NCBI GenBank assembly: GCA_018713335.1
Contig: DVOW01000061.1
Span: forward strand, 58,638 to 122,637
DNA length: 64,000 nt
Origin: Candidatus Merdivicinus intestinigallinarum
GTDB taxonomy: Bacteria > Bacillota > Clostridia > Oscillospirales > Ruminococcaceae
Direction of reading: 5' to 3'
Of this stretch, positions 1 through 64,000 are shown piece by piece. A model generated the notes under the pieces. That model was not told the DNA's origin and did no database searches. It worked only from the letters and a program-made list of their open reading frames with translations. Numbering within the stretch: position 1 is the stretch's first letter; each line of letters opens with the position of its first letter. The translations under genes and the position numbers were made by a program.

Positions 1-1057
1 CTATTTTGAAAGCGGCGCGGATTATTTTGCCGGGAAAATGGGGGAGATGGCCGGATGCGGCGTCCGGATTTTTGGGGGCTGCTGCGGCACCACCCCCGCC
101 CACATCGCCGCTACGGCCCGGATTTTGGAGGAAGCGGAGCATGGGGACGGGACGGATGCCGCCGCGGCCGCAGTGAAATCCCCAAAAGCCGCGCCCAAAA
201 ACCGGTTCCGGGAAAAGCTGGAAGCCGGGAAAAAGGTCATTGCCGTGGAGGTGGACCCTCCCGCCAACGACGACGGGAGCTTTTTCATGGAAGCGGCGGC
301 CCGGCTGAAGGCCTTGGGGGTGGACGCGGTGACGGTGGCCGACTGTCCGGTGGCAAGGGTCCGGGCGGACGCCGCCATGCTGGCGGCCAAGCTGAAGCGG
401 GAGCTGGACATGGACGCTATCCCTCACATGACCTGCCGGGACCGGAACTTAAACGCCGCCAAGGCATTGCTTTTGGGGCTGTCCATGGAGGACGTTCACA
501 ATATCCTGGTGGTCACCGGCGACCCAGTGCCCAGCGCCAGCCGGGACGAGGTGAAGGCGGTCTTCAGCTTTAATTCTGCCATGCTGGCGGGATATATCAG
601 GGCTTTGGGGGAGGAAACCTTGCAGGGGCCGTTCCTGGTGGCCGGAGCCCTGAACGTCAACGCCCCCAATTTTGACGCGGAGCTGAAAAAAGCACACCGC
701 AAAAAGGAAAGCGGTGTGCAGATGCTCATGACCCAGCCTGTTTTTACGGAAGAAGCCCTTCAAAATCTCCGGCGGGCCAAGGAGGAAACGGGACTTTGGA
801 TCCTGGGGGGATTGATGCCCCCGGTCAGCTACCGGAACGCCTGCTACATGCACAACGAAATTTCCGGCATCCGGCTTTCGGAGGAGATCCTGGAACGGTA
901 CAAGGATACGGACCGGGAGGAAGCCGGGAAAATCGGGGTGTCCCTCTGCCTGGAAATGGCGGGGAAAATGACCCCCTGGGTGGACGGGTACTACCTGATG
1001 ACCCCCTTCCAGCGCATCGACCTGATTGAGGAAATCGTCCGGCGGTTAGGGCGTTAA
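1..1057 (+). CDS. Bifunctional homocysteine S-methyltransferase / methylenetetrahydrofolate reductase (3' part)
   Basis: The frame is open from base 2, so the 5' end lies outside the window and about 352 residues are visible. The first 50 or so are the end of a homocysteine S-methyltransferase domain with its zinc-binding motif GGCCGTTP (visible residues 25-32). After an Ala-rich linker a MetF-like TIM barrel begins (VIAVEVDPP, then VVTGDP). The two-domain protein would reduce methylene-THF with a reduced flavin and pass the methyl group to homocysteine in methionine synthesis. Family identity is well supported by motifs and domain order; coupled catalysis is inferred from the architecture. 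The stop overlaps the tail of the convergent phosphoesterase gene by 12 bp. Confidence 0.9.
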   Translation, partial: YFESGADYFAGKMGEMAGCGVRIFGGCCGTTPAHIAATARILEEAEHGDGTDAAAAAVKSPKAAPKNRFREKLEAGKKVIAVEVDPPANDDGSFFMEAAARLKALGVDAVTVADCPVARVRADAAMLAAKLKRELDMDAIPHMTCRDRNLNAAKALLLGLSMEDVHNILVVTGDPVPSASRDEVKAVFSFNSAMLAGYIRALGEETLQGPFLVAGALNVNAPNFDAELKKAHRKKESGVQMLMTQPVFTEEALQNLRRAKEETGLWILGGLMPPVSYRNACYMHNEISGIRLSEEILERYKDTDREEAGKIGVSLCLEMAGKMTPWVDGYYLMTPFQRIDLIEEIVRRLGR

Positions 1058-1858
1058 CTCCAGCACGCAGATTTCCGGGATATTCCCCAGCCGCACCGGC
1101 AGCTTTGTGGTGCCGATGCCGGAGCTGACAAACAAATCCGCCTGCTCCCAGGCATACCAGCCCTTGTAAAACCGCTGGGAACCCGGGGGCAGGATTTTTT
1201 CCGTCAAAAAGGGGAGCGTCACCTGGCCGCCGTGGGAATGGCCGGACAAAACGAGATCAATCCCCTCCATAGGCAGATCGGCGATCAAGTCCGGCTCGTG
1301 GGAAAGAAGGATGGTGAAGGCCTCCGGGGACGCTCCCTCCAAATTCAGGGAAGGGCTGCCCAGCAGGGCGTCGTCCACCCCGGCGATGGTGAGATTGCTG
1401 TCTGGGACAGAAAGCCACTGGTTGCTGAGGACGGTGAAGCCGCCCTTTGACAACACGTTCTCATAGACCCGGGAGGCCCCGCCGCCCCGGTCGTGATTGC
1501 CCCAGACGGCGTACTTCCCCAAAGGAGCCTGGATTTTTGAAAGCTCCTCTGCAATCATATCCAAATCCAGCAGGTCCGCGTCCTGCCAATAGGCGTCAAA
1601 AAAATCGCCGCCAAAGAACACCAGATCCGGATTCTGGGCGTTGATTTTTTCCGCGATTTTGGCCAGGTTCCGGGGGGAATACTGGCTCCCGAAATGAGTG
1701 TCGGTGAAAAAGACGGCCGTCAGCGGCTCTGTTTTTCCGGCGGTGGAAACCTTTTGGCGGCTGACCCGCAGGAGGTTCGGTTCTATAAAACGGGCATAGC
1801 CGCCAACCAGTATGGCGGCGGCAAATAGAATTAGGAAAAATCGAAATAATTTTTTCAT
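1046..1858 (-). CDS. Membrane-anchored metallophosphoesterase (YkuE-like)
   Basis: 270 residues. An N-terminal hydrophobic segment (about residues 5-24) acts as signal anchor and places the catalytic domain outside the membrane. The calcineurin-type metal motifs appear in order: FTDTHFG (D-x-H), GGDFFD (GDxxD), GNHDRGG (GNHD), LLSHEPD and SGHSHGGQ (GHxH). This set and length match the YkuE-like subfamily, in which some members act on phospholipid headgroups; the substrate here cannot be read from sequence. The ATG is preceded by GGGGGATGAG. It stands alone, convergent with the methyltransferase/reductase gene. Confidence 0.88.
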   Translation of the reverse strand: MKKLFRFFLILFAAAILVGGYARFIEPNLLRVSRQKVSTAGKTEPLTAVFFTDTHFGSQYSPRNLAKIAEKINAQNPDLVFFGGDFFDAYWQDADLLDLDMIAEELSKIQAPLGKYAVWGNHDRGGGASRVYENVLSKGGFTVLSNQWLSVPDSNLTIAGVDDALLGSPSLNLEGASPEAFTILLSHEPDLIADLPMEGIDLVLSGHSHGGQVTLPFLTEKILPPGSQRFYKGWYAWEQADLFVSSGIGTTKLPVRLGNIPEICVLELTP

Positions 1859-1875
1859 CTCATCCCCCTTTCCTG

Positions 1876-2052
1876 GGATTTTTTGTTTTGGAAGGGGCGC
1901 CGCCCCGGAAAAAATGCGGGGCGATGTGGGCGTCGCCCCCTACAAAATTCCTGTTTGTTGTTGGGGAACGATAGGAGAAGAAACCTTCCCAGAACGCCAC
2001 AGCTTGTCGTGGCGTTCCAGCAGTAGGATAGAGACACCACAGCCGCGTCGGA
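1876..2052. repeat. Dispersed intergenic element, family A, copy 1
   Basis: Gap between the phosphoesterase and the glycoside hydrolase. It holds a CGGGGCGA..TCGCCCC..CTACAA palindrome near 1918-1945 and a 9-bp perfect stem (GAACGCCAC 1992-2000 with GTGGCGTTC 2009-2017) around the loop AGCTTGTC. The tail GTAGGATAGAGACACCAC..CGCGTCG ends directly on the stop codon of the hydrolase (TTA at 2053). Related sequence recurs near 4.0, 9.0, 20.9 and 29.7 kb. Confidence 0.7.
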
Positions 2053-3780
2053 TTACCGGGCTTCGATGGCCGCGGGGCGCAGGTTGGTTTCCCGGATGCG
2101 GCGGTAGATCTCCGGGGAGAATTTGGGGGTGCGGTCGTACCGGAACAGGCCGTTCTGCTCCTGCTCGATGTCGTAAGGCTGGGTGTAGCAGAAGGCGCAG
2201 ATTTTGGGGTTGTCCAGCAACACTTCCGTCAGGCCGCAGTACCGGCGGCAGACTTCCTCCTCGGTCTGGGGCGTTTCCCCGTAGCCCCATCCGCCCTGGA
2301 CGCCGGGGCACCACCAGGTCCCGCCGTATTCGCTGACAAATAAGGGGAGTTTCCCGTCCCATTTGCCCCACTGGGGGAAATTCTCAAAGGATTCCCCCTG
2401 TTCCGTCCGGGCGTAGTGTTCCGCCATGACAGCGGGGTCCTGCTCATAATCGTGGACGTCGTAAAGGTCCGTTTGCCCCGTGTGGACATAGCCGCTGGCG
2501 TCGATGACCAGACGGCTGGGGTCGGTCAGTTTGGTCATCTGGTAAACCGTCCGCACCGTGTCCTTGGCGGTCTGGCAGTCGTAGCCCACGTTGGTTTCGT
2601 TAAAAGGGCACCAGCCGATAATGGAAGGGTGGTTAAAGTCCCGTTTTACCGATTCCAGCCACTGGGGCAGGAAAACGGCCAGGGCTTCGGGCCTCGTAAT
2701 GTCAATGCCCCAGCTGGCGTATTCTCCCCAGCACAGGTAGCCCAGCTTGTCCGCCCAGTAAAGGAACCGGGGCTCAAAGACCTTTTGGTGCAGCCGTGCG
2801 CCGTTGAAACCCAGATCCTGGCAGCGGAGGATGTCCGCTTTTAAGGCGTCGTCGCTGGGGGCGGTGTAAATGCCGTCGGGATAAAAGCCCTGGTCCAGGA
2901 CCAGCCGCTGGAAAATAGGCTTGCCGTTTAGCAGCACCGCGCCGTCCTGCACCTCGATCCCCCGCAGGCCGAAGTAGCCTGTTACCCGGTCGCCGCCGGA
3001 GAGGGAAAGGGTCAGGTCATAAAGGGAGGGGTGCCCCGGCTCCCACAGGTCGATGAGGGAGAGGGGCAGCTCCAGGAAAACATGAGGGGCGGCCTTTACC
3101 GAAACGCGCCCGGCGGGACGGCCTTCCAGGCTGGCGTCGGCGGTGAGCATCAGCCCTTCGGGACAGCCTTTGATTTCCGCTTCAATGGTGATTTTCCCGT
3201 TGCGGTAGTCGGGGGTGACCCGGTAATCCGCAATATAGGTGCTGGGGACCGGTTCCAACCAGACAGTCTGCCAGATGCCGGTGGTGCGGGTATAGTCGCA
3301 GCCGTGGGAGTGAAGCTCGGAGCTTTGTTTGCCCCGGGGCTGGCGCATACTGCGGACATCGTCCCGGGCATAAACAGTGAGGAGGTTTTCCCCGGGGACA
3401 GCCGCTTCCGTAATGTCCAGAGTGAAAGGGGTGTAGCCGCCTTGATGGCTCCCCACAGTCTTGCCGTTTACCCAAACCTCACATTCATAATCCACCGCGC
3501 CGAAATGCAGCAGCAGCCGGCCGTTTAGGTCCGCCTGGGCCGCGTTAAAGCGGCGTTTGTACCATACCGCCGGGATAAAATCTGTAAACCCAATGCCGGA
3601 CAGCCTGCTTTCCGGGCAGAAGGGCACCAGGATGGAACCGTTTAAGTGTTCCGCCTGGGCAAGGCCCCGGGCTTTGCCGCTGTCGGAAAAATCAAAGTCA
3701 AATTCCCACTGGCCGTTTAGGTTTGTCCAAACCGGACGGGCCATCTGGGGGCGGGGGTATTCGGGACGGGGAATATTCAT
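2053..3780 (-). CDS. Glycoside hydrolase family 2 protein (beta-galactosidase/beta-glucuronidase type)
   Basis: 575 residues, cytoplasmic with no signal peptide. An N-terminal jelly-roll sugar-binding domain (about 10-175, with the typical WKRRF- and GGYTPF-like segments) is followed by an Ig-like domain and a TIM barrel. The acid/base site is in WCPFNETNVGY and the nucleophile in VSEYGG, the usual GH2 pair. It is shorter than LacZ (about 1,020) and near beta-glucuronidase length (about 600). Its lack of a signal suggests it cleaves imported glycosides; the sugar specificity is not resolved. The ATG at 3780 has AAAGGAG nine bases upstream and a strong promoter about 40 bp further. It appears monocistronic. 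Confidence 0.88.
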   Translation of the reverse strand: MNIPRPEYPRPQMARPVWTNLNGQWEFDFDFSDSGKARGLAQAEHLNGSILVPFCPESRLSGIGFTDFIPAVWYKRRFNAAQADLNGRLLLHFGAVDYECEVWVNGKTVGSHQGGYTPFTLDITEAAVPGENLLTVYARDDVRSMRQPRGKQSSELHSHGCDYTRTTGIWQTVWLEPVPSTYIADYRVTPDYRNGKITIEAEIKGCPEGLMLTADASLEGRPAGRVSVKAAPHVFLELPLSLIDLWEPGHPSLYDLTLSLSGGDRVTGYFGLRGIEVQDGAVLLNGKPIFQRLVLDQGFYPDGIYTAPSDDALKADILRCQDLGFNGARLHQKVFEPRFLYWADKLGYLCWGEYASWGIDITRPEALAVFLPQWLESVKRDFNHPSIIGWCPFNETNVGYDCQTAKDTVRTVYQMTKLTDPSRLVIDASGYVHTGQTDLYDVHDYEQDPAVMAEHYARTEQGESFENFPQWGKWDGKLPLFVSEYGGTWWCPGVQGGWGYGETPQTEEEVCRRYCGLTEVLLDNPKICAFCYTQPYDIEQEQNGLFRYDRTPKFSPEIYRRIRETNLRPAAIEAR

Positions 3781-3817
3781 CAAGCGTCACTCCTTTGTTG
3801 TGTTAGAAAGTACCTTT

Positions 3818-3846
3818 ATTATAAAAAGCCTCCCGCAAAAAGTCAA
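3818..3846 (-). promoter_or_regulatory. Vegetative promoter of the GH2 gene
   Basis: On the minus strand TTGACT (3846-3841), 17 bp, then TATAAT (3823-3818), about 38 bp ahead of the ATG. Consensus boxes and spacing. Confidence 0.75.
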
Positions 3847-3938
3847 TGAGGATTCCCGGCGGAATCCTCATTTTTACAATTTGGCAATGGAATTTTCAGG
3901 AAAAACCGACTCCTACATTCCTCGCGGAACATCCCGAA

Positions 3939-4287
3939 TAGATTGTAGGGGACGTCGTGAATTTATTCACGACAGTTTCCCGTCCCGTGTAAAATGGAAA
4001 AACATTTCGGGAAATCCGCCGGGCCGGGCGACCCGGCCCCTACAAAAGTGTGTTCTGCCCCGTTTTACAAAAACGATAGAAGCTAAAATCAAACCATGCG
4101 GCGAGCCTGTGAGCCGTCCAGCGGTTGGATAGGGACACCACGGCCGCGTCGAATTACCGGCGGCGGTTCGCCGGAATTATGGCAAAAGCGGGAGGTTCTC
4201 TGCCAGAGGCGCAACTTGTTTGCGCCAGCCAAAGTTCAGCGCGGGGTATTACGGCCGCGTCGACTTAACGGCCCGGTTACCGGGCTG
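3939..4287. repeat. Dispersed intergenic element, family A, copy 2
   Basis: Gap of about 500 bp between the GH2 promoter and spoIVA with no plausible gene. It starts with TTGTAGGGGACG, and a CCGGGCGACCCGG-CCCCTACAA arm follows near 4020-4045. Then come CGGC/GCCG hairpin halves (4099-4116), CCAGCGGTTGGATAGGGACA, CGCGTCG and a GGCGCAACTTG-TTGCGCC hairpin (4208-4228) that recurs identically at 9124-9144. It ends one base before the spoIVA stop codon. Confidence 0.75.
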
Positions 4288-4288
4288 C

Positions 4289-5767
4289 CTAGAGGATGAA
4301 GCAGACTAAACCGTTGCAGCCTTCGTTGATGATCCGTTCAATGGTTTCCTGGAGCTTCATCCGGGCGTCGGTGGGCATCCGGTAGAGCTTGTTATGTAAG
4401 CCCTCGTTCACCAGTTCATGAAGGGATTTGCCGAAAATGTTGGACTCCCAAATCTTCTTGGGATTCTCCTCAAATTCATCCAGCAAAAATTTCACCAGCT
4501 CCTCCGACTGCTTTTCGGACCCCACAATGGGGCTCACCTCCGTCTGAATATCCGCCCGCATCATGTGGATGCTGGGGGCGCTGGCCTTCAGCTTCACTCC
4601 GTATTTGCCGCCCTGGCGCACGATCTGGGGCTCTTCCAGAGTGAGTTCCTCCATGGTGGGCATAACAATGCCGTAGCCGGTGGCCGCCACCTCGTCCAAG
4701 GCCCCTTTCAGCTTCATGTATTCCCGCTGGCAGGCCGCCAGTTCCTTCATGCAGGGCATTAAATCCGCTTCATCCGTAATGGTAAGCCCCGTGGCTTCCC
4801 CAAGAATTTGATAGAATAACGAGGGCTTCAATTGGATGCAGATGCGGGCCTGGCCGGTACCCATGTCAATTTTTGGTACGTTGACTGAGGCGATGTGCTC
4901 GCAGCCGGACAAGGCGCTGCCAATGCCGGACAAATCCCGCAGAAGGCGCATTTCCCGGGCAGCCTCCCGGATGGCGTCGAAGACCGCGGTTTTGAGCCAA
5001 TGCCCCTTTTCCAGCGAAACGATCCAACGGGGCAGCTCCACGGCGATCTCCCGCACCGGAAATTCCAAAAGCATCTCCGAAAGCAGGCCCTTGATGTCCT
5101 CCTCCGTCAGTTCCAGGCAGTTGACCACCGCCACCGGGCGGCCGTATTTTTCCTCCATCTGCTTTTGCAGGGCCTTGGTTTCCGGGGAACGGGGGGAGGC
5201 GGTGTTCAAAAGGATCAAAAACGGCTTGCCAAGCTCAGAAAGCTCCCGGATGACCCGTTCCTCCGCTTCCTCGTATTCCTCCCGGGGAATATCGGTGAAG
5301 CTGCCGTCTGTGGTAAGCACCAGTCCTAAGGTAGAGTGGTCGGTGATAACCTTCCGGGTCCCCACCTCGGCGGCCATGTTGAAGGGCACTTCATCCTCGA
5401 ACCAGGGGGTCCGCACCATCCGGGGAGCCTCGTTTTCAAAATACCCCAAGGAGCTGGGGACGATGTATCCGACGCAGTCGATGAGCCGCACCCGGGCGGA
5501 AGCGTTTTCCTCTAATTCCACCTGGGCCGCTTCCTCGGGGATAAATTTCGGTTCTGTGGTCATAATGGTCTTGCCGGCGGCGGACTGGGGCAGCTCGTCG
5601 GTGGCCCGTTCTCTAACAAACTCGCTTTTGATGTGGGGGATGACCAGGGTTTCCATGAACTTCTTGATAAAAGTGCTTTTTCCTGTCCGCACCGGCCCTA
5701 CAATCCCGATATAGATATCGCCGCCGGTACGCAGGGCGATATCCCGGTAAATATTCCGATTTTCCAT
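4289..5767 (-). CDS. spoIVA: Stage IV sporulation protein A, spore coat morphogenetic ATPase
   Basis: 492 residues from the ATG at 5767, the same length as Bacillus subtilis SpoIVA. A TTG seven codons upstream is in frame, but the GGAGG lies between the two, so 5767 is chosen. The N-terminal domain carries Walker A GPVRTGKST (near residue 23); the middle domain and the C-terminal hydrophobic tail (GCNGLVCFIL) are typical. In the mother cell this protein polymerises with ATP hydrolysis on the forespore surface to form the coat base. The gene lies 25 bp downstream of a SipL-like gene and is very probably cotranscribed with it. Confidence 0.97.
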   Translation of the reverse strand: MENRNIYRDIALRTGGDIYIGIVGPVRTGKSTFIKKFMETLVIPHIKSEFVRERATDELPQSAAGKTIMTTEPKFIPEEAAQVELEENASARVRLIDCVGYIVPSSLGYFENEAPRMVRTPWFEDEVPFNMAAEVGTRKVITDHSTLGLVLTTDGSFTDIPREEYEEAEERVIRELSELGKPFLILLNTASPRSPETKALQKQMEEKYGRPVAVVNCLELTEEDIKGLLSEMLLEFPVREIAVELPRWIVSLEKGHWLKTAVFDAIREAAREMRLLRDLSGIGSALSGCEHIASVNVPKIDMGTGQARICIQLKPSLFYQILGEATGLTITDEADLMPCMKELAACQREYMKLKGALDEVAATGYGIVMPTMEELTLEEPQIVRQGGKYGVKLKASAPSIHMMRADIQTEVSPIVGSEKQSEELVKFLLDEFEENPKKIWESNIFGKSLHELVNEGLHNKLYRMPTDARMKLQETIERIINEGCNGLVCFIL

Positions 5768-5792
5768 TTCAATACCTCCGCTTTCCAACTGT

Positions 5793-7340
5793 TCAGCCGT
5801 CGATCAAGGGGATCAGGAGCATGGTCCGGGCCGGAAGACGCTCCTCCTCCAGGCTGTTTTCCTCCATTACCGCCGCCATGGAGGTGGAGTAGGATTTGGC
5901 AATGTCCCAAACGTCGTCCCCTTCCTCCGCGTAGCAGATCCGCAGGGCGCAGAGGGGGTCTTTTTCCCGGGGGGAATCCTCGTTTACGGCGGCGTCGGTG
6001 ATGGCGGTGAACCGGCATTTTTCGTAAACCGGGCCGCTGACCCGCAGCTCTGCCCGGATCTCCAGGCTGGTTTCCGAAAGGATGGCGTACCCGCAGGACA
6101 GTACCTCCACACAAGGAAAGAAGGAGATTTCCTCGGCGGAAAGGCCGGTCAGCAGCTTCAGCTCCGTGGGGATGGTTTTATCCAGGATAAAGGGCGCCCC
6201 GTCTGTGCCGATGCAGAGGACGGACACCTCCAGGTTCCCGTTTAAGGAAAGGGTCCCTTCGCTGTACTGGACGGACGCTTCCCCAAAGGAGGCCCAGGCG
6301 TCGCAGACAGAGGATACGGCGGAGCCGGAATCAATGGCGTTCCGGGTCATGACGGTCAGGTCCGCGTCCTGGATGAGCCGGTCGGCCGCGGCCGGACGGG
6401 TGGAAACGTTGGCTTCATATTGGGTGGAATAAGCGTCGTCCGCCAGGATGACGTCCTGGTTCTGGTCGGCTGTGCAGAAGCAGGAAACGGTAAATTCGCA
6501 GTTTAAAATCCGATTGCTGCCGTCCTCGTCCGGCCGGGGCTCAATGCTGACGCCGGAAACCAAAAACCGCACGGCGCAGAGGTCATCCTCGGTGACGCCG
6601 GGGACGTCGGCGATCTGGCTGATGGGGATGGAAAACTCCATGGTTTCCGGTCTGGCGCTGTCGTCCTCCGGCTGGTAGAGGATATGCAAAGAAAGGTCCG
6701 CCTTGCAGATGACCTTGTTGGCAATGAGCTTGATGTCCGAAGGAACCGCAGTGCAGGAATATCCCAAAAGGGAACCGAAAGAGGGCTTAGCGGCCCCAAG
6801 TTCCAAATCTTCATTGACCACGAAGGCTTTGGAGCCGGTTTTCCGGGGTCCGCACATGGAGATCCGCAGGGGATGGAACTGCATACCGCCGCCGCTGCCT
6901 CCGGTGATCACCGGCTGGGCCTTCTGGCAGCAGACCCGCACCTTGCAGCTGACTCCGCCCCGGATGTCCAGCCGCCGCTGGTTTACTGCCCGGCCGGATA
7001 CGAAATAGCAGCGGGGCACCGCGGAGATGATGGGGTTTTGGCATTCCCCGGGCAGCTCGAGGGTCTTGGAAAAGGGGACGTTCTGGGCGACGCAGCAGAC
7101 CCGTCCGGTGTCTTCCGCCAGGTAAATGGCCCGGACAACGGCGGTCCCGTCCAGGACCACCTGGTTTCCGGCGGCTTTTTGGGATTGGATGACGGGGGTG
7201 ATGGAGGTTTTCAAGAGCTTAAAAATATTGGGGCAGTAGTCCGGGAGGAAATAGTCCAGCTCGACCGACTGCTCCACCGATGTGTCCAGGACGGTTTCGC
7301 TCAGGTAGATGGTATCCTGGCTTAAGGTTGGCTGGGACAT
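5793..7340 (-). CDS. sipL: SipL-like spore morphogenesis protein (DUF3794/SPOCS domains plus LysM)
   Basis: 515 residues. The N-terminus (DTIYLSETVLDTSVEQSVELD) and the middle of the protein hold repeated DUF3794/SPOCS-type segments, each about 100 residues. The C-terminus (about 467-513: GDDVWDIAKSYSTSM..EENSL..ARTMLLIP) is a LysM domain. This order is that of Clostridioides difficile SipL, which binds SpoIVA through LysM. Position immediately upstream of spoIVA supports the same job. The ATG has AAAGAAAGGATG upstream. A sigma-E-like promoter precedes it at 7373-7402. Assignment as SipL is by domain order and neighbourhood, not alignment. Confidence 0.85.
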   Translation of the reverse strand: MSQPTLSQDTIYLSETVLDTSVEQSVELDYFLPDYCPNIFKLLKTSITPVIQSQKAAGNQVVLDGTAVVRAIYLAEDTGRVCCVAQNVPFSKTLELPGECQNPIISAVPRCYFVSGRAVNQRRLDIRGGVSCKVRVCCQKAQPVITGGSGGGMQFHPLRISMCGPRKTGSKAFVVNEDLELGAAKPSFGSLLGYSCTAVPSDIKLIANKVICKADLSLHILYQPEDDSARPETMEFSIPISQIADVPGVTEDDLCAVRFLVSGVSIEPRPDEDGSNRILNCEFTVSCFCTADQNQDVILADDAYSTQYEANVSTRPAAADRLIQDADLTVMTRNAIDSGSAVSSVCDAWASFGEASVQYSEGTLSLNGNLEVSVLCIGTDGAPFILDKTIPTELKLLTGLSAEEISFFPCVEVLSCGYAILSETSLEIRAELRVSGPVYEKCRFTAITDAAVNEDSPREKDPLCALRICYAEEGDDVWDIAKSYSTSMAAVMEENSLEEERLPARTMLLIPLIDG

Positions 7341-7372
7341 GGTATCATCCTTTCTTTTTGTGCTTTTACCTT

Positions 7373-7402
7373 ATGCCTATGCGGCGGCGGGACAAAATAT
7401 GC
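7373..7402 (-). promoter_or_regulatory. Sigma-E-like mother-cell promoter of sipL-spoIVA
   Basis: Minus strand GCATATT (7402-7396), a 14-bp spacer, then CATAGGCAT (7381-7373). This fits the known sigma-E pattern (ATATT, 14 bp, CATACAAT-like) and the expected mother-cell timing. The TTGACA-type alternative is absent here. Confidence 0.6.
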
Positions 7403-7455
7403 GGGAATATCCCGGGGAGCTTGGGGAAGAATAAATCGGGAAAGGAGTGAAGCAC

Positions 7456-7608
7456 ATGGACCTGTTTTTGGATTCCTTACACCAGGACCCGTATTTCCAG
7501 GGGCTGCCCGAATGGCTCAAAGAGAATATTATCCAGTCCGGGGCCAAGTTTGAGAGCCGGCGGGAGCTGCAGGAGTTTGTGGCCCAGTATCTGTCTGAAG
7601 ACCGCTGA
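7456..7608 (+). CDS. Small acidic protein of unknown function, 50 residues
   Basis: ATG at 7456 preceded by AAAGGAG (7441-7447); 50 residues, MDLFLDSLHQDPYF...AQYLSEDR. No membrane segment, signal or cysteine is seen; it should form two or three helices. It diverges from the sipL-spoIVA operon and is closed by a good terminator at 7636-7678. The ribosome binding site and terminator make it a likely real gene. No function is assigned. Confidence 0.65.
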   Translation: MDLFLDSLHQDPYFQGLPEWLKENIIQSGAKFESRRELQEFVAQYLSEDR

Positions 7609-7635
7609 GAATTGGGGAAGTATACAGATTTTCCG

Positions 7636-7678
7636 AAAAAAGAGCCGGGTGTTTCTGTGGAGCACCGGCCCTTTTTTG
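7636..7678 (+). terminator. Rho-independent terminator after the 50-residue gene
   Basis: AAAAAAGAGCCGG pairs with CCGGCCCTTTTTT with one mismatch, loop between, ending in T6. The following promoter begins two bases later. Confidence 0.75.
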
Positions 7679-7679
7679 T

Positions 7680-7708
7680 TTGACTTACCTTTTAAAATAT
7701 GGTAAAAT
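7680..7708 (+). promoter_or_regulatory. Promoter of the siroheme/4Fe-4S protein gene
   Basis: TTGACT (7680-7685), 17 bp, TAAAAT (7703-7708); start codon 72 bp downstream. Confidence 0.7.
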
Positions 7709-7779
7709 GTCAATAAAAGAGGAAAGATATTTTGGACAATGTGATTTGCGCCGCAATTCACAGAAAGAGAGGGACCAGC

Positions 7780-8694
7780 ATGAACTATACTCCTGAACAG
7801 ATCAAGGCTGTGAAGGCCCAAGGCTTCTTATTCAACAACGACAAGGAACATTTTAACGGCCGGGTCATCACCGAAAACGGCGTGCTGAACGCTCAGCAGC
7901 TGGCCGCCATTGCGGAAGCGGCGAAAAAATTCGGCAACGGGGAGGTTTCCTTCACCACCCGCATGACGGTGGAGGTTCACGGCCTGCACTACGAGGACAT
8001 CGAAGCCTTCCAGGCGGAGCTGGCCAAAGCGGGGCTGGTAACCGGCGGCACCGGCGCCAAGGTACGGCCGGTTGTGGCCTGCAAGGGCACCATGTGCGTC
8101 TTCGGCCTCATTGACACCCAGGGGCTGGCCAAGGAAATCCACAAGCGTTTTTATGAGGGCTACCGTTCCGTCGCCCTGCCTCATAAATTCAAAATCGCCG
8201 TGGGCGGCTGCCCCAACAACTGCGCCAAGCCTGATTTGAACGACATCGGCATTATCGGCCAGCGGATTCCCCGCATCAACAAGGAAGCCTGCCGGGGCTG
8301 CAAAAAATGCGCCTGCGAGGCGGAATGTCCTATTGGGGCCTGCCATGTAGTGGACGGCACACTGGTTATCGACGAGGAAAAATGCAACCACTGCGGCCGC
8401 TGCATTACCAAGTGCTATTTCGGGGCCAACGAAGGCAGTCAGTCCTTCTACAAAATCTACATCGGCGGACGGTGGGGCAAGCAGGTCCGGCAGGGCCAGG
8501 CCTTGAAGCATCTGTGCGCCACCAAGGAAGAGGCCATGGACATGGTGGAGAAAGCCATCCTCCTCTTTAAATCCCAGGGCAAAAAAGGCGAGCGTTTTTC
8601 CAGCCTGGTGGAACGGCTGGGCATGGACAAGGTAGAGGAAATCCTTCTCTCCGACGACCTGCTCCAGCGGAAAGAAGAAATTCTGGCGGAATAA
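7780..8694 (+). CDS. Sulfite/nitrite reductase-like siroheme and 4Fe-4S protein with ferredoxin domain
   Basis: 304 residues from ATG 7780, which follows AGAGAGGG; an in-frame ATT/TTG region upstream lies before the ribosome binding site. The N-terminal 75 residues are a ferredoxin-like half domain of the nitrite/sulfite reductase family. The siroheme-cluster cysteines follow (CKGTMC near 105 and GGCPNNC near 145), then two ferredoxin clusters (CRGCKKCACEAEC and CNHCGRCITKC). This layout resembles AsrC-type and other stand-alone assimilatory or dissimilatory reductase subunits. No AsrA or AsrB partner is next to it, so the electron donor and true substrate are unknown. A terminator follows immediately. 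Confidence 0.8.
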   Translation: MNYTPEQIKAVKAQGFLFNNDKEHFNGRVITENGVLNAQQLAAIAEAAKKFGNGEVSFTTRMTVEVHGLHYEDIEAFQAELAKAGLVTGGTGAKVRPVVACKGTMCVFGLIDTQGLAKEIHKRFYEGYRSVALPHKFKIAVGGCPNNCAKPDLNDIGIIGQRIPRINKEACRGCKKCACEAECPIGACHVVDGTLVIDEEKCNHCGRCITKCYFGANEGSQSFYKIYIGGRWGKQVRQGQALKHLCATKEEAMDMVEKAILLFKSQGKKGERFSSLVERLGMDKVEEILLSDDLLQRKEEILAE

Positions 8695-8707
8695 TTGGAA
8701 TAAACAG

Positions 8708-8750
8708 AAAAAACAGGGCGCTGTCCGAAAAAGACGGCGCTCTGTTTTTA
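8708..8750 (+). terminator. Rho-independent terminator
   Basis: AAAACAGGGCGCTGTC pairs with GACGGCGCTCTGTTTT (one G.T and one mismatch), followed by T-rich sequence. Confidence 0.8.
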
Positions 8751-8820
8751 GTTTTTAAACCGGTTACCAGGCCTATGCGGCGGGGCAGAGGGATAGAAAA
8801 GGTTCAGGTTTTACGCAGCA

Positions 8821-8852
8821 CCCATTCTTTTTTCGCGCGAAAAAAGAATGGG
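8821..8852. repeat. Perfect 32-bp palindrome
   Basis: CCCATTCTTTTTTCGC is followed directly by its reverse complement. It has a loop-free perfect dyad in a gene-free stretch (8751-9200). It could act as a bidirectional terminator or be part of a hairpin-rich repeat; a hairpin GGGGCAAGCCCC follows near 8868. Confidence 0.7.
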
Positions 8853-8964
8853 GAGAAAAACGCGCCGGGGCAAGCCCCTGGACCCCCGCCGCGGCTGCAT
8901 ACCACCAGATGCGTATTGGCTGTACGGGAATTAGGAAAGCCTGCGTGGCGGGATGGGAACGCCG

Positions 8965-9200
8965 CAAGAAACGTTTTGTAAAAAACGATAGAAGATAAAA
9001 CCAAGCCAGAACGGCGCAGCCTGTCGCGCCGTTCCGGCGGTTGATTTGATGCTGTGCAGCCGCGTCGACTTACCAGCGGCGGTTCGCCAGAGTTATGGTA
9101 AAAGCGGGATACTCTCTGCAAGGGGCGCAACTTGTTTGCGCCAGCCAAAGTCCAACGCGGAATACCCCGCCCGCGTCGAATTGGCTGCGGGGCCTCCCCG
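8965..9200. repeat. Dispersed intergenic element, family A, copy 3
   Basis: Matches copy 2 block for block: AACGATAGAAG, a 9-bp stem GAACGGCGC (9009-9017) with GCGCCGTTC (9026-9034), CGCGTCGACTTACC, GGCGGTTCGCC, the GCGCAACTTG-TTGCGCC hairpin (9124-9144) and a second CGCGTCGAATT. It ends immediately before the stop codon of the SDR gene (CTA at 9201). No gene is supported in 8751-9200. Confidence 0.75.
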
Positions 9201-10049
9201 CTAGACGCCGGAGTAGGCGGAGAACCCGCCGTCAATGGGGATCACCACGCCGGTGACAAAGGAGGCTGCTTCGTTGTTGAGCAGGAACAACAGAGCTCCC
9301 GCCAGCTCCTCCGCCTTGCCGAACCGGCCCATGGGCGTGGCCGCCAGAATCTTCCCGGTCCGGGGAGTGGGCGTGCCGTCGTCGTTGAACAGCAGCTTCT
9401 CATTCTGCTTGGTCACAAAGAACCCTGGAGCAATGGCGTTGACCCGGATGTTTTCCTTGGAAAAATGCACCGCCAGCCACTGGGTGAAATTGGACACCGC
9501 CGCTTTGGCCCCGGAGTAAGCCGGGATTTTGGTCAGGGGCGTGTAGGCGTTCATGGAGGAAATGTTCAGAATGTTGCAGCCTTCCCGGCCCAGCATATCT
9601 TTTGCGAACACCTGGGTGGGAATCAAAGTGCCTAAGAAATTCAGATTGAACACAAATTCCACCCCGTCGGAATCCAGGTCGAAAAAGCTCTTGGTTTCCG
9701 CGTCGATGTCCCCGGGGAAGTAATATTCCTTGTCCGTAGTGGCCCGGGGATTGTTGCCGCCGGCGCCGTTAATCAGGATATCGCAGGGGCCGAAATCCCG
9801 GAGCACCTCCTGATGAACCGCTTCCATAACCTCTTTATTCAGCACATCGGCCTTGTAAGCCTTGGCCGTGTAGCCTTCGGCGGCAATTTCACCGGCAACA
9901 TCCTGGGCCGCTTCCAGGTTTAAATCCAAAATGGCGGTTTTGGCCCCGCACTGGGCCAGCATTTTGGCGAACATAGAGCACAAAACGCCGCCTGCACCCG
10001 TGACAACGGCGGTTTTTCCGCTTAAATCCAAGGAAAAGGGAAGTTTCAT
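9201..10049 (-). CDS. SDR-family D-mannonate oxidoreductase (fructuronate reductase, YjmF-like)
   Basis: 282 residues from ATG 10049 (AAGAAGG upstream). It is a classical short-chain dehydrogenase: nucleotide-binding TGAGGVLCSMFA near residue 17, NGAGG, catalytic Ser in NISSMN, and YSGAK with catalytic Tyr and Lys. It lies 17 bp downstream of uxuA in the same operon. In Bacillus the uxuB-type function is performed by such an SDR (YjmF), so the likely reaction is NADH-dependent interconversion of D-fructuronate and D-mannonate. The substrate is inferred from context, not from specific residues. The 3' end abuts a family A repeat. Confidence 0.82.
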   Translation of the reverse strand: MKLPFSLDLSGKTAVVTGAGGVLCSMFAKMLAQCGAKTAILDLNLEAAQDVAGEIAAEGYTAKAYKADVLNKEVMEAVHQEVLRDFGPCDILINGAGGNNPRATTDKEYYFPGDIDAETKSFFDLDSDGVEFVFNLNFLGTLIPTQVFAKDMLGREGCNILNISSMNAYTPLTKIPAYSGAKAAVSNFTQWLAVHFSKENIRVNAIAPGFFVTKQNEKLLFNDDGTPTPRTGKILAATPMGRFGKAEELAGALLFLLNNEAASFVTGVVIPIDGGFSAYSGV

Positions 10050-10066
10050 TGCAATGCCTTCTTTCG

Positions 10067-11110
10067 TTATTCGGTTTTTTGTAAGGTTTCCCAAATGCCG
10101 TTTAAGTAGGACGCGCCCAAAGCCCGATCGAACAGGCCGTAGCCGGGCTTGCCGGTTTCGCCCCAAATCATCCGGCCGTGGTCCGGACGGATGTAGCCGT
10201 CAAAGCCGTTTTTGTAAAGGGCCCGCATGATTCCCACAATGTCCAAAGAGCCGCAGGGGGAGAAGTGGGCGCTTTCCTCGAAGGAACCGTCCTCCAAAAT
10301 TTTTACGTTCCGGATATGCATGAAATGGATGCGGCCCATGGCGGAATATTTATCTGTGAGCTTCACCATGTCGTTGGTTTTGGCGCAGCCTAAAGAACCG
10401 GTGCAGAGGGTCAGGCCGTTGGCGGGGCTGTCCACCAGCTTTAAGAACCGGTCGATGTTTTCCTCGCAGGTGATGATCCGGGGCAGGCCGAAAATGGGCC
10501 AGGGCGGGTCGTCCGGATGGATGGCCATATTGACGCCGCTTTGCTCCGCCGCCGGGATAACTTCCGACAGGAAATACCGCAGGTTTTCCCACAAATCCTC
10601 CTCGGTAATCTGGGCGTAGTCCTCAAAAACCGCCTTTAAGCTCTCCTTGGTGTAGCTGGCGTCCCAGCCGGGAAGGTTCAGTTCCCCGGTCAAGGGGTCC
10701 ATTTTTTCCAGCTGGTCCTTGTAATACACCAAGGCGTTGGAGCCATCCGGCAGGACCTTGTCCAGCTGGGTGCGGGTCCAGTCAAAGACCGGCATGAAAT
10801 TGTAGCAGACGCATTTGATCCCGGCTTCCCCCAGCCGGCGGATATTTTCCTTGTAATTTTCGATGTACCGGTCCCTTGTGGGCTTGCCCAGCTTGATGTC
10901 CTCGTGGACCGGGACGCTTTCAATGACCTCAAAATGGAGCCCGGCATCCTCGGTCTGCTTTTTGAGAGCCGCAATGCTCTCCCGGCTCCAAAGCTCCCCG
11001 GGCGGGACGTCGTAAACGGCGGTGACGATGCTGTGCATGTTGGGAATCTGGCGGATGTACTCGATTTTCACCGGGTCATCGGGGCCATACCAGCGGAACG
11101 ACAGTTTCAT
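10067..11110 (-). CDS. uxuA: Mannonate dehydratase
   Basis: 347 residues from ATG 11110, with AGGAGG seven bases upstream (an in-frame upstream ATG lacks one). It has the UxuA features: N-terminal [14 protein letters not shown], central [15 protein letters not shown] with metal-binding His and Asp, LCTGSLG, and C-terminal [11 protein letters not shown]. It converts D-mannonate to 2-keto-3-deoxygluconate in glucuronate breakdown. First gene of a two-gene operon with the SDR oxidoreductase, divergent from an AraC-type regulator that probably controls it. Length is close to the usual 350-395. Confidence 0.95.
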
Positions 11111-11147
11111 ATTCCAAAGCCTCCTGACTATTCCTGTTGTTGTTTCC

Positions 11148-11175
11148 ATTATAATCAATTAAAACACAAAGTAAA
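11148..11175 (-). promoter_or_regulatory. uxuA promoter
   Basis: Minus strand TTTACT (11175-11170), 16 bp, TATAAT (11153-11148). It lies back to back with the regulator promoter; the palindrome CAATATTG (11180-11187) lies between them and could be an operator half. Confidence 0.55.
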
Positions 11176-11188
11176 ATGCCAATATTGC

Positions 11189-11217
11189 TTGACATATTGT
11201 GTTTCTTGCTATATTAT
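11189..11217 (+). promoter_or_regulatory. Promoter of the AraC-type regulator
   Basis: TTGACA (11189-11194), 17 bp, TATTAT (11212-11217), 23 bp before the GTG start. Confidence 0.65.
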
Positions 11218-11240
11218 CAATGTGAGAGGAGGGAAGGACT

Positions 11241-12128
11241 GTGCAAAGCTCTGTCCAGCCGTTCAGCCCCCGGCAGCAGATGCTGGCGGCTGATTATGAA
11301 ATTTACCGGTACCGGGATTCTTATATCAGCGAGGTGGAACTGCACCACCACGATTTTTACGAGATCTATTTCTTTATTTCCGGCAGCGTCCAGTACACCG
11401 TCGAGAGCCGGCAGTACCGGCTGAAATCGGGGGACATCCTGCTGATCTCGCCTTTGGAGCTGCACCAGCCTCTGGTGCGGGCGGATAAGGAGCCTTATGA
11501 ACGAGTGGTGCTGTGGGTGAGCCGCAGCTGTCTGGAAGCCCTGTCCGGCGAAAGCTGCCGCCTGTCCGATTGCTTTGACATCCATTCGCCCCAGCACACC
11601 AACCTGCTGCGGCTGGACGCCGTATCCGTGCGGCGGCTCCAGGACATGGCGGACGCCATGATGGAGGAACGGGAACGGAAGTATTTCGGGTGGGAGCTGA
11701 ACGCCAAGGCACTGCTGACCAGGATCCTTGTGGAACTGAACCGTCGGATGGGGGACGCGCCCTCCGGGTTTGAGATCCCGGATGAGTCCAGCGGCATCAT
11801 CGCCGGCGTGCTCCGGTACATCAATGAAAATTTCGGCGAGGAAATTTCGTTGGATTCCCTTTCAGAACGGTTTTTTATCAGCAAATACCACCTTTCCCGG
11901 GAATTTAAGCGGCTGGTGGGTACCTCCGTCTACCGGTATGTGATCCAGAAGCGGCTCATTATGGCCAAGCAGAAGATGCTGGCCGGGTGCAGCCCCACGG
12001 ACGTCTACTGCAACTGCGGGTTCGGGGACTACGCCAATTTTTACCGGGCTTTCCGGGCGGAATACGGGATCTCCCCCAAGGAGTTCTGCGGCGCCGCCCC
12101 AAAAGGGACGGACCGGCGGCAAAACTAA
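11241..12128 (+). CDS. AraC-family regulator with N-terminal cupin sensor
   Basis: 295 residues from GTG 11241, preceded by GAGAGGAGGG. The N-terminal 100 residues form a cupin fold with metal/sugar-pocket-like histidines (ELHHHDFYEIYFF). The C-terminal 100 residues hold the double helix-turn-helix (ISLDSLSERFFISKYHLSR...CNCGFGDYANFYRAFRAEYGISPKEF). Divergent to uxuA and the SDR gene, so it most likely senses a hexuronate intermediate and controls that operon; this is inference from position. Codon use is like its neighbours. Confidence 0.87.
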   Translation: MQSSVQPFSPRQQMLAADYEIYRYRDSYISEVELHHHDFYEIYFFISGSVQYTVESRQYRLKSGDILLISPLELHQPLVRADKEPYERVVLWVSRSCLEALSGESCRLSDCFDIHSPQHTNLLRLDAVSVRRLQDMADAMMEERERKYFGWELNAKALLTRILVELNRRMGDAPSGFEIPDESSGIIAGVLRYINENFGEEISLDSLSERFFISKYHLSREFKRLVGTSVYRYVIQKRLIMAKQKMLAGCSPTDVYCNCGFGDYANFYRAFRAEYGISPKEFCGAAPKGTDRRQN

Positions 12129-12151
12129 GAAAAACTTAAGCGGTCCCGGCA

Positions 12152-12180
12152 TTGCTTTTTCTGCGGCGGTGTGCTATACT
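12152..12180 (+). promoter_or_regulatory. Promoter of the LCP gene
   Basis: TTGCTT (12152-12157), 17 bp, TATACT (12175-12180). A small palindrome GCCGCCTGGAGGCGGC (12192-12207) lies in the leader. Confidence 0.65.
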
Positions 12181-12225
12181 TAGGAGGATATGCCGCCTGG
12201 AGGCGGCTCAAAGGAGGTCCGGACC

Positions 12226-13260
12226 ATGGCCCGTAGACGGCGACGCCGGTTGAAAACAAAAAAACTGATTCTTACCATATTCCTGCTGCTGTTGTTTGTG
12301 GTAATGGGATATTGCGCATATTATATTTTTACCATTGTCAAGGGGCTGGACGACAGCCGAAACGCCAGCTTTACCACAGATCTGTCGGAGCTTGGGATCG
12401 TATCCGGCGATACGCTGACAGACGATGCCTCGGACGCCAGCATCACCAATATCGCCCTGTTCGGCGTGGACCAGCGGGAGGACGAGCCCTGCCGTTCCGA
12501 CGTAATTATGGTGGCCACTGTGGACAAGCGCCACGACAAGATCAAGCTCACCTCGGTGATGCGGGACAGCTATGTCCCCATTGACGGCTACGGGAACAAT
12601 AAAATCAACGCCGCCTATTTTTACGGCGGCCCTGAACTGGCGGTCAAAACCTTAAACCAGGTGTTCGACTTGAAAATCACCGATTATGTGACGGTGAATT
12701 TCAGTGAAATGGCAGAAATCGTGGACGCTGTGGGGGGCGTGCAGATCGACGTTTCCGAGGAGGAACGCAAGGACGCCAACCACAACATGATCGAACAGTC
12801 GGCCCAGTCCGGCAAGCCGGTGGATACCATTGAAGAGCCCGGTTTCCAGACCTTAAGCGGCATGCAGGCGGTGGCCTACGCCCGGATCCGCCATGTGGGC
12901 AACGCTGACTACGACCGCACCGCCCGCCAGCGGGAGGTCATGGAGCAGATTTTTAACAAAGGGAAAAATATGAACCCCATGGAATATCCGGGGCTGATTA
13001 AGCGGATGCTGCCTTTGGTGGAAACCTCCTTGGATTTGGTGGAAATCATGGATATGGCCGGGATTATGCTGCGGGACGTGTCTTTTGTGGACTTCCGGCT
13101 CCCCTGCAACGAAGATTTGATCAACGGCGGCAGCCTGGTGGTGGATGGGGTGGATTACCTCTACTACGACCTGGATTCCTCCAAAGACAAGCTCCACAAC
13201 TTTATCTACCAGGACATCCTGCCGGGGCAGAACAGCGCCGGCCAGGCCCAGGGGGAATGA
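12226..13260 (+). CDS. LytR-CpsA-Psr (LCP) family cell-wall glycopolymer ligase
   Basis: 344 residues from ATG 12226, which has AAAGGAGGT at the right distance; an upstream ATG at 12190 sits too close to its own AGGAGG. A basic cytoplasmic tip (RRRRRRLKTKK) precedes one membrane helix (about 15-35), then the extracytoplasmic LCP domain (from about residue 75): FGVDQRED, RSDVIMVATVD, SVMRDSYVPIDG with the conserved Arg, KINAAYFYGG, DAVGGV and AYARIRHVGNADYDRTARQREV. LCP enzymes transfer teichoic-acid-like or capsule polymers from lipid carriers to peptidoglycan. Own promoter and terminator, so probably monocistronic. Confidence 0.93.
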   Translation: MARRRRRRLKTKKLILTIFLLLLFVVMGYCAYYIFTIVKGLDDSRNASFTTDLSELGIVSGDTLTDDASDASITNIALFGVDQREDEPCRSDVIMVATVDKRHDKIKLTSVMRDSYVPIDGYGNNKINAAYFYGGPELAVKTLNQVFDLKITDYVTVNFSEMAEIVDAVGGVQIDVSEEERKDANHNMIEQSAQSGKPVDTIEEPGFQTLSGMQAVAYARIRHVGNADYDRTARQREVMEQIFNKGKNMNPMEYPGLIKRMLPLVETSLDLVEIMDMAGIMLRDVSFVDFRLPCNEDLINGGSLVVDGVDYLYYDLDSSKDKLHNFIYQDILPGQNSAGQAQGE

Positions 13261-13292
13261 GCTGCCGGGCGTAAAAGGTTCATAAGCAAAAA

Positions 13293-13328
13293 GAAAGGGC
13301 AGGCTTAACGCCTGCCCTTTGTGATTTT
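13293..13328 (+). terminator. Rho-independent terminator after the LCP gene
   Basis: AAAGGGCAGGC-TTAAC-GCCTGCCCTTT perfect stem (13294-13320), followed by GTGATTTTT. Confidence 0.88.
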
Positions 13329-13344
13329 TCGTGAATTATGTGTT

Positions 13345-13575
13345 TTTTATGACCGTGAAGGTCAGCCACGGGGCGTCGGGGACGCCTCCCCGTACAAATT
13401 TTTCGGGACCCTTTCAATGAAGCTGTAGGGGCGCGCATTGCGCGCCCACCGACATGGCACAAACCCTATAACATACAGGCGGCCATGTCATCAATTCGAT
13501 GACCGCACCCTTACAAATGGTTCCCGTATGGTTTGAAAAATACCGCGGGGTGTCCTAAAAACACGATAAAGAATG
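13345..13575. repeat. Intergenic repeat region related to family A
   Basis: Gene-free gap between LCP and sigE. It contains GGGGCGTCGGGGACGCC, TGTAGGGGCGCGC-ATT-GCGCGCCC, and ATCAATTCGATGACCGC and GGTTTGAAAAA blocks that also occur at 20940-20956 and 20830-20845. No open frame with a ribosome binding site is seen. Confidence 0.6.
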
Positions 13576-13580
13576 AACGG

Positions 13581-14294
13581 CTAAAACTGTTTTTCCATCT
13601 CCCCTTTCAGCCGCCGGATGATCCGTTTTTCCAGCCGGGAGATATACGACTGGGAAATCCCGATTTTATCCGCCACCTCCTTTTGGGTTTGTTCCGGCTG
13701 TCCCGTAAGGCCGAACCGCATCTGCATAATCAGCTTTTCCCGGCTGCTTAACCCGTCCAGGCACTGGTTTAGGACGCTGCGCTCCGCTTCCTCCTCCATG
13801 CTCCGGCTGACGGAATCCTCCTCCGTCCCCAGGATGTCGGAGAGCAGCAGCTCGTTGCCGTCCCAGTCCACGTTCAAAGGTTCATCCAGGGAAACCTCCT
13901 CCTTCTGGCGGCTGGTTTTCCGCAGGTGCATGAGGATCTCGTTTTCGATGCACCGGGAGGCGTAGGTGGCCAGCTTGATGTTCTTGTCCGGCGAAAAGGT
14001 GTTGACCCCTTTGATGAGGCCGATGGTGCCGATGGAGATCAAATCCTCCAGGTTGATGCCGGTGCTTTCAAAGCGTTTGGCGATGTACACCACCAGCCGC
14101 AGGTTCCGGGTAATCAGGATTTCCCGGGCCTTCTGAGGCTGGGTCTTCAGCAGGGCGAAGATTTTCTGTTCCTCCTCCCGGCTTAAAGGGGGCGGAAGGG
14201 TCTGCGCCCCGTTTATGTAGTCGCATCTTGCCAAAAGCCCTAATTTTTGAAACAGCCGGAACAGGGCCGCTTTCAGCCGGTATGGGATTTTCAT
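13581..14294 (-). CDS. sigE: Sporulation sigma factor sigma-E
   Basis: 237 residues from ATG 14294 (GAAAGAAGGATCAC upstream); B. subtilis SigE has 239. Region 2 is clear ([34 protein letters not shown], then [16 protein letters not shown]), the sigma-E signature [20 protein letters not shown] follows, and region 4 ends with the helix-turn-helix [21 protein letters not shown]. The N-terminal 25 or so residues are the pro-sequence removed by SpoIIGA. It directs mother-cell transcription, including the sipL-spoIVA promoter proposed in this window. The gene is preceded by spoIIGA. Confidence 0.97.
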
Positions 14295-15174
14295 GTGATC
14301 CTTCCTTTCTTTGCAGATTTTCCGGGAAACAGGCCGGCCCGGCAATGGCCTGGAACCCGTCCCGCAGAGGCTGCCGGGACAGAGCCGCCAGGCACAGGAC
14401 CTCCTTTCCGCCCTCCGGCACAAAATAATCCGGCGCAAATCCCGCCAAAAGGTTCCCGCCGCCTACGGTTTCACAGGGAATCAGCTGGATTTTCTGGAGG
14501 TTCCGGCTCTCCGCCGGATTTTCCAGGCTCTTTAGCATTTCCCGGGGCAGGATACTCTCCAGGGCCCGCCGGTCGCAGACCACCACCGGCAGCCCCCCAA
14601 GACTTTTCAAGCGGTTCCCGGTGTCCAGCAGGACGTTTAACACCACCTCTTTTCCCCGGTACCCGAGCCTTGCGGAAAACACCCGTTCCTTTGCGGCGGT
14701 TTTCTCCCGCAGCAGGACGTAAAGCCGGGCGGCGCCGTAGGCGATGACGGTGGAAACAGCCAGGGTCATGGCCTGGATGTGGTAATACACCACTCCGTTG
14801 CGGATGATGAGCCGCGGGGGCGCGGCCATGAGCCACAGGGCGATCATCACCCCGGCAAAGAGGAAATTGGCGGCGAAAAAGAAGCCCATGCGCCGCCAGA
14901 AACCGGCCCTCCCCCCGGCGATCCAGGTGATGACGGCCGCCAGTCCCAATTTGATGAAGAACAGCGGCAGAAAGGGCAGCTCCGGCAGGAAAATGGCCAG
15001 GGAAGACAGTCCGCCGGCCAATGCCGCCAGGCCCCGCCGCCACCGCCTGCACGGCCGGCCGGACAGCGCCTCCGACGCCAGCAGCAAAAACCAGGTGACA
15101 TACAGGTTCAGTGCCACCAGCACATCGACGTAGATGGTGACGATTCGTTCCTCCCCCCTTTCGGATATCCCCAT
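14068..15174 (-). CDS. spoIIGA: Sigma-E processing peptidase SpoIIGA, with unusual ends
   Basis: The open frame gives 368 residues, against about 300 usual. Five N-terminal membrane helices ([19 protein letters not shown] onward) precede an aspartic-protease domain with LLDTGNRL (catalytic Asp near 196) and GFAPDYF. It cleaves pro-sigma-E. The family normally begins one residue before IYVDV, but that codon is GTC; the AAGGGGGGAGG sits just ahead of it. The only in-frame ATG (15174) overlaps a TATAAT and lacks a ribosome binding site. At the other end the homologous part stops near [12 protein letters not shown], yet the frame continues 227 nt into sigE. An indel or a start-codon change are possible; function is likely but the exact ends are uncertain. 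Confidence 0.85.
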
Positions 15175-15203
15175 TATAGCCCGTCTGGCCGGGCGAAAGC
15201 CGT
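15175..15203 (-). promoter_or_regulatory. Possible spoIIGA-sigE promoter (-10 only convincing)
   Basis: Minus strand TATAAT (15180-15175) lies 17 bp after a weak GGCTTT. The box overlaps the only ATG of the spoIIGA frame, which argues for initiation further downstream. Spo0A-type TGTCGAA boxes were not found. Confidence 0.35.
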
Positions 15204-15239
15204 CGCTTCGGGGCGTTCTGTTAAATTTTTTCTCCTGCC

Positions 15240-15268
15240 TTTACATCCGGCGGGAATTATTCTATAAT
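15240..15268 (+). promoter_or_regulatory. Promoter of the PH-domain gene
   Basis: TTTACA (15240-15245), 17 bp, TATAAT (15263-15268); GGAGGTATTTT precedes the ATG. Confidence 0.75.
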
Positions 15269-15300
15269 GAAATCAGTTCCTTACTGTCAGGAGGTATTTT

Positions 15301-15705
15301 ATGAAAGATTATACTGCCCCTCCCATCCTTTGGAAAGACCGCAAGCATTTCCTCTGGTTCCCCTGGAGCTTTACCAAATACAGCCTGGATGAAAACCGCC
15401 TGTATGTGGATACCGGCCTGCTCAATACCAGACACGAGGAAACGCTGCTGTACCGAGTTGTGGATATTTCCATGCGCCGGTCTTTGGCCCAGCGGATATT
15501 CGGCACCGGGTGCATTGTGCTGTACACCAAGGTGGACGTTTCAGGGGAAATTCATTTGAAGAACATCAAAAATGTGGAAACTGTCAACCGGATGCTTTCA
15601 GACCTGATTGAAAAGGCCCGCAGCCAGCAGCGGGTGGTGGGCAAGGAGTTTTACGATTCCGACGCGGATTACGATGGGGACGCCGACGATTTCCACGGGC
15701 ATTGA
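15301..15705 (+). CDS. Bacterial PH-domain (YdbS/bPH2-like) protein
   Basis: 134 residues. The core (about 15-105) matches the bacterial pleckstrin-homology pattern: FPWSFTKYSLDENRLYVDTGLLNTR followed by LLYRVVDISMRRSLAQRIFGTGCIVLYTKV and LKNIKNVETVNRMLSDLIEKAR. Unlike YdbS it has no membrane helices, so it is cytoplasmic. The C-terminus is acidic (DSDADYDGDADDF). Transcribed from its own promoter. Function of these proteins is mostly unknown; envelope-stress roles have been proposed for relatives. Confidence 0.8.
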   Translation: MKDYTAPPILWKDRKHFLWFPWSFTKYSLDENRLYVDTGLLNTRHEETLLYRVVDISMRRSLAQRIFGTGCIVLYTKVDVSGEIHLKNIKNVETVNRMLSDLIEKARSQQRVVGKEFYDSDADYDGDADDFHGH

Positions 15706-15749
15706 GAAAACAGAAGGGCAAGATGTCGAAAAAGGATACAACTCTTCTT

Positions 15750-16040
15750 GTAAAGCTTATGTTTTGCTGACGCAAATGCACCGTGAAAAAAATTTAGAAA
15801 ATTCTAAACCTGGATTTTGCTTGCAAAATCCAGGCGCGGGGTCATCCGCGGGCGGCTTGCGAGCCGCCTCTTTTTCTTTTTATTCGCGGCCGAGCCGCGA
15901 AAAGCAGGATTTCGTTTTCTGCGGAAAACGAGAAGGGGACTCTGTCCCCCTCACCCCTGCAAACTTTTGAAAAAGTTTGATCAAAACTTTCTATTTTCCT
16001 CTTTTGTGAAGTTTTACTTTCAAAAGAAGTTTTAGACACT
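15750..16040. repeat. Intergenic hairpin array, family B, copy 1
   Basis: No gene is supported in this 490-bp gap. Consecutive short hairpins are visible: TTTAGAAAATTCTAAA, CCTGGATTTTG-CTTG-CAAAATCCAGG, GGCGGCTTGCGAGCCGCC, TCGCGGCCGAGCCGCGA, TCGTTTTCTGCGGAAAACGA, AGGGGACTCTGTCCCCCT and AAACTTTTGAAAAAGTTT. The blocks TTGCTGACGCAAA and GAAGGGGACTC-GTCCCC-TCACCCCTGC recur near 56081 and 56330, marking a dispersed family. Confidence 0.7.
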
Positions 16041-16109
16041 CTGAGGCAGGCTAAGGTCTGCCCTTTTTTGCGCCCTTGTGAAAGAAATGTAAACATATAT
16101 ACGCTTCCA

Positions 16110-16153
16110 TTGACAATCAACTGTCTTCGGGCTAAAATACTTAAGTAACCTAA
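16110..16153 (+). promoter_or_regulatory. Promoter and probable MarR operator
   Basis: TTGACA (16110-16115), 17 bp, TAAAAT (16133-16138). Overlapping the start region is TTAAGTAACCTAA (16141-16153), an imperfect 13-bp dyad (10 of 13 positions symmetric) of MarR-operator type, next to the perfect palindrome ACTTAAGT (16139-16146). Suggests autoregulation. Confidence 0.7.
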
Positions 16154-16196
16154 TTATGCCGGACCGGCATGGCCCCGGCGGAAAGGAGAGGCTTTC

Positions 16197-16703
16197 ATGG
16201 AGGAATCGCCCAGCAAGGCTGTCCGGATGTTTTTGGCCATGGACCGGATGCGCCGGGCCTGGAAAGGGATCAACTTTTGCCCGGAATTGAACAAATCCCA
16301 GTTTTGGACCTTGTTCCATTTGTACAGGGGCTCCTGGGGGCAGGGAGAATGCCCGGACCGGATGACCCTGTCGGCCCTGGCCCAGATCATGCAGCAGAGT
16401 ATGCCCGCTGTCAGCCAGCGCATCAGCCGGCTGGAGGAAATGGGCTATGTGACCCGGGTCCCGGATTCCCAGGACAAACGGATCGTCTGGCTTTCCCTGT
16501 CGGAATCGGGAAGGGAAGAGATGAAATCTGCCTGCGCCCGTATGACGGAAACCATGAATTCCATTTTGAACGTCCTGGGGGACGATGAAATCGAATTCAT
16601 GTTCCAAACCCTCTGCAAGCTGGCCGACGCCATGGAAGCCCAGCGGGACGCGGCGGACGGCCGGCAGCCCCAAAATCATGAAAAGGAGAGGAAATCATGC
16701 TGA
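16197..16703 (+). CDS. MarR-family regulator of the ABC exporter
   Basis: 168 residues with a winged helix: LNKSQFWTLFHLY, then MTLSALAQIMQQSMPAVSQRISRLEEMGYVTRV (recognition region) and the wing DSQDKRIVWLSLSESGREEM. AAAGGAGAG precedes the ATG. The 3' end overlaps the first ABC gene by 7 bp, so the two are translationally coupled. MarR proteins in this arrangement repress a downstream multidrug exporter until a ligand binds. An operator-like dyad overlaps the promoter. Confidence 0.9.
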   Translation: MEESPSKAVRMFLAMDRMRRAWKGINFCPELNKSQFWTLFHLYRGSWGQGECPDRMTLSALAQIMQQSMPAVSQRISRLEEMGYVTRVPDSQDKRIVWLSLSESGREEMKSACARMTETMNSILNVLGDDEIEFMFQTLCKLADAMEAQRDAADGRQPQNHEKERKSC

Positions 16704-18910
16704 AACTGAAACGGTACCTGAAGCCCTATCTGGCGCTTTTGCTGGCTTCGGTCCTTCTGCTCTTTGGGCAGGCAATGCTGGAGCTGACGCTGCCCAACTA
16801 TATGAGCGATATCGTGAACATCGGCCTGCAGCAGGGCGGCATCACGGAGGCGGCCCCCGACGCCATTGGCGCGGAGGAAATGTCCATGATGCAGATGTTT
16901 ATGGCTGAAGAGGACAAAGCCGCGGTGCAGGAGGCTTATGTCCAGGCTGAGGAGGGCTCGGAGCAGCTTGCAAAATTGCAGGAAACCTATCCCGGCCTTC
17001 AGGGAGGGGACTGGATCCTCAAGGACCCGGACAACCGGGAAGCCGCTGACCTGGCTTTCTCCCGGGCAGCCTACGCCTTTGTCAATGTCATGACGGAGCT
17101 GGGCGGGGAACAGGCCGCCGGTTCTGAAGAAGCCGCCGGTGAGTTGGACATGGAAGCCATGGGCAGCATGCTGGCCGCTTTGCAACAGCCTGGCGGGAAC
17201 GAGATTTTGGAAAAGGCTGTTTCCGATGCCGCCGTCACTCCGGAATCCATGCTGTCCCAGACAGGCGTGGTCTTTACCAAGCTGTTTTACACCCAGCTTG
17301 GGGCGGACACGGACGCCATCCAGACCGGGTACATTTGGAAAGTGGGCCTTCAGATGCTGGGGCTGACGATCCTGCTGACCGCCTGCGCCATTGCCGCCGG
17401 TTTCTGCCTGGCCAAGCTGGGCGCCGGCGTCGGACGCGACCTGCGGCGGGACGTTTTCGCCAAGGTCACCTATTTCAACAATGCGGAAATGGACCAGTTC
17501 TCCACCGCCAGCCTCATTACCCGTTCCACCAACGATATTACCCAGATTCAGAACTTCCTGAGCATGGGCCTGCGAATGCTGTGCTTTGCCCCCATTATGG
17601 GCATCGGCGGCCTGATTATGGGCCTGTCCAAATGCCTGAGCCTTGCCTGGGTGCTGGCTCTGGCCCTGATTATCATGCTGGGCCTGATTCTGGTGCTCTT
17701 TTCCGTGGCTTTGCCCAAATTTAAGAAAATGCAGCACTTTATCGACCAATTAAACCTGGTGAGCCGGGAGGAGCTGTCCGGCCTGATGGTGGTCCGCGCC
17801 TTCGATAACCAGGAATTTATGCAGGGCCGGTTCGACAAGGCAAACCGGGACCTGACCGGCAACACCCTGTTTGTCAACCGGGCCATGGCGGTGATGATGC
17901 CGGTGATGATGCTGGTGATGAACGGCATTTCCCTGCTCATCGTCTGGTTCGGCGGCCACCAGATCGCCGAAAGCAGCCTGCAGGTTGGCGACATGATGGC
18001 CTTTATCCAGTACGCCATGCAGGTGATTATGAGTTTCCTGTTTATCAGCATGATGTTCATTATGGTGCCCCGTGCCACTGTTTCCGCGGAACGTGTCAAC
18101 GAGATTCTTGCCACCCAAAACGCGGTGGCCGACCCGGAAAGCCCCAAGTCCTTGGACCTTTCCGACGGCGCTGTCGTGGAATTCCGGGACGTTTCCTTCC
18201 GGTATGAGGGCGCTGACGACAACGTTTTGGAGCATATCAGCTTTACGGCGAAGCCCGGCGAAACCACGGCCTTTATCGGTTCCACCGGTTCCGGCAAATC
18301 CACCCTGGTGAACCTGATCCCCCGTTTTTACGATGTGACGGAGGGCAGCGTTACCGTGGACGGCATCAATGTCAAGGATTTGAACCAGAAGGAACTGCGG
18401 GACGCCATCGGTTATGTCCCCCAGAAGGGCCTGCTGTTCAGCGGCACCATTGCCAGCAATCTGCGCTACGGCGATGAAAACGCCGGGGAAGACCTTTTGC
18501 AGGAAAGCGCCGATGTGGCCCAGGCTACGGAGTTTATCAGCGAACTGCCCGACGGGTTCGACACTGAAATCAGCCAGGGAGGCACCAACGTTTCCGGCGG
18601 CCAGCGCCAGCGGCTTTCCATCGCTCGGGCCCTGGTGAAAAAGGCACCCATCTATATCTTCGACGACACCTTCTCCGCTTTGGACTTCAAGACCGACGCC
18701 AAGCTGCGGAAGGCCCTGAAGGGGTACACTGAAAATGCAACGGTGCTCATCGTTGCCCAGCGGGTGTCCACCATTATGCACGCGGAACAGATCGTGGTGC
18801 TGGACGAGGGCCGCGTGGCCGGTATCGGCACCCACGAGGAACTGCTGAAAAACTGCCCGACTTACCGTGAGATCGCGGAAAGCCAGCTTTCAAAGGAGGA
18901 ATTGGCGTAA
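16697..18910 (+). CDS. ABC exporter half-transporter A, with degenerate ATPase site and extracytoplasmic insertion
   Basis: 737 residues. Six membrane helices then a nucleotide-binding domain (from about 490): Walker A GSTGSGKST, signature VSGGQRQ, Walker B IYIFDDTF. The catalytic Glu after Walker B is Asp, and the H-loop His is Gln (VAQRVST), so this is the degenerate half of a heterodimer, as in TM287/288-type exporters. Between helix 1 and helix 2 lies an insertion of about 150 residues (from ITEAAPDAIG to GADTDAIQ), acidic and predicted outside the cell. The stop overlaps the partner's ATG (TAATG). Confidence 0.92.
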   Translation: MLKLKRYLKPYLALLLASVLLLFGQAMLELTLPNYMSDIVNIGLQQGGITEAAPDAIGAEEMSMMQMFMAEEDKAAVQEAYVQAEEGSEQLAKLQETYPGLQGGDWILKDPDNREAADLAFSRAAYAFVNVMTELGGEQAAGSEEAAGELDMEAMGSMLAALQQPGGNEILEKAVSDAAVTPESMLSQTGVVFTKLFYTQLGADTDAIQTGYIWKVGLQMLGLTILLTACAIAAGFCLAKLGAGVGRDLRRDVFAKVTYFNNAEMDQFSTASLITRSTNDITQIQNFLSMGLRMLCFAPIMGIGGLIMGLSKCLSLAWVLALALIIMLGLILVLFSVALPKFKKMQHFIDQLNLVSREELSGLMVVRAFDNQEFMQGRFDKANRDLTGNTLFVNRAMAVMMPVMMLVMNGISLLIVWFGGHQIAESSLQVGDMMAFIQYAMQVIMSFLFISMMFIMVPRATVSAERVNEILATQNAVADPESPKSLDLSDGAVVEFRDVSFRYEGADDNVLEHISFTAKPGETTAFIGSTGSGKSTLVNLIPRFYDVTEGSVTVDGINVKDLNQKELRDAIGYVPQKGLLFSGTIASNLRYGDENAGEDLLQESADVAQATEFISELPDGFDTEISQGGTNVSGGQRQRLSIARALVKKAPIYIFDDTFSALDFKTDAKLRKALKGYTENATVLIVAQRVSTIMHAEQIVVLDEGRVAGIGTHEELLKNCPTYREIAESQLSKEELA

Positions 18911-20754
18911 TGGCACAGAATCAACAGCGCCGGGGGCCCGCGGGCCACGGTCCCGGCCCTATGGCGGCCGGGGAAAAGGCCAAGGACTTCAAAGGGACCA
19001 TGAAAAAGCTCCTGGGATATATGAAGCGATTCCTTCCCGGGATCGTCTTGGTGCTCCTCTGCGCCGCGGCCAGCACCATCTTTTCCATCTTCGGGCCGAA
19101 GGTTTTGGGCCAGGCGACCACCAAGCTCTTTGAGGGGCTCATTGCCATGCTCACCGGCACCGGCTCCATCGACTTTAACGCCATCGGGCAGATCCTGCTG
19201 ATGCTGGGAGGTCTTTATCTGCTCAGCGCGCTGCTTTCGTATGTGCAGGGCTGGGTCATGTCCGGCGTTGCCACCAAGCTCAGCTACTCCATGCGCACCG
19301 ATATCAGCCGGAAGCTGGATAAGCTCCCCCTGTCTTATTTTGACCGGGTGCCCCACGGCGAGGTATTGAGCCGCATTACCAACGACGTGGACACCATCAC
19401 CCAGACCCTGAACCAGAGCCTTTCTCAGATTGTCAGCAACGTGACCATGATGATCGGCGTCCTCTGCATGATGCTGTCCATCAGCCTGTCCATGACCCTG
19501 GTGGCCATCTGCGTCCTGCCCTTCAGCATCATTATCGTAGGGGTCGTGGTGAAGAAAAGCCAGCCCTTCTTCCGCAAACAGCAGGAATACCTGGGCCATG
19601 TCAACGGCCATGTGGAGGAAATGTACGGCGGCCATGTGGTGGTCACCGCCTTCAACGGCCAGGACGGAAGCATCGAGGAATTTAATAAGCTCAACGACGA
19701 CCTGTATCACGCCGCATGGAAAAGCCAGTTCCTGGGCGGCATGATGATGCCCCTCATGAACTTTGTCAGCAACCTGGGCTATGTGGCCATCTGTATCTTA
19801 GGCGGCTTCCTGTCCTTAAACGGCGCCATTACCGTGGGCGACATCCAGGCATTTACCCAGTATGTCCGCCAGTTCACCCAGCCTATCACCCAGATTGCCA
19901 ACATCTCCAACGTCCTCCAGCAGACGGCTGCCGCTGCGGAACGGGTATTCGCCTTCCTGGAAGAGAAAGAGGAAACCCCGGACCCGGAAAACGCCCTGTC
20001 TCCGGACCTTATCGACGGTTCTGTGGCCTTTGCCCATGTGCACTTCGGCTATGTGCCGGAAAAGACCATTATCCACGACTTTTCCGCTATGATCGAGCCT
20101 GGCACCAAGGTGGCAATCGTCGGCCCCACAGGCGCAGGCAAGACCACCATGGTGAAGCTGCTCATGCGGTTTTACGATGTCAGCGGCGGCGCGATTCTGT
20201 TAAGCGGTTACGATGTCCGGCAGTTTGCCCGGGGCGACCTGCGGGATTCCTTCGGCATGGTGCTCCAGGATACCTGGCTGTATAACGGCACCATCCGGGA
20301 GAATATCCGCTTCGGCCGCCTGGACGCTACGGACGAGGAAGTCCTGGCCGCCGCTAAGGCCGCCCAGGTGGACCACTTTGTCCGGACCCTGCCCCAGGGC
20401 TATGACACGGTCTTAAACGAGGAAGCCAGCAACATCAGCCAGGGCCAGAAGCAGCTGCTGACCATCGCCCGGACCATTCTTTCCAATCCCAAGCTGCTGA
20501 TTTTGGACGAAGCCACCTCCAGCGTGGATACCCGCACGGAAGTGGCCATTCAGAAAGCTATGGATGAGCTGACTAAGGGCCGCACCTCCTTTATCATCGC
20601 CCACCGGCTGTCCACTATTCGGGACGCCGACATGATCTTAGTCATGAAGGACGGAGACATTGTGGAAACCGGCACCCACAAGGAGCTGCTGGCAAAAGAC
20701 GGGTTCTACGCATCCCTTTATATGAGCCAGTTTGCCGATGTAAACGAAGAATAA
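18910..20754 (+). CDS. ABC exporter half-transporter B, canonical ATPase site
   Basis: 614 residues. It opens with a Gly/Pro-rich cytoplasmic tail of about 35 residues, then six membrane helices and the nucleotide-binding domain: Walker A GPTGAGKTT, signature NISQGQKQ, Walker B LLILDEATSS with the catalytic Glu, and H-loop IAHRLST. It therefore holds the intact catalytic Glu and His, while its signature motif differs from SGGQ (SQGQ). Paired with the preceding degenerate half, as expected of heterodimeric drug or lipid exporters. One-base overlap with the upstream gene; a strong terminator follows. Confidence 0.93.
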   Translation: MAQNQQRRGPAGHGPGPMAAGEKAKDFKGTMKKLLGYMKRFLPGIVLVLLCAAASTIFSIFGPKVLGQATTKLFEGLIAMLTGTGSIDFNAIGQILLMLGGLYLLSALLSYVQGWVMSGVATKLSYSMRTDISRKLDKLPLSYFDRVPHGEVLSRITNDVDTITQTLNQSLSQIVSNVTMMIGVLCMMLSISLSMTLVAICVLPFSIIIVGVVVKKSQPFFRKQQEYLGHVNGHVEEMYGGHVVVTAFNGQDGSIEEFNKLNDDLYHAAWKSQFLGGMMMPLMNFVSNLGYVAICILGGFLSLNGAITVGDIQAFTQYVRQFTQPITQIANISNVLQQTAAAAERVFAFLEEKEETPDPENALSPDLIDGSVAFAHVHFGYVPEKTIIHDFSAMIEPGTKVAIVGPTGAGKTTMVKLLMRFYDVSGGAILLSGYDVRQFARGDLRDSFGMVLQDTWLYNGTIRENIRFGRLDATDEEVLAAAKAAQVDHFVRTLPQGYDTVLNEEASNISQGQKQLLTIARTILSNPKLLILDEATSSVDTRTEVAIQKAMDELTKGRTSFIIAHRLSTIRDADMILVMKDGDIVETGTHKELLAKDGFYASLYMSQFADVNEE

Positions 20755-20767
20755 TTCTGCCAAACAG

Positions 20768-20813
20768 AAATCCCCTCCCCGCAGATTTGCGGAAGGAGGG
20801 GATTTGCGTTTTT
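20768..20813 (+). terminator. Rho-independent terminator after the ABC operon
   Basis: AAATCCCCTCC pairs with GGAGGGGATTT around an inner CCGCAGATTTGCGG stem, followed by GCGTTTTTG. Confidence 0.85.
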
Positions 20814-20814
20814 G

Positions 20815-21097
20815 GGAAAATGGGTTCGGCATGGTTTGAAAAAACGCCGAATGTGGATATCATGCTGGTGTTGTAGGGGACGGGTTTCCCGTCCCGCCAG
20901 ATTACCCAAAACATTCCGGTGTTTTATGTGGGCGGATACGAATCAATTCGATGACCGCCGCCCCGACCAATACGTTTTCTATTTCGTTTTACAGAAACAA
21001 CAGAAAATGAAACCTACCCATACGGCGAATATTTTCGCCGTCCAGCGGGTGGATAGGAATTGAAACGCCGCGTCGTCTTGCCAACGGCGGCTCGCCG
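20815..21097. repeat. Dispersed intergenic element, family A, copy 5
   Basis: Gap between the ABC operon and carB, no gene seen. Contains TTGTAGGGGACGGG-TTT-CCCGTCCC, ATCAATTCGATGACCGC (shared with the 13.4-kb region), a 7-bp stem ACGGCGA (21022-21028) with TCGCCGT (21035-21041), CCAGCGGGTGGATAGGAA, CGCGTCG and GGCGGCTCGCCG. Its end meets the carB stop codon (CTA at 21098). Confidence 0.72.
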
Positions 21098-24000
21098 CTA
21101 GATTTTGGTGATGTCTACCAGTTCAATGTCGTCAATGGTCTTGTTCATGGCCAGGCAGTCGGCCATGGCGTTGGCCGTATCCAGAGAGGTCAGGCAGACA
21201 ATGGACCGTTCCACCGCTTTCCGCCGGATGCGGACGCTGTCCTTGGCGGGAAGGCGGCCTTTTTCCGAGGTGGAGATGACATAGTCGATCTTGCCGGAAT
21301 CCAGCAGGGTCAAAACATTGTTGTCCGGGTCCTCGTGAATCTTTTTCACGGAGTTTGCGGCAATCATGTTGCGGTTTAAGTTGGAGGCGGTGCCGCTAGT
21401 GGCGTAAAGCTCAAAGCCCATGGAAGCGAACTTGTCCGCAATGTCCAGCACTTCCTGCTTGTCCGCATCCCGAACAGTAATGAACACGCCGCCGGATTTC
21501 TTCATCTGGTTGCCGGCCGCCACCAGGCCCTTGAGCAGGGCGTCATGGAAGTTTTTGGCGATGCCCAGCACCTCGCCGGTGGATTTCATTTCCGGCCCCA
21601 GATGGGTGTCCACGTCGCTCAATTTGGCAAAGCTGAATACCGGCACCTTCACCGCCACATATTCATGCTCCGGGTAAAGGCCGGTGCCGTAACCCAGGTC
21701 TTTGAGCTTTTCGCCCAGGGCAATGCGGGTGGCCAGGGAAACCATGGGCACGCCGGTGACCTTGGAGATATAGGGCACGGTGCGGGAAGAACGGGGGTTC
21801 ACCTCGATGACGTAAACCGAGTGATTATACACCACATACTGGACGTTGATGAGGCCCTTTACATTCAGCGCCAGCGCCAGACGCTGGGTATAGGTCACCA
21901 AAGTGTCCCGGATGCGGCGGGAAAGGTTCTGGGCCGGGTAAACGGAGATGGAGTCGCCGGAATGGACGCCCGCCCGTTCGATGTGCTCCATAATACCGGG
22001 GATCAGGAAGTCCTCGCCGTCGCAGATGGCGTCCACTTCCACCTCGGTGCCCATCATGTATTTGTCGATGAGGACGGGATTTTCAATGTGGTGGGAGGTG
22101 ATGATCTGCATATATTCCTCCACGTCCTTGTCCGAATGAGCAATAATCATGTTCTGGCCGCCCAATACATAGGAAGGCCGCAGCAGGACGGGATAAGTCA
22201 GCTCGTTGGCGGCTTTAATGGCTTCTTCCGTGGTAAAGACGGTGTGGCCCTGGGGACGGGGGATTTCGCAGCGTTCCAGCAGCTCGTCAAAGCGTTCCCG
22301 GTCCTCGGCCTCGTCGATGGCGTCGGCGGAGGTACCCAGAATGCGGACCCCCAGCTCGTCTAAGAATTTAGTCAGCTTGATGGCCGTCTGGCCGCCGAAC
22401 TGCACCACAACGCCGTAGGGCTTTTCGGTTTCAATGAGATTGCGGACGTCCTCCTTGGTCAGGGGGTCGAAATACAGCCGGTCGCCAGTGTCAAAGTCGG
22501 TGGAAACCGTTTCCGGGTTGTTGTTGGCGATGACCGCCTCATAACCCTGCTTTTTCAGTTCCCAGACGCAGTGGACGCAGCAATAGTCGAACTCAATCCC
22601 CTGGCCGATGCGGATAGGGCCAGAACCGAACACGATGACTTTTTTCTTGTCGGAATTCTGACGTTCGATGAACTCGGCGGCCTCGTTTTCGTCGTCGTAG
22701 GTGGAGTAGAAATAGGGGGTCTTGGCGGCGAACTCAGCGGCGCAGGTGTCCACCATTTTGTAGGAGGCGTACCGGGGACGCTCCACTTTCTGGCCGGAGA
22801 TCCGTTCAATGGTGGAATCCAGATAGCCGTATTTCTTGGCCTGCAAGTAAAGGTCGTCTGTCAGGGGGGAGGAAGCAAGCTTCTTTTCCAATTTCACCAG
22901 GTTATGGAGCTTTCCTAAGAACCATTCGTCGATCATGGTGATCTCATGGATTTTTTCGTAGGAAACGCCCCGTTTTAATGCTTCAAAGACCACAAACAGC
23001 CGGCAGTCGTCGATATTGTGAAGCTTTTCCAGGATTTCCTCATCGGAAAGTTTGGCCAAGGATGGCATGGTCAGGGAATCCAGCCCTAATTCAATGGAAC
23101 GGACGGCCTTCATAATGCCCTGCTCAAAGGAGGTGCCGATGGCCATGACCTCGCCGGTGGCCTTCATCTGGGTACCCAGGGTGCGTTTGGCGTAAACGAA
23201 TTTGTCAAAGGGCCATTTGGGGAATTTCACCACCAGATAGTCCAAGGCCGGCTCGAAGCAGGCGTAGGTAGTGCCGGTGACGGCGTTTACAATCTCGTCC
23301 ATAGAGTAGCCGACGGCGATTTTGGCGGCAACCTTGGCGATGGGATAGCCGGTGGCCTTGGACGCCAGTGCGGAAGAACGGGAAACCCGGGGGTTTACCT
23401 CAATGACGGCATATTCCATGGATTCTGGGTGCAGGGCAAACTGGCAGTTGCAGCCGCCTTCCACCCCCAGTTCGGAGATGATCCGCAAAGCGGCGGTGCG
23501 CAGCATCTGGTATTCCTTGTCGGACAGGGTGACGGCCGGGGCTACGACGATGGAGTCGCCGGTGTGGACGCCCACCGGGTCCAGGTTTTCCATGGAGCAG
23601 ACGGTGATCACGTTGTCCTTGGCGTCCCGGATCACCTCAAACTCGATTTCCTTCCAGCCGGCAATGCATTTTTCCACCAAAATCTGGGTAATGGGGGAGA
23701 GGCGCAGGCCGTTGCGGGCAATGTCCATGAGCTGTTCTTCATCGTCCGCAATGCCGCCGCCGGTGCCGCCCAAAGTAAAGGCGGGCCGGACAATGACGGG
23801 ATAGTCGATTTCCTTGGCGAAATCCACCGCGTCCTCCACCGTGGTGACAACCTTGGAGGGGATGCAGGGCTGGTTGATTTTTTCCATGGTGTCCTTAAAG
23901 GACTGGCGGTCCTCGGCCTTGTCAATGGTTTCCGGGTTGGCCCCCAGGAGCTTTACGCCGTTTGCCGCCAGAAAGCCCTCTTTTGCCAGCTGCATGGAGA

Positions 24001-24292
24001 GGGTTAAGCCCGTCTGGCCGCCCAGGGTGGAAAGGATGCTGTCCGGCTTTTCCATTTTGATAATGCGCTTGACAACGTCCAGGGTCAAAGGTTCAATGTA
24101 AATTTTGTCGGCCATGGCCTTGTCGGTCATAATGGTGGCCGGGTTGGAGTTTACAAGCACCACCTCCAGCCCTTCCTCCTTCAAAGCGCGGCAGGCCTGG
24201 GTCCCGGCGTAGTCAAATTCGGCGGCCTGGCCGATGACAATGGGGCCGGATCCAATAACCAGCACTTTTTTAATATCGCTTCTCAGCGGCAT
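21098..24292 (-). CDS. carB: Carbamoyl phosphate synthase large subunit
   Basis: 1,064 residues (E. coli 1,073). ATG 24292 is chosen over 24301 because GGAAGGA lies seven bases ahead of it. Two ATP-grasp halves are clear: N-half KVLVIGSGPIVIGQAAEFDY and GGQTGLTL; C-half KVIVFGSGPIRIGQGIEFDY and GGQTAIKL. The allosteric MGS domain forms the last 130 or so residues (GGVFITVRDADK, FASMGFELYATSGTA). It makes carbamoyl phosphate for pyrimidines and arginine from glutamine-derived ammonia supplied by CarA. carA is not adjacent or elsewhere in the window; a lipoprotein gene occupies the upstream slot in the pyr operon. Confidence 0.97.
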   Translation of the reverse strand: MPLRSDIKKVLVIGSGPIVIGQAAEFDYAGTQACRALKEEGLEVVLVNSNPATIMTDKAMADKIYIEPLTLDVVKRIIKMEKPDSILSTLGGQTGLTLSMQLAKEGFLAANGVKLLGANPETIDKAEDRQSFKDTMEKINQPCIPSKVVTTVEDAVDFAKEIDYPVIVRPAFTLGGTGGGIADDEEQLMDIARNGLRLSPITQILVEKCIAGWKEIEFEVIRDAKDNVITVCSMENLDPVGVHTGDSIVVAPAVTLSDKEYQMLRTAALRIISELGVEGGCNCQFALHPESMEYAVIEVNPRVSRSSALASKATGYPIAKVAAKIAVGYSMDEIVNAVTGTTYACFEPALDYLVVKFPKWPFDKFVYAKRTLGTQMKATGEVMAIGTSFEQGIMKAVRSIELGLDSLTMPSLAKLSDEEILEKLHNIDDCRLFVVFEALKRGVSYEKIHEITMIDEWFLGKLHNLVKLEKKLASSPLTDDLYLQAKKYGYLDSTIERISGQKVERPRYASYKMVDTCAAEFAAKTPYFYSTYDDENEAAEFIERQNSDKKKVIVFGSGPIRIGQGIEFDYCCVHCVWELKKQGYEAVIANNNPETVSTDFDTGDRLYFDPLTKEDVRNLIETEKPYGVVVQFGGQTAIKLTKFLDELGVRILGTSADAIDEAEDRERFDELLERCEIPRPQGHTVFTTEEAIKAANELTYPVLLRPSYVLGGQNMIIAHSDKDVEEYMQIITSHHIENPVLIDKYMMGTEVEVDAICDGEDFLIPGIMEHIERAGVHSGDSISVYPAQNLSRRIRDTLVTYTQRLALALNVKGLINVQYVVYNHSVYVIEVNPRSSRTVPYISKVTGVPMVSLATRIALGEKLKDLGYGTGLYPEHEYVAVKVPVFSFAKLSDVDTHLGPEMKSTGEVLGIAKNFHDALLKGLVAAGNQMKKSGGVFITVRDADKQEVLDIADKFASMGFELYATSGTASNLNRNMIAANSVKKIHEDPDNNVLTLLDSGKIDYVISTSEKGRLPAKDSVRIRRKAVERSIVCLTSLDTANAMADCLAMNKTIDDIELVDITKI

Positions 24293-24313
24293 GAGTATCA
24301 TCCTTCCATGGTA

Positions 24314-25438
24314 TTAAAAATCAGTTTTCAGCAAATAAAGTCCCCAAACCCCGTCTTTTTTGAGGAAAGCCCCGCCGGGATAGGGAGCCCCCGCCTCGTA
24401 TTGACAGGGGATGATCTCCTTTCCGGTTTCATCCAGCACACCCCATTGGCCGTCCCGCACCACCGGGGCAAAGCCTTCCCAGAGAGAGTAGGTATAACAG
24501 GGTTCTTCCAGCTCATATTCTTCGGTATCCGGGTTGTAGAAATAATTGCTGCCCCAGCAGCTTTCGTAAACAAATCCCGTGACAAATTTGCCCTCCGCGT
24601 CCACATAGGCCCATTTCCTGTCTTTTTGGACCGGGGCCAGGGCCTCGCCGGAGAACCATCCCACCTGGTCAAATTTTTCATCGGGGCAGAGGACGTTCCC
24701 CTCTACATCGGCGAAATTCCAGTAGCCGCCGGGTTCGATGTCCACCGCTTCCCCTTCATAATAGAATAAGTCAGTGTACTGGGTGGGGAAAAAGGCATCG
24801 CCCCGGGTATCTTCCGGTTTCAGCTCCTCGATGCCGTGCCCGCCTTCCACTCCGCCGAAATACCGGGGGGCTTCCCCGGGAGTCGTGGCGAAAAGCTGGT
24901 AAGAACTGCCGCCGTGTCCCGGACAGAGGGGATAACCGGTAGCTTGTTCCACTTTGGCAGAAAGGGTATCCCATTTTAGGGGATCGGTCCGAATATCGGA
25001 ATACCAGCTCCAGTGTCCTTCCGGACAGAGGTAAACGAGTTCTTCACCCTGGCATGGAAGAATCTCTACCCCCTTTTCATCAATCAGCCCCCACAGGCCA
25101 TTTTGCTGAACGGCAAAGAAAAGCGGTTCTTCTACTGTTACACGGGCTGGCCGGGGGGTAACGCCCCGGCGGAAATTGGCCGGAACCATGGCCTCATAAT
25201 CCCCTTCCAGGGTGCGGACGGGAGTGAGGGCGGTTCCTTCGGCGGAGGATTCCGCGGAGCTTTCCGGTACGGCGCTTTCTTCAGAAGAAGGCTCCTCGGA
25301 TACTTCCTCCGCCTGGCTTTCTGCCGCAGAGTTTTCGGCGGCAGAACTTTCCGGCAGGGAACTTTCCGCCGGAAGGCTCTGTTCCCCGCAGGCGCTCAGC
25401 AGCAGGACTGTTAAGAGTAAGGGCAGCAGACGTTTCAT
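24314..25438 (-). CDS. WG-repeat lipoprotein
   Basis: 374 residues from ATG 25438 (AAAGGGGG upstream). The signal peptide ends in a lipobox LLSAC (Cys near 17), so it is lipid-anchored outside the membrane. A Ser/Glu/Ala-rich stretch (about 20-75) acts as a stalk. The rest carries WG-type repeats, for example NGLWGLIDEKGVEILPCQ, RKWAYVDAEGKFV and GQWGVLDETGKEIIPCQYE. WG repeats are beta-rich modules of unclear function. It sits inside the pyrimidine operon between pyrF and carB, 22 bp before carB. Confidence 0.82.
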   Translation of the reverse strand: MKRLLPLLLTVLLLSACGEQSLPAESSLPESSAAENSAAESQAEEVSEEPSSEESAVPESSAESSAEGTALTPVRTLEGDYEAMVPANFRRGVTPRPARVTVEEPLFFAVQQNGLWGLIDEKGVEILPCQGEELVYLCPEGHWSWYSDIRTDPLKWDTLSAKVEQATGYPLCPGHGGSSYQLFATTPGEAPRYFGGVEGGHGIEELKPEDTRGDAFFPTQYTDLFYYEGEAVDIEPGGYWNFADVEGNVLCPDEKFDQVGWFSGEALAPVQKDRKWAYVDAEGKFVTGFVYESCWGSNYFYNPDTEEYELEEPCYTYSLWEGFAPVVRDGQWGVLDETGKEIIPCQYEAGAPYPGGAFLKKDGVWGLYLLKTDF

Positions 25439-25463
25439 CACAAATACCCCCTTTGGAGCAAGG

Positions 25464-26387
25464 TTATTTGATGGTCACAAACTGCGCAATGTCGTCCCGC
25501 ATGCGGATGGCTTCGGCCCGGGCCGCTTCGGCGTACTGGTTTTCCGCCCAGTCGCCCTTTTTGTAGGCGCAGATGATGCCCCGGGAGGAGTTGACAATGG
25601 CCCCCAGGCCGTTTTCGTCAAAGGCCCCGGCCACATCCTTGGCCCCGCCGCCCTGTGCGCCGTAGCCCGGCACCAGGAAGAAGGTGTGGGGCATTTTGGC
25701 CCGCAGCTCGGAAAGCTGTTCCGGGTAGGTGGCTCCCACCACCGCGCCGACAGCGGAATAGCCGCTTTCGCCCCGCAGCTCCTTGCCCCAGGTTTCGCAC
25801 ATTTTGCCCATGACCTCATAGACGGTGCGTTTGTTGATCTTTTTGTCCTGCAATTCCCCGGAGGAGGGGTTGGAGGTTTTCACCAGGACGAAAATGCCCT
25901 TGTCCTGCTCCTTGCAGACCTTTAAAAGGGGGCTGATGCCGTCGGTGCCCAGATAGCCGTTGACGGTCAGGGCGTCGCCGCCGAAGGGGGTGGCAATCTG
26001 GCCGTCCAGGTCCACGGTCCCCAAGTGGGCGGCGGCGTAGGCCTCCATGGTGGAGCCGATGTCGTTGCGCTTGCCGTCGATGATGACGTACATGCCCTTT
26101 TCCTGGGCATAGGTGATGGTTTCGGCAAAGGCTTTCATGCCGTACCAGCCGTAAATTTCATAGTAAGCGGCCTGGGGCTTGATGGCGGGGACGATGTCGC
26201 AGATGGCGTCGATGATCCCTTTGTTGTACTCTAAAACCGCGTAGGCGGCCCCTTCCAGGGGGTCGGGAAATTCCGGGAGAAAAGCGTCCCGGAGATATTG
26301 GGGAACATAGGAGAAGCTGGGGTCTAAGCCCACCACGGTGGGGTTTTTGGTTTCCTTGATTTTGGCAATCAGACGTTCAAAAGACAT
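25464..26387 (-). CDS. pyrF: Orotidine 5'-phosphate decarboxylase
   Basis: 307 residues, the longer PyrF subfamily. VGLDPSFSYVP near the N-terminus, the catalytic IIDGKRNDIGSTMEAYA (Lys-Asp), the phosphate-binding end VPGYGAQGGGAKDV and NSSRGIICAY. It makes UMP from OMP, the last step of the pathway. Thirteen bases downstream of pyrC, AGGAGGA before the ATG. Confidence 0.95.
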   Translation of the reverse strand: MSFERLIAKIKETKNPTVVGLDPSFSYVPQYLRDAFLPEFPDPLEGAAYAVLEYNKGIIDAICDIVPAIKPQAAYYEIYGWYGMKAFAETITYAQEKGMYVIIDGKRNDIGSTMEAYAAAHLGTVDLDGQIATPFGGDALTVNGYLGTDGISPLLKVCKEQDKGIFVLVKTSNPSSGELQDKKINKRTVYEVMGKMCETWGKELRGESGYSAVGAVVGATYPEQLSELRAKMPHTFFLVPGYGAQGGGAKDVAGAFDENGLGAIVNSSRGIICAYKKGDWAENQYAEAARAEAIRMRDDIAQFVTIK

Positions 26388-26399
26388 GATAAATCCTCC

Positions 26400-27680
26400 T
26401 TATTTTTCGCAGTTGTATACAATCTCGCCGTCTTTTAGGGTGCAGATAATTTTTCCGGTGAAGTCCATGCCCTTAAAGACGGTGTTTTTGGACTTGGAAT
26501 GGAGCTTTTCCGGCTCTACCGTCCAGGTTCTGCCCAGGTCGGCAATGGCCAAGTCGGCGGCGTCCCCCGCCCGGATGTGCCCGCCGGGGACCCCTAAGAT
26601 TTTGGCCGGGTTGACGCTCATCAGCTCAATCAGCCGGGACAGGGAGATGAGGCCTGATTTCACAAGGCCGGTATAACTGGCGGCAAAGCTGGTTTCCAAC
26701 CCCACGACGCCGTTGGGGGCCTTTACAAAATCGGCTTTCTCCTCTTTGGCGTGGGGGGCGTGGTCGGTGACGATGCAGTCGACAGTGCCGTCTATCACCG
26801 CTTCCCGCATGGCCTGCACATCGGATTCCTCCCGCAGGGGCGGGTTCATCCGGTAGTCGGCGTCCCGTTTCCGCAAAAGCTCGTGGGTCAGCAGGAAATA
26901 GTGGGGGGCCGTTTCACAGGTGACCTTCACCCCCCGTTTTTTTGCGGACCGGATGAAATCCACGGCCCCGGCGGTGCTTACATGGGCAATGTGAATCCGG
27001 GTGTTTGCCGAATCGGCCAGGGCGATTTCCCGGGCGGTAATGGCGTCTTCGCTGGCCCGGTCCATGCCGGGGACGCCCAGCTCCGTCGAAACCGCCCCTT
27101 TGTGCATGATGCCGCCGTTGATCAAATCCAAATCCTCACAGTGGGAAATGGTCAGCAGGCCGTTTTGCTCCGCCGAAATCATCCCCTCCTCCATGAGACG
27201 GGCGGACGGCACAGGCTTGCCGTCGTCGGATACCGCCACAGCTCCGGCCGCCTTCAAAGCGGCCATGTCGGTGAGGGTTTGGCCCTGCATCCCCTGGGTG
27301 ATGGCAGCCACCGGGTACACATGGGCCTTAGCGGAAGCCGCTTTTTCCAAGATATACCGGAGCACCTCCGGGGAGTCAGTAACGGGCTTGGTGTTGGGCA
27401 TGCAGGCCACCGCCGTGACCCCGCCGGCCGCCGCAGCCTCGCACCCGGTGAGGATGTCCTCCTTGTGGGTAAAGCCCGGGTCCCTTAAATGAACGTGCAT
27501 GTCAATGAGCCCCGGAAAGGCGGTTTTGCCGGACATATCCAGAACGACTACGCCTGGTTCCGGGGAAAGATTTTCGGCAACTGCCGCGAACCTCCCGTCC
27601 TTCACCCGGATGTCGCCGGTAAGGTCCAGGCCGTCTGCCGGGCTTACAATGTGCACATTTTTGAACAGATAGGATGGCAT
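26400..27680 (-). CDS. pyrC: Dihydroorotase
   Basis: 426 residues, class I zinc amidohydrolase. DMHVHLRDPGFTHKEDI holds the first two metal-binding His; HIAHVSTAG and CETAPHYFLL the next; TDHAPH gives the catalytic Asp. It closes carbamoyl aspartate to dihydroorotate. Located between pyrR and pyrF in the operon. Aspartate transcarbamoylase (pyrB) and pyrK/pyrD are not present in the window. Confidence 0.96.
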   Translation of the reverse strand: MPSYLFKNVHIVSPADGLDLTGDIRVKDGRFAAVAENLSPEPGVVVLDMSGKTAFPGLIDMHVHLRDPGFTHKEDILTGCEAAAAGGVTAVACMPNTKPVTDSPEVLRYILEKAASAKAHVYPVAAITQGMQGQTLTDMAALKAAGAVAVSDDGKPVPSARLMEEGMISAEQNGLLTISHCEDLDLINGGIMHKGAVSTELGVPGMDRASEDAITAREIALADSANTRIHIAHVSTAGAVDFIRSAKKRGVKVTCETAPHYFLLTHELLRKRDADYRMNPPLREESDVQAMREAVIDGTVDCIVTDHAPHAKEEKADFVKAPNGVVGLETSFAASYTGLVKSGLISLSRLIELMSVNPAKILGVPGGHIRAGDAADLAIADLGRTWTVEPEKLHSKSKNTVFKGMDFTGKIICTLKDGEIVYNCEK

Positions 27681-27701
27681 GAATCGATACTCCCTTCCTG
27701 T

Positions 27702-28427
<726 letters not shown>

Positions 28428-28538
28428 TCAACAGTTTTACAAGTGCCACAATTTTAGAAAATGGCCTTTCCTTCTTTTGGGGTTTATGATAAAATAAAAA
28501 TAAGTGAAACAAAAAATTTGCCGAAAGAGGGTACTGCC

Positions 28539-29084
28539 TTGAAAAACGCGAATCATCCGCAGCCTGAAATTCTTTCCGTTTCAGACGCGGTCCGTCTGCG
28601 GAAATATGATGGAAACTACCAGATCGCGGTAAAATGGTATCAAGACCCGGTGGTTTATTATAATTCCGAAGGAATTGTCAGGCAGGAGGATATTCCCGAT
28701 GAGGGTTATGTGAAAAGCATGTACGATTACTTATCGGAAGCAGGGGAATGTTATTTTATCGAGGTTTTAGAAGATGGAAGATTTATTCCGGTTGGGGATG
28801 TGACCATCAAAGCGGAAAATCCCCCCATTGTCATTGGGGAAGCCCGTTACCGGGGGAGAGGCCTGGGAAAACAGGTAATGGCGGCCGTCCTCAAACGAGC
28901 CATGGAACTGGGAATTCCCAAAATCTACGGTTCCGCTGTTTACGATTACAATATTTCCTCCCAAAGGCTGCATGAGGCCCTGGGTTTCCGCCCGGTAGGA
29001 AAAAGGGAAAACATGATTTTATATGAACGCTGTCTTCAAGAGGACGGACAAAGGTTTACGGAAAGGGAGGAACATCATGCCTGA
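28539..29084 (+). CDS. GNAT-family N-acetyltransferase
   Basis: 181 residues from TTG 28539 (GAAAGAGGGTACTGCC upstream). An upstream ATG at 28461 lies before an AT-rich promoter-like stretch and is not chosen. The acetyl-CoA motif is GEARYRGRGLGKQVMAAVLKRA, followed by IYGSAVYDYNISSQRLHEALGF. Substrate unknown. The end overlaps the DUF4364 gene by 8 bp, so the two form an operon. Divergent from the pyr operon. Confidence 0.8.
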   Translation: MKNANHPQPEILSVSDAVRLRKYDGNYQIAVKWYQDPVVYYNSEGIVRQEDIPDEGYVKSMYDYLSEAGECYFIEVLEDGRFIPVGDVTIKAENPPIVIGEARYRGRGLGKQVMAAVLKRAMELGIPKIYGSAVYDYNISSQRLHEALGFRPVGKRENMILYERCLQEDGQRFTEREEHHA

Positions 29085-29613
29085 ACCCATCCTCGCCGGC
29101 ATCCCGGCCGGCGGACTGAAAGAAACTTACGAAGTGAAAATCCTCATCTGCTACCTGCTGGATTCTGTGGGGGCCCCATTGACCCTGGACCAGATCTGCG
29201 AGATCTGCACAGCGGACGGGGTAGTGGATTACTTCACCCTCTGCACCGCCATGCGGGAACTGGAGGAAAACGGGAACCTGGTCCGGGAAAAAGAGGGCTG
29301 CGTTCTGACGGACCTGGGCCGGGAAACAGTGGAGAACCTAAAAAAAGCCCTGCCTTCCTCCCTGCGGGACGCCATCGTCCGGCGGGGCATGGCGCTGCTG
29401 GCCCGGATGAGGCGGGAAAAGGAAGTGACGGCGGAGATCAAGCCGGACGGCAGCGGATACCAGGTGATCTGCTCCCTCCATGAGGGCAGCCTCACCTTCT
29501 TTTCCATGGCGTTTTACGCCCCGGACCGGGTGCAGGCGGACATTATTGCGGGGAATTTCCGCAAAAAAGCGCCGGAATTGTATCAGGGCCTGATCCACGC
29601 CCTGACCGAATAG
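29077..29613 (+). CDS. DUF4364 winged-helix protein
   Basis: 178 residues from ATG 29077 with AAAGGGAGG upstream. The N-terminal half reads as a winged helix (EVKILICYLLDSVGAPLTLDQICEICT...TLCTAMRELEENGNLV), the C-terminal half (TAEIKPDGSGYQVICSLHEG) as a beta-rich module. This is the DUF4364 pattern common in Clostridia; a transcriptional role is suspected but unproven. Coupled to the acetyltransferase gene. Confidence 0.82.
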   Translation: MPEPILAGIPAGGLKETYEVKILICYLLDSVGAPLTLDQICEICTADGVVDYFTLCTAMRELEENGNLVREKEGCVLTDLGRETVENLKKALPSSLRDAIVRRGMALLARMRREKEVTAEIKPDGSGYQVICSLHEGSLTFFSMAFYAPDRVQADIIAGNFRKKAPELYQGLIHALTE

Positions 29614-29619
29614 ACCATT

Positions 29620-29918
29620 TCTGGGCCGCAACGTGGATGCTGTAGGGGCCGGCGGCGAACCGCCGCTGGTAATTCGCCGCGGCATAATCAATTCCTATCC
29701 AACCGCTGGACGGCGAATGTGTTCACCGTATGGATGGGGGTTCCGTTCCTGTCGTTCCGGAAAAATCGGCGGGCCGGGAAACCCGGTCCCTACAAAAATC
29801 TATTTTTCGATTGGTTTTACAGAAACGACGGGGCGTCGAGGACGCCGCCCCCTACAAACAATAGAAATAGGCTCCTATCAATCCGGCGAATTTATTGAGC
29901 CGCCCGGCCTCCCCGCAA
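29620..29918. repeat. Dispersed intergenic element, family A, copy 6 (partly inverted)
   Basis: Gene-free 305-bp gap between converging DUF4364 and radC. Contains TGTAGGGGCCGGCGGCGAACCGCCG, an inverted copy of the hairpin block (ACGGCGA 29710-29716 with TCACCGT 29723-29729; the C.A mismatch becomes G.U on the minus strand), CCTATCCAACCGCTGG (inverse of the CCAGCGG-TTGGATAGG block), GGGCCGGGAAACCCGGTCCCTACAA and CGGGGCGTCGAGGACGCCGCCCCCTACAA. It ends at the radC stop codon. Confidence 0.72.
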
Positions 29919-30824
29919 TTATTGCAGGGTGTCCTGCTGGACGCCCAGGTAACCCATTTCCATCATGGAAACATAATTCCCGCCGGCTACCACAAAATGG
30001 TCCAGAAGCTCGATGCCCAAGGGCTTTAACACGCTGTACAGCCAGGATGTCACCCGGACGTCCTGGGAAGAAGGCCGGGCCAGGCCGTGGGGATGGTTGT
30101 GGGCCAGGATCACATTGGCCGCCTTGCACTGAAAGGCGGTTTCCGCCAGCTTCCGCACGTCAATAGCGGCCTGGGACAGTCCGCCGGTGGAGATCTTTTC
30201 GCATTTGAGCAGTTTGCAGACGTTGTTGAAGCACAAAAGGTAGACGGATTCCTCCGTCTGCCCCATAAATTTGGGAATGAGGAAATTCCCGATTTTTTCG
30301 CTGCTGTTTAAGGGCTCCTCCTCCGGCGCCTGCATCCGTTCCAGATACCGCCCAAACAGCGGGGGGATCATTTTCAGCAGGACGGCGGCGTTGGCGGTCA
30401 TCCCCTTCACCGCTTTCAGGGCCTCGTAATCCGCCAGGAACACCTGGCTGAAGGAGCCGAACTGCTCAATGAGGCGGTGGGCCAGCTCGTTGGTGTCCTT
30501 TTGGGGAATGCAGTAAAACAAAAGCAGCTCCAGGATATTATGGTCGTCAAAATGGTCCAGTCCCTCGTTTAAAAACCGCTGCCGCAGCCGTTCCCGGTGT
30601 CCGGCGTGCAGGTTTTCGGAACAGGGGGCGGGCGTTTTTTCTTTGGCGGGAGCAGCCGGCTCCTCCGGGATCGCTGCCTCCTTCTTTGGCCGGGAGGCCT
30701 TTTTCCGGGGTTTGGGTTCCGGCGCGGGCGGCTCCGGCTCCCGTTCCTCCAAAAGCTCCTCCAGGGAAAACTCTGTAAGCGGCAGCTTTTCCAAAACTTC
30801 CCAGTCTGTGCGTTCTTTCTCCAT
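29919..30824 (-). CDS. radC: RadC-family JAB/MPN protein with long N-terminal extension
   Basis: 301 residues (typical RadC about 225). Residues 1-75 are a charged Pro/Glu/Lys-rich extension (EEREPEPPAPEPKPRKKA). Then helix-hairpin-helix-like repeats and the JAMM domain with HNHPHGLARPSSQD, where His, His, Ser and Asp bind zinc. RadC was named for DNA repair but its biochemical role is unsettled. Start AGGGACAGGGATG context; it is separated from the divergent cysteine desulfurase by 150 bp. Confidence 0.88.
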   Translation of the reverse strand: MEKERTDWEVLEKLPLTEFSLEELLEEREPEPPAPEPKPRKKASRPKKEAAIPEEPAAPAKEKTPAPCSENLHAGHRERLRQRFLNEGLDHFDDHNILELLLFYCIPQKDTNELAHRLIEQFGSFSQVFLADYEALKAVKGMTANAAVLLKMIPPLFGRYLERMQAPEEEPLNSSEKIGNFLIPKFMGQTEESVYLLCFNNVCKLLKCEKISTGGLSQAAIDVRKLAETAFQCKAANVILAHNHPHGLARPSSQDVRVTSWLYSVLKPLGIELLDHFVVAGGNYVSMMEMGYLGVQQDTLQ

Positions 30825-30976
30825 CCCTGTCCCTCCTGATTCTGTCTTTTATCAGTATACCATAAAAATCCAATTCTGCAAATGCCTGGTTTTTTCGGGG
30901 ATACCGGTAGAATTTTTTTGTGTTTTGTAGTATAATGAGGGGTAAAGTTTGATTCGGGCTGCAAAGGAGAATCTCA

Positions 30977-32119
30977 TTGGAAATTTATCTGGACAACTGC
31001 GCCACCACCCGGGTGTGCGACGAGGCGGCGGCCGCCTGCCTTCGGGTCATGACGGAGGATTACGGAAACCCTTCCTCCCTGCACAAAAAGGGCATGGAGG
31101 CGGAAAATATCCTGACGTCCGCCCGGCGGCAGATCGGCAAAATGCTGGGCTGCGACGGGGACTGCGTCTATTTTACGGGCAGCGCCACCGAAAGCAACAA
31201 TCTGGCCATTTTGGGGGCCGCGGCCGCCAATCCCCGGGGAGGGAAAACCATTGTCACCACCACGGTGGAGCACCCTTCCGTGGCCAAAACAGTGGAGTAT
31301 CTGGAAGAACAGGGCTACACCGTCCGGCGGATCGCCCCGAAACCCGACGGCAATTTTGACCCCCAGGATTTCCTGGACGCGGTGGACGGGGACACCCTGC
31401 TCCTGACCTTTATGATGGTCAACAACGAAATGGGGACTGTTTTGCCCTATCAGGCTGTCATCCCGGCCCTGAAAAAGAAATACCCCCGGCTGCTGATCCA
31501 CATGGACGCGGTGCAGGGCTTTGCCAAGTTTCCCTTGTCGGTGAAGCGGCTGGACATTGATCTTTTAACCTTCAGCGGGCACAAGCTCTACGCCCCCAAA
31601 GGCATCGGCGTGCTGTATGTGAAAAAAGGCGTCCGCTTAAAACCCGTCATCCATGGCGGCGGCCAGGAAAAGGGCCTGCGCTCCGGCACCCACGCGGTGC
31701 AGCTGGCAGCCGGGCTTCAGGAGGCCCTGGCGCTCTGCGACCGGAACCGGGCGGCCTTCCAGGCCCATTACGCCGCTTTGAACCAAAGGCTGCGGGAAGG
31801 AGTGGCAAAACTGGAGGATGTTTTGGTCAATTCTCCGGAAAACGGCGCGCCCCATTTGCTCAATCTTTCGGTCATGGGCGTCCCATCGGAAATCATGCTC
31901 CACTTTTTGGAAACCAAGGGGATCTATGTGTCCAGCGGCTCGGCCTGCGCCAAAGGGGCCAAAAGCTCGGTGCTGGCGGCCTACGGCCTGCCGGACGAGC
32001 GCATCAAATCCGCCCTGCGGGTGAGCTTTTCCAAGGACAGCACCCCGGAGGATATCGACACCCTGCTGGAAGCCTTGGCGGAGGGCATTGCCAAATACCG
32101 CCGCATCGCGTCCCTGTAA
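30977..32119 (+). CDS. Cysteine desulfurase (NifS/IscS family)
   Basis: 380 residues from TTG 30977 with AAAGGAGA upstream; TATAAT at 30931-30936. PLP-binding Lys in LLTFSGHKLYAPKGIG, active-site Cys in SSGSACAKGAKSS, N-terminal IYLDNCATTR. It releases sulfur from cysteine as a persulfide. The gene lies directly before thiI, so its sulfur most probably feeds 4-thiouridine (and perhaps thiamin) synthesis; this pairing is known from Bacillus (NifZ-ThiI). Confidence 0.94.
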   Translation: MEIYLDNCATTRVCDEAAAACLRVMTEDYGNPSSLHKKGMEAENILTSARRQIGKMLGCDGDCVYFTGSATESNNLAILGAAAANPRGGKTIVTTTVEHPSVAKTVEYLEEQGYTVRRIAPKPDGNFDPQDFLDAVDGDTLLLTFMMVNNEMGTVLPYQAVIPALKKKYPRLLIHMDAVQGFAKFPLSVKRLDIDLLTFSGHKLYAPKGIGVLYVKKGVRLKPVIHGGGQEKGLRSGTHAVQLAAGLQEALALCDRNRAAFQAHYAALNQRLREGVAKLEDVLVNSPENGAPHLLNLSVMGVPSEIMLHFLETKGIYVSSGSACAKGAKSSVLAAYGLPDERIKSALRVSFSKDSTPEDIDTLLEALAEGIAKYRRIASL

Positions 32120-32183
32120 AAATTTTTGGGGGCGCATGATTCGCCTTTAGAAAACGTACTGCTATAGATAGAAAGGAACGACT

Positions 32184-33359
32184 ATGAACGAACTGATTCT
32201 CATGAAATACGGGGAGATCGCCTTGAAGGGTCTCAACAAAAGCTCCTTTGAGGACATCCTCTTGAAAAACATCCGCTGGCGGATGCGGGATATGGGGCGG
32301 CTCCGGCTGCGGAAGGCCCAGTCCACCATTTACCTGGAGCCCGAGAACCCGGAGAGCTTCGATTTTGACGAGGCCATGGACCGGCTCACCAAGATTTTTG
32401 GCATCGCCTCCATTTCCCGGGCTTTGGTGGTGGAAAAGAGCCTGGATGCCATCCAAAAGGAAATCTGCGGGTATTTGGAGGACCAGCTCTCCTCTGCCCG
32501 GACCTTTAAGGTGGAGACCCGCCGGTCCGACAAGCAGTTCCCCCTGAAGTCCCCGGAGATTTCCGCGGAGGTGGGGGGGACCATCCTGTCCCGGTTCCAT
32601 AACCTTCAGGTGGACGTCCACGACCCGGAACTGGTGGTCAACGTGGAGATCCGGGATTTCGGCGCGTACATCCACGCCGGGAGCATCCCCGGGGCCGGCG
32701 GCATGCCGGTTTCCTCCAGCGGCAAGGCCATGATCCTGATTTCCGGCGGCCTGGACAGCCCGGTGGCGGCTTACATGATGGCGAAACGGGGCCTTTCTCT
32801 GGAAGCCATCCACTTTGTCAGCCCCCCTTACACCAGCGACCGGGCCTTGCAGAAGGTGGAAACTCTTTGTGAAAAACTGGTGCCATACACCGGCAGCATC
32901 AAGTTCCACTGCGTTCCTTTTACTGAAATCCAGGAGGCCATTAAGGAGCACTGCCCCGAGGAGCTGTTCACCGTCATTATGCGGCGGCTCATGATGAAGG
33001 TGGCGGAGGAGGTCTGCAAAAAGCAGGACATCAAGGCCCTGGTCACCGGCGAAAGCCTGGCCCAGGTGGCAAGCCAGACCCTGGACGCCCTTTACTGCAC
33101 CGACAACGCCACGGACCTGGTGGTTTTGCGGCCCCTGATCGGCATGGACAAATCCGAGATCATCAAGATCGCCTATCAGATCGACACCTACGAAACCTCT
33201 ATCCTGCCCTACGAGGACTGCTGCACCGTCTTTACCCCCCGGCACCCCCGGACCCGGCCCAAGCTCCACTTTGTGGAAAAAGCCGAGGCGGGCTTCGATT
33301 TCAGGCCCCTGCTGGCCAAGGCGGTGGAGGACACCACCTGCAAAACCATTACCCTTTAA
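32184..33359 (+). CDS. thiI: tRNA 4-thiouridine synthase ThiI
   Basis: 391 residues with an N-terminal ferredoxin-like plus THUMP region (about 60-165), then the PP-loop ATPase ISGGLDSPVAAYMMAKRG and the conserved CCTVFTPRHPRTRP near the end. It lacks the C-terminal rhodanese domain of the E. coli enzyme, as usual in Firmicutes, consistent with a dedicated desulfurase next door. It modifies U8 of tRNA. GAAAGGAA precedes the ATG. Confidence 0.95.
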   Translation: MNELILMKYGEIALKGLNKSSFEDILLKNIRWRMRDMGRLRLRKAQSTIYLEPENPESFDFDEAMDRLTKIFGIASISRALVVEKSLDAIQKEICGYLEDQLSSARTFKVETRRSDKQFPLKSPEISAEVGGTILSRFHNLQVDVHDPELVVNVEIRDFGAYIHAGSIPGAGGMPVSSSGKAMILISGGLDSPVAAYMMAKRGLSLEAIHFVSPPYTSDRALQKVETLCEKLVPYTGSIKFHCVPFTEIQEAIKEHCPEELFTVIMRRLMMKVAEEVCKKQDIKALVTGESLAQVASQTLDALYCTDNATDLVVLRPLIGMDKSEIIKIAYQIDTYETSILPYEDCCTVFTPRHPRTRPKLHFVEKAEAGFDFRPLLAKAVEDTTCKTITL

Positions 33360-33383
33360 TCTCGTATCAGGACGGTTTGCTTC

Positions 33384-33761
33384 ATGAAATTGCTCATTCA
33401 GATCGGCATTATTTTCGGTGTATGCTGGGTGGGGGAAGGGCTTTCCAAGCTGCTCCCTTTGCCGGGCAGCGTCATCAGCATGATTTTGCTGTTCCTTTTA
33501 CTGCTGACAAAGCTCTTGAAACCGGCGCACATTGCGGAAAAATCCGACTTTCTCTTAAAAAACATGGCCTTTTTCTTCATCCCGGCCGGGGTGGCCATCA
33601 TGGAGAGCCTGGGGGTCCTTTGGGAGAACCTTCTCCCGTTCCTCACCGTCTGTTTTGTCACCATGGTGATTACCTTTGCCGCCACGGCTTACACCGTCCG
33701 GCTGGTCATCTGGCTGCAGAACAGGCTTTCCGCCGGAAAGGAGGGGAAGCAGCGTGGCTGA
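33384..33761 (+). CDS. lrgA: CidA/LrgA-family holin-like membrane protein
   Basis: 125 residues with four hydrophobic helices; starts IQIGIIFGVCWVGEGLSKLLPLPGSVISMILL and contains FFFIPAGVAIM, both conserved in LrgA/CidA. It forms an operon with the LrgB-type gene, whose GTG start overlaps its end by 8 bp. Proposed roles in the family are control of murein hydrolases, lysis, and metabolite (pyruvate) transport. Confidence 0.88.
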   Translation: MKLLIQIGIIFGVCWVGEGLSKLLPLPGSVISMILLFLLLLTKLLKPAHIAEKSDFLLKNMAFFFIPAGVAIMESLGVLWENLLPFLTVCFVTMVITFAATAYTVRLVIWLQNRLSAGKEGKQRG

Positions 33762-34434
33762 TTGGTTTTCCTCCCCGCTTTTCGGCATAACCTTAAGTAT
33801 TGCGGCCTATGGGATTGGGTGTTGGATTCAGAAAAAGCTCCGCACCCCGGCGGCCAACCCTCTGCTCATCGCCATCGTCTTAGTGATCCTCTTTTTGAAG
33901 GCCACAGGCATCCCGTTGGAAGCCTACAACGCGGGCGGCGATTTTATCGCCATGTTCTTAGCCCCGGCTACCGCCTGCCTGGCCATTTCCATTTACCGGC
34001 AGCTGCCGGTTCTCAAGAAAAACCTGATCCCGGTGCTGGCTGGCTCTGCGGTGGGGGCCGGGGTGTCCATGGGGAGCGTCTACCTCCTCTGCCGGCTGTT
34101 CCGGCTGGATGAGGAAATGACGGCCTCCCTGCTGCCCAAATCCGTCACCACTCCTATTGCCATGGGGGTGTCGGAGCAGCTTGGGGGCATTGTCCCCATT
34201 ACGGTGGCGGCGGTGGTGTTCACCGGGATTCTGGGGGCCATTTTCGCCCCCTTGATGATCAAAATATTCCGGGTCCGCAGCCCCATTGCCGCAGGCCTTG
34301 CCATCGGCGCTTGCAGCCACGCCGTAGGGACTTCCAAGGCGGTGGAGCTGGGCGAAGTGGAAGGGGCCATGAGCGGCATTGCCATCGGCACAGTGGGCCT
34401 GGTCACGGTGCTCCTGGGGATGGTGCTTTCCTAA
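33754..34434 (+). CDS. lrgB: LrgB-family membrane protein
   Basis: 226 residues from GTG 33754 (AAAGGAGGGG upstream). Six or so hydrophobic helices, with LGPATACLAISIYRQ-like AP-ATACLAISIYR, SVTTPIAMGVSEQLGG and IGACSHAVGTSKA, all typical of LrgB. Partner of the preceding LrgA-like protein. Membrane-located. Confidence 0.93.
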   Translation: MADWFSSPLFGITLSIAAYGIGCWIQKKLRTPAANPLLIAIVLVILFLKATGIPLEAYNAGGDFIAMFLAPATACLAISIYRQLPVLKKNLIPVLAGSAVGAGVSMGSVYLLCRLFRLDEEMTASLLPKSVTTPIAMGVSEQLGGIVPITVAAVVFTGILGAIFAPLMIKIFRVRSPIAAGLAIGACSHAVGTSKAVELGEVEGAMSGIAIGTVGLVTVLLGMVLS

Positions 34435-34452
34435 AACGGAAAGGAGTGTGTT

Positions 34453-35874
34453 ATGTTCCATCAATCGGTTTATGAGGAGCAGAAGCTGCGGGTGATCCGC
34501 ACACTGTCTGCCAAGAAATATCAGATTGCCGCGGCAGAAATGGGGACAGGCGGCTATTTTGCCCAGCAGTTTGCCATGGTGCCGGGCGGGACCGGGCAGG
34601 TTTTCCGCTGCGGGATGGTGGTGCTGGACGAAAAAAGCGCGGTCCAGGCCGGCGTACCGCCCAGGGTCTGCCGGAAATACGGCCTGTGCGCCAAGGAAAC
34701 CGCCGCGGCTTTGGCAAGCGGCATCCGGCGGCGGGAAAAAGCCGACGTAGGGGCCGGATTTTCCGGCCCGGCCGACGGCAGCGGCCCTTTTTGGGCGGCA
34801 GTGTCGGTGCGGCACCGGTCCAAGACCTGGATGGCCCTCCGGATGATCCCGGCATTCCCGGGTGAGGGCCGCCAGGCCCAGCAGGAGGCGGCGGTCCAGG
34901 CGGTGTTTGAACTGCTGGACGGCTTTTTTGCCAGCGACCCGGCCGTGATGCGGGAATTTGAGCCGGCCAAAAAATACCGGTACTGCTGCGACAGCTCCCT
35001 GCCGGTGCGGTTCCTGCGCTTTTTCATCCCCTGGCGGGGGGACAAGGCGGGGGAAGCGGTGGTGAAGGTCCTGCTCCTGGCCGCCATTGCCGTGGGCGGA
35101 TGGTCTTTGTACCAGCTGACAGCCGATATGGCCCAGATGCATGAAAGCACTCAGGTCCTGGAACGGGCGGTGGAAACCATGGAGCAAACGCCCAGCGAGG
35201 AACAGGTGAGCACCCTGCCGGAAGGGTATCTGGACAAATTCGCCGCGGCTTATGAGGTGAACCCGGAGATCGTGGGCTGGATCAATATCCCAAACACCAA
35301 CATGAACCTGCCGGTCCTCCAGCATGAGGACAATGATTACTACTTAAACCACAACTTTGAGGGGGACTACGACCCAAACGGCGTGCCCTTTATGGATTTC
35401 CGCAACAACGTAAAGGAACTGGACAACAACACCCTGATCTACGGCCACAACTGGGAATCCGGCCAGATGTTCCACAGCCTGCTCCTCTATGAGGATGTGG
35501 AATTTTACAAGCAGAACCCGGTGATCACCTTCGACACGGTTTATGAGGAGAGCCAGTGGAAGGTGATTTCCTGCCTGGAGGCCAATACGGACGCCAATAT
35601 CGGGGAAGTGTTCAATTACTGGAATTTTATCCGGACCGACGACCCGGAGAAAATGCAGTGGTACATCGACGAGGTGCTGGCCCGGAGCTTTTTTACCACC
35701 ACAGTGGATGTCAACACAGACGACCAGCTCCTGACCATCCAGACCTGCGCCAACGACCGTTATAATACCAAAGTATGCCTGGTGGCCCGGAAGGTCCGGC
35801 CCGGCGAAAGCGCCGAGGTGGACGTGGAGGGGGCCGCGGCCAATCCCGACCGGGTGAAGCCCGTCCGGTATTGA
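34453..35874 (+). CDS. Class B sortase with N-terminal CinA-C-like domain
   Basis: 473 residues. Residues 20-165 read as a CinA C-terminal (nicotinamide-nucleotide amidase) domain: IAAAEMGTGGYFAQQF, VPGGTGQVFRCGMVVLDEK, AGVPP, CAKETAAALASG, ADVGAGFSGPADG, then FWAAVSV. In active CinA the first motif is AESCTGG, so the catalytic Ser is Met here. A membrane helix follows (about 207-228). The C-terminal sortase B domain has YGHNW (His), LTIQTC (Cys) and RYNTKVCLVAR (Arg). This places the CinA-like part in the cytoplasm and the transpeptidase outside. Sortase identity is firm; the CinA domain is by motif reading. The next gene is cotranscribed. Confidence 0.88.
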   Translation: MFHQSVYEEQKLRVIRTLSAKKYQIAAAEMGTGGYFAQQFAMVPGGTGQVFRCGMVVLDEKSAVQAGVPPRVCRKYGLCAKETAAALASGIRRREKADVGAGFSGPADGSGPFWAAVSVRHRSKTWMALRMIPAFPGEGRQAQQEAAVQAVFELLDGFFASDPAVMREFEPAKKYRYCCDSSLPVRFLRFFIPWRGDKAGEAVVKVLLLAAIAVGGWSLYQLTADMAQMHESTQVLERAVETMEQTPSEEQVSTLPEGYLDKFAAAYEVNPEIVGWINIPNTNMNLPVLQHEDNDYYLNHNFEGDYDPNGVPFMDFRNNVKELDNNTLIYGHNWESGQMFHSLLLYEDVEFYKQNPVITFDTVYEESQWKVISCLEANTDANIGEVFNYWNFIRTDDPEKMQWYIDEVLARSFFTTTVDVNTDDQLLTIQTCANDRYNTKVCLVARKVRPGESAEVDVEGAAANPDRVKPVRY

Positions 35875-35894
35875 TTAGGAAAGGATGATTTCCC

Positions 35895-36575
35895 GTGAAA
35901 ATCAAAGAATTTCTGGAAAAATACACCCATGCCGTCTGGGTCCAGGCCCTGGTTTTGGTGGCGCTTCTTTGGGGGCTTGCCCTGTTTACCAGCGCCTCCT
36001 TTGAAGCGGTGGACAAAACCGCTTCCGGCTCGCCGGACCCGGAAAGCTCCGGCGATACCGGCCTGACCGACGAGGAAAAATCCGACGCCCTGGACGACCT
36101 GTTTGTGGAAAGCAGCGGCGCCTTCGGCAACTGGGACGAATTTTCCGATATGCCCAAAGTCAGCGCGCCTGCCAGCACTTCCCGGCCCAGCGGCGGCTCC
36201 CAGAACAACCAGCAGGAGAGCCACGAACCCTCTGAGGAGCCTTCGGAAGAGCCTTCCGAAGAAACGCCGCCCGTTCAGCCGGAATCTTCCGTCCCGGACG
36301 CGCCGCCTGCCAGCAGTGCGGATACCGTTCCTTCGGAACCTGCTGGACCCAGTGCGCCGCCTGCGGAATCCAGTACGCCCGGAGAAGCTGTTCCCGGCGG
36401 ACCGGGAGATGGCGAGATCGTGACCTCCGGCGGCGATACTCCCGGCGACGCGGTGGATCTGGGCTCCGACGCAACAGTGGACGGCCCCACTCCCGATAAT
36501 CCGGACGCGCCTGTTCCCAGCCAGCCGGAAAGCCCTGCCGACGCGGCTTCCATGGTGGAAAGCCCTCAGGGATAA
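35895..36575 (+). CDS. Membrane-anchored Pro/Ser/Glu-rich surface protein
   Basis: 226 residues. An N-terminal anchor helix (about 13-32: AVWVQALVLVALLWGLALF) is followed by an extracytoplasmic low-complexity tail: acidic segment, EPSEEPSEEPSEE repeats, then Pro/Ser/Ala/Gly-rich sequence to the end. No LPXTG-like or NPQTN-like signal is seen. Twenty-one bases after the sortase gene and ahead of a shared terminator, so functionally linked to it, perhaps as a wall-spanning partner. No fold or function recognised. Confidence 0.75.
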   Translation: MKIKEFLEKYTHAVWVQALVLVALLWGLALFTSASFEAVDKTASGSPDPESSGDTGLTDEEKSDALDDLFVESSGAFGNWDEFSDMPKVSAPASTSRPSGGSQNNQQESHEPSEEPSEEPSEETPPVQPESSVPDAPPASSADTVPSEPAGPSAPPAESSTPGEAVPGGPGDGEIVTSGGDTPGDAVDLGSDATVDGPTPDNPDAPVPSQPESPADAASMVESPQG

Positions 36576-36581
36576 AAGAAA

Positions 36582-36608
36582 GAGCCGCTGCGTACGCAGC
36601 GGCTTTTT
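36582..36608 (+). terminator. Terminator of the sortase operon, possibly bidirectional
   Basis: AGCCGCTGCGT-ACGCAGCGGCT is a perfect 22-bp palindrome followed by TTTTT; A-rich sequence on the left would also serve the leftward acetyltransferase gene. Confidence 0.85.
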
Positions 36609-36613
36609 GCTGT

Positions 36614-37168
36614 TTATTTCACGGGAAAATAGGCGACCTTTTGCGGGAAAAATTCCGGCGGAAGCATAGCCTGATAGATTTGAAGGGAAGCTTCGCGCGT
36701 TTCCTCTCCGGAAAGATTGCCGCCCAGGCAGAACAGGCGGTACCATACGTCGAAAATCAGCCCTTTCCAGCCGGAATCCCGCGCGCCGCAGCGGTCGTAA
36801 AACCGCAGCCGCTTCTGCGCAAGCTCTTTGTCCGGCGCGGAATCTGGGTCTTCCGCCTCAATTAAAATCCCCCGGGGGGCGTATCCCTGCGCCATCTCCG
36901 CCAGCAGGCGGCTGCCCGCCCCCTGGCCGCGGCCATCCGGGCATACGGCAAAATAATCCAGCAGCACCGCAGGGCCGTGAATGTCCGCCAGAAAGGCATA
37001 GCCTTTCAGCTTTCCGCCGTCAAACCACCCAATGCCGGTATAGATCCCGCGCCGGACCAGGGCCTGGATGCTTTGGAGGGGTTTCCGTTCTTCCGGCGGG
37101 AAGTCCCGGATCATATGATTTTGATACACCAGCCCGATTTCCTCCGGCGTTAAAATTTTCTGCTCCAT
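36614..37168 (-). CDS. GNAT-family N-acetyltransferase
   Basis: 184 residues from ATG 37168 (AAGGAGAATC upstream). Motif A is FAVCPDGRGQGAGSRLLAEMAQGY, then ILIEAEDPD and RLRFYDRCGA, the usual order of GNAT strands. Substrate not predictable. Stands alone between the sortase terminator and a Gfo/Idh/MocA gene. Confidence 0.8.
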   Translation of the reverse strand: MEQKILTPEEIGLVYQNHMIRDFPPEERKPLQSIQALVRRGIYTGIGWFDGGKLKGYAFLADIHGPAVLLDYFAVCPDGRGQGAGSRLLAEMAQGYAPRGILIEAEDPDSAPDKELAQKRLRFYDRCGARDSGWKGLIFDVWYRLFCLGGNLSGEETREASLQIYQAMLPPEFFPQKVAYFPVK

Positions 37169-37251
37169 GATTCTCCTTTCCAAAGGCCTTCGATAACAAA
37201 AAAGCGGCATGGCCAAATCCGCCGCGCCGCTTTTTCAAACCATTTTTGCTG

Positions 37252-38346
37252 TTAGATCTCCTCTACATGGATCTCCACTTCGTGGCCGCATTCCGCAGAA
37301 CGGATGATGCCGTCGATAATGGCCTGGTTGTAGATGATCTGGGAGGTGGGGATGGGGGCCGGGAGGTTCTGCTCCACCGCGTCCACGAAGGAACGGCATT
37401 TTAAGAAGAAACGGTCCTCTTTGGCGTCGTGGAGAGGGATGGGGGTGCTGGTGGGTTCGCCGAATTCATCGTGGAACAGGGTCACGTTGCCGCAGCTGCC
37501 GTCCCAGGCGCCGCCCCACAGGGATTCAGGATTGGCAGGCTCCACCTTTAAGCCCGCGTCAGTGCCAAGGAAAATAGTGCTGCCGGTGGTGTCCATGTGC
37601 ATGGCCCAGGACATGCGGAAGTCCAGGGTGATGCCGCCTTCCAGACGGATAAAGGCACCGCAGAAATCGTCAACGGAGAAGCGTTTGGCGTCTTCCTCGG
37701 AATTATATTTGGGATTTTTGCCAAAATAGTCGTAAGAAACCGCAGAAACAGTCAGGGGTTTGGGATAGCCCAGGGCATTCAGGACCATATCCAGGGAGTA
37801 GCACCCGATGTCGGCCAGGGCGCCCACGCCGGCGTACTGCTTTTCAATGAAGGTGCTGCCGGGGATGCCGCGGCGGCGGCCGCCGCCGGTCTGGATGTAA
37901 TAGATTTTGCCCAGCTTGCCGCTTTGGACGATCTCTTTGATTTTTTTCATGCGGCCGTCATAACGGGGCTGGAAGCCGATGGTGACGATCTTGCCGGTTT
38001 CCTTTTCCACCCGGCGGATCTCCTGGGCGTCCTCCAGGGTCACGGTCATGGGCTTTTCCAAAAGCACATGGCAGCCGGCCCGCAGCGCGGCGATGGCGCA
38101 GACCGCGTGGGTGGAGTTATAGGTGCAGACGCTGACGGCGTCCGGCTTCAAGGCCTCCAGCATTTTTTCCGTGTCGTCAAAGTCCTTGGCGTCCGGCAGG
38201 CCGTGACGGTCAAAGAAAGCCCGGGCTTTTCCGGGAATAATATCGGCGCCGCCGACGATTTCCACGTCGTCCATCTGCTTATAAGCGTTCATGTGGGCGT
38301 TGGCGATGCCGCCGGTGCCGATAATGGCGATTCTCAGCTTTTTCAT
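37252..38346 (-). CDS. Gfo/Idh/MocA-family oxidoreductase
   Basis: 364 residues from ATG 38346 with AAAGGAAGG upstream. Rossmann motif IIGTGGIANAHMNAY at the N-terminus, DAVSVCTYNSTH and LEKPMTVTLEDAQE (the conserved EKP), then the alpha/beta substrate domain with YAGVGALADIGCYSLDMVLNALG. NAD(P)-dependent sugar or inositol oxidation is typical; the substrate is unknown. An ATACG-N13-CGTAT dyad in the promoter region (38379-38401) could bind a regulator. Confidence 0.88.
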   Translation of the reverse strand: MKKLRIAIIGTGGIANAHMNAYKQMDDVEIVGGADIIPGKARAFFDRHGLPDAKDFDDTEKMLEALKPDAVSVCTYNSTHAVCAIAALRAGCHVLLEKPMTVTLEDAQEIRRVEKETGKIVTIGFQPRYDGRMKKIKEIVQSGKLGKIYYIQTGGGRRRGIPGSTFIEKQYAGVGALADIGCYSLDMVLNALGYPKPLTVSAVSYDYFGKNPKYNSEEDAKRFSVDDFCGAFIRLEGGITLDFRMSWAMHMDTTGSTIFLGTDAGLKVEPANPESLWGGAWDGSCGNVTLFHDEFGEPTSTPIPLHDAKEDRFFLKCRSFVDAVEQNLPAPIPTSQIIYNQAIIDGIIRSAECGHEVEIHVEEI

Positions 38347-38528
38347 GGGTTGGTCCTTCCTTTCGGATGAAAGATTATACGCTATTATGATAAACGTATT
38401 TTTTAGGAAAGTCAACCGGTTTTTGCAAAATTTCAGCACGAAATTCTGGAATAATTTTCGATAGTTTTATACAGAGAAAATGGCGGAATTTCGGTTGTCC
38501 AGGTGCAAATATTTGTTCGCTTTTCTGG

Positions 38529-38557
38529 TTGAAAAAGGCGGCGGGGTGTGGTACAAT
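38529..38557 (+). promoter_or_regulatory. uvrB promoter
   Basis: TTGAAA (38529-38534), 17 bp, TACAAT (38552-38557); GGAGG precedes the uvrB ATG. No second promoter as clear is seen before uvrA, so this one may drive the whole 40.6-49.9 kb gene run. Confidence 0.75.
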
Positions 38558-38593
38558 AGAGTCGGCTATTCAACATCGGATGGAGGAATGCGG

Positions 38594-40591
38594 ATGGAAT
38601 CGGAACGGAAATTTAAGCTGGTTTCCAGCTATCAGCCTACGGGGGACCAGCCCCAGGCCATTGAGAAACTGACGGAAGGGGTCCTGCGAGGGGATAAGGC
38701 CCAGACCCTGCTTGGCGTCACCGGCTCCGGCAAGACCTTTACCATGGCAAACGTCATTGCCCGGGTCAACAGGCCCACCCTGGTCCTGGCCCACAACAAG
38801 ACCCTGGCAGCCCAGCTCTGTTCGGAGTTCCGGGAGTTTTTCCCGGAAAACGCCGTCGAATATTTCGTTTCTTATTATGACTATTACCAGCCGGAAGCCT
38901 ATATCCCCGGTACAGACACTTACATTGAAAAGGACTCTGCCATCAACGATGAAATCGACAAGCTGCGCCACTCGGCCACCTGCGCTTTGGGGGAACGGAA
39001 CGACGTGATCATCGTGGCCAGCGTCAGCTGCATCTACTCCCTGGGCGCGCCGGAGGACTACCGGAGCATGGTCATCTCCCTGCGGCCGGGGATGCAGATG
39101 GAACGGGACGAACTCCTGCACAAGCTGGTGGACCGGCAGTACGACCGCAACGACATCAATTTTGTCCGGGGAAAATTCCGGGTCCGGGGGGACGTGGTGG
39201 AGATTTTCCCGGCGGGCAGCGGCGAAACCGCCATCCGGGTGGAGTTCTTTGGGGACGAGGTGGACCGGATCTCCGAAATCAACCCCCTAACCGGGGAAAT
39301 CAAGGCGGTCATGTCCCATGTGATGATCTACCCCGCCTCCCACTTTATCACCCCGCCGGACAAGCTGAAGGACGCAGTGGCGGAAATCGAACGGGAGCTG
39401 GAGGAACGGGTCAAGTATTTCAAGGAGAACGATATGCTCCTGGAGGCCCAGCGCATAGAGCAGCGCACCCGCTACGACATGGAAATGCTGGAGGAGATCG
39501 GCTTCTGCAAGGGCATTGAAAACTATTCCCGGGTGCTGGCCGGCCGCGCCCCCGGCAGCACGCCCTATACCCTGCTGGACCATTTTCCCAAAGACTTCCT
39601 TTTGTTCATCGACGAGTCTCATGTGACAGTGCCCCAGGTGCGGGGCATGTATTTCGGCGACCGGGCCAGGAAACAGACCCTGATCGATTACGGGTTCCGC
39701 CTGCCTTCGGCCTTTGATAACCGGCCCTTGAATTTTGAGGAATTTCAGGGGAAGCTGAATCAGGTCATCTATGTTTCGGCAACCCCCGCGGAGTTTGAAC
39801 GGGAGCAGAGCACCCAGATTGCGGAGCAGGTTATCCGTCCCACGGGACTGGTGGACCCGGAAATCATCGTCAAGCCGGTGGAAGGCCAGATCGAGGACCT
39901 GCTGAGCGAAATCAACACCCGCACCGAACGGGGCGAACGGACCCTGGTCACTACCCTGACCAAAAAAATGGCGGAGGATCTGACCGAATACCTGAAGGGG
40001 TTCCATGTGAAGGTGCGCTATATGCACCACGACATCGACACCATGGAACGGATGGAAATTATCAGGGATTTGCGGCTGGGGGTCTTTGACGTGCTGGTGG
40101 GCATTAACCTCTTGCGGGAAGGCCTGGACATCCCGGAGGTGAGCTTGGTGGCCATTCTGGACGCGGACAAGGAAGGGTTCCTGCGTTCCGAAACCTCCCT
40201 CATCCAGACTATCGGCCGCGCCGCCCGAAACGCCGGGGGCCAGGTCATCATGTACGCCGACAGCGTCACCGATTCCATGGAACGGGCCATCCGGGAAACC
40301 AACCGCCGCCGGGAAATTCAGATGGCCTACAACAAGGAACACGGCATCGTCCCCAAGACCATCGTCAAATCCGTGGCCGAGATCATCGAGATTTCCGCCA
40401 AGGACACCATCGACAAAAAGGGCAAGCGCCTTTCGGATATGGAAAAAATGCAGCTGATCAAGGCCTACACCGCCGAAATGAAGGAGGCGGCCAAGCTCCT
40501 GGAATTCGAGCAGGCGGCCTTTTTACGGGATAAGATCAAGAAATTGCAGGACGAGCTGGACGGCGTGAAGCCGAAAAAACGCCGTTCTTAA
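38594..40591 (+). CDS. uvrB: Excinuclease ABC subunit B
   Basis: 665 residues from ATG 38594, placed after TGGAGGAATGCGG; the frame is open further upstream but through the promoter. Helicase motifs: TGDQPQAI, Walker [12 protein letters not shown], beta-hairpin [47 protein letters not shown] and QTIGRAARN; the C-terminal UVR domain ([24 protein letters not shown]) binds UvrC. It loads onto damage found by UvrA. Confidence 0.97.
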
Positions 40592-40605
40592 GGGGGAGGA
40601 AGATC

Positions 40606-41370
40606 ATGGCAGATACGGAACAGCTTTCCGCCCAGAATAACGTCATTCGGGAAGGGAAAACCACCACCCGTCCGGCGGGGGAATGGTCCCCAAGCGTCCA
40701 CAGGTTCCTCCGCTTTTTGGAGGGGGAGGGGTTCCGGGCGCCTCACCCTATCGGTATCCAGAACGGCCGGGAAACTTTGGAATTTATTGAGGGGGAATTT
40801 GTCCATCCCTACAAATGGACGGACGAAGCCCTGTACGCCGTGGGGGAAATGGCGGGCAGGCTGCACCGGACCTCCGTAAAATTCCACATTTTCCCGGAGG
40901 ACCGGTGGAAAAACTGGTGCCTGCGGGAAATCGGGAAAAATCCGCCCCTGATCAGCCATGGGGATATTGCCCCTTGGAACGTAGTGACAGAAAATGGGAT
41001 GCCCAAAGTGCTCATTGACTGGGAATATGCCGGGCCCATCGACCCTATGGTGGAGCTTTCCCGGATCTGCTGGCTGTTCCCTCAGCTGGTGGACGACGAC
41101 TTGGCGGCCATTTACGACCTGCCTTCCCCGGAAAAGCGGGCGGAACAGGTGCGGCTCATTTGCGAGGGCTACGGCCTGCCAAGGGAACAGCGGCTTTCCA
41201 TGGCGGAACAGATTCTGGAAACCGTCATCTGCGAAACGGCCCACGAGGCCATCGATCCGGGGCTGACCTTTGAAAGCCAAGGTCCCCTCTGGGGCTTCGC
41301 CTGGCGGGCCCGGAGCGTTTACTGGATCTGGCGGAACCGGAAGCTATTGGAGCAGGCGCTGATAAAATAA
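40606..41370 (+). CDS. Aminoglycoside-phosphotransferase-like (APH) kinase
   Basis: 254 residues. The APH catalytic motif is LISHGDIAPWNVV (Asp and Asn), followed by VLIDWEYAGPIDPMVELSRICW, the metal-binding segment. The N-terminal part is shorter than in resistance enzymes. Such genes phosphorylate diverse small molecules, so a resistance role should not be assumed. Fourteen bases downstream of uvrB, first of eleven genes lying between uvrB and uvrA. Confidence 0.82.
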   Translation: MADTEQLSAQNNVIREGKTTTRPAGEWSPSVHRFLRFLEGEGFRAPHPIGIQNGRETLEFIEGEFVHPYKWTDEALYAVGEMAGRLHRTSVKFHIFPEDRWKNWCLREIGKNPPLISHGDIAPWNVVTENGMPKVLIDWEYAGPIDPMVELSRICWLFPQLVDDDLAAIYDLPSPEKRAEQVRLICEGYGLPREQRLSMAEQILETVICETAHEAIDPGLTFESQGPLWGFAWRARSVYWIWRNRKLLEQALIK

Positions 41371-41388
41371 AGAAAGGGAGTTATGGGG

Positions 41389-41754
41389 ATGGTTATTCGG
41401 ATGCCGACCCACTGCGGGGACGATACCACCGCCTCCTGCGTCGTGGCGGGCGATACGATTTATCTGGCTCATCATGGCGGCGGGCAGGACAAGGCCGATA
41501 TTGTCCACCAAGTGCGGGCAACCTTTGAAAGTATGCGGCGCACCCTGGAATCAGTGGGCGCGTCCTTGGACGATTTGGTGCAGGTGAACTTTTACATCAA
41601 AAATACCGCGGATTTTCGGAAGGGCGCCGATGTGTTCCGGGAGTATTTTCCCAATGGCGTACCGGCCCGGATGACGGTAGTGACGGACTTTGTCGGGGAA
41701 AACTGTCTGTGCCAGATGGACGGGATCGCCTATCATCCCCGCAAGGGAGAATAA
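41389..41754 (+). CDS. RidA/YjgF-family protein
   Basis: 121 residues from ATG 41389 (GGGAG upstream; an ATG six bases earlier is too close to it). Core motifs: VAGDTIYLAHHGG, QVRATFESMRRTLESVGASLDDLVQVNFYIKN, and PNGVPARMTVV with the Arg of the imine-deaminase pocket. Family members hydrolyse reactive enamine/imine intermediates; here the typical IG.Y/Q residues are altered, so activity is uncertain. Fifteen bases before the next gene. Confidence 0.85.
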   Translation: MVIRMPTHCGDDTTASCVVAGDTIYLAHHGGGQDKADIVHQVRATFESMRRTLESVGASLDDLVQVNFYIKNTADFRKGADVFREYFPNGVPARMTVVTDFVGENCLCQMDGIAYHPRKGE

Positions 41755-41768
41755 CAGGAGGGATTTTC

Positions 41769-42473
41769 GTGGAAATCCGGGCGGCATTGGAGTATAATGA
41801 ACATGGCGCTCTGCTTTGGGCGGAAAATTTTCCCGGGGCCTGTTCCCGGGGCGCGACACCGGATGAAGCGAAAGAAAAGCTCCCGGCGGCGGTCCGGCTT
41901 TTTTTGCGCTGGCGGGACGGCGTTGCTCCGCCGGAGGATTTTTCCGTCCGGGTGGTGCAGGAAAAGAAAAGCGGCCTGGAAATTCGGGACGCGGACAGCG
42001 ACATCCTGTTGGATTCCGAGCAAAAACCTTTGACTTTGGAAGAATATGCGGAGCTGAAAGCCCAGGTCCTCCGTTCCGCCAAGGATTTCCAGCAGCTTTA
42101 CGACGCGGTCCCGGACAAGTGCCGTACCGGCCTGCCGGAACGGAAAACTTTCTATGGGGAAATCCCCCGGACGGCGGAGGAAATGTACCGCCATACCAAT
42201 CAGGTGTCCAACTATTATATCGGGGAGCTGGGGGCGGATTTTGAGAATTTGCCGGATATTTTGGAGAACCGGGCCCTGGCCCTGCAAATGGCGGAAGACC
42301 TGCCGGATTTTTTGGAAAATAAGGTAATAGAGGGCAGCTATGGGGAACTTTGGAGCCTGCGGAAAGCCCTGCGGCGTTTTTTGTGGCACGACCGCATCCA
42401 CGCCAAGGCCCTTTGGCGCATGGCTCGGAGAATTTGGCCGGACATCCCCGACCCCTTTTGTTTTGGAGAGTGA
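41769..42473 (+). CDS. HicB-like/DinB-like two-domain protein
   Basis: 234 residues from GTG 41769 with GGAGGGATTTTC ahead. The N-terminal 60 residues resemble a HicB fold (LEYNEHGALLWAENFPGACSRGATPDEAKEKLPAAV). Residues 95-234 look like a DinB four-helix bundle (MYRHTNQVSNYYIG and FLWHDRIHAKALWRMA, supplying metal-binding His). No HicA partner is next to it. The combined architecture is read from motifs; function unknown. Confidence 0.65.
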   Translation: MEIRAALEYNEHGALLWAENFPGACSRGATPDEAKEKLPAAVRLFLRWRDGVAPPEDFSVRVVQEKKSGLEIRDADSDILLDSEQKPLTLEEYAELKAQVLRSAKDFQQLYDAVPDKCRTGLPERKTFYGEIPRTAEEMYRHTNQVSNYYIGELGADFENLPDILENRALALQMAEDLPDFLENKVIEGSYGELWSLRKALRRFLWHDRIHAKALWRMARRIWPDIPDPFCFGE

Positions 42474-42486
42474 CAGGAGGATCTTT

Positions 42487-43317
42487 ATGAACTTGCCGGA
42501 ACCTACCTTTGGCCCCGTCAACAGCATGGGAAACTACAAATACGTCATCATTCTGGCCATGGAACAGGGGAAGCTCCTCTGGTGCCGCCAGAAAAAGAAA
42601 ACCACCTGGGAACTGCCCGGGGGACATATCGAGCCGGGGGAAACCCCATTCGAGGCCGCAAAACGGGAACTGTTTGAGGAAACCGGCGCGGAGGGATTTG
42701 ACATTCGGCCCATCTTCGATTACAGGGTGGAGGTTCCCGGCGTGGTATTCCTGGCGGAGATCACCCGGCGGGGCAGTATCCCCCAAAGCGAGATGGAGGA
42801 GGTCCGCCCGTCTGCTGAAATCCCCGGGGAATGGAGCTGGCCCCAGATTCAGCCGAAAATTTTGGGGCATTACCGGGAGCTGTTTGAGGGTGCGCCGCTT
42901 TGCACCTTCGCCTCTGTCAACAGCATGGGACATTACCGGTTTGCCGTTGTTTTGGCGAAAGAAGGCGGGAAATTCCTCTGGTGCCGCCAGAAAGGGAAAA
43001 CCACCTGGGAAATCCCCGGCGGGCACATTGAGCCGGGCGAAACCCCGGAACAGGCTGCGCAGCGGGAACTGTTTGAGGAAACCGGCGCGGAGGAATTCGC
43101 CATCCGGCCCATTTTTGACTATTGGGCAAAGGATGAGAAAGGGGAATCTACCGGCGTGGTCTTCCTGGCGGAGATCACCCGGCGGGGCAGTATCCCACCA
43201 AGCGAAATGGAGGAAATCCGCGCGGCAGATGAAATCCCCGGCGAATGGAGCTGGCCCCGGATCCATCCCAAAATTTTGGGACATTACCGGGAGCTGGTGG
43301 AGGAAGCTCATGACTGA
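42487..43317 (+). CDS. Tandem Nudix hydrolase (two Nudix domains in one chain)
   Basis: 276 residues from ATG 42487 (GACAGGAGG upstream). Domain 1 (about 10-140) and domain 2 (about 145-276) each have a full Nudix box: GGHIEPGETPFEAAKRELFEETGA and the equivalent with EQAAQ. They share long identical stretches, for example VFLAEITRRGSIP and the ending WSWP-I-PKILGHYREL, at the nucleotide level too, so the duplication is recent. Both retain the catalytic REXXEE residues. Substrate likely a nucleoside diphosphate linked compound. Overlaps the next gene by 8 bp. Confidence 0.9.
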   Translation: MNLPEPTFGPVNSMGNYKYVIILAMEQGKLLWCRQKKKTTWELPGGHIEPGETPFEAAKRELFEETGAEGFDIRPIFDYRVEVPGVVFLAEITRRGSIPQSEMEEVRPSAEIPGEWSWPQIQPKILGHYRELFEGAPLCTFASVNSMGHYRFAVVLAKEGGKFLWCRQKGKTTWEIPGGHIEPGETPEQAAQRELFEETGAEEFAIRPIFDYWAKDEKGESTGVVFLAEITRRGSIPPSEMEEIRAADEIPGEWSWPRIHPKILGHYRELVEEAHD

Positions 43318-44134
43318 ACAGGCTTTGGACGGCGTTTCCTTCCGGATGAAAACCCCCTTCGATTTTGGCTTTGTGTCCCGGTGGGGGAAGATATTCCGGG
43401 TTTTTGACGGCCAGGATTCCGGGAATATCTGCTTTGGGACGGAACGAAACGGGGAACGCTTCTTCTTAAAATTCGCCGGAGCGCCTACGGCCCGGTATCA
43501 AGGAAACCGGGAGGACGCTGTGGCGCGTTTGAAATATGCCGCCGGGGTGTACCGGGATTTGGCCCATCCGAACTTAATCGAGCTGCTGGAAACGGCGGAA
43601 ATAGGCGGCGGGTTCCTGCTGGTGTTCCGCTGGACGGACGCCGTCTGCATGGGGAAGCAGTACCCGGAAAGCCGGGCGCGTTTTTTCACCCTGCCCATGG
43701 AAAAGCGGGAGCAGGTGTTTTTGGATGTGCTGGATTTTCACAGGATGGTCCTCAGCCGGGGCTATGTGCCGGTGGATTTTTACGACGGCAGCATCCTTTA
43801 CGATTTTGAGGCGGAGAAAACCGTCCTCTGCGACATTGACTTTTACCAAAAACGCCCCTTTTTCAATCAAATGGGGCGGATGTGGGGCTCTTCCCGGTTC
43901 ATGTCCCCGGAGGAATTTGCCCTGGGGGCGGAAATCGACGAGATTACCGCCGTCTTTTTAATGGGAGCTACCGCCTTTGCCCTTTTTGGCGGGGAATTGG
44001 ACCGTTCCTTTGAAAAATGGGCGTTGGATGAGCAGAAATACGCTGTGGCCCTGCGGGCGGTTTCGGAAAAACGGGAGGAACGGTTCCAAAGCTTACGGGA
44101 TTTTGCCGCAGCGTGGAATGGAGGAATTCGATGA
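43310..44134 (+). CDS. Protein-kinase-like fold protein
   Basis: 274 residues. Kinase-like features: ERFFLKFAGAPT (Lys in strand 3), VYRDLAHPNLIELLE, LLVFRW hinge, VPVDFYDGSILYDFE in place of the HRD catalytic loop, and VLCDIDFYQKRPF in place of DFG. It then has SSRFMSPEEFALGAEIDEITAVFLMGATAF, the activation-loop end and helix F. Catalytic Asp residues are kept but the loop is atypical. ATG 43310 overlaps the Nudix gene; its stop overlaps the HD gene ATG (ATGA), so translation is coupled. Confidence 0.75.
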   Translation: MTEQALDGVSFRMKTPFDFGFVSRWGKIFRVFDGQDSGNICFGTERNGERFFLKFAGAPTARYQGNREDAVARLKYAAGVYRDLAHPNLIELLETAEIGGGFLLVFRWTDAVCMGKQYPESRARFFTLPMEKREQVFLDVLDFHRMVLSRGYVPVDFYDGSILYDFEAEKTVLCDIDFYQKRPFFNQMGRMWGSSRFMSPEEFALGAEIDEITAVFLMGATAFALFGGELDRSFEKWALDEQKYAVALRAVSEKREERFQSLRDFAAAWNGGIR

Positions 44135-44772
44135 AGGAGCAGGAATACCGGAGAATCGAGGAATACATGAAGGCGTGCATGACCGACGCCGCCCACGACC
44201 GGGAGCACGTTTACCGGGTGCTGCGGGCCGCGCTGAAAATCGCTGATACGGAGCCGGAGGCGGACCGGGACATTTTAACGGCCGCCTGCCTGCTCCACGA
44301 CATCGGCAGGGAAAAGCAATATGCCGACCCTAAGGTGTGCCACGCCGAAGCAGGCGCTGAGATGGCCCGCCGGTTCCTTTCGGAGCTGGGCTGGGACGAA
44401 GCCAGGGTTTCCCATGTTTCCGCCTGTATCTTCACCCACCGGTTCCGCAAGGGCCGGGAACCAGCCTCCATTGAGGCGAAAATCCTCTTTGACGCCGACA
44501 AGCTGGACGTCTGCGGGGCCATTGGCATTGCCCGGACCCTCCAGTACCAGGGCCGCGTGGGGGAGCCCCTTTACTGGGTAGATGCGAAAGGGGACCCTTT
44601 GCCGGGGGACCCCGGCGAACCGGCCTCCTTTTTGAAAGAATACCGGAAAAAGCTCTCCAAGCTCTACGACCGGTTTTACACCCCGGCCGCCGCGGAAATG
44701 GCCAAAGGACGCCGGGAGATCGCAGAAGCCTTCTATCAAGCGGTTTTGCAGGAGATCCATCTGACAGATTAA
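44131..44772 (+). CDS. HD-domain phosphohydrolase
   Basis: 213 residues from ATG 44131 (TGGAGGAATTCG upstream), overlapping the previous stop by four bases. The HD metal residues are AAHDREHVYRV (His), CLLHDIGRE (His-Asp) and KILFDADKLDVCG (Asp). Typically a metal-dependent phosphohydrolase on nucleotides. Fits with the Nudix and kinase-like neighbours as a small nucleotide-processing set; this link is inference. Confidence 0.88.
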   Translation: MKEQEYRRIEEYMKACMTDAAHDREHVYRVLRAALKIADTEPEADRDILTAACLLHDIGREKQYADPKVCHAEAGAEMARRFLSELGWDEARVSHVSACIFTHRFRKGREPASIEAKILFDADKLDVCGAIGIARTLQYQGRVGEPLYWVDAKGDPLPGDPGEPASFLKEYRKKLSKLYDRFYTPAAAEMAKGRREIAEAFYQAVLQEIHLTD

Positions 44773-44784
44773 GGGAGAAATACT

Positions 44785-45303
44785 ATGACCACAAACAGTA
44801 TCGAAACAGAGCGACTGTTCATCCGCAGCACCCGGGAGGAAGACGGGGCGTTCTGCCTGAGCATGTGGCTGGACGAGGAAATGGGGAAATACCTTGCCGA
44901 CCCGCCCCGGGACAAGGCGGACGAGGCGGAGCTGGATTTTGCCAAAGGCATTGAGGAACAGGAGGGCTGGTATCCCTTTGTAGCGGAGCTGAGATCCACC
45001 GGGGAACGGATGGCCACCTGCTCCTTAGTCCCCAGCGAGGACGGGAAAACCTGGGATCTGGGCTACTGCGTCCATAAAAATTACTGGCGGCAGGGATTTG
45101 CCGCGGAAATGATAAAAGCCCTGATTCAGGAAGCCTACCGCCGGGGAGGTCGCAGCTTTACGGCGGCGGTGGCAAAGGAAAACGCCGGTTCCAACGCCGT
45201 TCTGCGGAAATTGGGGTTTTCGCCTGTGAAAGAAGGCTCCTTCCGCAAGCGGGGAACGGACATCGTTTACCCGGAATACATTTACCGGCTGGATTTGGAA
45301 TAG
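44785..45303 (+). CDS. GNAT-family N-acetyltransferase (RimJ/RimL type)
   Basis: 172 residues. Begins IETERLFIRSTREEDGAFCL, the RimJ/RimL start, with acetyl-CoA motif YCVHKNYWRQGFAAEMIKALIQEAY and AAVAKENAGSNAVLRKLGF. Substrate unknown. Twelve bases after the HD gene, same operon. Confidence 0.85.
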   Translation: MTTNSIETERLFIRSTREEDGAFCLSMWLDEEMGKYLADPPRDKADEAELDFAKGIEEQEGWYPFVAELRSTGERMATCSLVPSEDGKTWDLGYCVHKNYWRQGFAAEMIKALIQEAYRRGGRSFTAAVAKENAGSNAVLRKLGFSPVKEGSFRKRGTDIVYPEYIYRLDLE

Positions 45304-45313
45304 GGGGATTCGG

Positions 45314-45685
45314 ATGAAACGGGAGCTGGGGATCGCCCGGTGCGGGCTGGCCTGCTGTCTTTGCTCGGAAAATGGGAGCTGCGCCGGGTGTGAACAATGC
45401 GCGGACAAAGAAAGCTGCGAAAACCGAAAATGCTCCATGGAGAAAGGGCTGGCCGGGTGCTTTGCATGTACGGAAAACTGCCGGAAGGGGCTGCTTGCCA
45501 AAGAGAAGCCTTACGGCTTTGTCCAATTTATCCGGCAGTACGGCCGGGAAAAACTCCTGGACTGCCTGGAAGAAAATGAAAAACGGGGCGTTGTCTACCA
45601 CCGGCAGGGAATTACTGGGGATTACGACGAATGTTCCTCCCTTACGGAGTTGTTCCGGCTGATTGAAACCGGAAAAAAGGAGTAA
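45314..45685 (+). CDS. DUF3795 cysteine-rich protein
   Basis: 123 residues with eleven Cys in the first 60 positions (CGLACCLCSENGSCAGCEQC, CENRKC, CFACTENC), the DUF3795 pattern. It probably binds a metal or Fe-S cluster. Eleven bases after the acetyltransferase gene and four before the flavodoxin gene. Confidence 0.82.
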   Translation: MKRELGIARCGLACCLCSENGSCAGCEQCADKESCENRKCSMEKGLAGCFACTENCRKGLLAKEKPYGFVQFIRQYGREKLLDCLEENEKRGVVYHRQGITGDYDECSSLTELFRLIETGKKE

Positions 45686-45688
45686 AAT

Positions 45689-46237
45689 ATGAAATATCTG
45701 GTGATTTACGATTCCCAGTATGGGTTTACGGAGCAATACGCCCGGTGGATCGCGGAGGAACTGGGGTGCCCCTGTGCGGCCCGGAAGGACGTGAACCCCC
45801 AACAGCTGCAAAAATATGATGGGCTGATTTACGGCGGCGGGCTGTACGCCGGGGGCGTCAGCGGATCGAAATGGTTCGCAAAGCAGCTCCCGGCATTAGC
45901 CGGGAAGCGCATCGCTCTTTTTACCTGCGGCGTGGCGGACCCGGCCGACCCCAAAAATGTTTCCCATATCCGGGAGGGGATCGCCAAGGTCCTGACGCCG
46001 GAGCAGATGGGGAAAATCGCCTTATTCCATCTCCGGGGAGGTATCGATTACGGGAAACTGGGGTTTGTCCACAGATCCATGATGGCCATGCTGAAAAGAT
46101 CCCTGGGATCCAAATCGGAACAGGATCTGACCGACGAGGACCGGCAGATACTGGCCACTTATGGGAAGATCGTTGACTTTACCGACCGGGCGTCGGTCCG
46201 GCCGATAATCGAATGGGCGGAGAAGGGAGAAGATTAG
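45689..46237 (+). CDS. Flavodoxin-domain protein (HemG-like)
   Basis: 182 residues. FMN phosphate loop YDSQYGFTEQYARWIAEEL at the N-terminus and IYGGGLYAGGVSGSKWF next; this is the Flavodoxin_5 / menaquinone-dependent protoporphyrinogen oxidase style. No hemes or haem biosynthesis genes are nearby, so a general redox role is more likely. Stop and the next ATG are adjacent. Confidence 0.85.
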   Translation: MKYLVIYDSQYGFTEQYARWIAEELGCPCAARKDVNPQQLQKYDGLIYGGGLYAGGVSGSKWFAKQLPALAGKRIALFTCGVADPADPKNVSHIREGIAKVLTPEQMGKIALFHLRGGIDYGKLGFVHRSMMAMLKRSLGSKSEQDLTDEDRQILATYGKIVDFTDRASVRPIIEWAEKGED

Positions 46238-46582
46238 ATGAAGAAAGTGAAGATCACGGTGCTGAAAACCACCTTTGACGCGGAGCTTGCCGCGCAGTAC
46301 GGCACGGAGGGGCTGACGGCCTGCCCCATGATGAAGGAAGGGCAGGTGTTCTACGCCGATTACGCCAAGCCGGAGGGGCTCTGCGACGAGGCGTGGAAGG
46401 CGATCTATCAGTATGTTTTCGCCCTGGCCCATGGGGTAGGGAAGGACGTTTTCTATTTCGGCGACTGGATCAAAGAGCCGGGCGTGGCCATTTGCAGCTG
46501 CAACGACGGGCTGCGGCCGGTGATTTTCAAGCTGGAAGCCACAGAACAGGGATCCGCGCTGGATTACACGCCGGTGCGGTAA
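46238..46582 (+). CDS. TIGR04076-family protein
   Basis: 114 residues: KVKITVLKTTFDAELAAQYG, CPMMKEGQVF, FCD-like LCDEAWKAIYQYVFALAHG and CSCNDGLRPVIFKLE. The Cys-containing CPxxxxGQ and C-DG motifs match the TIGR04076 family, of unknown function. Starts directly after the flavodoxin gene. Confidence 0.83.
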   Translation: MKKVKITVLKTTFDAELAAQYGTEGLTACPMMKEGQVFYADYAKPEGLCDEAWKAIYQYVFALAHGVGKDVFYFGDWIKEPGVAICSCNDGLRPVIFKLEATEQGSALDYTPVR

Positions 46583-46601
46583 GGATAAGGAGGAAAGAAA
46601 A

Positions 46602-47042
46602 ATGCAGGGAGTACGTATTTATCAGATACCCCAGTGTAAAATGGTTTCGTCCGGCACTGGGATGTTCGGGGACGGGGTCATGGAACGGTTCGACGCCTGG
46701 TTTTCCAAACAACCCCAGGGGATCTTCCCAAAGGATTTCCTGTTTTGGGACGGAACGGGGTTTCAGTGGCTGTACCTTTATGAGGAGGGGATGGAGGTCC
46801 CGCCGGAATTTGACATCGTGGATTTTCCCGGCGGCCTGTATGCCGTGGCCACGGATATCGACGGAAAGACGGACAGGGAGGCCCTGGACCGGGAGGTGGC
46901 TGCTTTCTTAGAACAAAGCGGCTTTGAACGGGATCCGGACCGCTTTGACCTGGGAAACGTTATCACCCCGCCTGCCGCAAGCAAGATCCTGGGATACAAC
47001 CAGATGGACTACTACACCCCCATTCGCGCGAAACAAAAATAG
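46602..47042 (+). CDS. GyrI-like / AraC effector-binding domain protein
   Basis: 146 residues without a DNA-binding domain. VRIYQIPQCKMVSSG, the central PKDFLFWDGTGFQWLYLYEE and FPGGLYAVATDIDG...DREVAAFLEQSGF are typical of stand-alone GyrI-like small-molecule-binding proteins. Last gene before uvrA, 15 bp away. Confidence 0.78.
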   Translation: MQGVRIYQIPQCKMVSSGTGMFGDGVMERFDAWFSKQPQGIFPKDFLFWDGTGFQWLYLYEEGMEVPPEFDIVDFPGGLYAVATDIDGKTDREALDREVAAFLEQSGFERDPDRFDLGNVITPPAASKILGYNQMDYYTPIRAKQK

Positions 47043-47057
47043 AAAGGAACCAAAGTT

Positions 47058-49886
47058 ATGGCAATGGACAAGCTGGTGGTCAAAGGGGCCAGAGAGCATA
47101 ATTTGAAAAATGTGGATGTGACCATCCCCCGGGACAAGCTGGTGGTATTCACCGGCCTGTCCGGTTCGGGGAAATCCTCCCTGGCCTTTGACACCATTTA
47201 CGCGGACGGGCAGCGGCGGTATGTGGAAAGCCTTTCCTCCTACGCCCGGCAGTTTTTGGGACAGATGGAGAAACCCGATGTGGATTATATCGAGGGCCTT
47301 TCCCCGGCCATTTCCATCGACCAGAAAACCACCTCCAAAAACCCCCGTTCCACAGTGGGGACGGTGACGGAAATCTACGATTACCTGCGGCTTATGTACG
47401 CCCGCATCGGCGTGCCCCACTGCCCGGTCTGCGGCCGGGAGATCAAGCAGCAGACGGTGGACCAGATCATCGACAAACTTTGCTCCTTCCCGGAACGCAC
47501 CAAGATCCAGATTTTGGCCCCCGTTGTCCGGGGCCGCAAGGGCGAGCACGTCAAGGAGTTTGAAAGCGCCCGGAAAAGCGGCTTTGTCCGAGTCCGGGCC
47601 GACGGCATCCTGTACGACCTGTCGGAAGAGATCAAGCTGGAAAAAAATAAAAAGCACAACATTGAAATCGTCGTGGACCGGCTCATGGTCAACGACACCG
47701 TCCGTTCCCGGATGACCGATTCCGTGGAAACTGCCCTGCGGCTTTCCGGCGGGCTGGTCATTGCCGACGTCAATGGGGAGGACATCCTCTTTTCCCAGAA
47801 CTACGCCTGCCCGGAGCACGGCGTTTCCATCGGCGAGCTGGAACCCCGGATGTTTTCCTTCAATAACCCCCTGGGGGCCTGCCCCACCTGCACCGGTCTG
47901 GGGACCTTTATGAAGGTGGACCCGGATATTGTGGTGCCCAACAAGTCCCTGTCCATTCGGGGCGGGGCCATCAAGGCCAGCGGCTGGTATTTTGGGGAAA
48001 GCGGCACCATCGCCCAGATGTATTACGAGGCCCTGGCCAAGCACTACGGCTTTTCCCTGGACACTCCCTTTAAGGAGCTGACCGCCAAACAGCAGGATAT
48101 TATTCTGTACGGCACAAAGGGCGAGCGCATCCAGATGGTGCGGAAAAACGAATACGGCTCCGGCACCTACGAAACCGAGTTTGAAGGGGTCATCAATAAC
48201 CTGGAGCGCCGGTTCCGGGAAACCCAGTCGGCGTATATCCGGGATGAAATCACCCAGGTTATGAGCGCCGTCCCCTGCCCGGACTGCAAGGGCGAACGGC
48301 TCAAAAAGGAATACCTGGCCGTCACCATCGGCGGCGTCAATATCAGCGACTTCTGCAAAATGTCCGTCAGCGAGGCCCTGGACTTCATGGAAAATCTGAC
48401 CCTGTCGGAACGGGACTCCATGATTGCCGCCCAAATTTTAAAGGAAGTGAAAGCCCGGCTTGGATTCTTAAAGAGCGTCGGGCTGGAATACCTGACCCTG
48501 TCCCGGGCCTCCGCTACCCTGTCCGGCGGCGAAAGCCAGCGCATCCGGCTGGCCACTCAGATCGGTTCCTCTTTGGTGGGGGTGCTGTATATCCTGGACG
48601 AGCCCTCCATCGGACTGCACCAGCGGGACAACGACAAGCTGCTGGCCACCCTCCAAAGGCTCCGGGACATCGGCAACACCCTGATCGTGGTGGAGCATGA
48701 CGAGGACACCATGCGGGCGGCGGACTTCATTGTGGACGTGGGCCCCGGCGCCGGCGTCCACGGCGGGGAGATCGTCTGCGCCGGCACCCCGGCGGAGGTC
48801 ATGGCCTGCGAAAACTCCATCACCGGCCAGTACCTTTCCGGCAAGCGGAGAATCCCGGTCCCGGCGGATCGGCGGCCCGGAAACGGCAATTTCCTCACCA
48901 TCAAAAAGGCCAGGGAAAACAACCTGAAAGGGGTCACGGTGAAAGTACCCTTAGGGACCTTTACCTGCGTTTCCGGCGTGTCCGGTTCCGGCAAATCCAG
49001 CCTGGTCAACGAGGTGCTCTTTAAAACCCTGTCCGCCGAACTGAACGGTTCCCGGGTGAAGCCAGGCCAGTGCGGCGGTATCGACGGTCTGGAATTTCTC
49101 GATAAGGTCATTGACATTGACCAGTCCCCTATCGGCCGGACGCCCCGTTCCAATCCTGCCACCTACACCGGCGTTTTCACCGACATCCGGGAGCTGTTCG
49201 CCCAGACCGCCGACGCCAAAATGCGGGGCTACAACAGCGGACGCTTCTCCTTTAACGTCAAAGGCGGCCGGTGCGAGGCCTGCGAGGGCGACGGCATCTT
49301 GAAAATCGAAATGCACTTCCTGCCGGATATTTTCGTTCCCTGCGAGGTCTGTAAGGGGAAACGCTACAACCGGGAAACCCTGGAAGTGAAGTACAAGGGC
49401 AAGAATATTTATGACGTGCTGGACATGACAGTAGAGGAGGCTATGACCTTCTTTGACAGCATTCCCCGGATCAAACGGAAAATTGAAACCCTCTACGAAG
49501 TGGGCCTGGGATATATCAAGCTGGGGCAGCCTGCCACCACCCTGTCCGGCGGCGAGGCCCAGCGGGTGAAGCTGGCCACCGAGCTGTCCAGGCGCAGCAC
49601 CGGCAAAACCATCTATATCCTGGACGAGCCCACCACCGGCCTCCACAGCTACGACGTGCAGAAGCTCATCGAGGTTTTGCAGAAGCTGGTGGACGCAGGG
49701 AACACCGTGGTAGTCATCGAGCACAACCTGGACGTGCTGAAAACCGCCGACTGGATCATCGACCTGGGGCCGGAGGGCGGCGACCGGGGCGGCACCATTG
49801 TTGGGACCGGCACCCCGGAACAGCTTGCCCAAATCCCCGAAAGCTACACCGGAAAATATCTGGCGCCTATGCTGGAGAAGAAATAA
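47058..49886 (+). CDS. uvrA: Excinuclease ABC subunit A
   Basis: 942 residues. First ATPase with [14 protein letters not shown], zinc site CPVCGREI, later zinc CPDCKGERL, signature [19 protein letters not shown]; second ATPase [14 protein letters not shown], zinc [18 protein letters not shown], signature [18 protein letters not shown] and [11 protein letters not shown]. It scans DNA for damage with UvrB, encoded 6.5 kb upstream in the same direction. AAAGGAACC precedes the ATG; a terminator follows. Confidence 0.97.
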
Positions 49887-49924
49887 AAAAACAGGAGCAG
49901 TCTAAAAACTGCTCCTGTTTTGCT
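49887..49924 (+). terminator. Terminator after uvrA
   Basis: AAAACAGGAGCAG-TCTAAAAA-CTGCTCCTGTTTT, perfect 13-bp stem then T-rich. Confidence 0.9.
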
Positions 49925-49925
49925 C

Positions 49926-49954
49926 TTGAAAAGGGTTTCAAAACATGCTATGAT
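49926..49954 (+). promoter_or_regulatory. Promoter of the aldo/keto reductase gene
   Basis: TTGAAA (49926-49931), 17 bp, TATGAT (49949-49954). Confidence 0.75.
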
Positions 49955-49976
49955 GAAAATAGAGAGGGAGTTTTTC

Positions 49977-50933
49977 ATGAAATCTACGGCAATTTCCGGC
50001 ACTTCGATCAAACTCAGCAAGGTGATCCTGGGGACGGCTGGCTTTGGGACCTCCATCCCGGAAGCACAGGCCTTCGCCCAAATGGACTGCTACTATGAAA
50101 ACGGCGGCCACACCCTGGATACCGCCGCTGTTTACGGGGACTGGGAGGATAAGCAAGAGCCTCTTAGCGAAAGGACCATTGCCCGGTGGCTCCGGTCCCG
50201 GGGATTGGAAAAGGAAATGACCGTCATCACCAAAGGCTGCCATTACCGGCTAAAGACCCCGGAGGTCTCCCGGGTAACGCCGGAAGCCCTCCGGCAGGAC
50301 GTGTCCCAGAGCCTTGCGGCCTTAAACCGGGATTCCATCGACGTTTATTTGCTCCACCGGGACGATCCGGCGGTCCCTGTTGGAGAAATTATGGACGCCT
50401 TGGGGGAATTTGCCGCCAAGGGGGTCCTGCGCTCCATCGGCGTGTCCAACTGGACTTACGCCCGGATCGCGGAGGCCAACGCCTACGCCGCCGCCCATGG
50501 GCTGACGCCCCTGACTTCCTCCCAGATGCAGTGGAGCCTGGCCCAAATCAACCCGGAAAACGATGATTTCAAGGAACTTCCCCACATCACCCCGGAAGAA
50601 CTCGCCCATTACCGCCAAAGCGGCATGACCCTCATGGCCTGGTCCTCCCAGGCGGGCGGGGTCATTTCCAAAATCCTGTCCCGGCCGGATTTTTCCCTGG
50701 AAGGGAACAAATTTGACACCCCGGAAACCCGGCTCCGTGCACAGAGAGCCGCAGAGCTGGCAAAACAGACGGGAGATTCCCCGGCGGTTTTGTCCCTGGC
50801 GTATCTCTTAAACTGCGGGGTGAACGGCGCCGCTGTGGTGGGGGCGTCCTCTTTAGAACAGCTGCGGGAGAGCCTGCTGGCTGGGGATGTGTTTTTGACA
50901 GAAGAACAGGTTTCCTATTTGGAAGGGAACTGA
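49977..50933 (+). CDS. Aldo/keto reductase
   Basis: 318 residues from ATG 49977 (AGAGGGAG upstream). TIM-barrel reductase: catalytic Asp/Tyr in LDTAAVYGDW, Lys in TVITKGCHYR, His in IDVYLLHRDDP, then GVSNWTYARIAEANAYA and the NADPH-binding end VVGASSLEQLRES. Substrate unknown. The tail converges with an SGNH-hydrolase gene by 19 bp. Confidence 0.9.
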   Translation: MKSTAISGTSIKLSKVILGTAGFGTSIPEAQAFAQMDCYYENGGHTLDTAAVYGDWEDKQEPLSERTIARWLRSRGLEKEMTVITKGCHYRLKTPEVSRVTPEALRQDVSQSLAALNRDSIDVYLLHRDDPAVPVGEIMDALGEFAAKGVLRSIGVSNWTYARIAEANAYAAAHGLTPLTSSQMQWSLAQINPENDDFKELPHITPEELAHYRQSGMTLMAWSSQAGGVISKILSRPDFSLEGNKFDTPETRLRAQRAAELAKQTGDSPAVLSLAYLLNCGVNGAAVVGASSLEQLRESLLAGDVFLTEEQVSYLEGN

Positions 50934-51556
50934 GCCTTTCGGACAAAATCCAGGATTTCCTGCCGGGCGCAGGCGTCCAATTCTGCCAGAACGCCTATTT
51001 CCGGCTGAACATTCTCCGGCAGATTCCCGCCGGAAATGGCCCGGAAAATACAGCAGGCCGCTAAAAAGGACCCCAGAGGGCTTGCGTGGGCGCCGTCCGT
51101 AAAGTAAAGTTCCCGTTCCGGATGCTCTTTCCGGAACTGCTGCCAGATCTCCCCTACAGGGGCCAGCAGGGTCCCCTGCTCTTTGGCCACCCGGATATAC
51201 GCTTCGGACATTTCCGGCTGGTTTTCGGGGCGGGCCTTTTCCGCCCAGGTCATGTACAGCGCGAATTGGCAGGGCAGCCCCTCAGCCAGACCCCGGATAG
51301 CCGAAACCCCGTCGGAAAGGGCCTGATACCCGCCGAACGGATGGGCAGCCTGTTGTAATACGATAAAATCATACTCTCCGTATAAAATGTTGAACCGTGT
51401 CTGTTCCTGATGAAAGTGCCAGTCCAGGGTTTTGCCGCCGTGGGTCAGCATGGCGGCAGACACCGGTTCTCCGGCGCAGGCGAAAAGCTCCCGCACCATT
51501 TGGGGCATGTCGTTATAATAAGTGTGGCTGTTTCCAATAAACAAAATTTTCTTCAC
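50915..51556 (-). CDS. SGNH/GDSL-type hydrolase-like protein
   Basis: 213 residues from GTG 51556 (GGAGGGATTTTT upstream); the longer frame further upstream reads through the divergent gene. It opens KKILFIGNSHTYYNDMPQMV, block I of SGNH hydrolases with Ser in GNSHT instead of GDS; LTHGGKTLDWH and FTDGAHASPLGSFLAAC give the catalytic Asp-x-x-His. Esterase or deacetylase activity is likely. Cytoplasmic, no signal. Confidence 0.82.
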   Translation of the reverse strand: MKKILFIGNSHTYYNDMPQMVRELFACAGEPVSAAMLTHGGKTLDWHFHQEQTRFNILYGEYDFIVLQQAAHPFGGYQALSDGVSAIRGLAEGLPCQFALYMTWAEKARPENQPEMSEAYIRVAKEQGTLLAPVGEIWQQFRKEHPERELYFTDGAHASPLGSFLAACCIFRAISGGNLPENVQPEIGVLAELDACARQEILDFVRKAQFPSK

Positions 51557-51593
51557 AAAAATCCCTCCAAACGATTCATAAAGGAGAATGAAC

Positions 51594-52157
51594 ATGAAAA
51601 CCCTGGTATTCAATGGGTCCCCTCGAAAAAACGGCAACACCGCCCACTTAATTGAACAGCTGCGGGAACGGCTGGGCGGGGAATCCACCGTGATCCAGGC
51701 GGACGGCTCCATTGCCCCCTGCAAGGACTGCCGCCGGTGTTATTTCAAGCCGGGCTGCGCCATCCATGACGGCATGGAGAAAGTGTGGAAAGCCCTTTCC
51801 GAGGCAGATTTGGTGGTACTGGCGTTCCCCGTCTACATTAATCAGCCCTGCGGCCAGCTGCTCACCTTGGCCACCCGGTTCCAGTACGCTTATGTTTCCC
51901 GGTATATCCGGAAGGACCCAAGCTTTTCCCTGGGCAAGCGGAAGGGCGCGGTGCTGCTGACAGCGGGCGGAAGCACCAAGGACATCGATTCGGCTGTGGA
52001 CACGGCACGGGAAATCCTAAAGCTCTGCGGCGCGGATTTATCCGGCGTTGCTTGTGCGCTGCACACGGACAAAATCCCGGCCTGGGAGGATTTGGACGCC
52101 CGGGAACAGGTGCGGAAGCTGGCGGCAATTTTAAAGCTCAGCGAATCCGAGAGCTGA
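51594..52157 (+). CDS. NADPH-dependent FMN reductase / flavodoxin-like oxidoreductase
   Basis: 187 residues from ATG 51594 (AAGGAG seven bases ahead; ATG 51588 is too close). FMN loop VFNGSPRKNGNTAHLIEQL and a Cys pattern CKDCRRCYFKPGC of iron-sulfur flavoprotein type, then FPVYINQPCGQL. It reduces quinones, flavins or aromatic compounds in relatives. Divergent from the SGNH gene; closed by a terminator. Confidence 0.87.
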   Translation: MKTLVFNGSPRKNGNTAHLIEQLRERLGGESTVIQADGSIAPCKDCRRCYFKPGCAIHDGMEKVWKALSEADLVVLAFPVYINQPCGQLLTLATRFQYAYVSRYIRKDPSFSLGKRKGAVLLTAGGSTKDIDSAVDTAREILKLCGADLSGVACALHTDKIPAWEDLDAREQVRKLAAILKLSESES

Positions 52158-52169
52158 TCGAGATGGTCT

Positions 52170-52202
52170 GAAAATCCCCCGCCCAAAAGGACGGGGGATT
52201 TG
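52170..52202 (+). terminator. Rho-independent terminator
   Basis: AAAATCCCCCGCCC-AAAA-GGACGGGGGATTTG: AATCCCCCG pairs with CGGGGGATT. Confidence 0.85.
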
Positions 52203-52220
52203 TGATATTGGGTTGTATGT

Positions 52221-52670
52221 CTATTTTACAGACAAACAACACATATTACTATAGAGTTCCATATAGAAATCCAACAATTTTTGATTGGTCGCTTCCCGGC
52301 TTTTCACAACTTCCGCTACCGCCATCGCCTTGGCGCTTCCTGCCACATCTTCCGGCGCATATGTTTCTGTGCCGCAGTTAGACGGGATTTTTTCCAATGT
52401 AGCAAGCGCTTGCATAATATGGCTGTTGTCATGTTGAATTTTTTCAATCCGATTGAGAATTTCGATCTGCTCTAAACCGTAAATTGTTTTTATTTCTTCG
52501 GTAGTCATTTTCGTTTCCTCCAAAAATCTATTTGGCGGACACGTTAAGCAAATGGTCTGTTCATCCACGAAGCGTGCCCTGCCATGTTTCACCAGGCCTT
52601 TGGCCCGTTTGGGATAGGTCGCTTCCAACAGGTTTCCCTGCTCGTCCAATACGCGCACTGTTTTTTCCAA
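52221..52670 (-). CDS. Small protein with IscB-like PLMP/RRXRR N-terminal domain, no nuclease domain
   Basis: 149 residues from TTG 52670, which sits seven bases after GGGGAGG. Residues 1-45 (KTVRVLDEQGNLLEATYPKR, then AKGLVKHGRARFVDEQTICL) follow the pattern of the PLMP/RRXRR domain at the start of IscB/IsrB proteins: a V-x-V-L-D-x-x-G-x-x-L strand, a short basic linker, L-V-K-x-G-R-A-R-x-V, and a final T-I-x-L. No RuvC or HNH part follows; the rest is two predicted helical stretches (70-100 and 110-145). I know of similar small proteins in Clostridia but no established function. A long leader with its own promoter precedes it. The domain call is my pattern reading, moderately sure. Confidence 0.6.
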   Translation of the reverse strand: MEKTVRVLDEQGNLLEATYPKRAKGLVKHGRARFVDEQTICLTCPPNRFLEETKMTTEEIKTIYGLEQIEILNRIEKIQHDNSHIMQALATLEKIPSNCGTETYAPEDVAGSAKAMAVAEVVKSREATNQKLLDFYMELYSNMCCLSVK

Positions 52671-52832
52671 TGGGTGTCCTCCCCTTCGCGTTACCAGGTT
52701 AGATCTGGAGCATAGCACTCTAGGTCCTTCCTGTTTGTTTTCAATTTGTGTCCCGCGCTGGAAGATGATACCAGTTATGAGGACTTAAACCGCTGTTTTT
52801 TGTGATGGGTGCCGTCCCCGGGTCTTATTTTC
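52671..52832 (-). ncRNA. Structured 5' leader of the PLMP-like gene, omega-RNA/HEARO-like (tentative)
   Basis: About 150 nt between the promoter and the TTG. Minus-strand elements: CTGG-N9-CCAG hairpin (52773-52757), GTCCT that can pair with AGGAC near 52730, a CCAG-ATCTAAC-CTGG hairpin (52708-52694), and a 3' end GGGGAGGACACCC containing the ribosome binding site. CTCC (52710-52707) can pair either within the hairpin or with GGAG of the ribosome binding site, which are mutually exclusive. Similar 3' ends occur, as I recall, in HEARO/omega-RNAs upstream of IscB genes; not verified. Confidence 0.45.
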
Positions 52833-52861
52833 AGTATACCATTTGGCCAAATTGCTGTCAA
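52833..52861 (-). promoter_or_regulatory. Promoter of the PLMP-like gene and its leader
   Basis: Minus strand TTGACA (52861-52856), 17 bp, TATACT (52838-52833): consensus-like, placing the start about 155 nt before the TTG. Confidence 0.75.
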
Positions 52862-52908
52862 TGATGAAAGGAAACGAAAATCAAACCGCTTTTCCGTGAT
52901 TTTGACGG

Positions 52909-53607
52909 TTATGCGAACCGGCTCCCGTCCTTGCAGAGGACGGCGTTCCGGCGGATCAGGCGGTGATCCAGGACAATGCCTTTTCCCGCCGCGAAAGCGT
53001 CGGTCAGCAGGGTGGGGTTGATGTTCTGAAAGATCCCGGCGGGGAGGGTGATTTCCAAAGAAACCGCGTCCCCGGACAGACCGGTTTTGACGGCAAAAAT
53101 GCTGGGCTTCAAGTCGATTTGCTTGGGGCCTTTTTTGGTACGCTTTTCCGTCAGGATGGCATCCTGGGCCAAAAAGGCGTCAAATTCCGCCAAAAGTTCT
53201 CCTGCGGGGACATCTTTTGCAGAAAATAACAAAGAGTATTCCGCTTTTTTGATCTCCTCCGTCTTTTTTTGAGGGGCGGCGATCCGGGATATGACGATCC
53301 CCTCGGGAAGGGCGGCATTCAACCGGCTGAGGATATCTTCTTCCGGCAGGTTCTCCCGCAGGCGGAAATCGAAGCTCTCCTCCACCCCTTCATAGCCCAG
53401 GGCAATGGGCAGCGCAAAGGTCAGGTAAATGTGGGGGTTGAACCCCTGAGTGAACCAGATGGGCAGTTTGGAACGCTGGAAGGACCGCTGGATGGTGCGG
53501 TACAGATCCAGGTGGGAAATGTATTTAGCCCGGCCTTCCTTCCGGTAAAAAGCCCGGATGTCGTAAACGGGGGTCCCCTCTACTACGATGATTTTTGGAT
53601 TATCCAA
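52909..53607 (-). CDS. TIGR03936/DUF2344 partner of radical SAM protein
   Basis: 232 residues from TTG 53607, eight bases after GGAGGAGG; a second TTG at 53625 precedes that ribosome binding site. Core IRAFYRKEGRAKYISHLDLYRTIQRSFQRSKLPIWFTQGFNPH is diagnostic of the family, which is found fused or adjacent to TIGR03960 radical SAM proteins. The overlap of 8 bp with that gene here shows coupling. Function unknown; a tRNA or rRNA modification role has been suspected. Confidence 0.9.
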   Translation of the reverse strand: MDNPKIIVVEGTPVYDIRAFYRKEGRAKYISHLDLYRTIQRSFQRSKLPIWFTQGFNPHIYLTFALPIALGYEGVEESFDFRLRENLPEEDILSRLNAALPEGIVISRIAAPQKKTEEIKKAEYSLLFSAKDVPAGELLAEFDAFLAQDAILTEKRTKKGPKQIDLKPSIFAVKTGLSGDAVSLEITLPAGIFQNINPTLLTDAFAAGKGIVLDHRLIRRNAVLCKDGSRFA

Positions 53608-55450
53608 TGCAGCGGCCTCCTCCAATGAGTTTATTGGCGCCGCATCCGGCGCAGTTTTCCTTGCAGTTGGGGGTAATTTCCGCCCGTTTCGCCTTCTCGT
53701 ATTCCCGCAGGAAGAAGGATTTGGTCACGCCCACGTCGATGTGGTCCCAGGGGAGGATCTCCTCCGGGGAACGTTCCCGGTTGGCGTAAAATTCCATGGT
53801 CAGGCCGTTTTCCGCCATGGCTTCCTTCCACTTGTCAAAGTCGAAAAACTCCTCCCAGCTGTCGAATTTGCAGCCTTTTTTCCAGGCGGTATAAATCACC
53901 TTGCCCAGCCGCCGGTCGCCCCGGGCCAGGACGCCCTCCAAAACGGAGGTTTTCACCTCGTGGTAATTGAGAGAGATTTTCCGGGTGGTGAGGCTGTGGC
54001 GGAGCAGGTCGTGCTTGGCCACGATTTGGTCATAGGTGTCCTGGGCGCACCACTGGAAGGGGGTGAAGGGCTTGGGCACAAAGGTGGAAACGGAAATGGT
54101 CACATTCACCGCCTTACCCTTGGGCTTGGTTGGCAGAGAATAGTAAAGGTCTACGATCTTCTGGCCCAGCTGGGTGATGCCTAGCAGGTCCTCCTCGGTT
54201 TCGGTGGGCAGGCCCATCATGAAATAGAGCTTGACGCTGGTGTAGCCGCCTTCAAAGGCGATGCGGGAGGTGCGCATGATCTCTTCTTCCGTAACGCCTT
54301 TGTTGATGACGTCCCGCAAGCGCTGGGTGCCGGCTTCCGGAGCGAAGGTCAGGCCGGTTTTGCGGACCTTGTTCACCTTGTCCAGCAGCTCCTTGGAGAA
54401 ATTGTCCACCCGGAGGGAGGGCAGAGAAAGGTTGATTTTTTCCTCCAAGGTGTAGTCGATAATTTTGTCCAGCATTTCCTCCACCTGGGGATGGTCGGAG
54501 GTGGAAAGGGAGGCTAAGGACATTTCCTCATAGCCGGTGGTTTCGCAAAGGCTCTTGCCCTGGGAGCAGAGGACGTCCGGGGCTTTGGCCCGGATGGGGC
54601 GGTAGATGAATCCCGCCTGACAGAACCGGCAGCCCCGGATACAGCCCCGCATGACCTCTAAAACCGCCCGGTCGTGGACGACTTCGGTGTAAGGGACCAC
54701 GAAGGTTCCCGGGTAGAAAGCCTTGTCCATGTCTTTGCAGATGCGCTTGGTGATTTTGGCCGGCGCGCCTTCCTTGGGGGTGACGGCGGCGATGGTGCCG
54801 TCCTCGTTGTAGGAAACATCGTAAAGGGAGGGGACGTACATCCCCGGAATCTGGGCCGCGTCCCGCAAAAACGCCTGCTTGTCCCAGTTCCCGGCAGCTT
54901 TGTGTTTCTGGTAAAGGTCAATCATTTCCAGCATGATTTCCTCGCCCTCGCCCAGCTGTACCAGGTCGGCGAAATCGCAGAGAGGCTCCACATTCATGGC
55001 GCAGGGGCCGCCCATCCAGACAATGGGGTCGTCGTTGCCCCGTTCCGCCGCTAAGGGGTTCACGCCGCCCAAATCCAGCATATTGAGGATGTTGGTGTAG
55101 GAAAGCTCGTATTGCAGGGAAAATCCCAGAAAATCGAAATCGGTCAGAGGGTCGAAGCTCTCCAGGCCGTAAAGGGGGATGCCGTTTTCCCGCATCAGAG
55201 CTTCCATGTCCATCCAGGGGGCGTAGACCCGTTCCGCCCAGCAGTCCTCCCGGGCGTTTATAAGGGAATAAAGGATTTTTAACCCCAGGTGGCTCATCCC
55301 GATTTCGTAATTGTCGGGGAAACAGAGGACCAGCCGGGTTTTCACCTTGGCTTTGTCCTTGACGACACTGTTAAATTCGCCGCCAACGTACCGGGCGGGT
55401 TTCTGCACCTTCAGCAGAAGGGGTTCCAGTTTTTCTCGTAAATTTGACAT
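53600..55450 (-). CDS. TIGR03960-family B12-binding-type radical SAM protein
   Basis: 616 residues from ATG 55450 (GGAGGAATGAA upstream). N-terminal cobalamin-binding-like domain (about 1-190), radical SAM site MRGCIRGCRFCQAGF (Cys-x3-Cys-x2-Cys near 260) and a C-terminal Cys cluster CKENCAGCGANKL. The conserved start VQKPARYVGGEFNSV is the usual family opening. Partner of the DUF2344 gene. Reaction not known. Confidence 0.93.
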   Translation of the reverse strand: MSNLREKLEPLLLKVQKPARYVGGEFNSVVKDKAKVKTRLVLCFPDNYEIGMSHLGLKILYSLINAREDCWAERVYAPWMDMEALMRENGIPLYGLESFDPLTDFDFLGFSLQYELSYTNILNMLDLGGVNPLAAERGNDDPIVWMGGPCAMNVEPLCDFADLVQLGEGEEIMLEMIDLYQKHKAAGNWDKQAFLRDAAQIPGMYVPSLYDVSYNEDGTIAAVTPKEGAPAKITKRICKDMDKAFYPGTFVVPYTEVVHDRAVLEVMRGCIRGCRFCQAGFIYRPIRAKAPDVLCSQGKSLCETTGYEEMSLASLSTSDHPQVEEMLDKIIDYTLEEKINLSLPSLRVDNFSKELLDKVNKVRKTGLTFAPEAGTQRLRDVINKGVTEEEIMRTSRIAFEGGYTSVKLYFMMGLPTETEEDLLGITQLGQKIVDLYYSLPTKPKGKAVNVTISVSTFVPKPFTPFQWCAQDTYDQIVAKHDLLRHSLTTRKISLNYHEVKTSVLEGVLARGDRRLGKVIYTAWKKGCKFDSWEEFFDFDKWKEAMAENGLTMEFYANRERSPEEILPWDHIDVGVTKSFFLREYEKAKRAEITPNCKENCAGCGANKLIGGGRCIG

Positions 55451-55582
55451 TTCATTCCTCCATTGCCCGGAGTCCGGGCGGACAATTCGCCGCGGCCGCA
55501 CAGCGCCGAGCTGACATAATACACCTTTTTGACAAGCAAAAAGGTTCAATACAATTGTTTCCTGTCCTTGGTAAAGGTCAGG

Positions 55583-55804
55583 TTACGCTTTTGGGTTCGG
55601 GTTATCCGTCAAACCCAGCAGGTAATCGGCAGACACGCCGTAAAATTTGGCAAGGGCGATTATGGTGGACGCGGTGGGTTCATGTTCCCCGTATTCATAC
55701 CGTTGATACTCCCGGACAGATTTTCCAATTGCATTGGCCAGGTCTTTCTGCAAGGCATGATGCTGTTTTTTCAATAACAATAATCGTTCTGATAAAATTG
55801 ACAT
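55583..55804 (-). CDS. XRE-family helix-turn-helix regulator
   Basis: 73 residues, a single HTH domain: LLLLKKQHHALQKDLANAIGKSVREYQRYEYGEHEPTASTIIALAKFYGVSADYLLGLTD. TAGGAGAAAAT precedes the ATG. No sensor domain. A perfect palindrome CATGACG-AAAA-CGTCATG lies 20 bp upstream within a divergent strong promoter, a natural target for this dimeric repressor. Phage-repressor or antitoxin-like in size; no phage genes are near. Confidence 0.9.
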   Translation of the reverse strand: MSILSERLLLLKKQHHALQKDLANAIGKSVREYQRYEYGEHEPTASTIIALAKFYGVSADYLLGLTDNPNPKA

Positions 55805-55819
55805 ATTTTCTCCTATCTA

Positions 55820-55848
55820 TTGACATGACGAAAACGTCATGATATAAT
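55820..55848 (+). promoter_or_regulatory. Strong rightward promoter with perfect palindromic operator
   Basis: TTGACA (55820-55825), 17 bp, TATAAT (55843-55848), both consensus. The palindrome CATGACG-AAAA-CGTCATG (55824-55841) fills the spacer; a further TGTCATG-like half site is at 55852-55858. It fires into a hairpin array, away from the XRE gene. Confidence 0.8.
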
Positions 55849-55867
55849 AAACATGACAAATACGACA

Positions 55868-56395
55868 TATATAACGCGAAATCAAAAGTTTTGGTCAAGC
55901 TTTTTTAAAAGCTTGTGGGATTCCAAAGGGCAAGGCCCTTGGCCGCTTCCCGCAGGAAGCGGAATCCCTATAATTCTTACAGATCAGGAAGGTAGGCAAA
56001 ACAGTCCGGTGGACTGTTTTGCCGTAGGGAACCCTATCAAGGGGTTCCCTAAACGGCGTAAGCCGTTTAATTTGCTGACGCAAACGAGCCGCAGAGGGAT
56101 GTGATGAGATTTTATCTGCGTTTTCATTTGCGAAAGCAAAGCTGTGTGTTTGATCGGTTGTTGCTCTATTCTACCGTGCCCAACAATTCACTGGATTGTT
56201 GGGCAAAGAATGCTTCGGGTACGGTCGGACGGCTTTCAGCCGTTTGGAAAACCCCTTGATAGGGTTTCCCAAGCCCTTCCTGATCTTTTTAGTACAATAA
56301 AGATTTCGCTCACTGCGGTGAGCGAGAAGGGACTCCGTCCCCTTCACCCCTGCCGCCTTTTAAAAAAGGCGGGCGAAAACTTTTATTGATTCATT
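55868..56395. repeat. Intergenic hairpin array, family B, copy 2, with large inverted repeat
   Basis: About 530 bp without a credible gene. Consecutive hairpins include AAGCTTTTTTAAAAGCTT, GGCAAAACAGTCC-GGT-GGACTGTTTTGCC, GGGAACCCTATCAAGGGGTTCCC, AAACGGCGTAAGCCGTTT, CCAACAATTCACTGGATTGTTGG, ACGGCTTTCAGCCGT, TCGCTCACTGCGGTGAGCGA, GAAGGGGACTCCGTCCCCTTC and CCGCCTTTTAAAAAAGGCGG. Its left part (AGATCAGGAAGG at 55981) recurs inverted on the right (CCTTCCTGATCT near 56273), so it is also a large imperfect inverted repeat. Any ORF here would be built of hairpins. Confidence 0.75.
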
Positions 56396-56413
56396 TATTC
56401 GAGGTGTTCCCAT

Positions 56414-56671
56414 ATGAAATCAGCCGTTGACATTCTTTATGAACAATATTATTTCCAAAACGCTTTGGAGCAAGAGAAAGACCCCATTCTGTCCAATTAC
56501 CGGGCCATTCTCCGTCGGGAACTCACCAAACGGCAGAGAAAATTCCTCCTTCAGTTTGAAGACCGCTTCGGTCTGCTTTTGGAACAGCAGAACCGGGAGT
56601 ATTTTGCGGAAGGCCTCCGGCTTGGCATGAGCCTTGGCGCCTTGGCGGACGATGTGGAGGAGTCATTCTAA
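56414..56671 (+). CDS. Small helical protein (DUF6809-like)
   Basis: 85 residues, MKSAVDILYEQYYFQNALEQEKD...EYFAEGLRLGMSLGALADDVEESF. Highly charged, all-helical in appearance, ending in a short hydrophobic helix. AGGTGTTCCCAT precedes the ATG, a weak ribosome binding site. It could be reached by the XRE-controlled promoter 560 bp upstream if transcription passes the hairpin array. The stop overlaps rarA by 9 bp in convergent orientation. Family name is tentative. Confidence 0.65.
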   Translation: MKSAVDILYEQYYFQNALEQEKDPILSNYRAILRRELTKRQRKFLLQFEDRFGLLLEQQNREYFAEGLRLGMSLGALADDVEESF

Positions 56672-57937
56672 TTTCTTCCCCTTTACCCGTTCCCAGTAGG
56701 CTTTGGCGGCCTGTTCGGTCTTATTGTCCCCGAAATGGTAGTAAGTGCGGTTTTTCAGCGCGTCCGGCAGATACTGCTGTTCCACCCAGCGGCCCGGGAA
56801 ATCATGGGGGTACTGGTAAAACTGACCCTTGACCTCGGCGTCCTCCCCGTCGAAATGCTTGTTCTGCAAGGTTCGGGGAATGGGGCCGGACAGGCCTTTT
56901 TTCAAATCCCCCATGGCCTCGTTGATGGCGTTGTAGGCGGTGTTGGATTTGGGGGACGTGGCCACCAAAATCACCGCGTCCGCCAGAGGGATGCGGGCTT
57001 CCGGCAGTCCCACCTGCAGGGCCGCGTCCACCGCTGCCTTGACGATGGGGATAATCATGGGGTAAGCAAGCCCCACGTCCTCGCAGGCGCAGACCATGAG
57101 CCGCCGGCAGGCCGAAGGCAGATCCCCGGCCTCCAAAAGCCGGGCCAGGTAGTGGATGGCGGCGTCCGGGTCGGAGCCCCGCATGGATTTCTGATAAGCG
57201 GACACAATGTCGTAATGCTCGTCCCCTTCCCGGTCGTAGCGCATGGCGCTGCGCTGGGAAAGCTCCCGGGCCAGTTCCAGGGAAACAAACCGGCCGTTTT
57301 CGTCCTGCTTTGCCGAAAGGGTCAAAAGCTCCACGGTGTTCAAGGATTTCCGCACATCCCCGCCGCAGCTTTGGGCAATGTGGGCGATAACCCCATCCTC
57401 CAGCCGGATGGAGTCTCCGGTTTCCTCCTCCATGGCGGCGAAGCCCCGGAGGATAGCTTTTTCCACCTCCGCCGGCTCCACGGATTTGAACTCGAAAACC
57501 GTGGAACGGCTCAGCACTGCATTATAAATGTAGAAATAGGGATTTTCCGTGGTGGAGGCAATCAGGGTAATGCGGCCGTCCTCGATGTATTCCAACAGGG
57601 ACTGCTGCTGTTTTTTGTTGAGATATTGGATCTCGTCCAGGTAAAGCAGGACGCCGTTGTAGCCCATAATGGAGTCCAGCTCGTCCACAATAGCCTTGAT
57701 GTCCGCCAAAGAAGCGCTGGTGCCGTTCAATTTGTGCAGGCGCTTCTTGGTCTGGGAGGCGATGATCCGGGCCACGGTGGTTTTACCAACGCCGGACGGC
57801 CCGTAAAAGATCATATTGGGGATCTGGCCGCTGTCGATAATGCGGCGCAGGCTTTTTCCTTCCGCCAGAAGGTGTTTCTGCCCCACCACATCTTCTAAGG
57901 TTTTGGGGCGCAGGCGGTCGGCCAGGGGAGATGACAT
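56663..57937 (-). CDS. rarA: Replication-associated recombination protein RarA (MgsA)
   Basis: 424 residues (family about 420-450). Opens PLADRLRPKTLEDVVGQKHLL; Walker A FYGPSGVGKTTVARIIA, Walker B LLYLDEIQYLNKKQQQ, sensor 1 LIASTTENPYF, arginine finger region SRSTVFEF, and C-terminal tetramerisation part AYQKSMRGSDPDAAIHYLARLLE. It acts at stalled replication forks. Single gene, GGAGGAACCGCC before the ATG. Confidence 0.94.
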   Translation of the reverse strand: MSSPLADRLRPKTLEDVVGQKHLLAEGKSLRRIIDSGQIPNMIFYGPSGVGKTTVARIIASQTKKRLHKLNGTSASLADIKAIVDELDSIMGYNGVLLYLDEIQYLNKKQQQSLLEYIEDGRITLIASTTENPYFYIYNAVLSRSTVFEFKSVEPAEVEKAILRGFAAMEEETGDSIRLEDGVIAHIAQSCGGDVRKSLNTVELLTLSAKQDENGRFVSLELARELSQRSAMRYDREGDEHYDIVSAYQKSMRGSDPDAAIHYLARLLEAGDLPSACRRLMVCACEDVGLAYPMIIPIVKAAVDAALQVGLPEARIPLADAVILVATSPKSNTAYNAINEAMGDLKKGLSGPIPRTLQNKHFDGEDAEVKGQFYQYPHDFPGRWVEQQYLPDALKNRTYYHFGDNKTEQAAKAYWERVKGKKLE

Positions 57938-58024
57938 GGCGGTTCCTCCTTTGCAGGTTCTCTTTATATTTTACATGAAATTGGGGGAAAAGTAAACCGC
58001 CGGAGGGGATTTCTCGGAAATTTC

Positions 58025-58053
58025 TTGCGAAAACCCCAAAGCCGTGGTACAAT
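58025..58053 (+). promoter_or_regulatory. Promoter of the second AraC-type regulator
   Basis: TTGCGA (58025-58030), 17 bp, TACAAT (58048-58053), 25 bp before the TTG start. Confidence 0.65.
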
Positions 58054-58078
58054 GTCCATAGAAAAGGAGGCGGAAGGA

Positions 58079-58882
58079 TTGAACGCATTCTATGAACGCA
58101 GGCCGGATGAAATGACGGTGTTCCACGCAGATTCCATGGATTTCCCGGCCCACTTTCATGAGAGCCTGGAAATGTTTTACGCCATTAAGGAGGGCCACCT
58201 GGTTACGGCCGGAGGCCGGGAGCAAAAGATGGGGGCCGGGGATCTGGCGCTGATTTTCCCGGGCAGCATCCACGCTTACGGCATGGAGGACGGCGTGGCC
58301 GCTAGCCCGGCGCTGCTGGCGGTGGTGCCGCTGACCTTTACCGGCGAGTTCCGGCAGACCCTTTCGGAAATGCAGCCGGAAACGCCCTTTCTCTCCGCCG
58401 GAGAGCTGCACCCGGATGTGGACTATGCCTTCCGTTCCCTGGAAAGGCCGGAGAACCCGCCCAACCCCAAAGCCCGGCGCGCCCTGGTCCAGCTGATTTT
58501 GAGCCGGACCCTGCCCATGATGAAGCTCCGGAAAAAATCCGGGGAGCACACCATTGTTTACCAGCTGGTGGACATCCTTTCCCGGGAATATCGGGAACAG
58601 CTGACCTTGGAAGGGCTGTCCAAGCGGCTGGGGGTCAGCCGGTTTACCCTGTCCCGGGTGTTTTCCGAGCAGATCGGGTGCGGCTTTCCGGAATATGTGA
58701 ACCGCCTCCGTTTAAGCGAGGCGGAAACCATGCTGGCCAACACGGGGCTGCCCATTACGGAGATCAGCTACCGCTGCGGATTTGAAACGCCCCGGACCTT
58801 CAACCGGGTGTTCCGGGGGCAGCTGGGCGTGACGCCCCGGGAATACCGCAGCGCTGTGAAATCCTCCGGCCAGAATAAATAA
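58079..58882 (+). CDS. AraC-family regulator with cupin domain
   Basis: 267 residues from TTG 58079 (AAAAGGAGGCGG upstream); upstream in-frame codons fall in the promoter. N-terminal cupin (MDFPAHFHESLEMFYAIKEGHLV...GDLALIFPGSIHAYG) and C-terminal AraC HTH pair (LTLEGLSKRLGVSRFTLSRVFSEQIG, ITEISYRCGFETPRTFNRVFRGQLGVTPREYR). No obvious target next to it; its regulon is unknown. Confidence 0.87.
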   Translation: MNAFYERRPDEMTVFHADSMDFPAHFHESLEMFYAIKEGHLVTAGGREQKMGAGDLALIFPGSIHAYGMEDGVAASPALLAVVPLTFTGEFRQTLSEMQPETPFLSAGELHPDVDYAFRSLERPENPPNPKARRALVQLILSRTLPMMKLRKKSGEHTIVYQLVDILSREYREQLTLEGLSKRLGVSRFTLSRVFSEQIGCGFPEYVNRLRLSEAETMLANTGLPITEISYRCGFETPRTFNRVFRGQLGVTPREYRSAVKSSGQNK

Positions 58883-58994
58883 CGGATGGGCAATATAAAA
58901 TCAAAGAAATCGGCCAAAAATTTATTGCGCGGAAAAATTATGCGTGAAAACTGAAAAGACGGGTACACTAGGAACAGCCGGTCTGGCAATTTGA

Positions 58995-59561
58995 TTGGAA
59001 ACGGGTGATTGTTTGTTTCAAATCCTATTACCGGAAGGCGGGGAAGGCGCCCGTCTTTTTTTCATGGAAATGCTGCCGTCCTTTATCGAAACAGTGCCCC
59101 TGGGCAGCCCGTTGGTAAAAGACGGGCGGGAGCTTCTGTTCCTGCCGGAAGGGCAAGGCCTGCCGGGGGAATTTTTGCCCGCCAAAGGGGTTACGGTGAT
59201 CGCCAGCTCGGAATCAGAAAGCCAGCTGAAGGCCCTTTCCCGGCTGCCGGTGCAGGTGCTGGCCTGCGGCCTGTCCTCGAAAGATACCGTGACCTTTTCC
59301 AGCCGGTCGGAAGGCCGGGCGGCGGTTTCCCTGCTGCGGGAAATCAAAGGCTGGGACGGGCGTCCGGTGGAGCCCATGGAATTTTTGCTGGACATCCCGG
59401 CGGGCTGCGGCGATTATCTGGTTTTGGCTGCCGCGGCGGCCGTCGTTTATTTCGGGATTTCTCCCCATCATCTGAAAAAAATTTCCAGTTATAAAAAAGT
59501 GAGGCCGGCACATAATACTAACGCAAACGCCAAAAACCAAATTTTCAAAAGAATTTATTAA
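58995..59561 (+). CDS. Hypothetical protein with Mur-ligase-like C-terminal sequence
   Basis: 188 residues from TTG 58995 (alternative TTG 59013). The stretch VLACGLSSKDTVTFSSRSEGRAAVSLLREI and LLDIPAGCGDYLVLAAAAAVVYFGI resembles small Clostridia proteins distantly like Mur ligase ends; no catalytic motif is visible. It lies 14 bp before the SASP gene. Start and function uncertain. Confidence 0.55.
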   Translation: METGDCLFQILLPEGGEGARLFFMEMLPSFIETVPLGSPLVKDGRELLFLPEGQGLPGEFLPAKGVTVIASSESESQLKALSRLPVQVLACGLSSKDTVTFSSRSEGRAAVSLLREIKGWDGRPVEPMEFLLDIPAGCGDYLVLAAAAAVVYFGISPHHLKKISSYKKVRPAHNTNANAKNQIFKRIY

Positions 59562-59574
59562 GGAGTGTAACTGT

Positions 59575-59838
59575 ATGTCTAACTATAGCAGCAACAAACT
59601 GGTTGTTCCCCAGGCCAAAGAAGCGATGGAGCGTTTTAAAATGGAAGCTGCCAACGAAGTTGGCGTGAACCTGAAGCAGGGCTATAACGGCGACCTCACC
59701 TCCCGTCAGGCCGGTTCCATCGGCGGCCAGATGGTCAAAAAAATGAATACCATACGAACTTCGAGTTTTCAACGTGACAACCGCATTGTGGCAGGTCACA
59801 AGATCACCGTCCGGTACATAGCGGGAATTGCAATTTGA
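59575..59838 (+). CDS. Alpha/beta-type small acid-soluble spore protein with replaced C-terminus
   Basis: 87 residues; AAGGAGTGTAACTGT precedes the ATG. Residues 1-57 are a normal SASP (KLVVPQAKEAMERFKMEAANEVGVNL with the GPR protease site, then GYNGDLTSRQAGSIGGQMVKKM). SASPs end about ten residues later (IEAYE..), but here the sequence changes at about 59746 to an unrelated 30-residue tail (NTIRTSSFQRDNRIVAGHKI...). The break suggests an insertion or recombination joint at the 3' end. It normally coats and protects spore DNA; whether this version does is unclear. Confidence 0.85.
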   Translation: MSNYSSNKLVVPQAKEAMERFKMEAANEVGVNLKQGYNGDLTSRQAGSIGGQMVKKMNTIRTSSFQRDNRIVAGHKITVRYIAGIAI

Positions 59839-60073
59839 AATTGAAGTTGACACATGGCGTATTGAGAAAATTCAGTATAACGGAAATGCTATTCTAGAAG
59901 CAATTCCCTTGGTTCCAATGAACGGAGGCATCAGCCGCTGCCATATAACTTTGCTCGGTTTCCATGAAATTGGTCTTTACACAGAAATCATGATTGATAG
60001 CACAGCGCCCGCCAGTATATCGATCGGTGGGCGCTATTGTCTTAATCCACCGGAAGGGGCCAAATATCGGTAA
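59828..60073 (+). pseudogene. Orphan fragment between SASP and CRISPR array
   Basis: 81 residues in frame from TTG 59828 (no ribosome binding site): QFEIEVDTWRIEKIQYNG...SISIGGRYCLNPPEGAKYR, overlapping the SASP tail by 11 bp. Predicted beta-rich. With no start signal it looks like the remainder of a longer gene. It ends 26 bp before the first CRISPR repeat. No family recognised. Confidence 0.4.
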
Positions 60074-60099
60074 TCTGCCCAAGCTTCCTGGTATCCAAC

Positions 60100-63000
60100 G
60101 TTTCAATTCACGCCCCTGCGAGAGGGGCGACAATTGACGGTGTACCGGGGGGATTCGTTTTTACAGTTTCAATTCACGCCCCTGCGAGAGGGGCGACGCC
60201 GCAACCATGGCAAAGTTAGAAGGGAGGTGGAGTTTCAATTCACGCCCCTGCGAGAGGGGCGACCTGCTTTTGTGTCATTTTGCGACGTGCCAACATGTTT
60301 CAATTCACGCCCCTGCGAGAGGGGCGACGTGAAGCAATTAGAGGAACAAGGATTTGACGTTATGTTTCAATTCACGCCCCTGCGAGAGGGGCGACTTAAA
60401 TAATTCGCCAAGTTCATTCCCTTACAACAAGTTTCAATTCACGCCCCTGCGAGAGGGGCGACCTCCTTGGCCTGGGCAGTTCCTTTTTCACCGTTCAGGT
60501 TTCAATTCACGCCCCTGCGAGAGGGGCGACACTTATCTCATGCATCCTTTTCCCAAAAATGCAGGTTTCAATTCACGCCCCTGCGAGAGGGGCGACTGTT
60601 TGTAATGCTATTTCTCAATCTGCCAGTGTCGTTTCAATTCACGCCCCTGCGAGAGGGGCGACGGCATCCAATGAGTAATAATATTGTTAATCGGATGTTT
60701 CAATTCACGCCCCTGCGAGAGGGGCGACGGCGCAGATATGCGCCACCATCTTATGCCTTTCCGTTTCAATTCACGCCCCTGCGAGAGGGGCGACACCGCG
60801 TCTATATGATGATTGTTTGCGTCCGGATGTTTCAATTCACGCCCCTGCGAGAGGGGCGACAAGCTCCAATTCTCTTGCGGCTTCCTGGTCAATGTTTCAA
60901 TTCACGCCCCTGCGAGAGGGGCGACCTTCTCGCACTGCCCAGTAAGGGTGTACAGTCTTGTTTCAATTCACGCCCCTGCGAGAGGGGCGACTTTGCTTGT
61001 GGATTGTTTGCCAGATTTTTAGACAAGTTTCAATTCACGCCCCTGCGAGAGGGGCGACCACTATATACAGGCATCGGACGAGTTGCACGACACTTGTTTC
61101 AATTCACGCCCCTGCGAGAGGGGCGACCGGAACAATGCTCGAGTTAGATGTACTCATAGGTTTCAATTCACGCCCCTGCGAGAGGGGCGACAACCTTGTC
61201 AACATATTATTTGAAATAGGTATTGTTTCAATTCACGCCCCTGCGAGAGGGGCGACAAATATCTCTGCGCCATACCATTCACGCTTCATCTTGTTTCAAT
61301 TCACGCCCCTGCGAGAGGGGCGACCGGCCAGCTCGTCGCAGCAGCATTGCTGATTGGAAGTTTCAATTCACGCCCCTGCGAGAGGGGCGACAGGAGGACG
61401 TCCAATGCTCGAAAAACTGATGAAGTTTCAATTCACGCCCCTGCGAGAGGGGCGACAAACCAATTGGATGGTTAGGATGTGGCCATGCTGTTTCAATTCA
61501 CGCCCCTGCGAGAGGGGCGACGAGAATGTTTATGGCATTAGCAAATGATACGACTTTGTTTCAATTCACGCCCCTGCGAGAGGGGCGACTCCCGCAGTGC
61601 GGGCAATACACCCATCCATTCTTGTTTCAATTCACGCCCCTGCGAGAGGGGCGACGGGTCTTCGCGTTTCGCTTCAATGATGAGGTCTGTTTCAATTCAC
61701 GCCCCTGCGAGAGGGGCGACGCGGGATACTTTACAGGGCCTTTATCTTTCCCATGTTTCAATTCACGCCCCTGCGAGAGGGGCGACCAGCCGGTTACATT
61801 CCCCAATTGGGGCAATTGTGTTTCAATTCACGCCCCTGCGAGAGGGGCGACTGAGGGGGAACACCCATATAATCAGCAATAGAACCGTTTCAATTCACGC
61901 CCCTGCGAGAGGGGCGACGATCGCCAGCATTGAAAGTAGTCTTTACACTACTTGTTTCAATTCACGCCCCTGCGAGAGGGGCGACTGAAATCAATCTTCA
62001 TGTAATCTTCATCAGAACAGTTTCAATTCACGCCCCTGCGAGAGGGGCGACGGCGGAGCTATATCACGATAACTTTCAGAATTTCAGTTTCAATTCACGC
62101 CCCTGCGAGAGGGGCGACGGAAAAAGGATGGTGGGAAGAATATGTCGAGGGTGTTTCAATTCACGCCCCTGCGAGAGGGGCGACTTCAGCGGCCATGCCA
62201 TTATTTCTGCCATAATCTGTTTCAATTCACGCCCCTGCGAGAGGGGCGACCCATTTTGAGGTGCGGAAAAGCGACGGGAGGACGTTTCAATTCACGCCCC
62301 TGCGAGAGGGGCGACCTCCGCTAGATACAAGATTTCAAGTATTGGCAAGTTTCAATTCACGCCCCTGCGAGAGGGGCGACGAGGAGCATCTGGAGGTTGG
62401 TGTCAATCTCTTTTGTTTCAATTCACGCCCCTGCGAGAGGGGCGACGATGGCAGCGGGAGGATTGGAAAGCCTTAAACATACAGGTTTCAATTCACGCCC
62501 CTGCGAGAGGGGCGACCTCCGGGCGCTGAAAAAGTTGGAAAAACTGATATGTTTCAATTCACGCCCCTGCGAGAGGGGCGACATCAGCATGAGATGCGAT
62601 CAAACTATCGTCAATTGTTTCAATTCACGCCCCTGCGAGAGGGGCGACTGTAGCTGGTTTTGGCGGTAAAAACGCATGATATGTTTCAATTCACGCCCCT
62701 GCGAGAGGGGCGACAAAAGGGCGGAGGAAAAAGACCGGGTGAAGCATGTTTCAATTCACGCCCCTGCGAGAGGGGCGACGTACCCGCTCACTAAATGCAA
62801 TTGCGCACAAGTGTTTCAATTCACGCCCCTGCGAGAGGGGCGACTCGCCGTGAAAAACTCTCCGCCGCGTTAATCCTGTTTCAATTCACGCCCCTGCGAG
62901 AGGGGCGACTGACCCGCGCGGACCTTTGCTCCGAATTCAACTTCGTTTCAATTCACGCCCCTGCGAGAGGGGCGACGTCGCATCGGTTCCCGGTTTGAGC

Positions 63001-64000
63001 CGCCTGAAAAGTTTCAATTCACGCCCCTGCGAGAGGGGCGACACAACATGGCGACTAACACCTGCGCCATCCAGAAGTTTCAATTCACGCCCCTGCGAGA
63101 GGGGCGACAAGCCTATCGCCATCAATCATCCGCATCTTTCAAGTTTCAATTCACGCCCCTGCGAGAGGGGCGACGTCCTCCTTCATTGCCTCGGATTCGA
63201 GGTATTTGTTTCAATTCACGCCCCTGCGAGAGGGGCGACTTTTGCGTTCCATAAATTATAATATGATTTATCGGGTTTCAATTCACGCCCCTGCGAGAGG
63301 GGCGACCTGGGTGCCGGTGATCTTGAGATTATCCACAAGCTGTTTCAATTCACGCCCCTGCGAGAGGGGCGACATGGGCTGGAATTCCATTTGCTGTATG
63401 GGCGGAAGTTTCAATTCACGCCCCTGCGAGAGGGGCGACGCAGCCAGCACAAAAGCGATGATCCGCCAGATCCAGTTTCAATTCACGCCCCTGCGAGAGG
63501 GGCGACACATAGACTTTGGGTCGGGCGACTTGCCATTTTAGGTTTCAATTCACGCCCCTGCGAGAGGGGCGACAGCTGCCCGAGATGAATTGCAACGCCA
63601 AAAGAGAAGTTTCAATTCACGCCCCTGCGAGAGGGGCGACCGGCCACCTGGAAGCAACAGTTGTCCAGCAAGCTGGTTTCAATTCACGCCCCTGCGAGAG
63701 GGGCGACGCTGTGCATGAGGACTGGCGCTTACCGGTATATCGTTTCAATTCACGCCCCTGCGAGAGGGGCGACAAAGAGGATTGGGCAAACGGTCTGATG
63801 TACTGCGTTTCAATTCACGCCCCTGCGAGAGGGGCGACGGACATCGACAACCACGCGATCGCAGGGAAAATGTTTCAATTCACGCCCCTGCGAGAGGGGC
63901 GACGAGGAGATGCGATGAAAAGCCGTTATGCCCTGCTGTTTCAATTCACGCCCCTGCGAGAGGGGCGACCACACCAGACAAAGAAAAATGCCGTGGCATA
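60100..64000 (-). CRISPR. Type I-C-like CRISPR array, 59 repeats in view, running off the right edge
   Basis: Fifty-nine copies of a 32-nt repeat (plus strand begins GTTTCAATTCACGCCCC, ends TGCGAGAGGGGCGAC) at 65-68 nt steps; 58 complete spacers of 33-36 nt and one cut at the edge. The first repeat is 60100-60131, the last 63938-63969. All copies read as identical. The CGCCCC/GGGGCG stem and a GTTTCAAT end are typical of type I-C. In I-C systems the crRNA handle derives from the ATTGAAAC side, so transcription should run on the minus strand from a leader to the right of the window, where cas genes are expected. No cas gene lies in the window. Confidence 0.97.

Follow-up and report, generated by a model that had tools for sequence, protein, structure and literature searches.

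The window, i.e., the whole stretch of 64,000 nucleotides of Candidatus Merdivicinus intestinigallinarum analysed here, contains a minus-strand gene in which a PLMP-like domain is joined to a second, predicted helical domain and which is preceded by a leader with two copies of a covarying RNA motif. We propose, with a probability that we put at roughly 0.55, that the PLMP-like domain represses its own translation via the leader hairpins and that an internal ribosome site supplies the C-terminal domain. Both the existence of the leader RNA element and, judged from profile comparisons, the homology of the N-terminal domain to the PLMP domain of IscB/IsrB are close to certain, and the gene region is constrained both as protein and as RNA.

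The gene (52221..52670, minus strand) starts with a TTG codon at 52670, ends with a TAG stop codon at 52221-52223 and encodes a protein of 149 aa; the open reading frame of the stand-alone PLMP/RRXRR-like protein announced in the preliminary description is thus present as given there. By the structural model and the family alignment, this long product (52221..52670) consists of an N-terminal PLMP-like and a C-terminal helical domain. A RuvC or HNH part is indeed missing after the former, and the remainder is predicted to be helical, as had been supposed. Past the stop codon, an inverted repeat (CCCCCGCCC...GGACGGGGG, 52172..52200, assigned to neither strand) was recognized by eye as a possible bidirectional terminator; it was not among the hits of the terminator scan.

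The PLMP-like domain (residues 1-46; 52533..52670, minus strand) is supported by its RRXRR match, hhalign and Foldseek. With residues 1-50 as the query, Pfam RRXRR (PF14239) matched residues 5-40 at E 4.4e-4 (20.6 bits), and with the whole protein it matched at E 0.0023 (18.3 bits). The gathering cut-off of 25 bits was not reached by either the N-terminus (20.6-20.7 bits) or the whole protein, so that the single sequence is below the threshold on its own. At E <= 0.01, RRXRR is matched by 17 of 29 N-termini from the family and is the sole Pfam family found. In a profile search against the PDB, an unrelated repeat match (E 0.016) ranked before an IscB (9k30, E 0.066), and IscB-like genes were therefore gathered from the same phylum (hits in 25 of 249 genomes, 21 over the cut-off) for a profile comparison. 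The resulting alignment (A5) holds 17 of 25 IscB-like N-termini, eight having been left out as duplicates, truncated or divergent. Aligned with this profile by hhalign, the family profile gave a probability of 95.5 and E 1.5e-8 over residues 5-37, and the RRXRR likeness therefore exceeds chance. The expected similarity to RRXRR is thus significant at the level of profiles, although the single sequence stays under the Pfam cut-off, and the PLMP-like character that had been read from the first residues is borne out. The AlphaFold2 model (26 sequences; pLDDT 78, pTM 0.47) has strands at residues 5-8 and 14-18, a helix at 20-28 and strands at 33-36 and 39-41. This predicted b-b-a-b-b fold, an antiparallel sheet with one helix, is that of the PLMP domain, which the available text of the IsrB report describes as a four-stranded antiparallel sheet plus a helix (PMC9581776). 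Foldseek found no PDB match at E 0.001 or better, but ranks 1-8 are all IscB/IsrB (probability 0.93-1.00, E 0.057-0.25; 24-33% identity over 46-48 columns), so the proposed comparison with the IscB fold came out in favour of the preliminary description. The eponymous P-L-M-P residues are absent: the window protein has LLEAT and its relatives mostly YEAT or IGxT, whereas 11 of the 17 IscB rows aligned here carry them. The suggestion of a relative of the IscB system holds for the homology of the domain.

The family is large (1370 relatives at E <= 1e-3 in a large protein set) and without a name; few of the 120 relatives listed are named, and those as hypothetical. In two close relatives (P0003 and P0008) the helical C-terminal domain appears, by eye, to be tandemly duplicated. 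Eighty loci (L002-L081, the 80 best out of 305 retrieved with the words EATYPKRA and GLVKxGRARF) belong to Merdivicinus, Oscillospiraceae, Lachnospiraceae, Herbinix, Christensenellaceae and unnamed Clostridia, and by their record titles stem mostly from gut metagenomes. A filter by a similar expression kept 78 of 84 loci; these, the window (together 79) and 34 distant copies, minus L117 (a duplicate of L084) and L120 (truncated), make up the 111 copies referred to below, near-identical ones included. Two loci, L059 and L083, were left out of the leader alignment. Since loci were fetched and filtered by sequence words, the invariance of residues is partly a selection artefact, but codon choice is not; near-fixed codons in the 79 copies are ACC for T18 (76 of 79), CGC for R33 (74), TTC for F34 (72) and CCG for P45 (70). 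By a crude pairwise count, pN/pS was 0.29 in the copies with a helical C-terminal part (class A, see below), counted on residues not covered by the fetch words, and 0.31 in 20 profile-found copies of a second class (class B), and the PLMP-like peptide is, therefore, under purifying selection.

The preliminary description credited the gene with its own leader, and such a leader was recovered both in the window and, with covariation, in the relatives. A promoter-like site (52833..52861, minus strand; 11/12 matches) has its -35 element TTGACA at 52861-52856 and, after a 17-nt spacer, its -10 element TATACT at 52838-52833, preceded by TG; two copies of the motif follow. Sites of the sigma-70 type (>=9/12) precede 89 of 104 first motif copies in relatives, compared with 4.3% of single-base shuffles, which served as the background, and in 81 of these 89 the -10 element ends 5-8 nt before the outer stem (P1). 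Copy 1 would therefore form the 5' end of the transcript. The motif, present in 1-3 copies per leader, consists of a P1 arm, GGGG-ANGRC-ACCC-AU-NNN-AAAAAA-C and the second P1 arm, in which P1 is variable in sequence but covarying, P2 is an inner GGG:CCC stem and the tail reads AUNNNAAAAAAC. At one locus (L115) the loop of the motif is, by eye, replaced by an additional hairpin. Rfam contains no match for the leader motif, which may represent a new cis-acting RNA family and is put forward here, from sequence comparison, as a candidate. In the window, copy 1 (52782..52829, minus strand; RNA model R1, E 1.1e-12, a seed row), which lies where the transcript is predicted to begin, has the core GGGGACGGCACCCAUCACAAAAAAC at 52819-52795, with P1 formed by 52825-52821 and 52791-52787 and P2 by 52818-52816 and 52809-52807. 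Copy 2 (52647..52694, minus strand; R1 E 2.7e-8, not in the seed) lies over the predicted ribosome-binding site and the start codon, with its core GGGGAGGACACCCAUUGGAAAAAAC at 52684-52660 and a possible P1, paired by eye, of 52691-52687 with 52655-52651 inside codons 6-7. The next best R1 match in the window has E 2.6.

Covariation was counted on 82 ungapped copies (alignment A3: 113 motif-1 copies thinned to 98, 82 of these used) for a structure that was picked after a register scan. The five pairs of P1 are 77% paired, with two-sided changes at all five, and in the whole set of 113 copies they lie 5.4-9.9 sd above shuffles; in the inner GGG:CCC stem, G-C changes to A-U in six rows. For the whole motif we counted 149 two-sided cells vs. 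55 in shuffles and a covariation score of 0.504 vs. 0.158 (each reached by 0 of 500 shuffles, relatedness being ignored), and 85.5% paired cells vs. 33-48% with slid partners. Two of the five measures, two-sided-change pairs (203/500) and further pair types (53/500), were not above shuffles. The outer stem of copy 2 covaries in part: out of ten pairs tested, four reached z 3.5-5.1 and the rest lay between -0.9 and 0.8, and the stem is 59% paired at its own register vs. up to 53% off register. The minimum free energy (MFE) fold of the window leader alone did not form the motif stems.

As a rule, the last motif copy lies across the start position, with 94 distinct copies at a distance of 3-8 nt, and in relatives its P1 extends as far as codons 7-9. 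The last motif was found 23-96 nt before the domain in at least nine copies (L083, L110, L111, L123, L135, L137, L138, L142, and L143), and at L140 no motif copy was found in the leader. The codon at the position of the window start is variable (n = 79: AUC 45, AUG 15, AUA 9, UUG 6, AUU 2, other 2). After the preceding stop and before residue 5, an in-frame ATG, GTG or TTG occurs in 92 of the 111 copies; the other 19 have none and would, therefore, need a non-canonical start.

Motif and gene go together. We searched 59 hand-chosen genomes, 37 with the gene and 22 in which profile searches found none, for the motif pattern with at most one mismatch and obtained 52 matches, all within the leader of the gene or over its start, in 33 of the 37 gene-bearing genomes; the pattern was missing from the remaining 4 and from all 22 genomes without the gene. 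The RNA model alone, run on 299 genomes of the phylum with 20 first-look candidates scored per genome, so that copies may be missed, hit just the genome of the window, one other genome with the gene (G127) and G264. The last is a distant member of the phylum in which a 52-residue frame (IAKNEMVLDAHSNPLHLTHPKRA...), apparently decayed and PLMP-like by eye, starts at the motif (motif and frame at 1507-1675 of L206), and it therefore supports the pairing of motif and gene.

The leader repeats and an internal start go beyond what the preliminary description contained. The latter consists of a Shine-Dalgarno-like GGAGG (52517..52521, minus strand), 8 nt before an ATG at 52508, from which a shorter product of 95 aa (52221..52508, minus strand), the C-terminal helical domain alone, is predicted. 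A GGAGG before an in-frame ATG (one GTG) at the domain junction is found in 108 of the 111 copies, with a spacing of 8 nt in 104 and 5 nt in 4; the three remaining copies carry a weaker internal site. In all 108, Glu is encoded by GAG and the codon before it ends in G, although the amino acid at that preceding position differs between copies (Leu, Thr, Met, Ser, Lys, Gln, Trp, Gly or Glu). Outside the junction zone just four GGAGG-start sites were counted in frames totalling 25,377 codons. Two of 12 C-terminal relatives in the database (P0019, 99 aa; P0241, 91 aa) are without the N-terminal domain according to gene calls made by others and known from the protein records alone.

What follows the junction differs between species. 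The 109 of 111 copies that gave a C-terminal part fall into groups without a BLAST link at 1e-4, namely 82 helical ones (class A, including the window), 26 beta-rich ones (class B) and one short one. The model of class B, an unnamed family with 156 relatives at E <= 1e-3, is a predicted jelly roll with repeats behind it and has a weak similarity to carbohydrate-binding modules and ephrin-receptor domains. At the class B loci (L113-L141) the leader and the PLMP-like domain stand before this predicted jelly roll, many with GDGC-type repeats. A third short C-terminal type (MxxKEALLxxVNxMSETQ...) was seen behind the same N-terminal domain at L142 and L143 (G425 and G535), where the internal site is AAAGGAG and not GGAGG. 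Leader, PLMP-like domain and internal site precede these differing C-terminal domains in frame in 111 of 111 copies and therefore form one unit. We regard this as a candidate for an in-frame dual-start gene architecture that may be present across many gut Clostridia.

In class A only, the coding region also holds an RNA stem (52533..52583, minus strand), with the arms 52583-52572 and 52544-52534 joining codons 30-33 to codons 43-46, which is also formed in the MFE fold of the window. Over 68 distinct sequences 96% of its cells are paired vs. 30-56% with slid partners, and the mean MFE z against synonymous shuffles is -1.96, with 58 of 60 sequences below -1. Its pairs are mostly invariant or show one-sided changes, and covariation proper is slight. 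The 3' arm (UCCGCC) is complementary to the internal GGAGGA with one G-A mismatch; as it can pair with either partner, the coding stem and a hidden GGAGG are mutually exclusive. In the predicted folds the GGAGG is unpaired at 0.35 with the upstream arm vs. 0.20 without it, being clearly more open with the arm in 39 of 73 cases and less open in none, so the calculated effect of the upstream arm on the internal site would be modest.

We infer RNA binding, by analogy with IscB/IsrB, and also repression and two products. The PLMP-like domain would bind the tandem leader hairpins of its own mRNA, as the reported contacts of IsrB and IscB with the terminal hairpins of omega-RNA suggest. The last hairpin lies over the ribosome-binding site and the start codon predicted for the gene, and its binding would lower initiation at the first start. 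The internal start would be used to make the C-terminal domain alone as a second product; its use may be linked to translation of the first part, with the RNA stem exposing or masking it. The outcome would be a self-adjusting ratio between the long (PLMP plus C-terminal domain) and the short (C-terminal domain) product, in which the C-terminal domain, with a predicted helical fold in the window and a jelly-roll-like one in other species, would be the effector. Two traits of autogenous leaders are seen here, a structured and covarying leader and a structure over the ribosome site and start. In the IsrB work, as far as its text was available, the PLMP domain contacts the tandem hairpins SL7 and SL8 at the end of the omega-RNA, and SL7 holds the Shine-Dalgarno sequence of isrB, for which the authors suggest a control of IsrB expression (PMC9581776). 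The terminal hairpins of IscB are, according to the accessible part of the corresponding report, recognized by the PLMP domain in a mainly sequence-independent way (PMC9640706). The leader motif here is conserved in sequence, unlike those contacts, which speaks against the proposed mechanism, and the binder of the motif could be another protein or a ligand instead.

A minor, though real, share of our confidence goes to the PLMP-like frame being mainly the translated leader peptide of an attenuator, the passage or stalling of which would make the internal ribosome site accessible, with the C-terminal domain as the real product and the hairpins as sensors of a ligand or another protein. The near universality of the internal GGAGG, the swapping of the C-terminal domains, the coding-region stem that competes with the pairing of the internal site and the 19 of 111 copies whose long frame has no canonical start all agree with such an attenuator. 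However, no stop codon interrupts the frame between codon 38 and the internal start in any of the 111 copies, a feature that a mere leader peptide could do without, and the peptide is under selection at the protein level with what the model predicts to be a whole PLMP-like fold. Rather unlikely, in our view, is a long fusion that acts in trans as an RNA-binding protein on other RNAs or the ribosome, with the leader hairpins merely setting its level. The likeness of PLMP to the N-domain of IF3, as set out for IsrB in the portion at hand (PMC9581776), points that way, as do the match to 1tif (Foldseek rank 36, E 1.3), the codons AUC, AUA and AUU at the start position (45, 9 and 2 of 79), and the repression by IF3 of a non-canonical GUC start in Streptomyces, as the available text has it (PMC5472188). 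Yet in the 59 genomes searched the hairpin pattern is confined to the PLMP-like gene and there is, therefore, no visible regulon, though RNA targets that lack the motif may exist.

A minimal mobile or guide-RNA element would fit the sporadic spread of the gene, the N-terminal profile of which matches 57 of the 396 genomes in the GTDB family of the source genome and the full profile of which matches 4 of 398 genomes in a phylum-wide sample (own genome counted in both). It is, however, a very improbable explanation, because each of the 57 positive genomes carries exactly one copy and, at 76 loci, no neighbouring frame, transposase or other, is common to more than a few. No relative of the protein was found in the viral contigs and plasmids searched. 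Two unverified records filed as bacteriophage, MT838929.1 (L208) and MT836355.1 (L209), match the PLMP-like domain, but both are unannotated faecal scaffolds, and L208 resembles a fragment of a bacterial chromosome from human faeces, its other frames being bacterial-looking by eye. A decayed IscB/IsrB remnant without present function is hardly credible: truncated IscB-like frames do exist in the phylum (L194 and L195), but the 1370 relatives, a pN/pS of about 0.3, the conservation of the RNA and the start sites, and the lack of HEARO RNA in the window stand against it, and purifying selection in particular disfavours this reading.

IscB probably gave rise to Cas9, and this family may bear on the question of how the use of RNA by a RuvC nuclease arose. 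No nuclease was among the Pfam matches (26 members at E <= 0.1; four C-terminal parts at E <= 1), Rfam gave no hit at all in the window, HEARO RNA included, while 7 of 8 chosen IscB-like loci scored above the threshold as a positive control, and the leader motif was found at none of 30 loci with RRXRR hits. On sequence evidence the gene, therefore, belongs with the PLMP-domain relatives and outside the OMEGA systems. As a separate observation, HEARO RNA lies upstream of the truncated IscB-like frame of L194 (full-model match, 137 bits). Ribosomal protein genes and infC with autogenous leaders encode RNA-binding proteins and have a structured 5' leader over the ribosome site, and the present gene, to judge by its sequence, has a similar arrangement of an RNA-binding-type gene and a structured 5' leader that overlaps the ribosome site. 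It differs from them in that RNA and protein are unrelated, the leader is tandem and there is a second, internal ribosome-site sequence. With IscB/IsrB and its omega-RNA (HEARO, RF02033) it shares a homologous N-terminal domain and a structured RNA directly upstream, the IsrB hairpins carrying the Shine-Dalgarno sequence in the portion of that study available (PMC9581776), but it lacks RuvC and HNH parts and the P-L-M-P residues, its RNA is not HEARO, and it has a sequence-conserved tandem motif, an in-frame internal start sequence and swapped C-terminal domains. A structural likeness of the IsrB PLMP to the IF3 N-terminal domain is reported in what could be seen of the same study (PMC9581776); here the match is weak (1tif, rank 36, E 1.3, TMq 0.22), and the C-domain of IF3 is absent. 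In Streptomyces sigR, too, the start codon is non-canonical (GTC) and keeps translation low, as stated in the accessible text (PMC5472188), whereas here AUC, AUA, AUU, AUG or UUG stands inside a conserved RNA motif. In the available parts of the IsrB and IscB papers, the PLMP domain figures solely as the N-terminal part of IscB/IsrB (PMC9581776; PMC9640706). It is conceivable, although we consider it doubtful, that the present family is a nuclease-free PLMP branch that kept the original task of gripping Shine-Dalgarno hairpins of its own mRNA for translation control, and that the omega-RNA of IscB/IsrB, and via it the partnership of Cas9 with guide RNA, began as an autoregulatory leader of this kind, a RuvC nuclease later capturing the leader and its PLMP binder. 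A free PLMP-like protein with a short conserved RNA motif would make the binding of this domain testable apart from the nuclease, and the family may supply an outgroup for the origin of omega-RNA.
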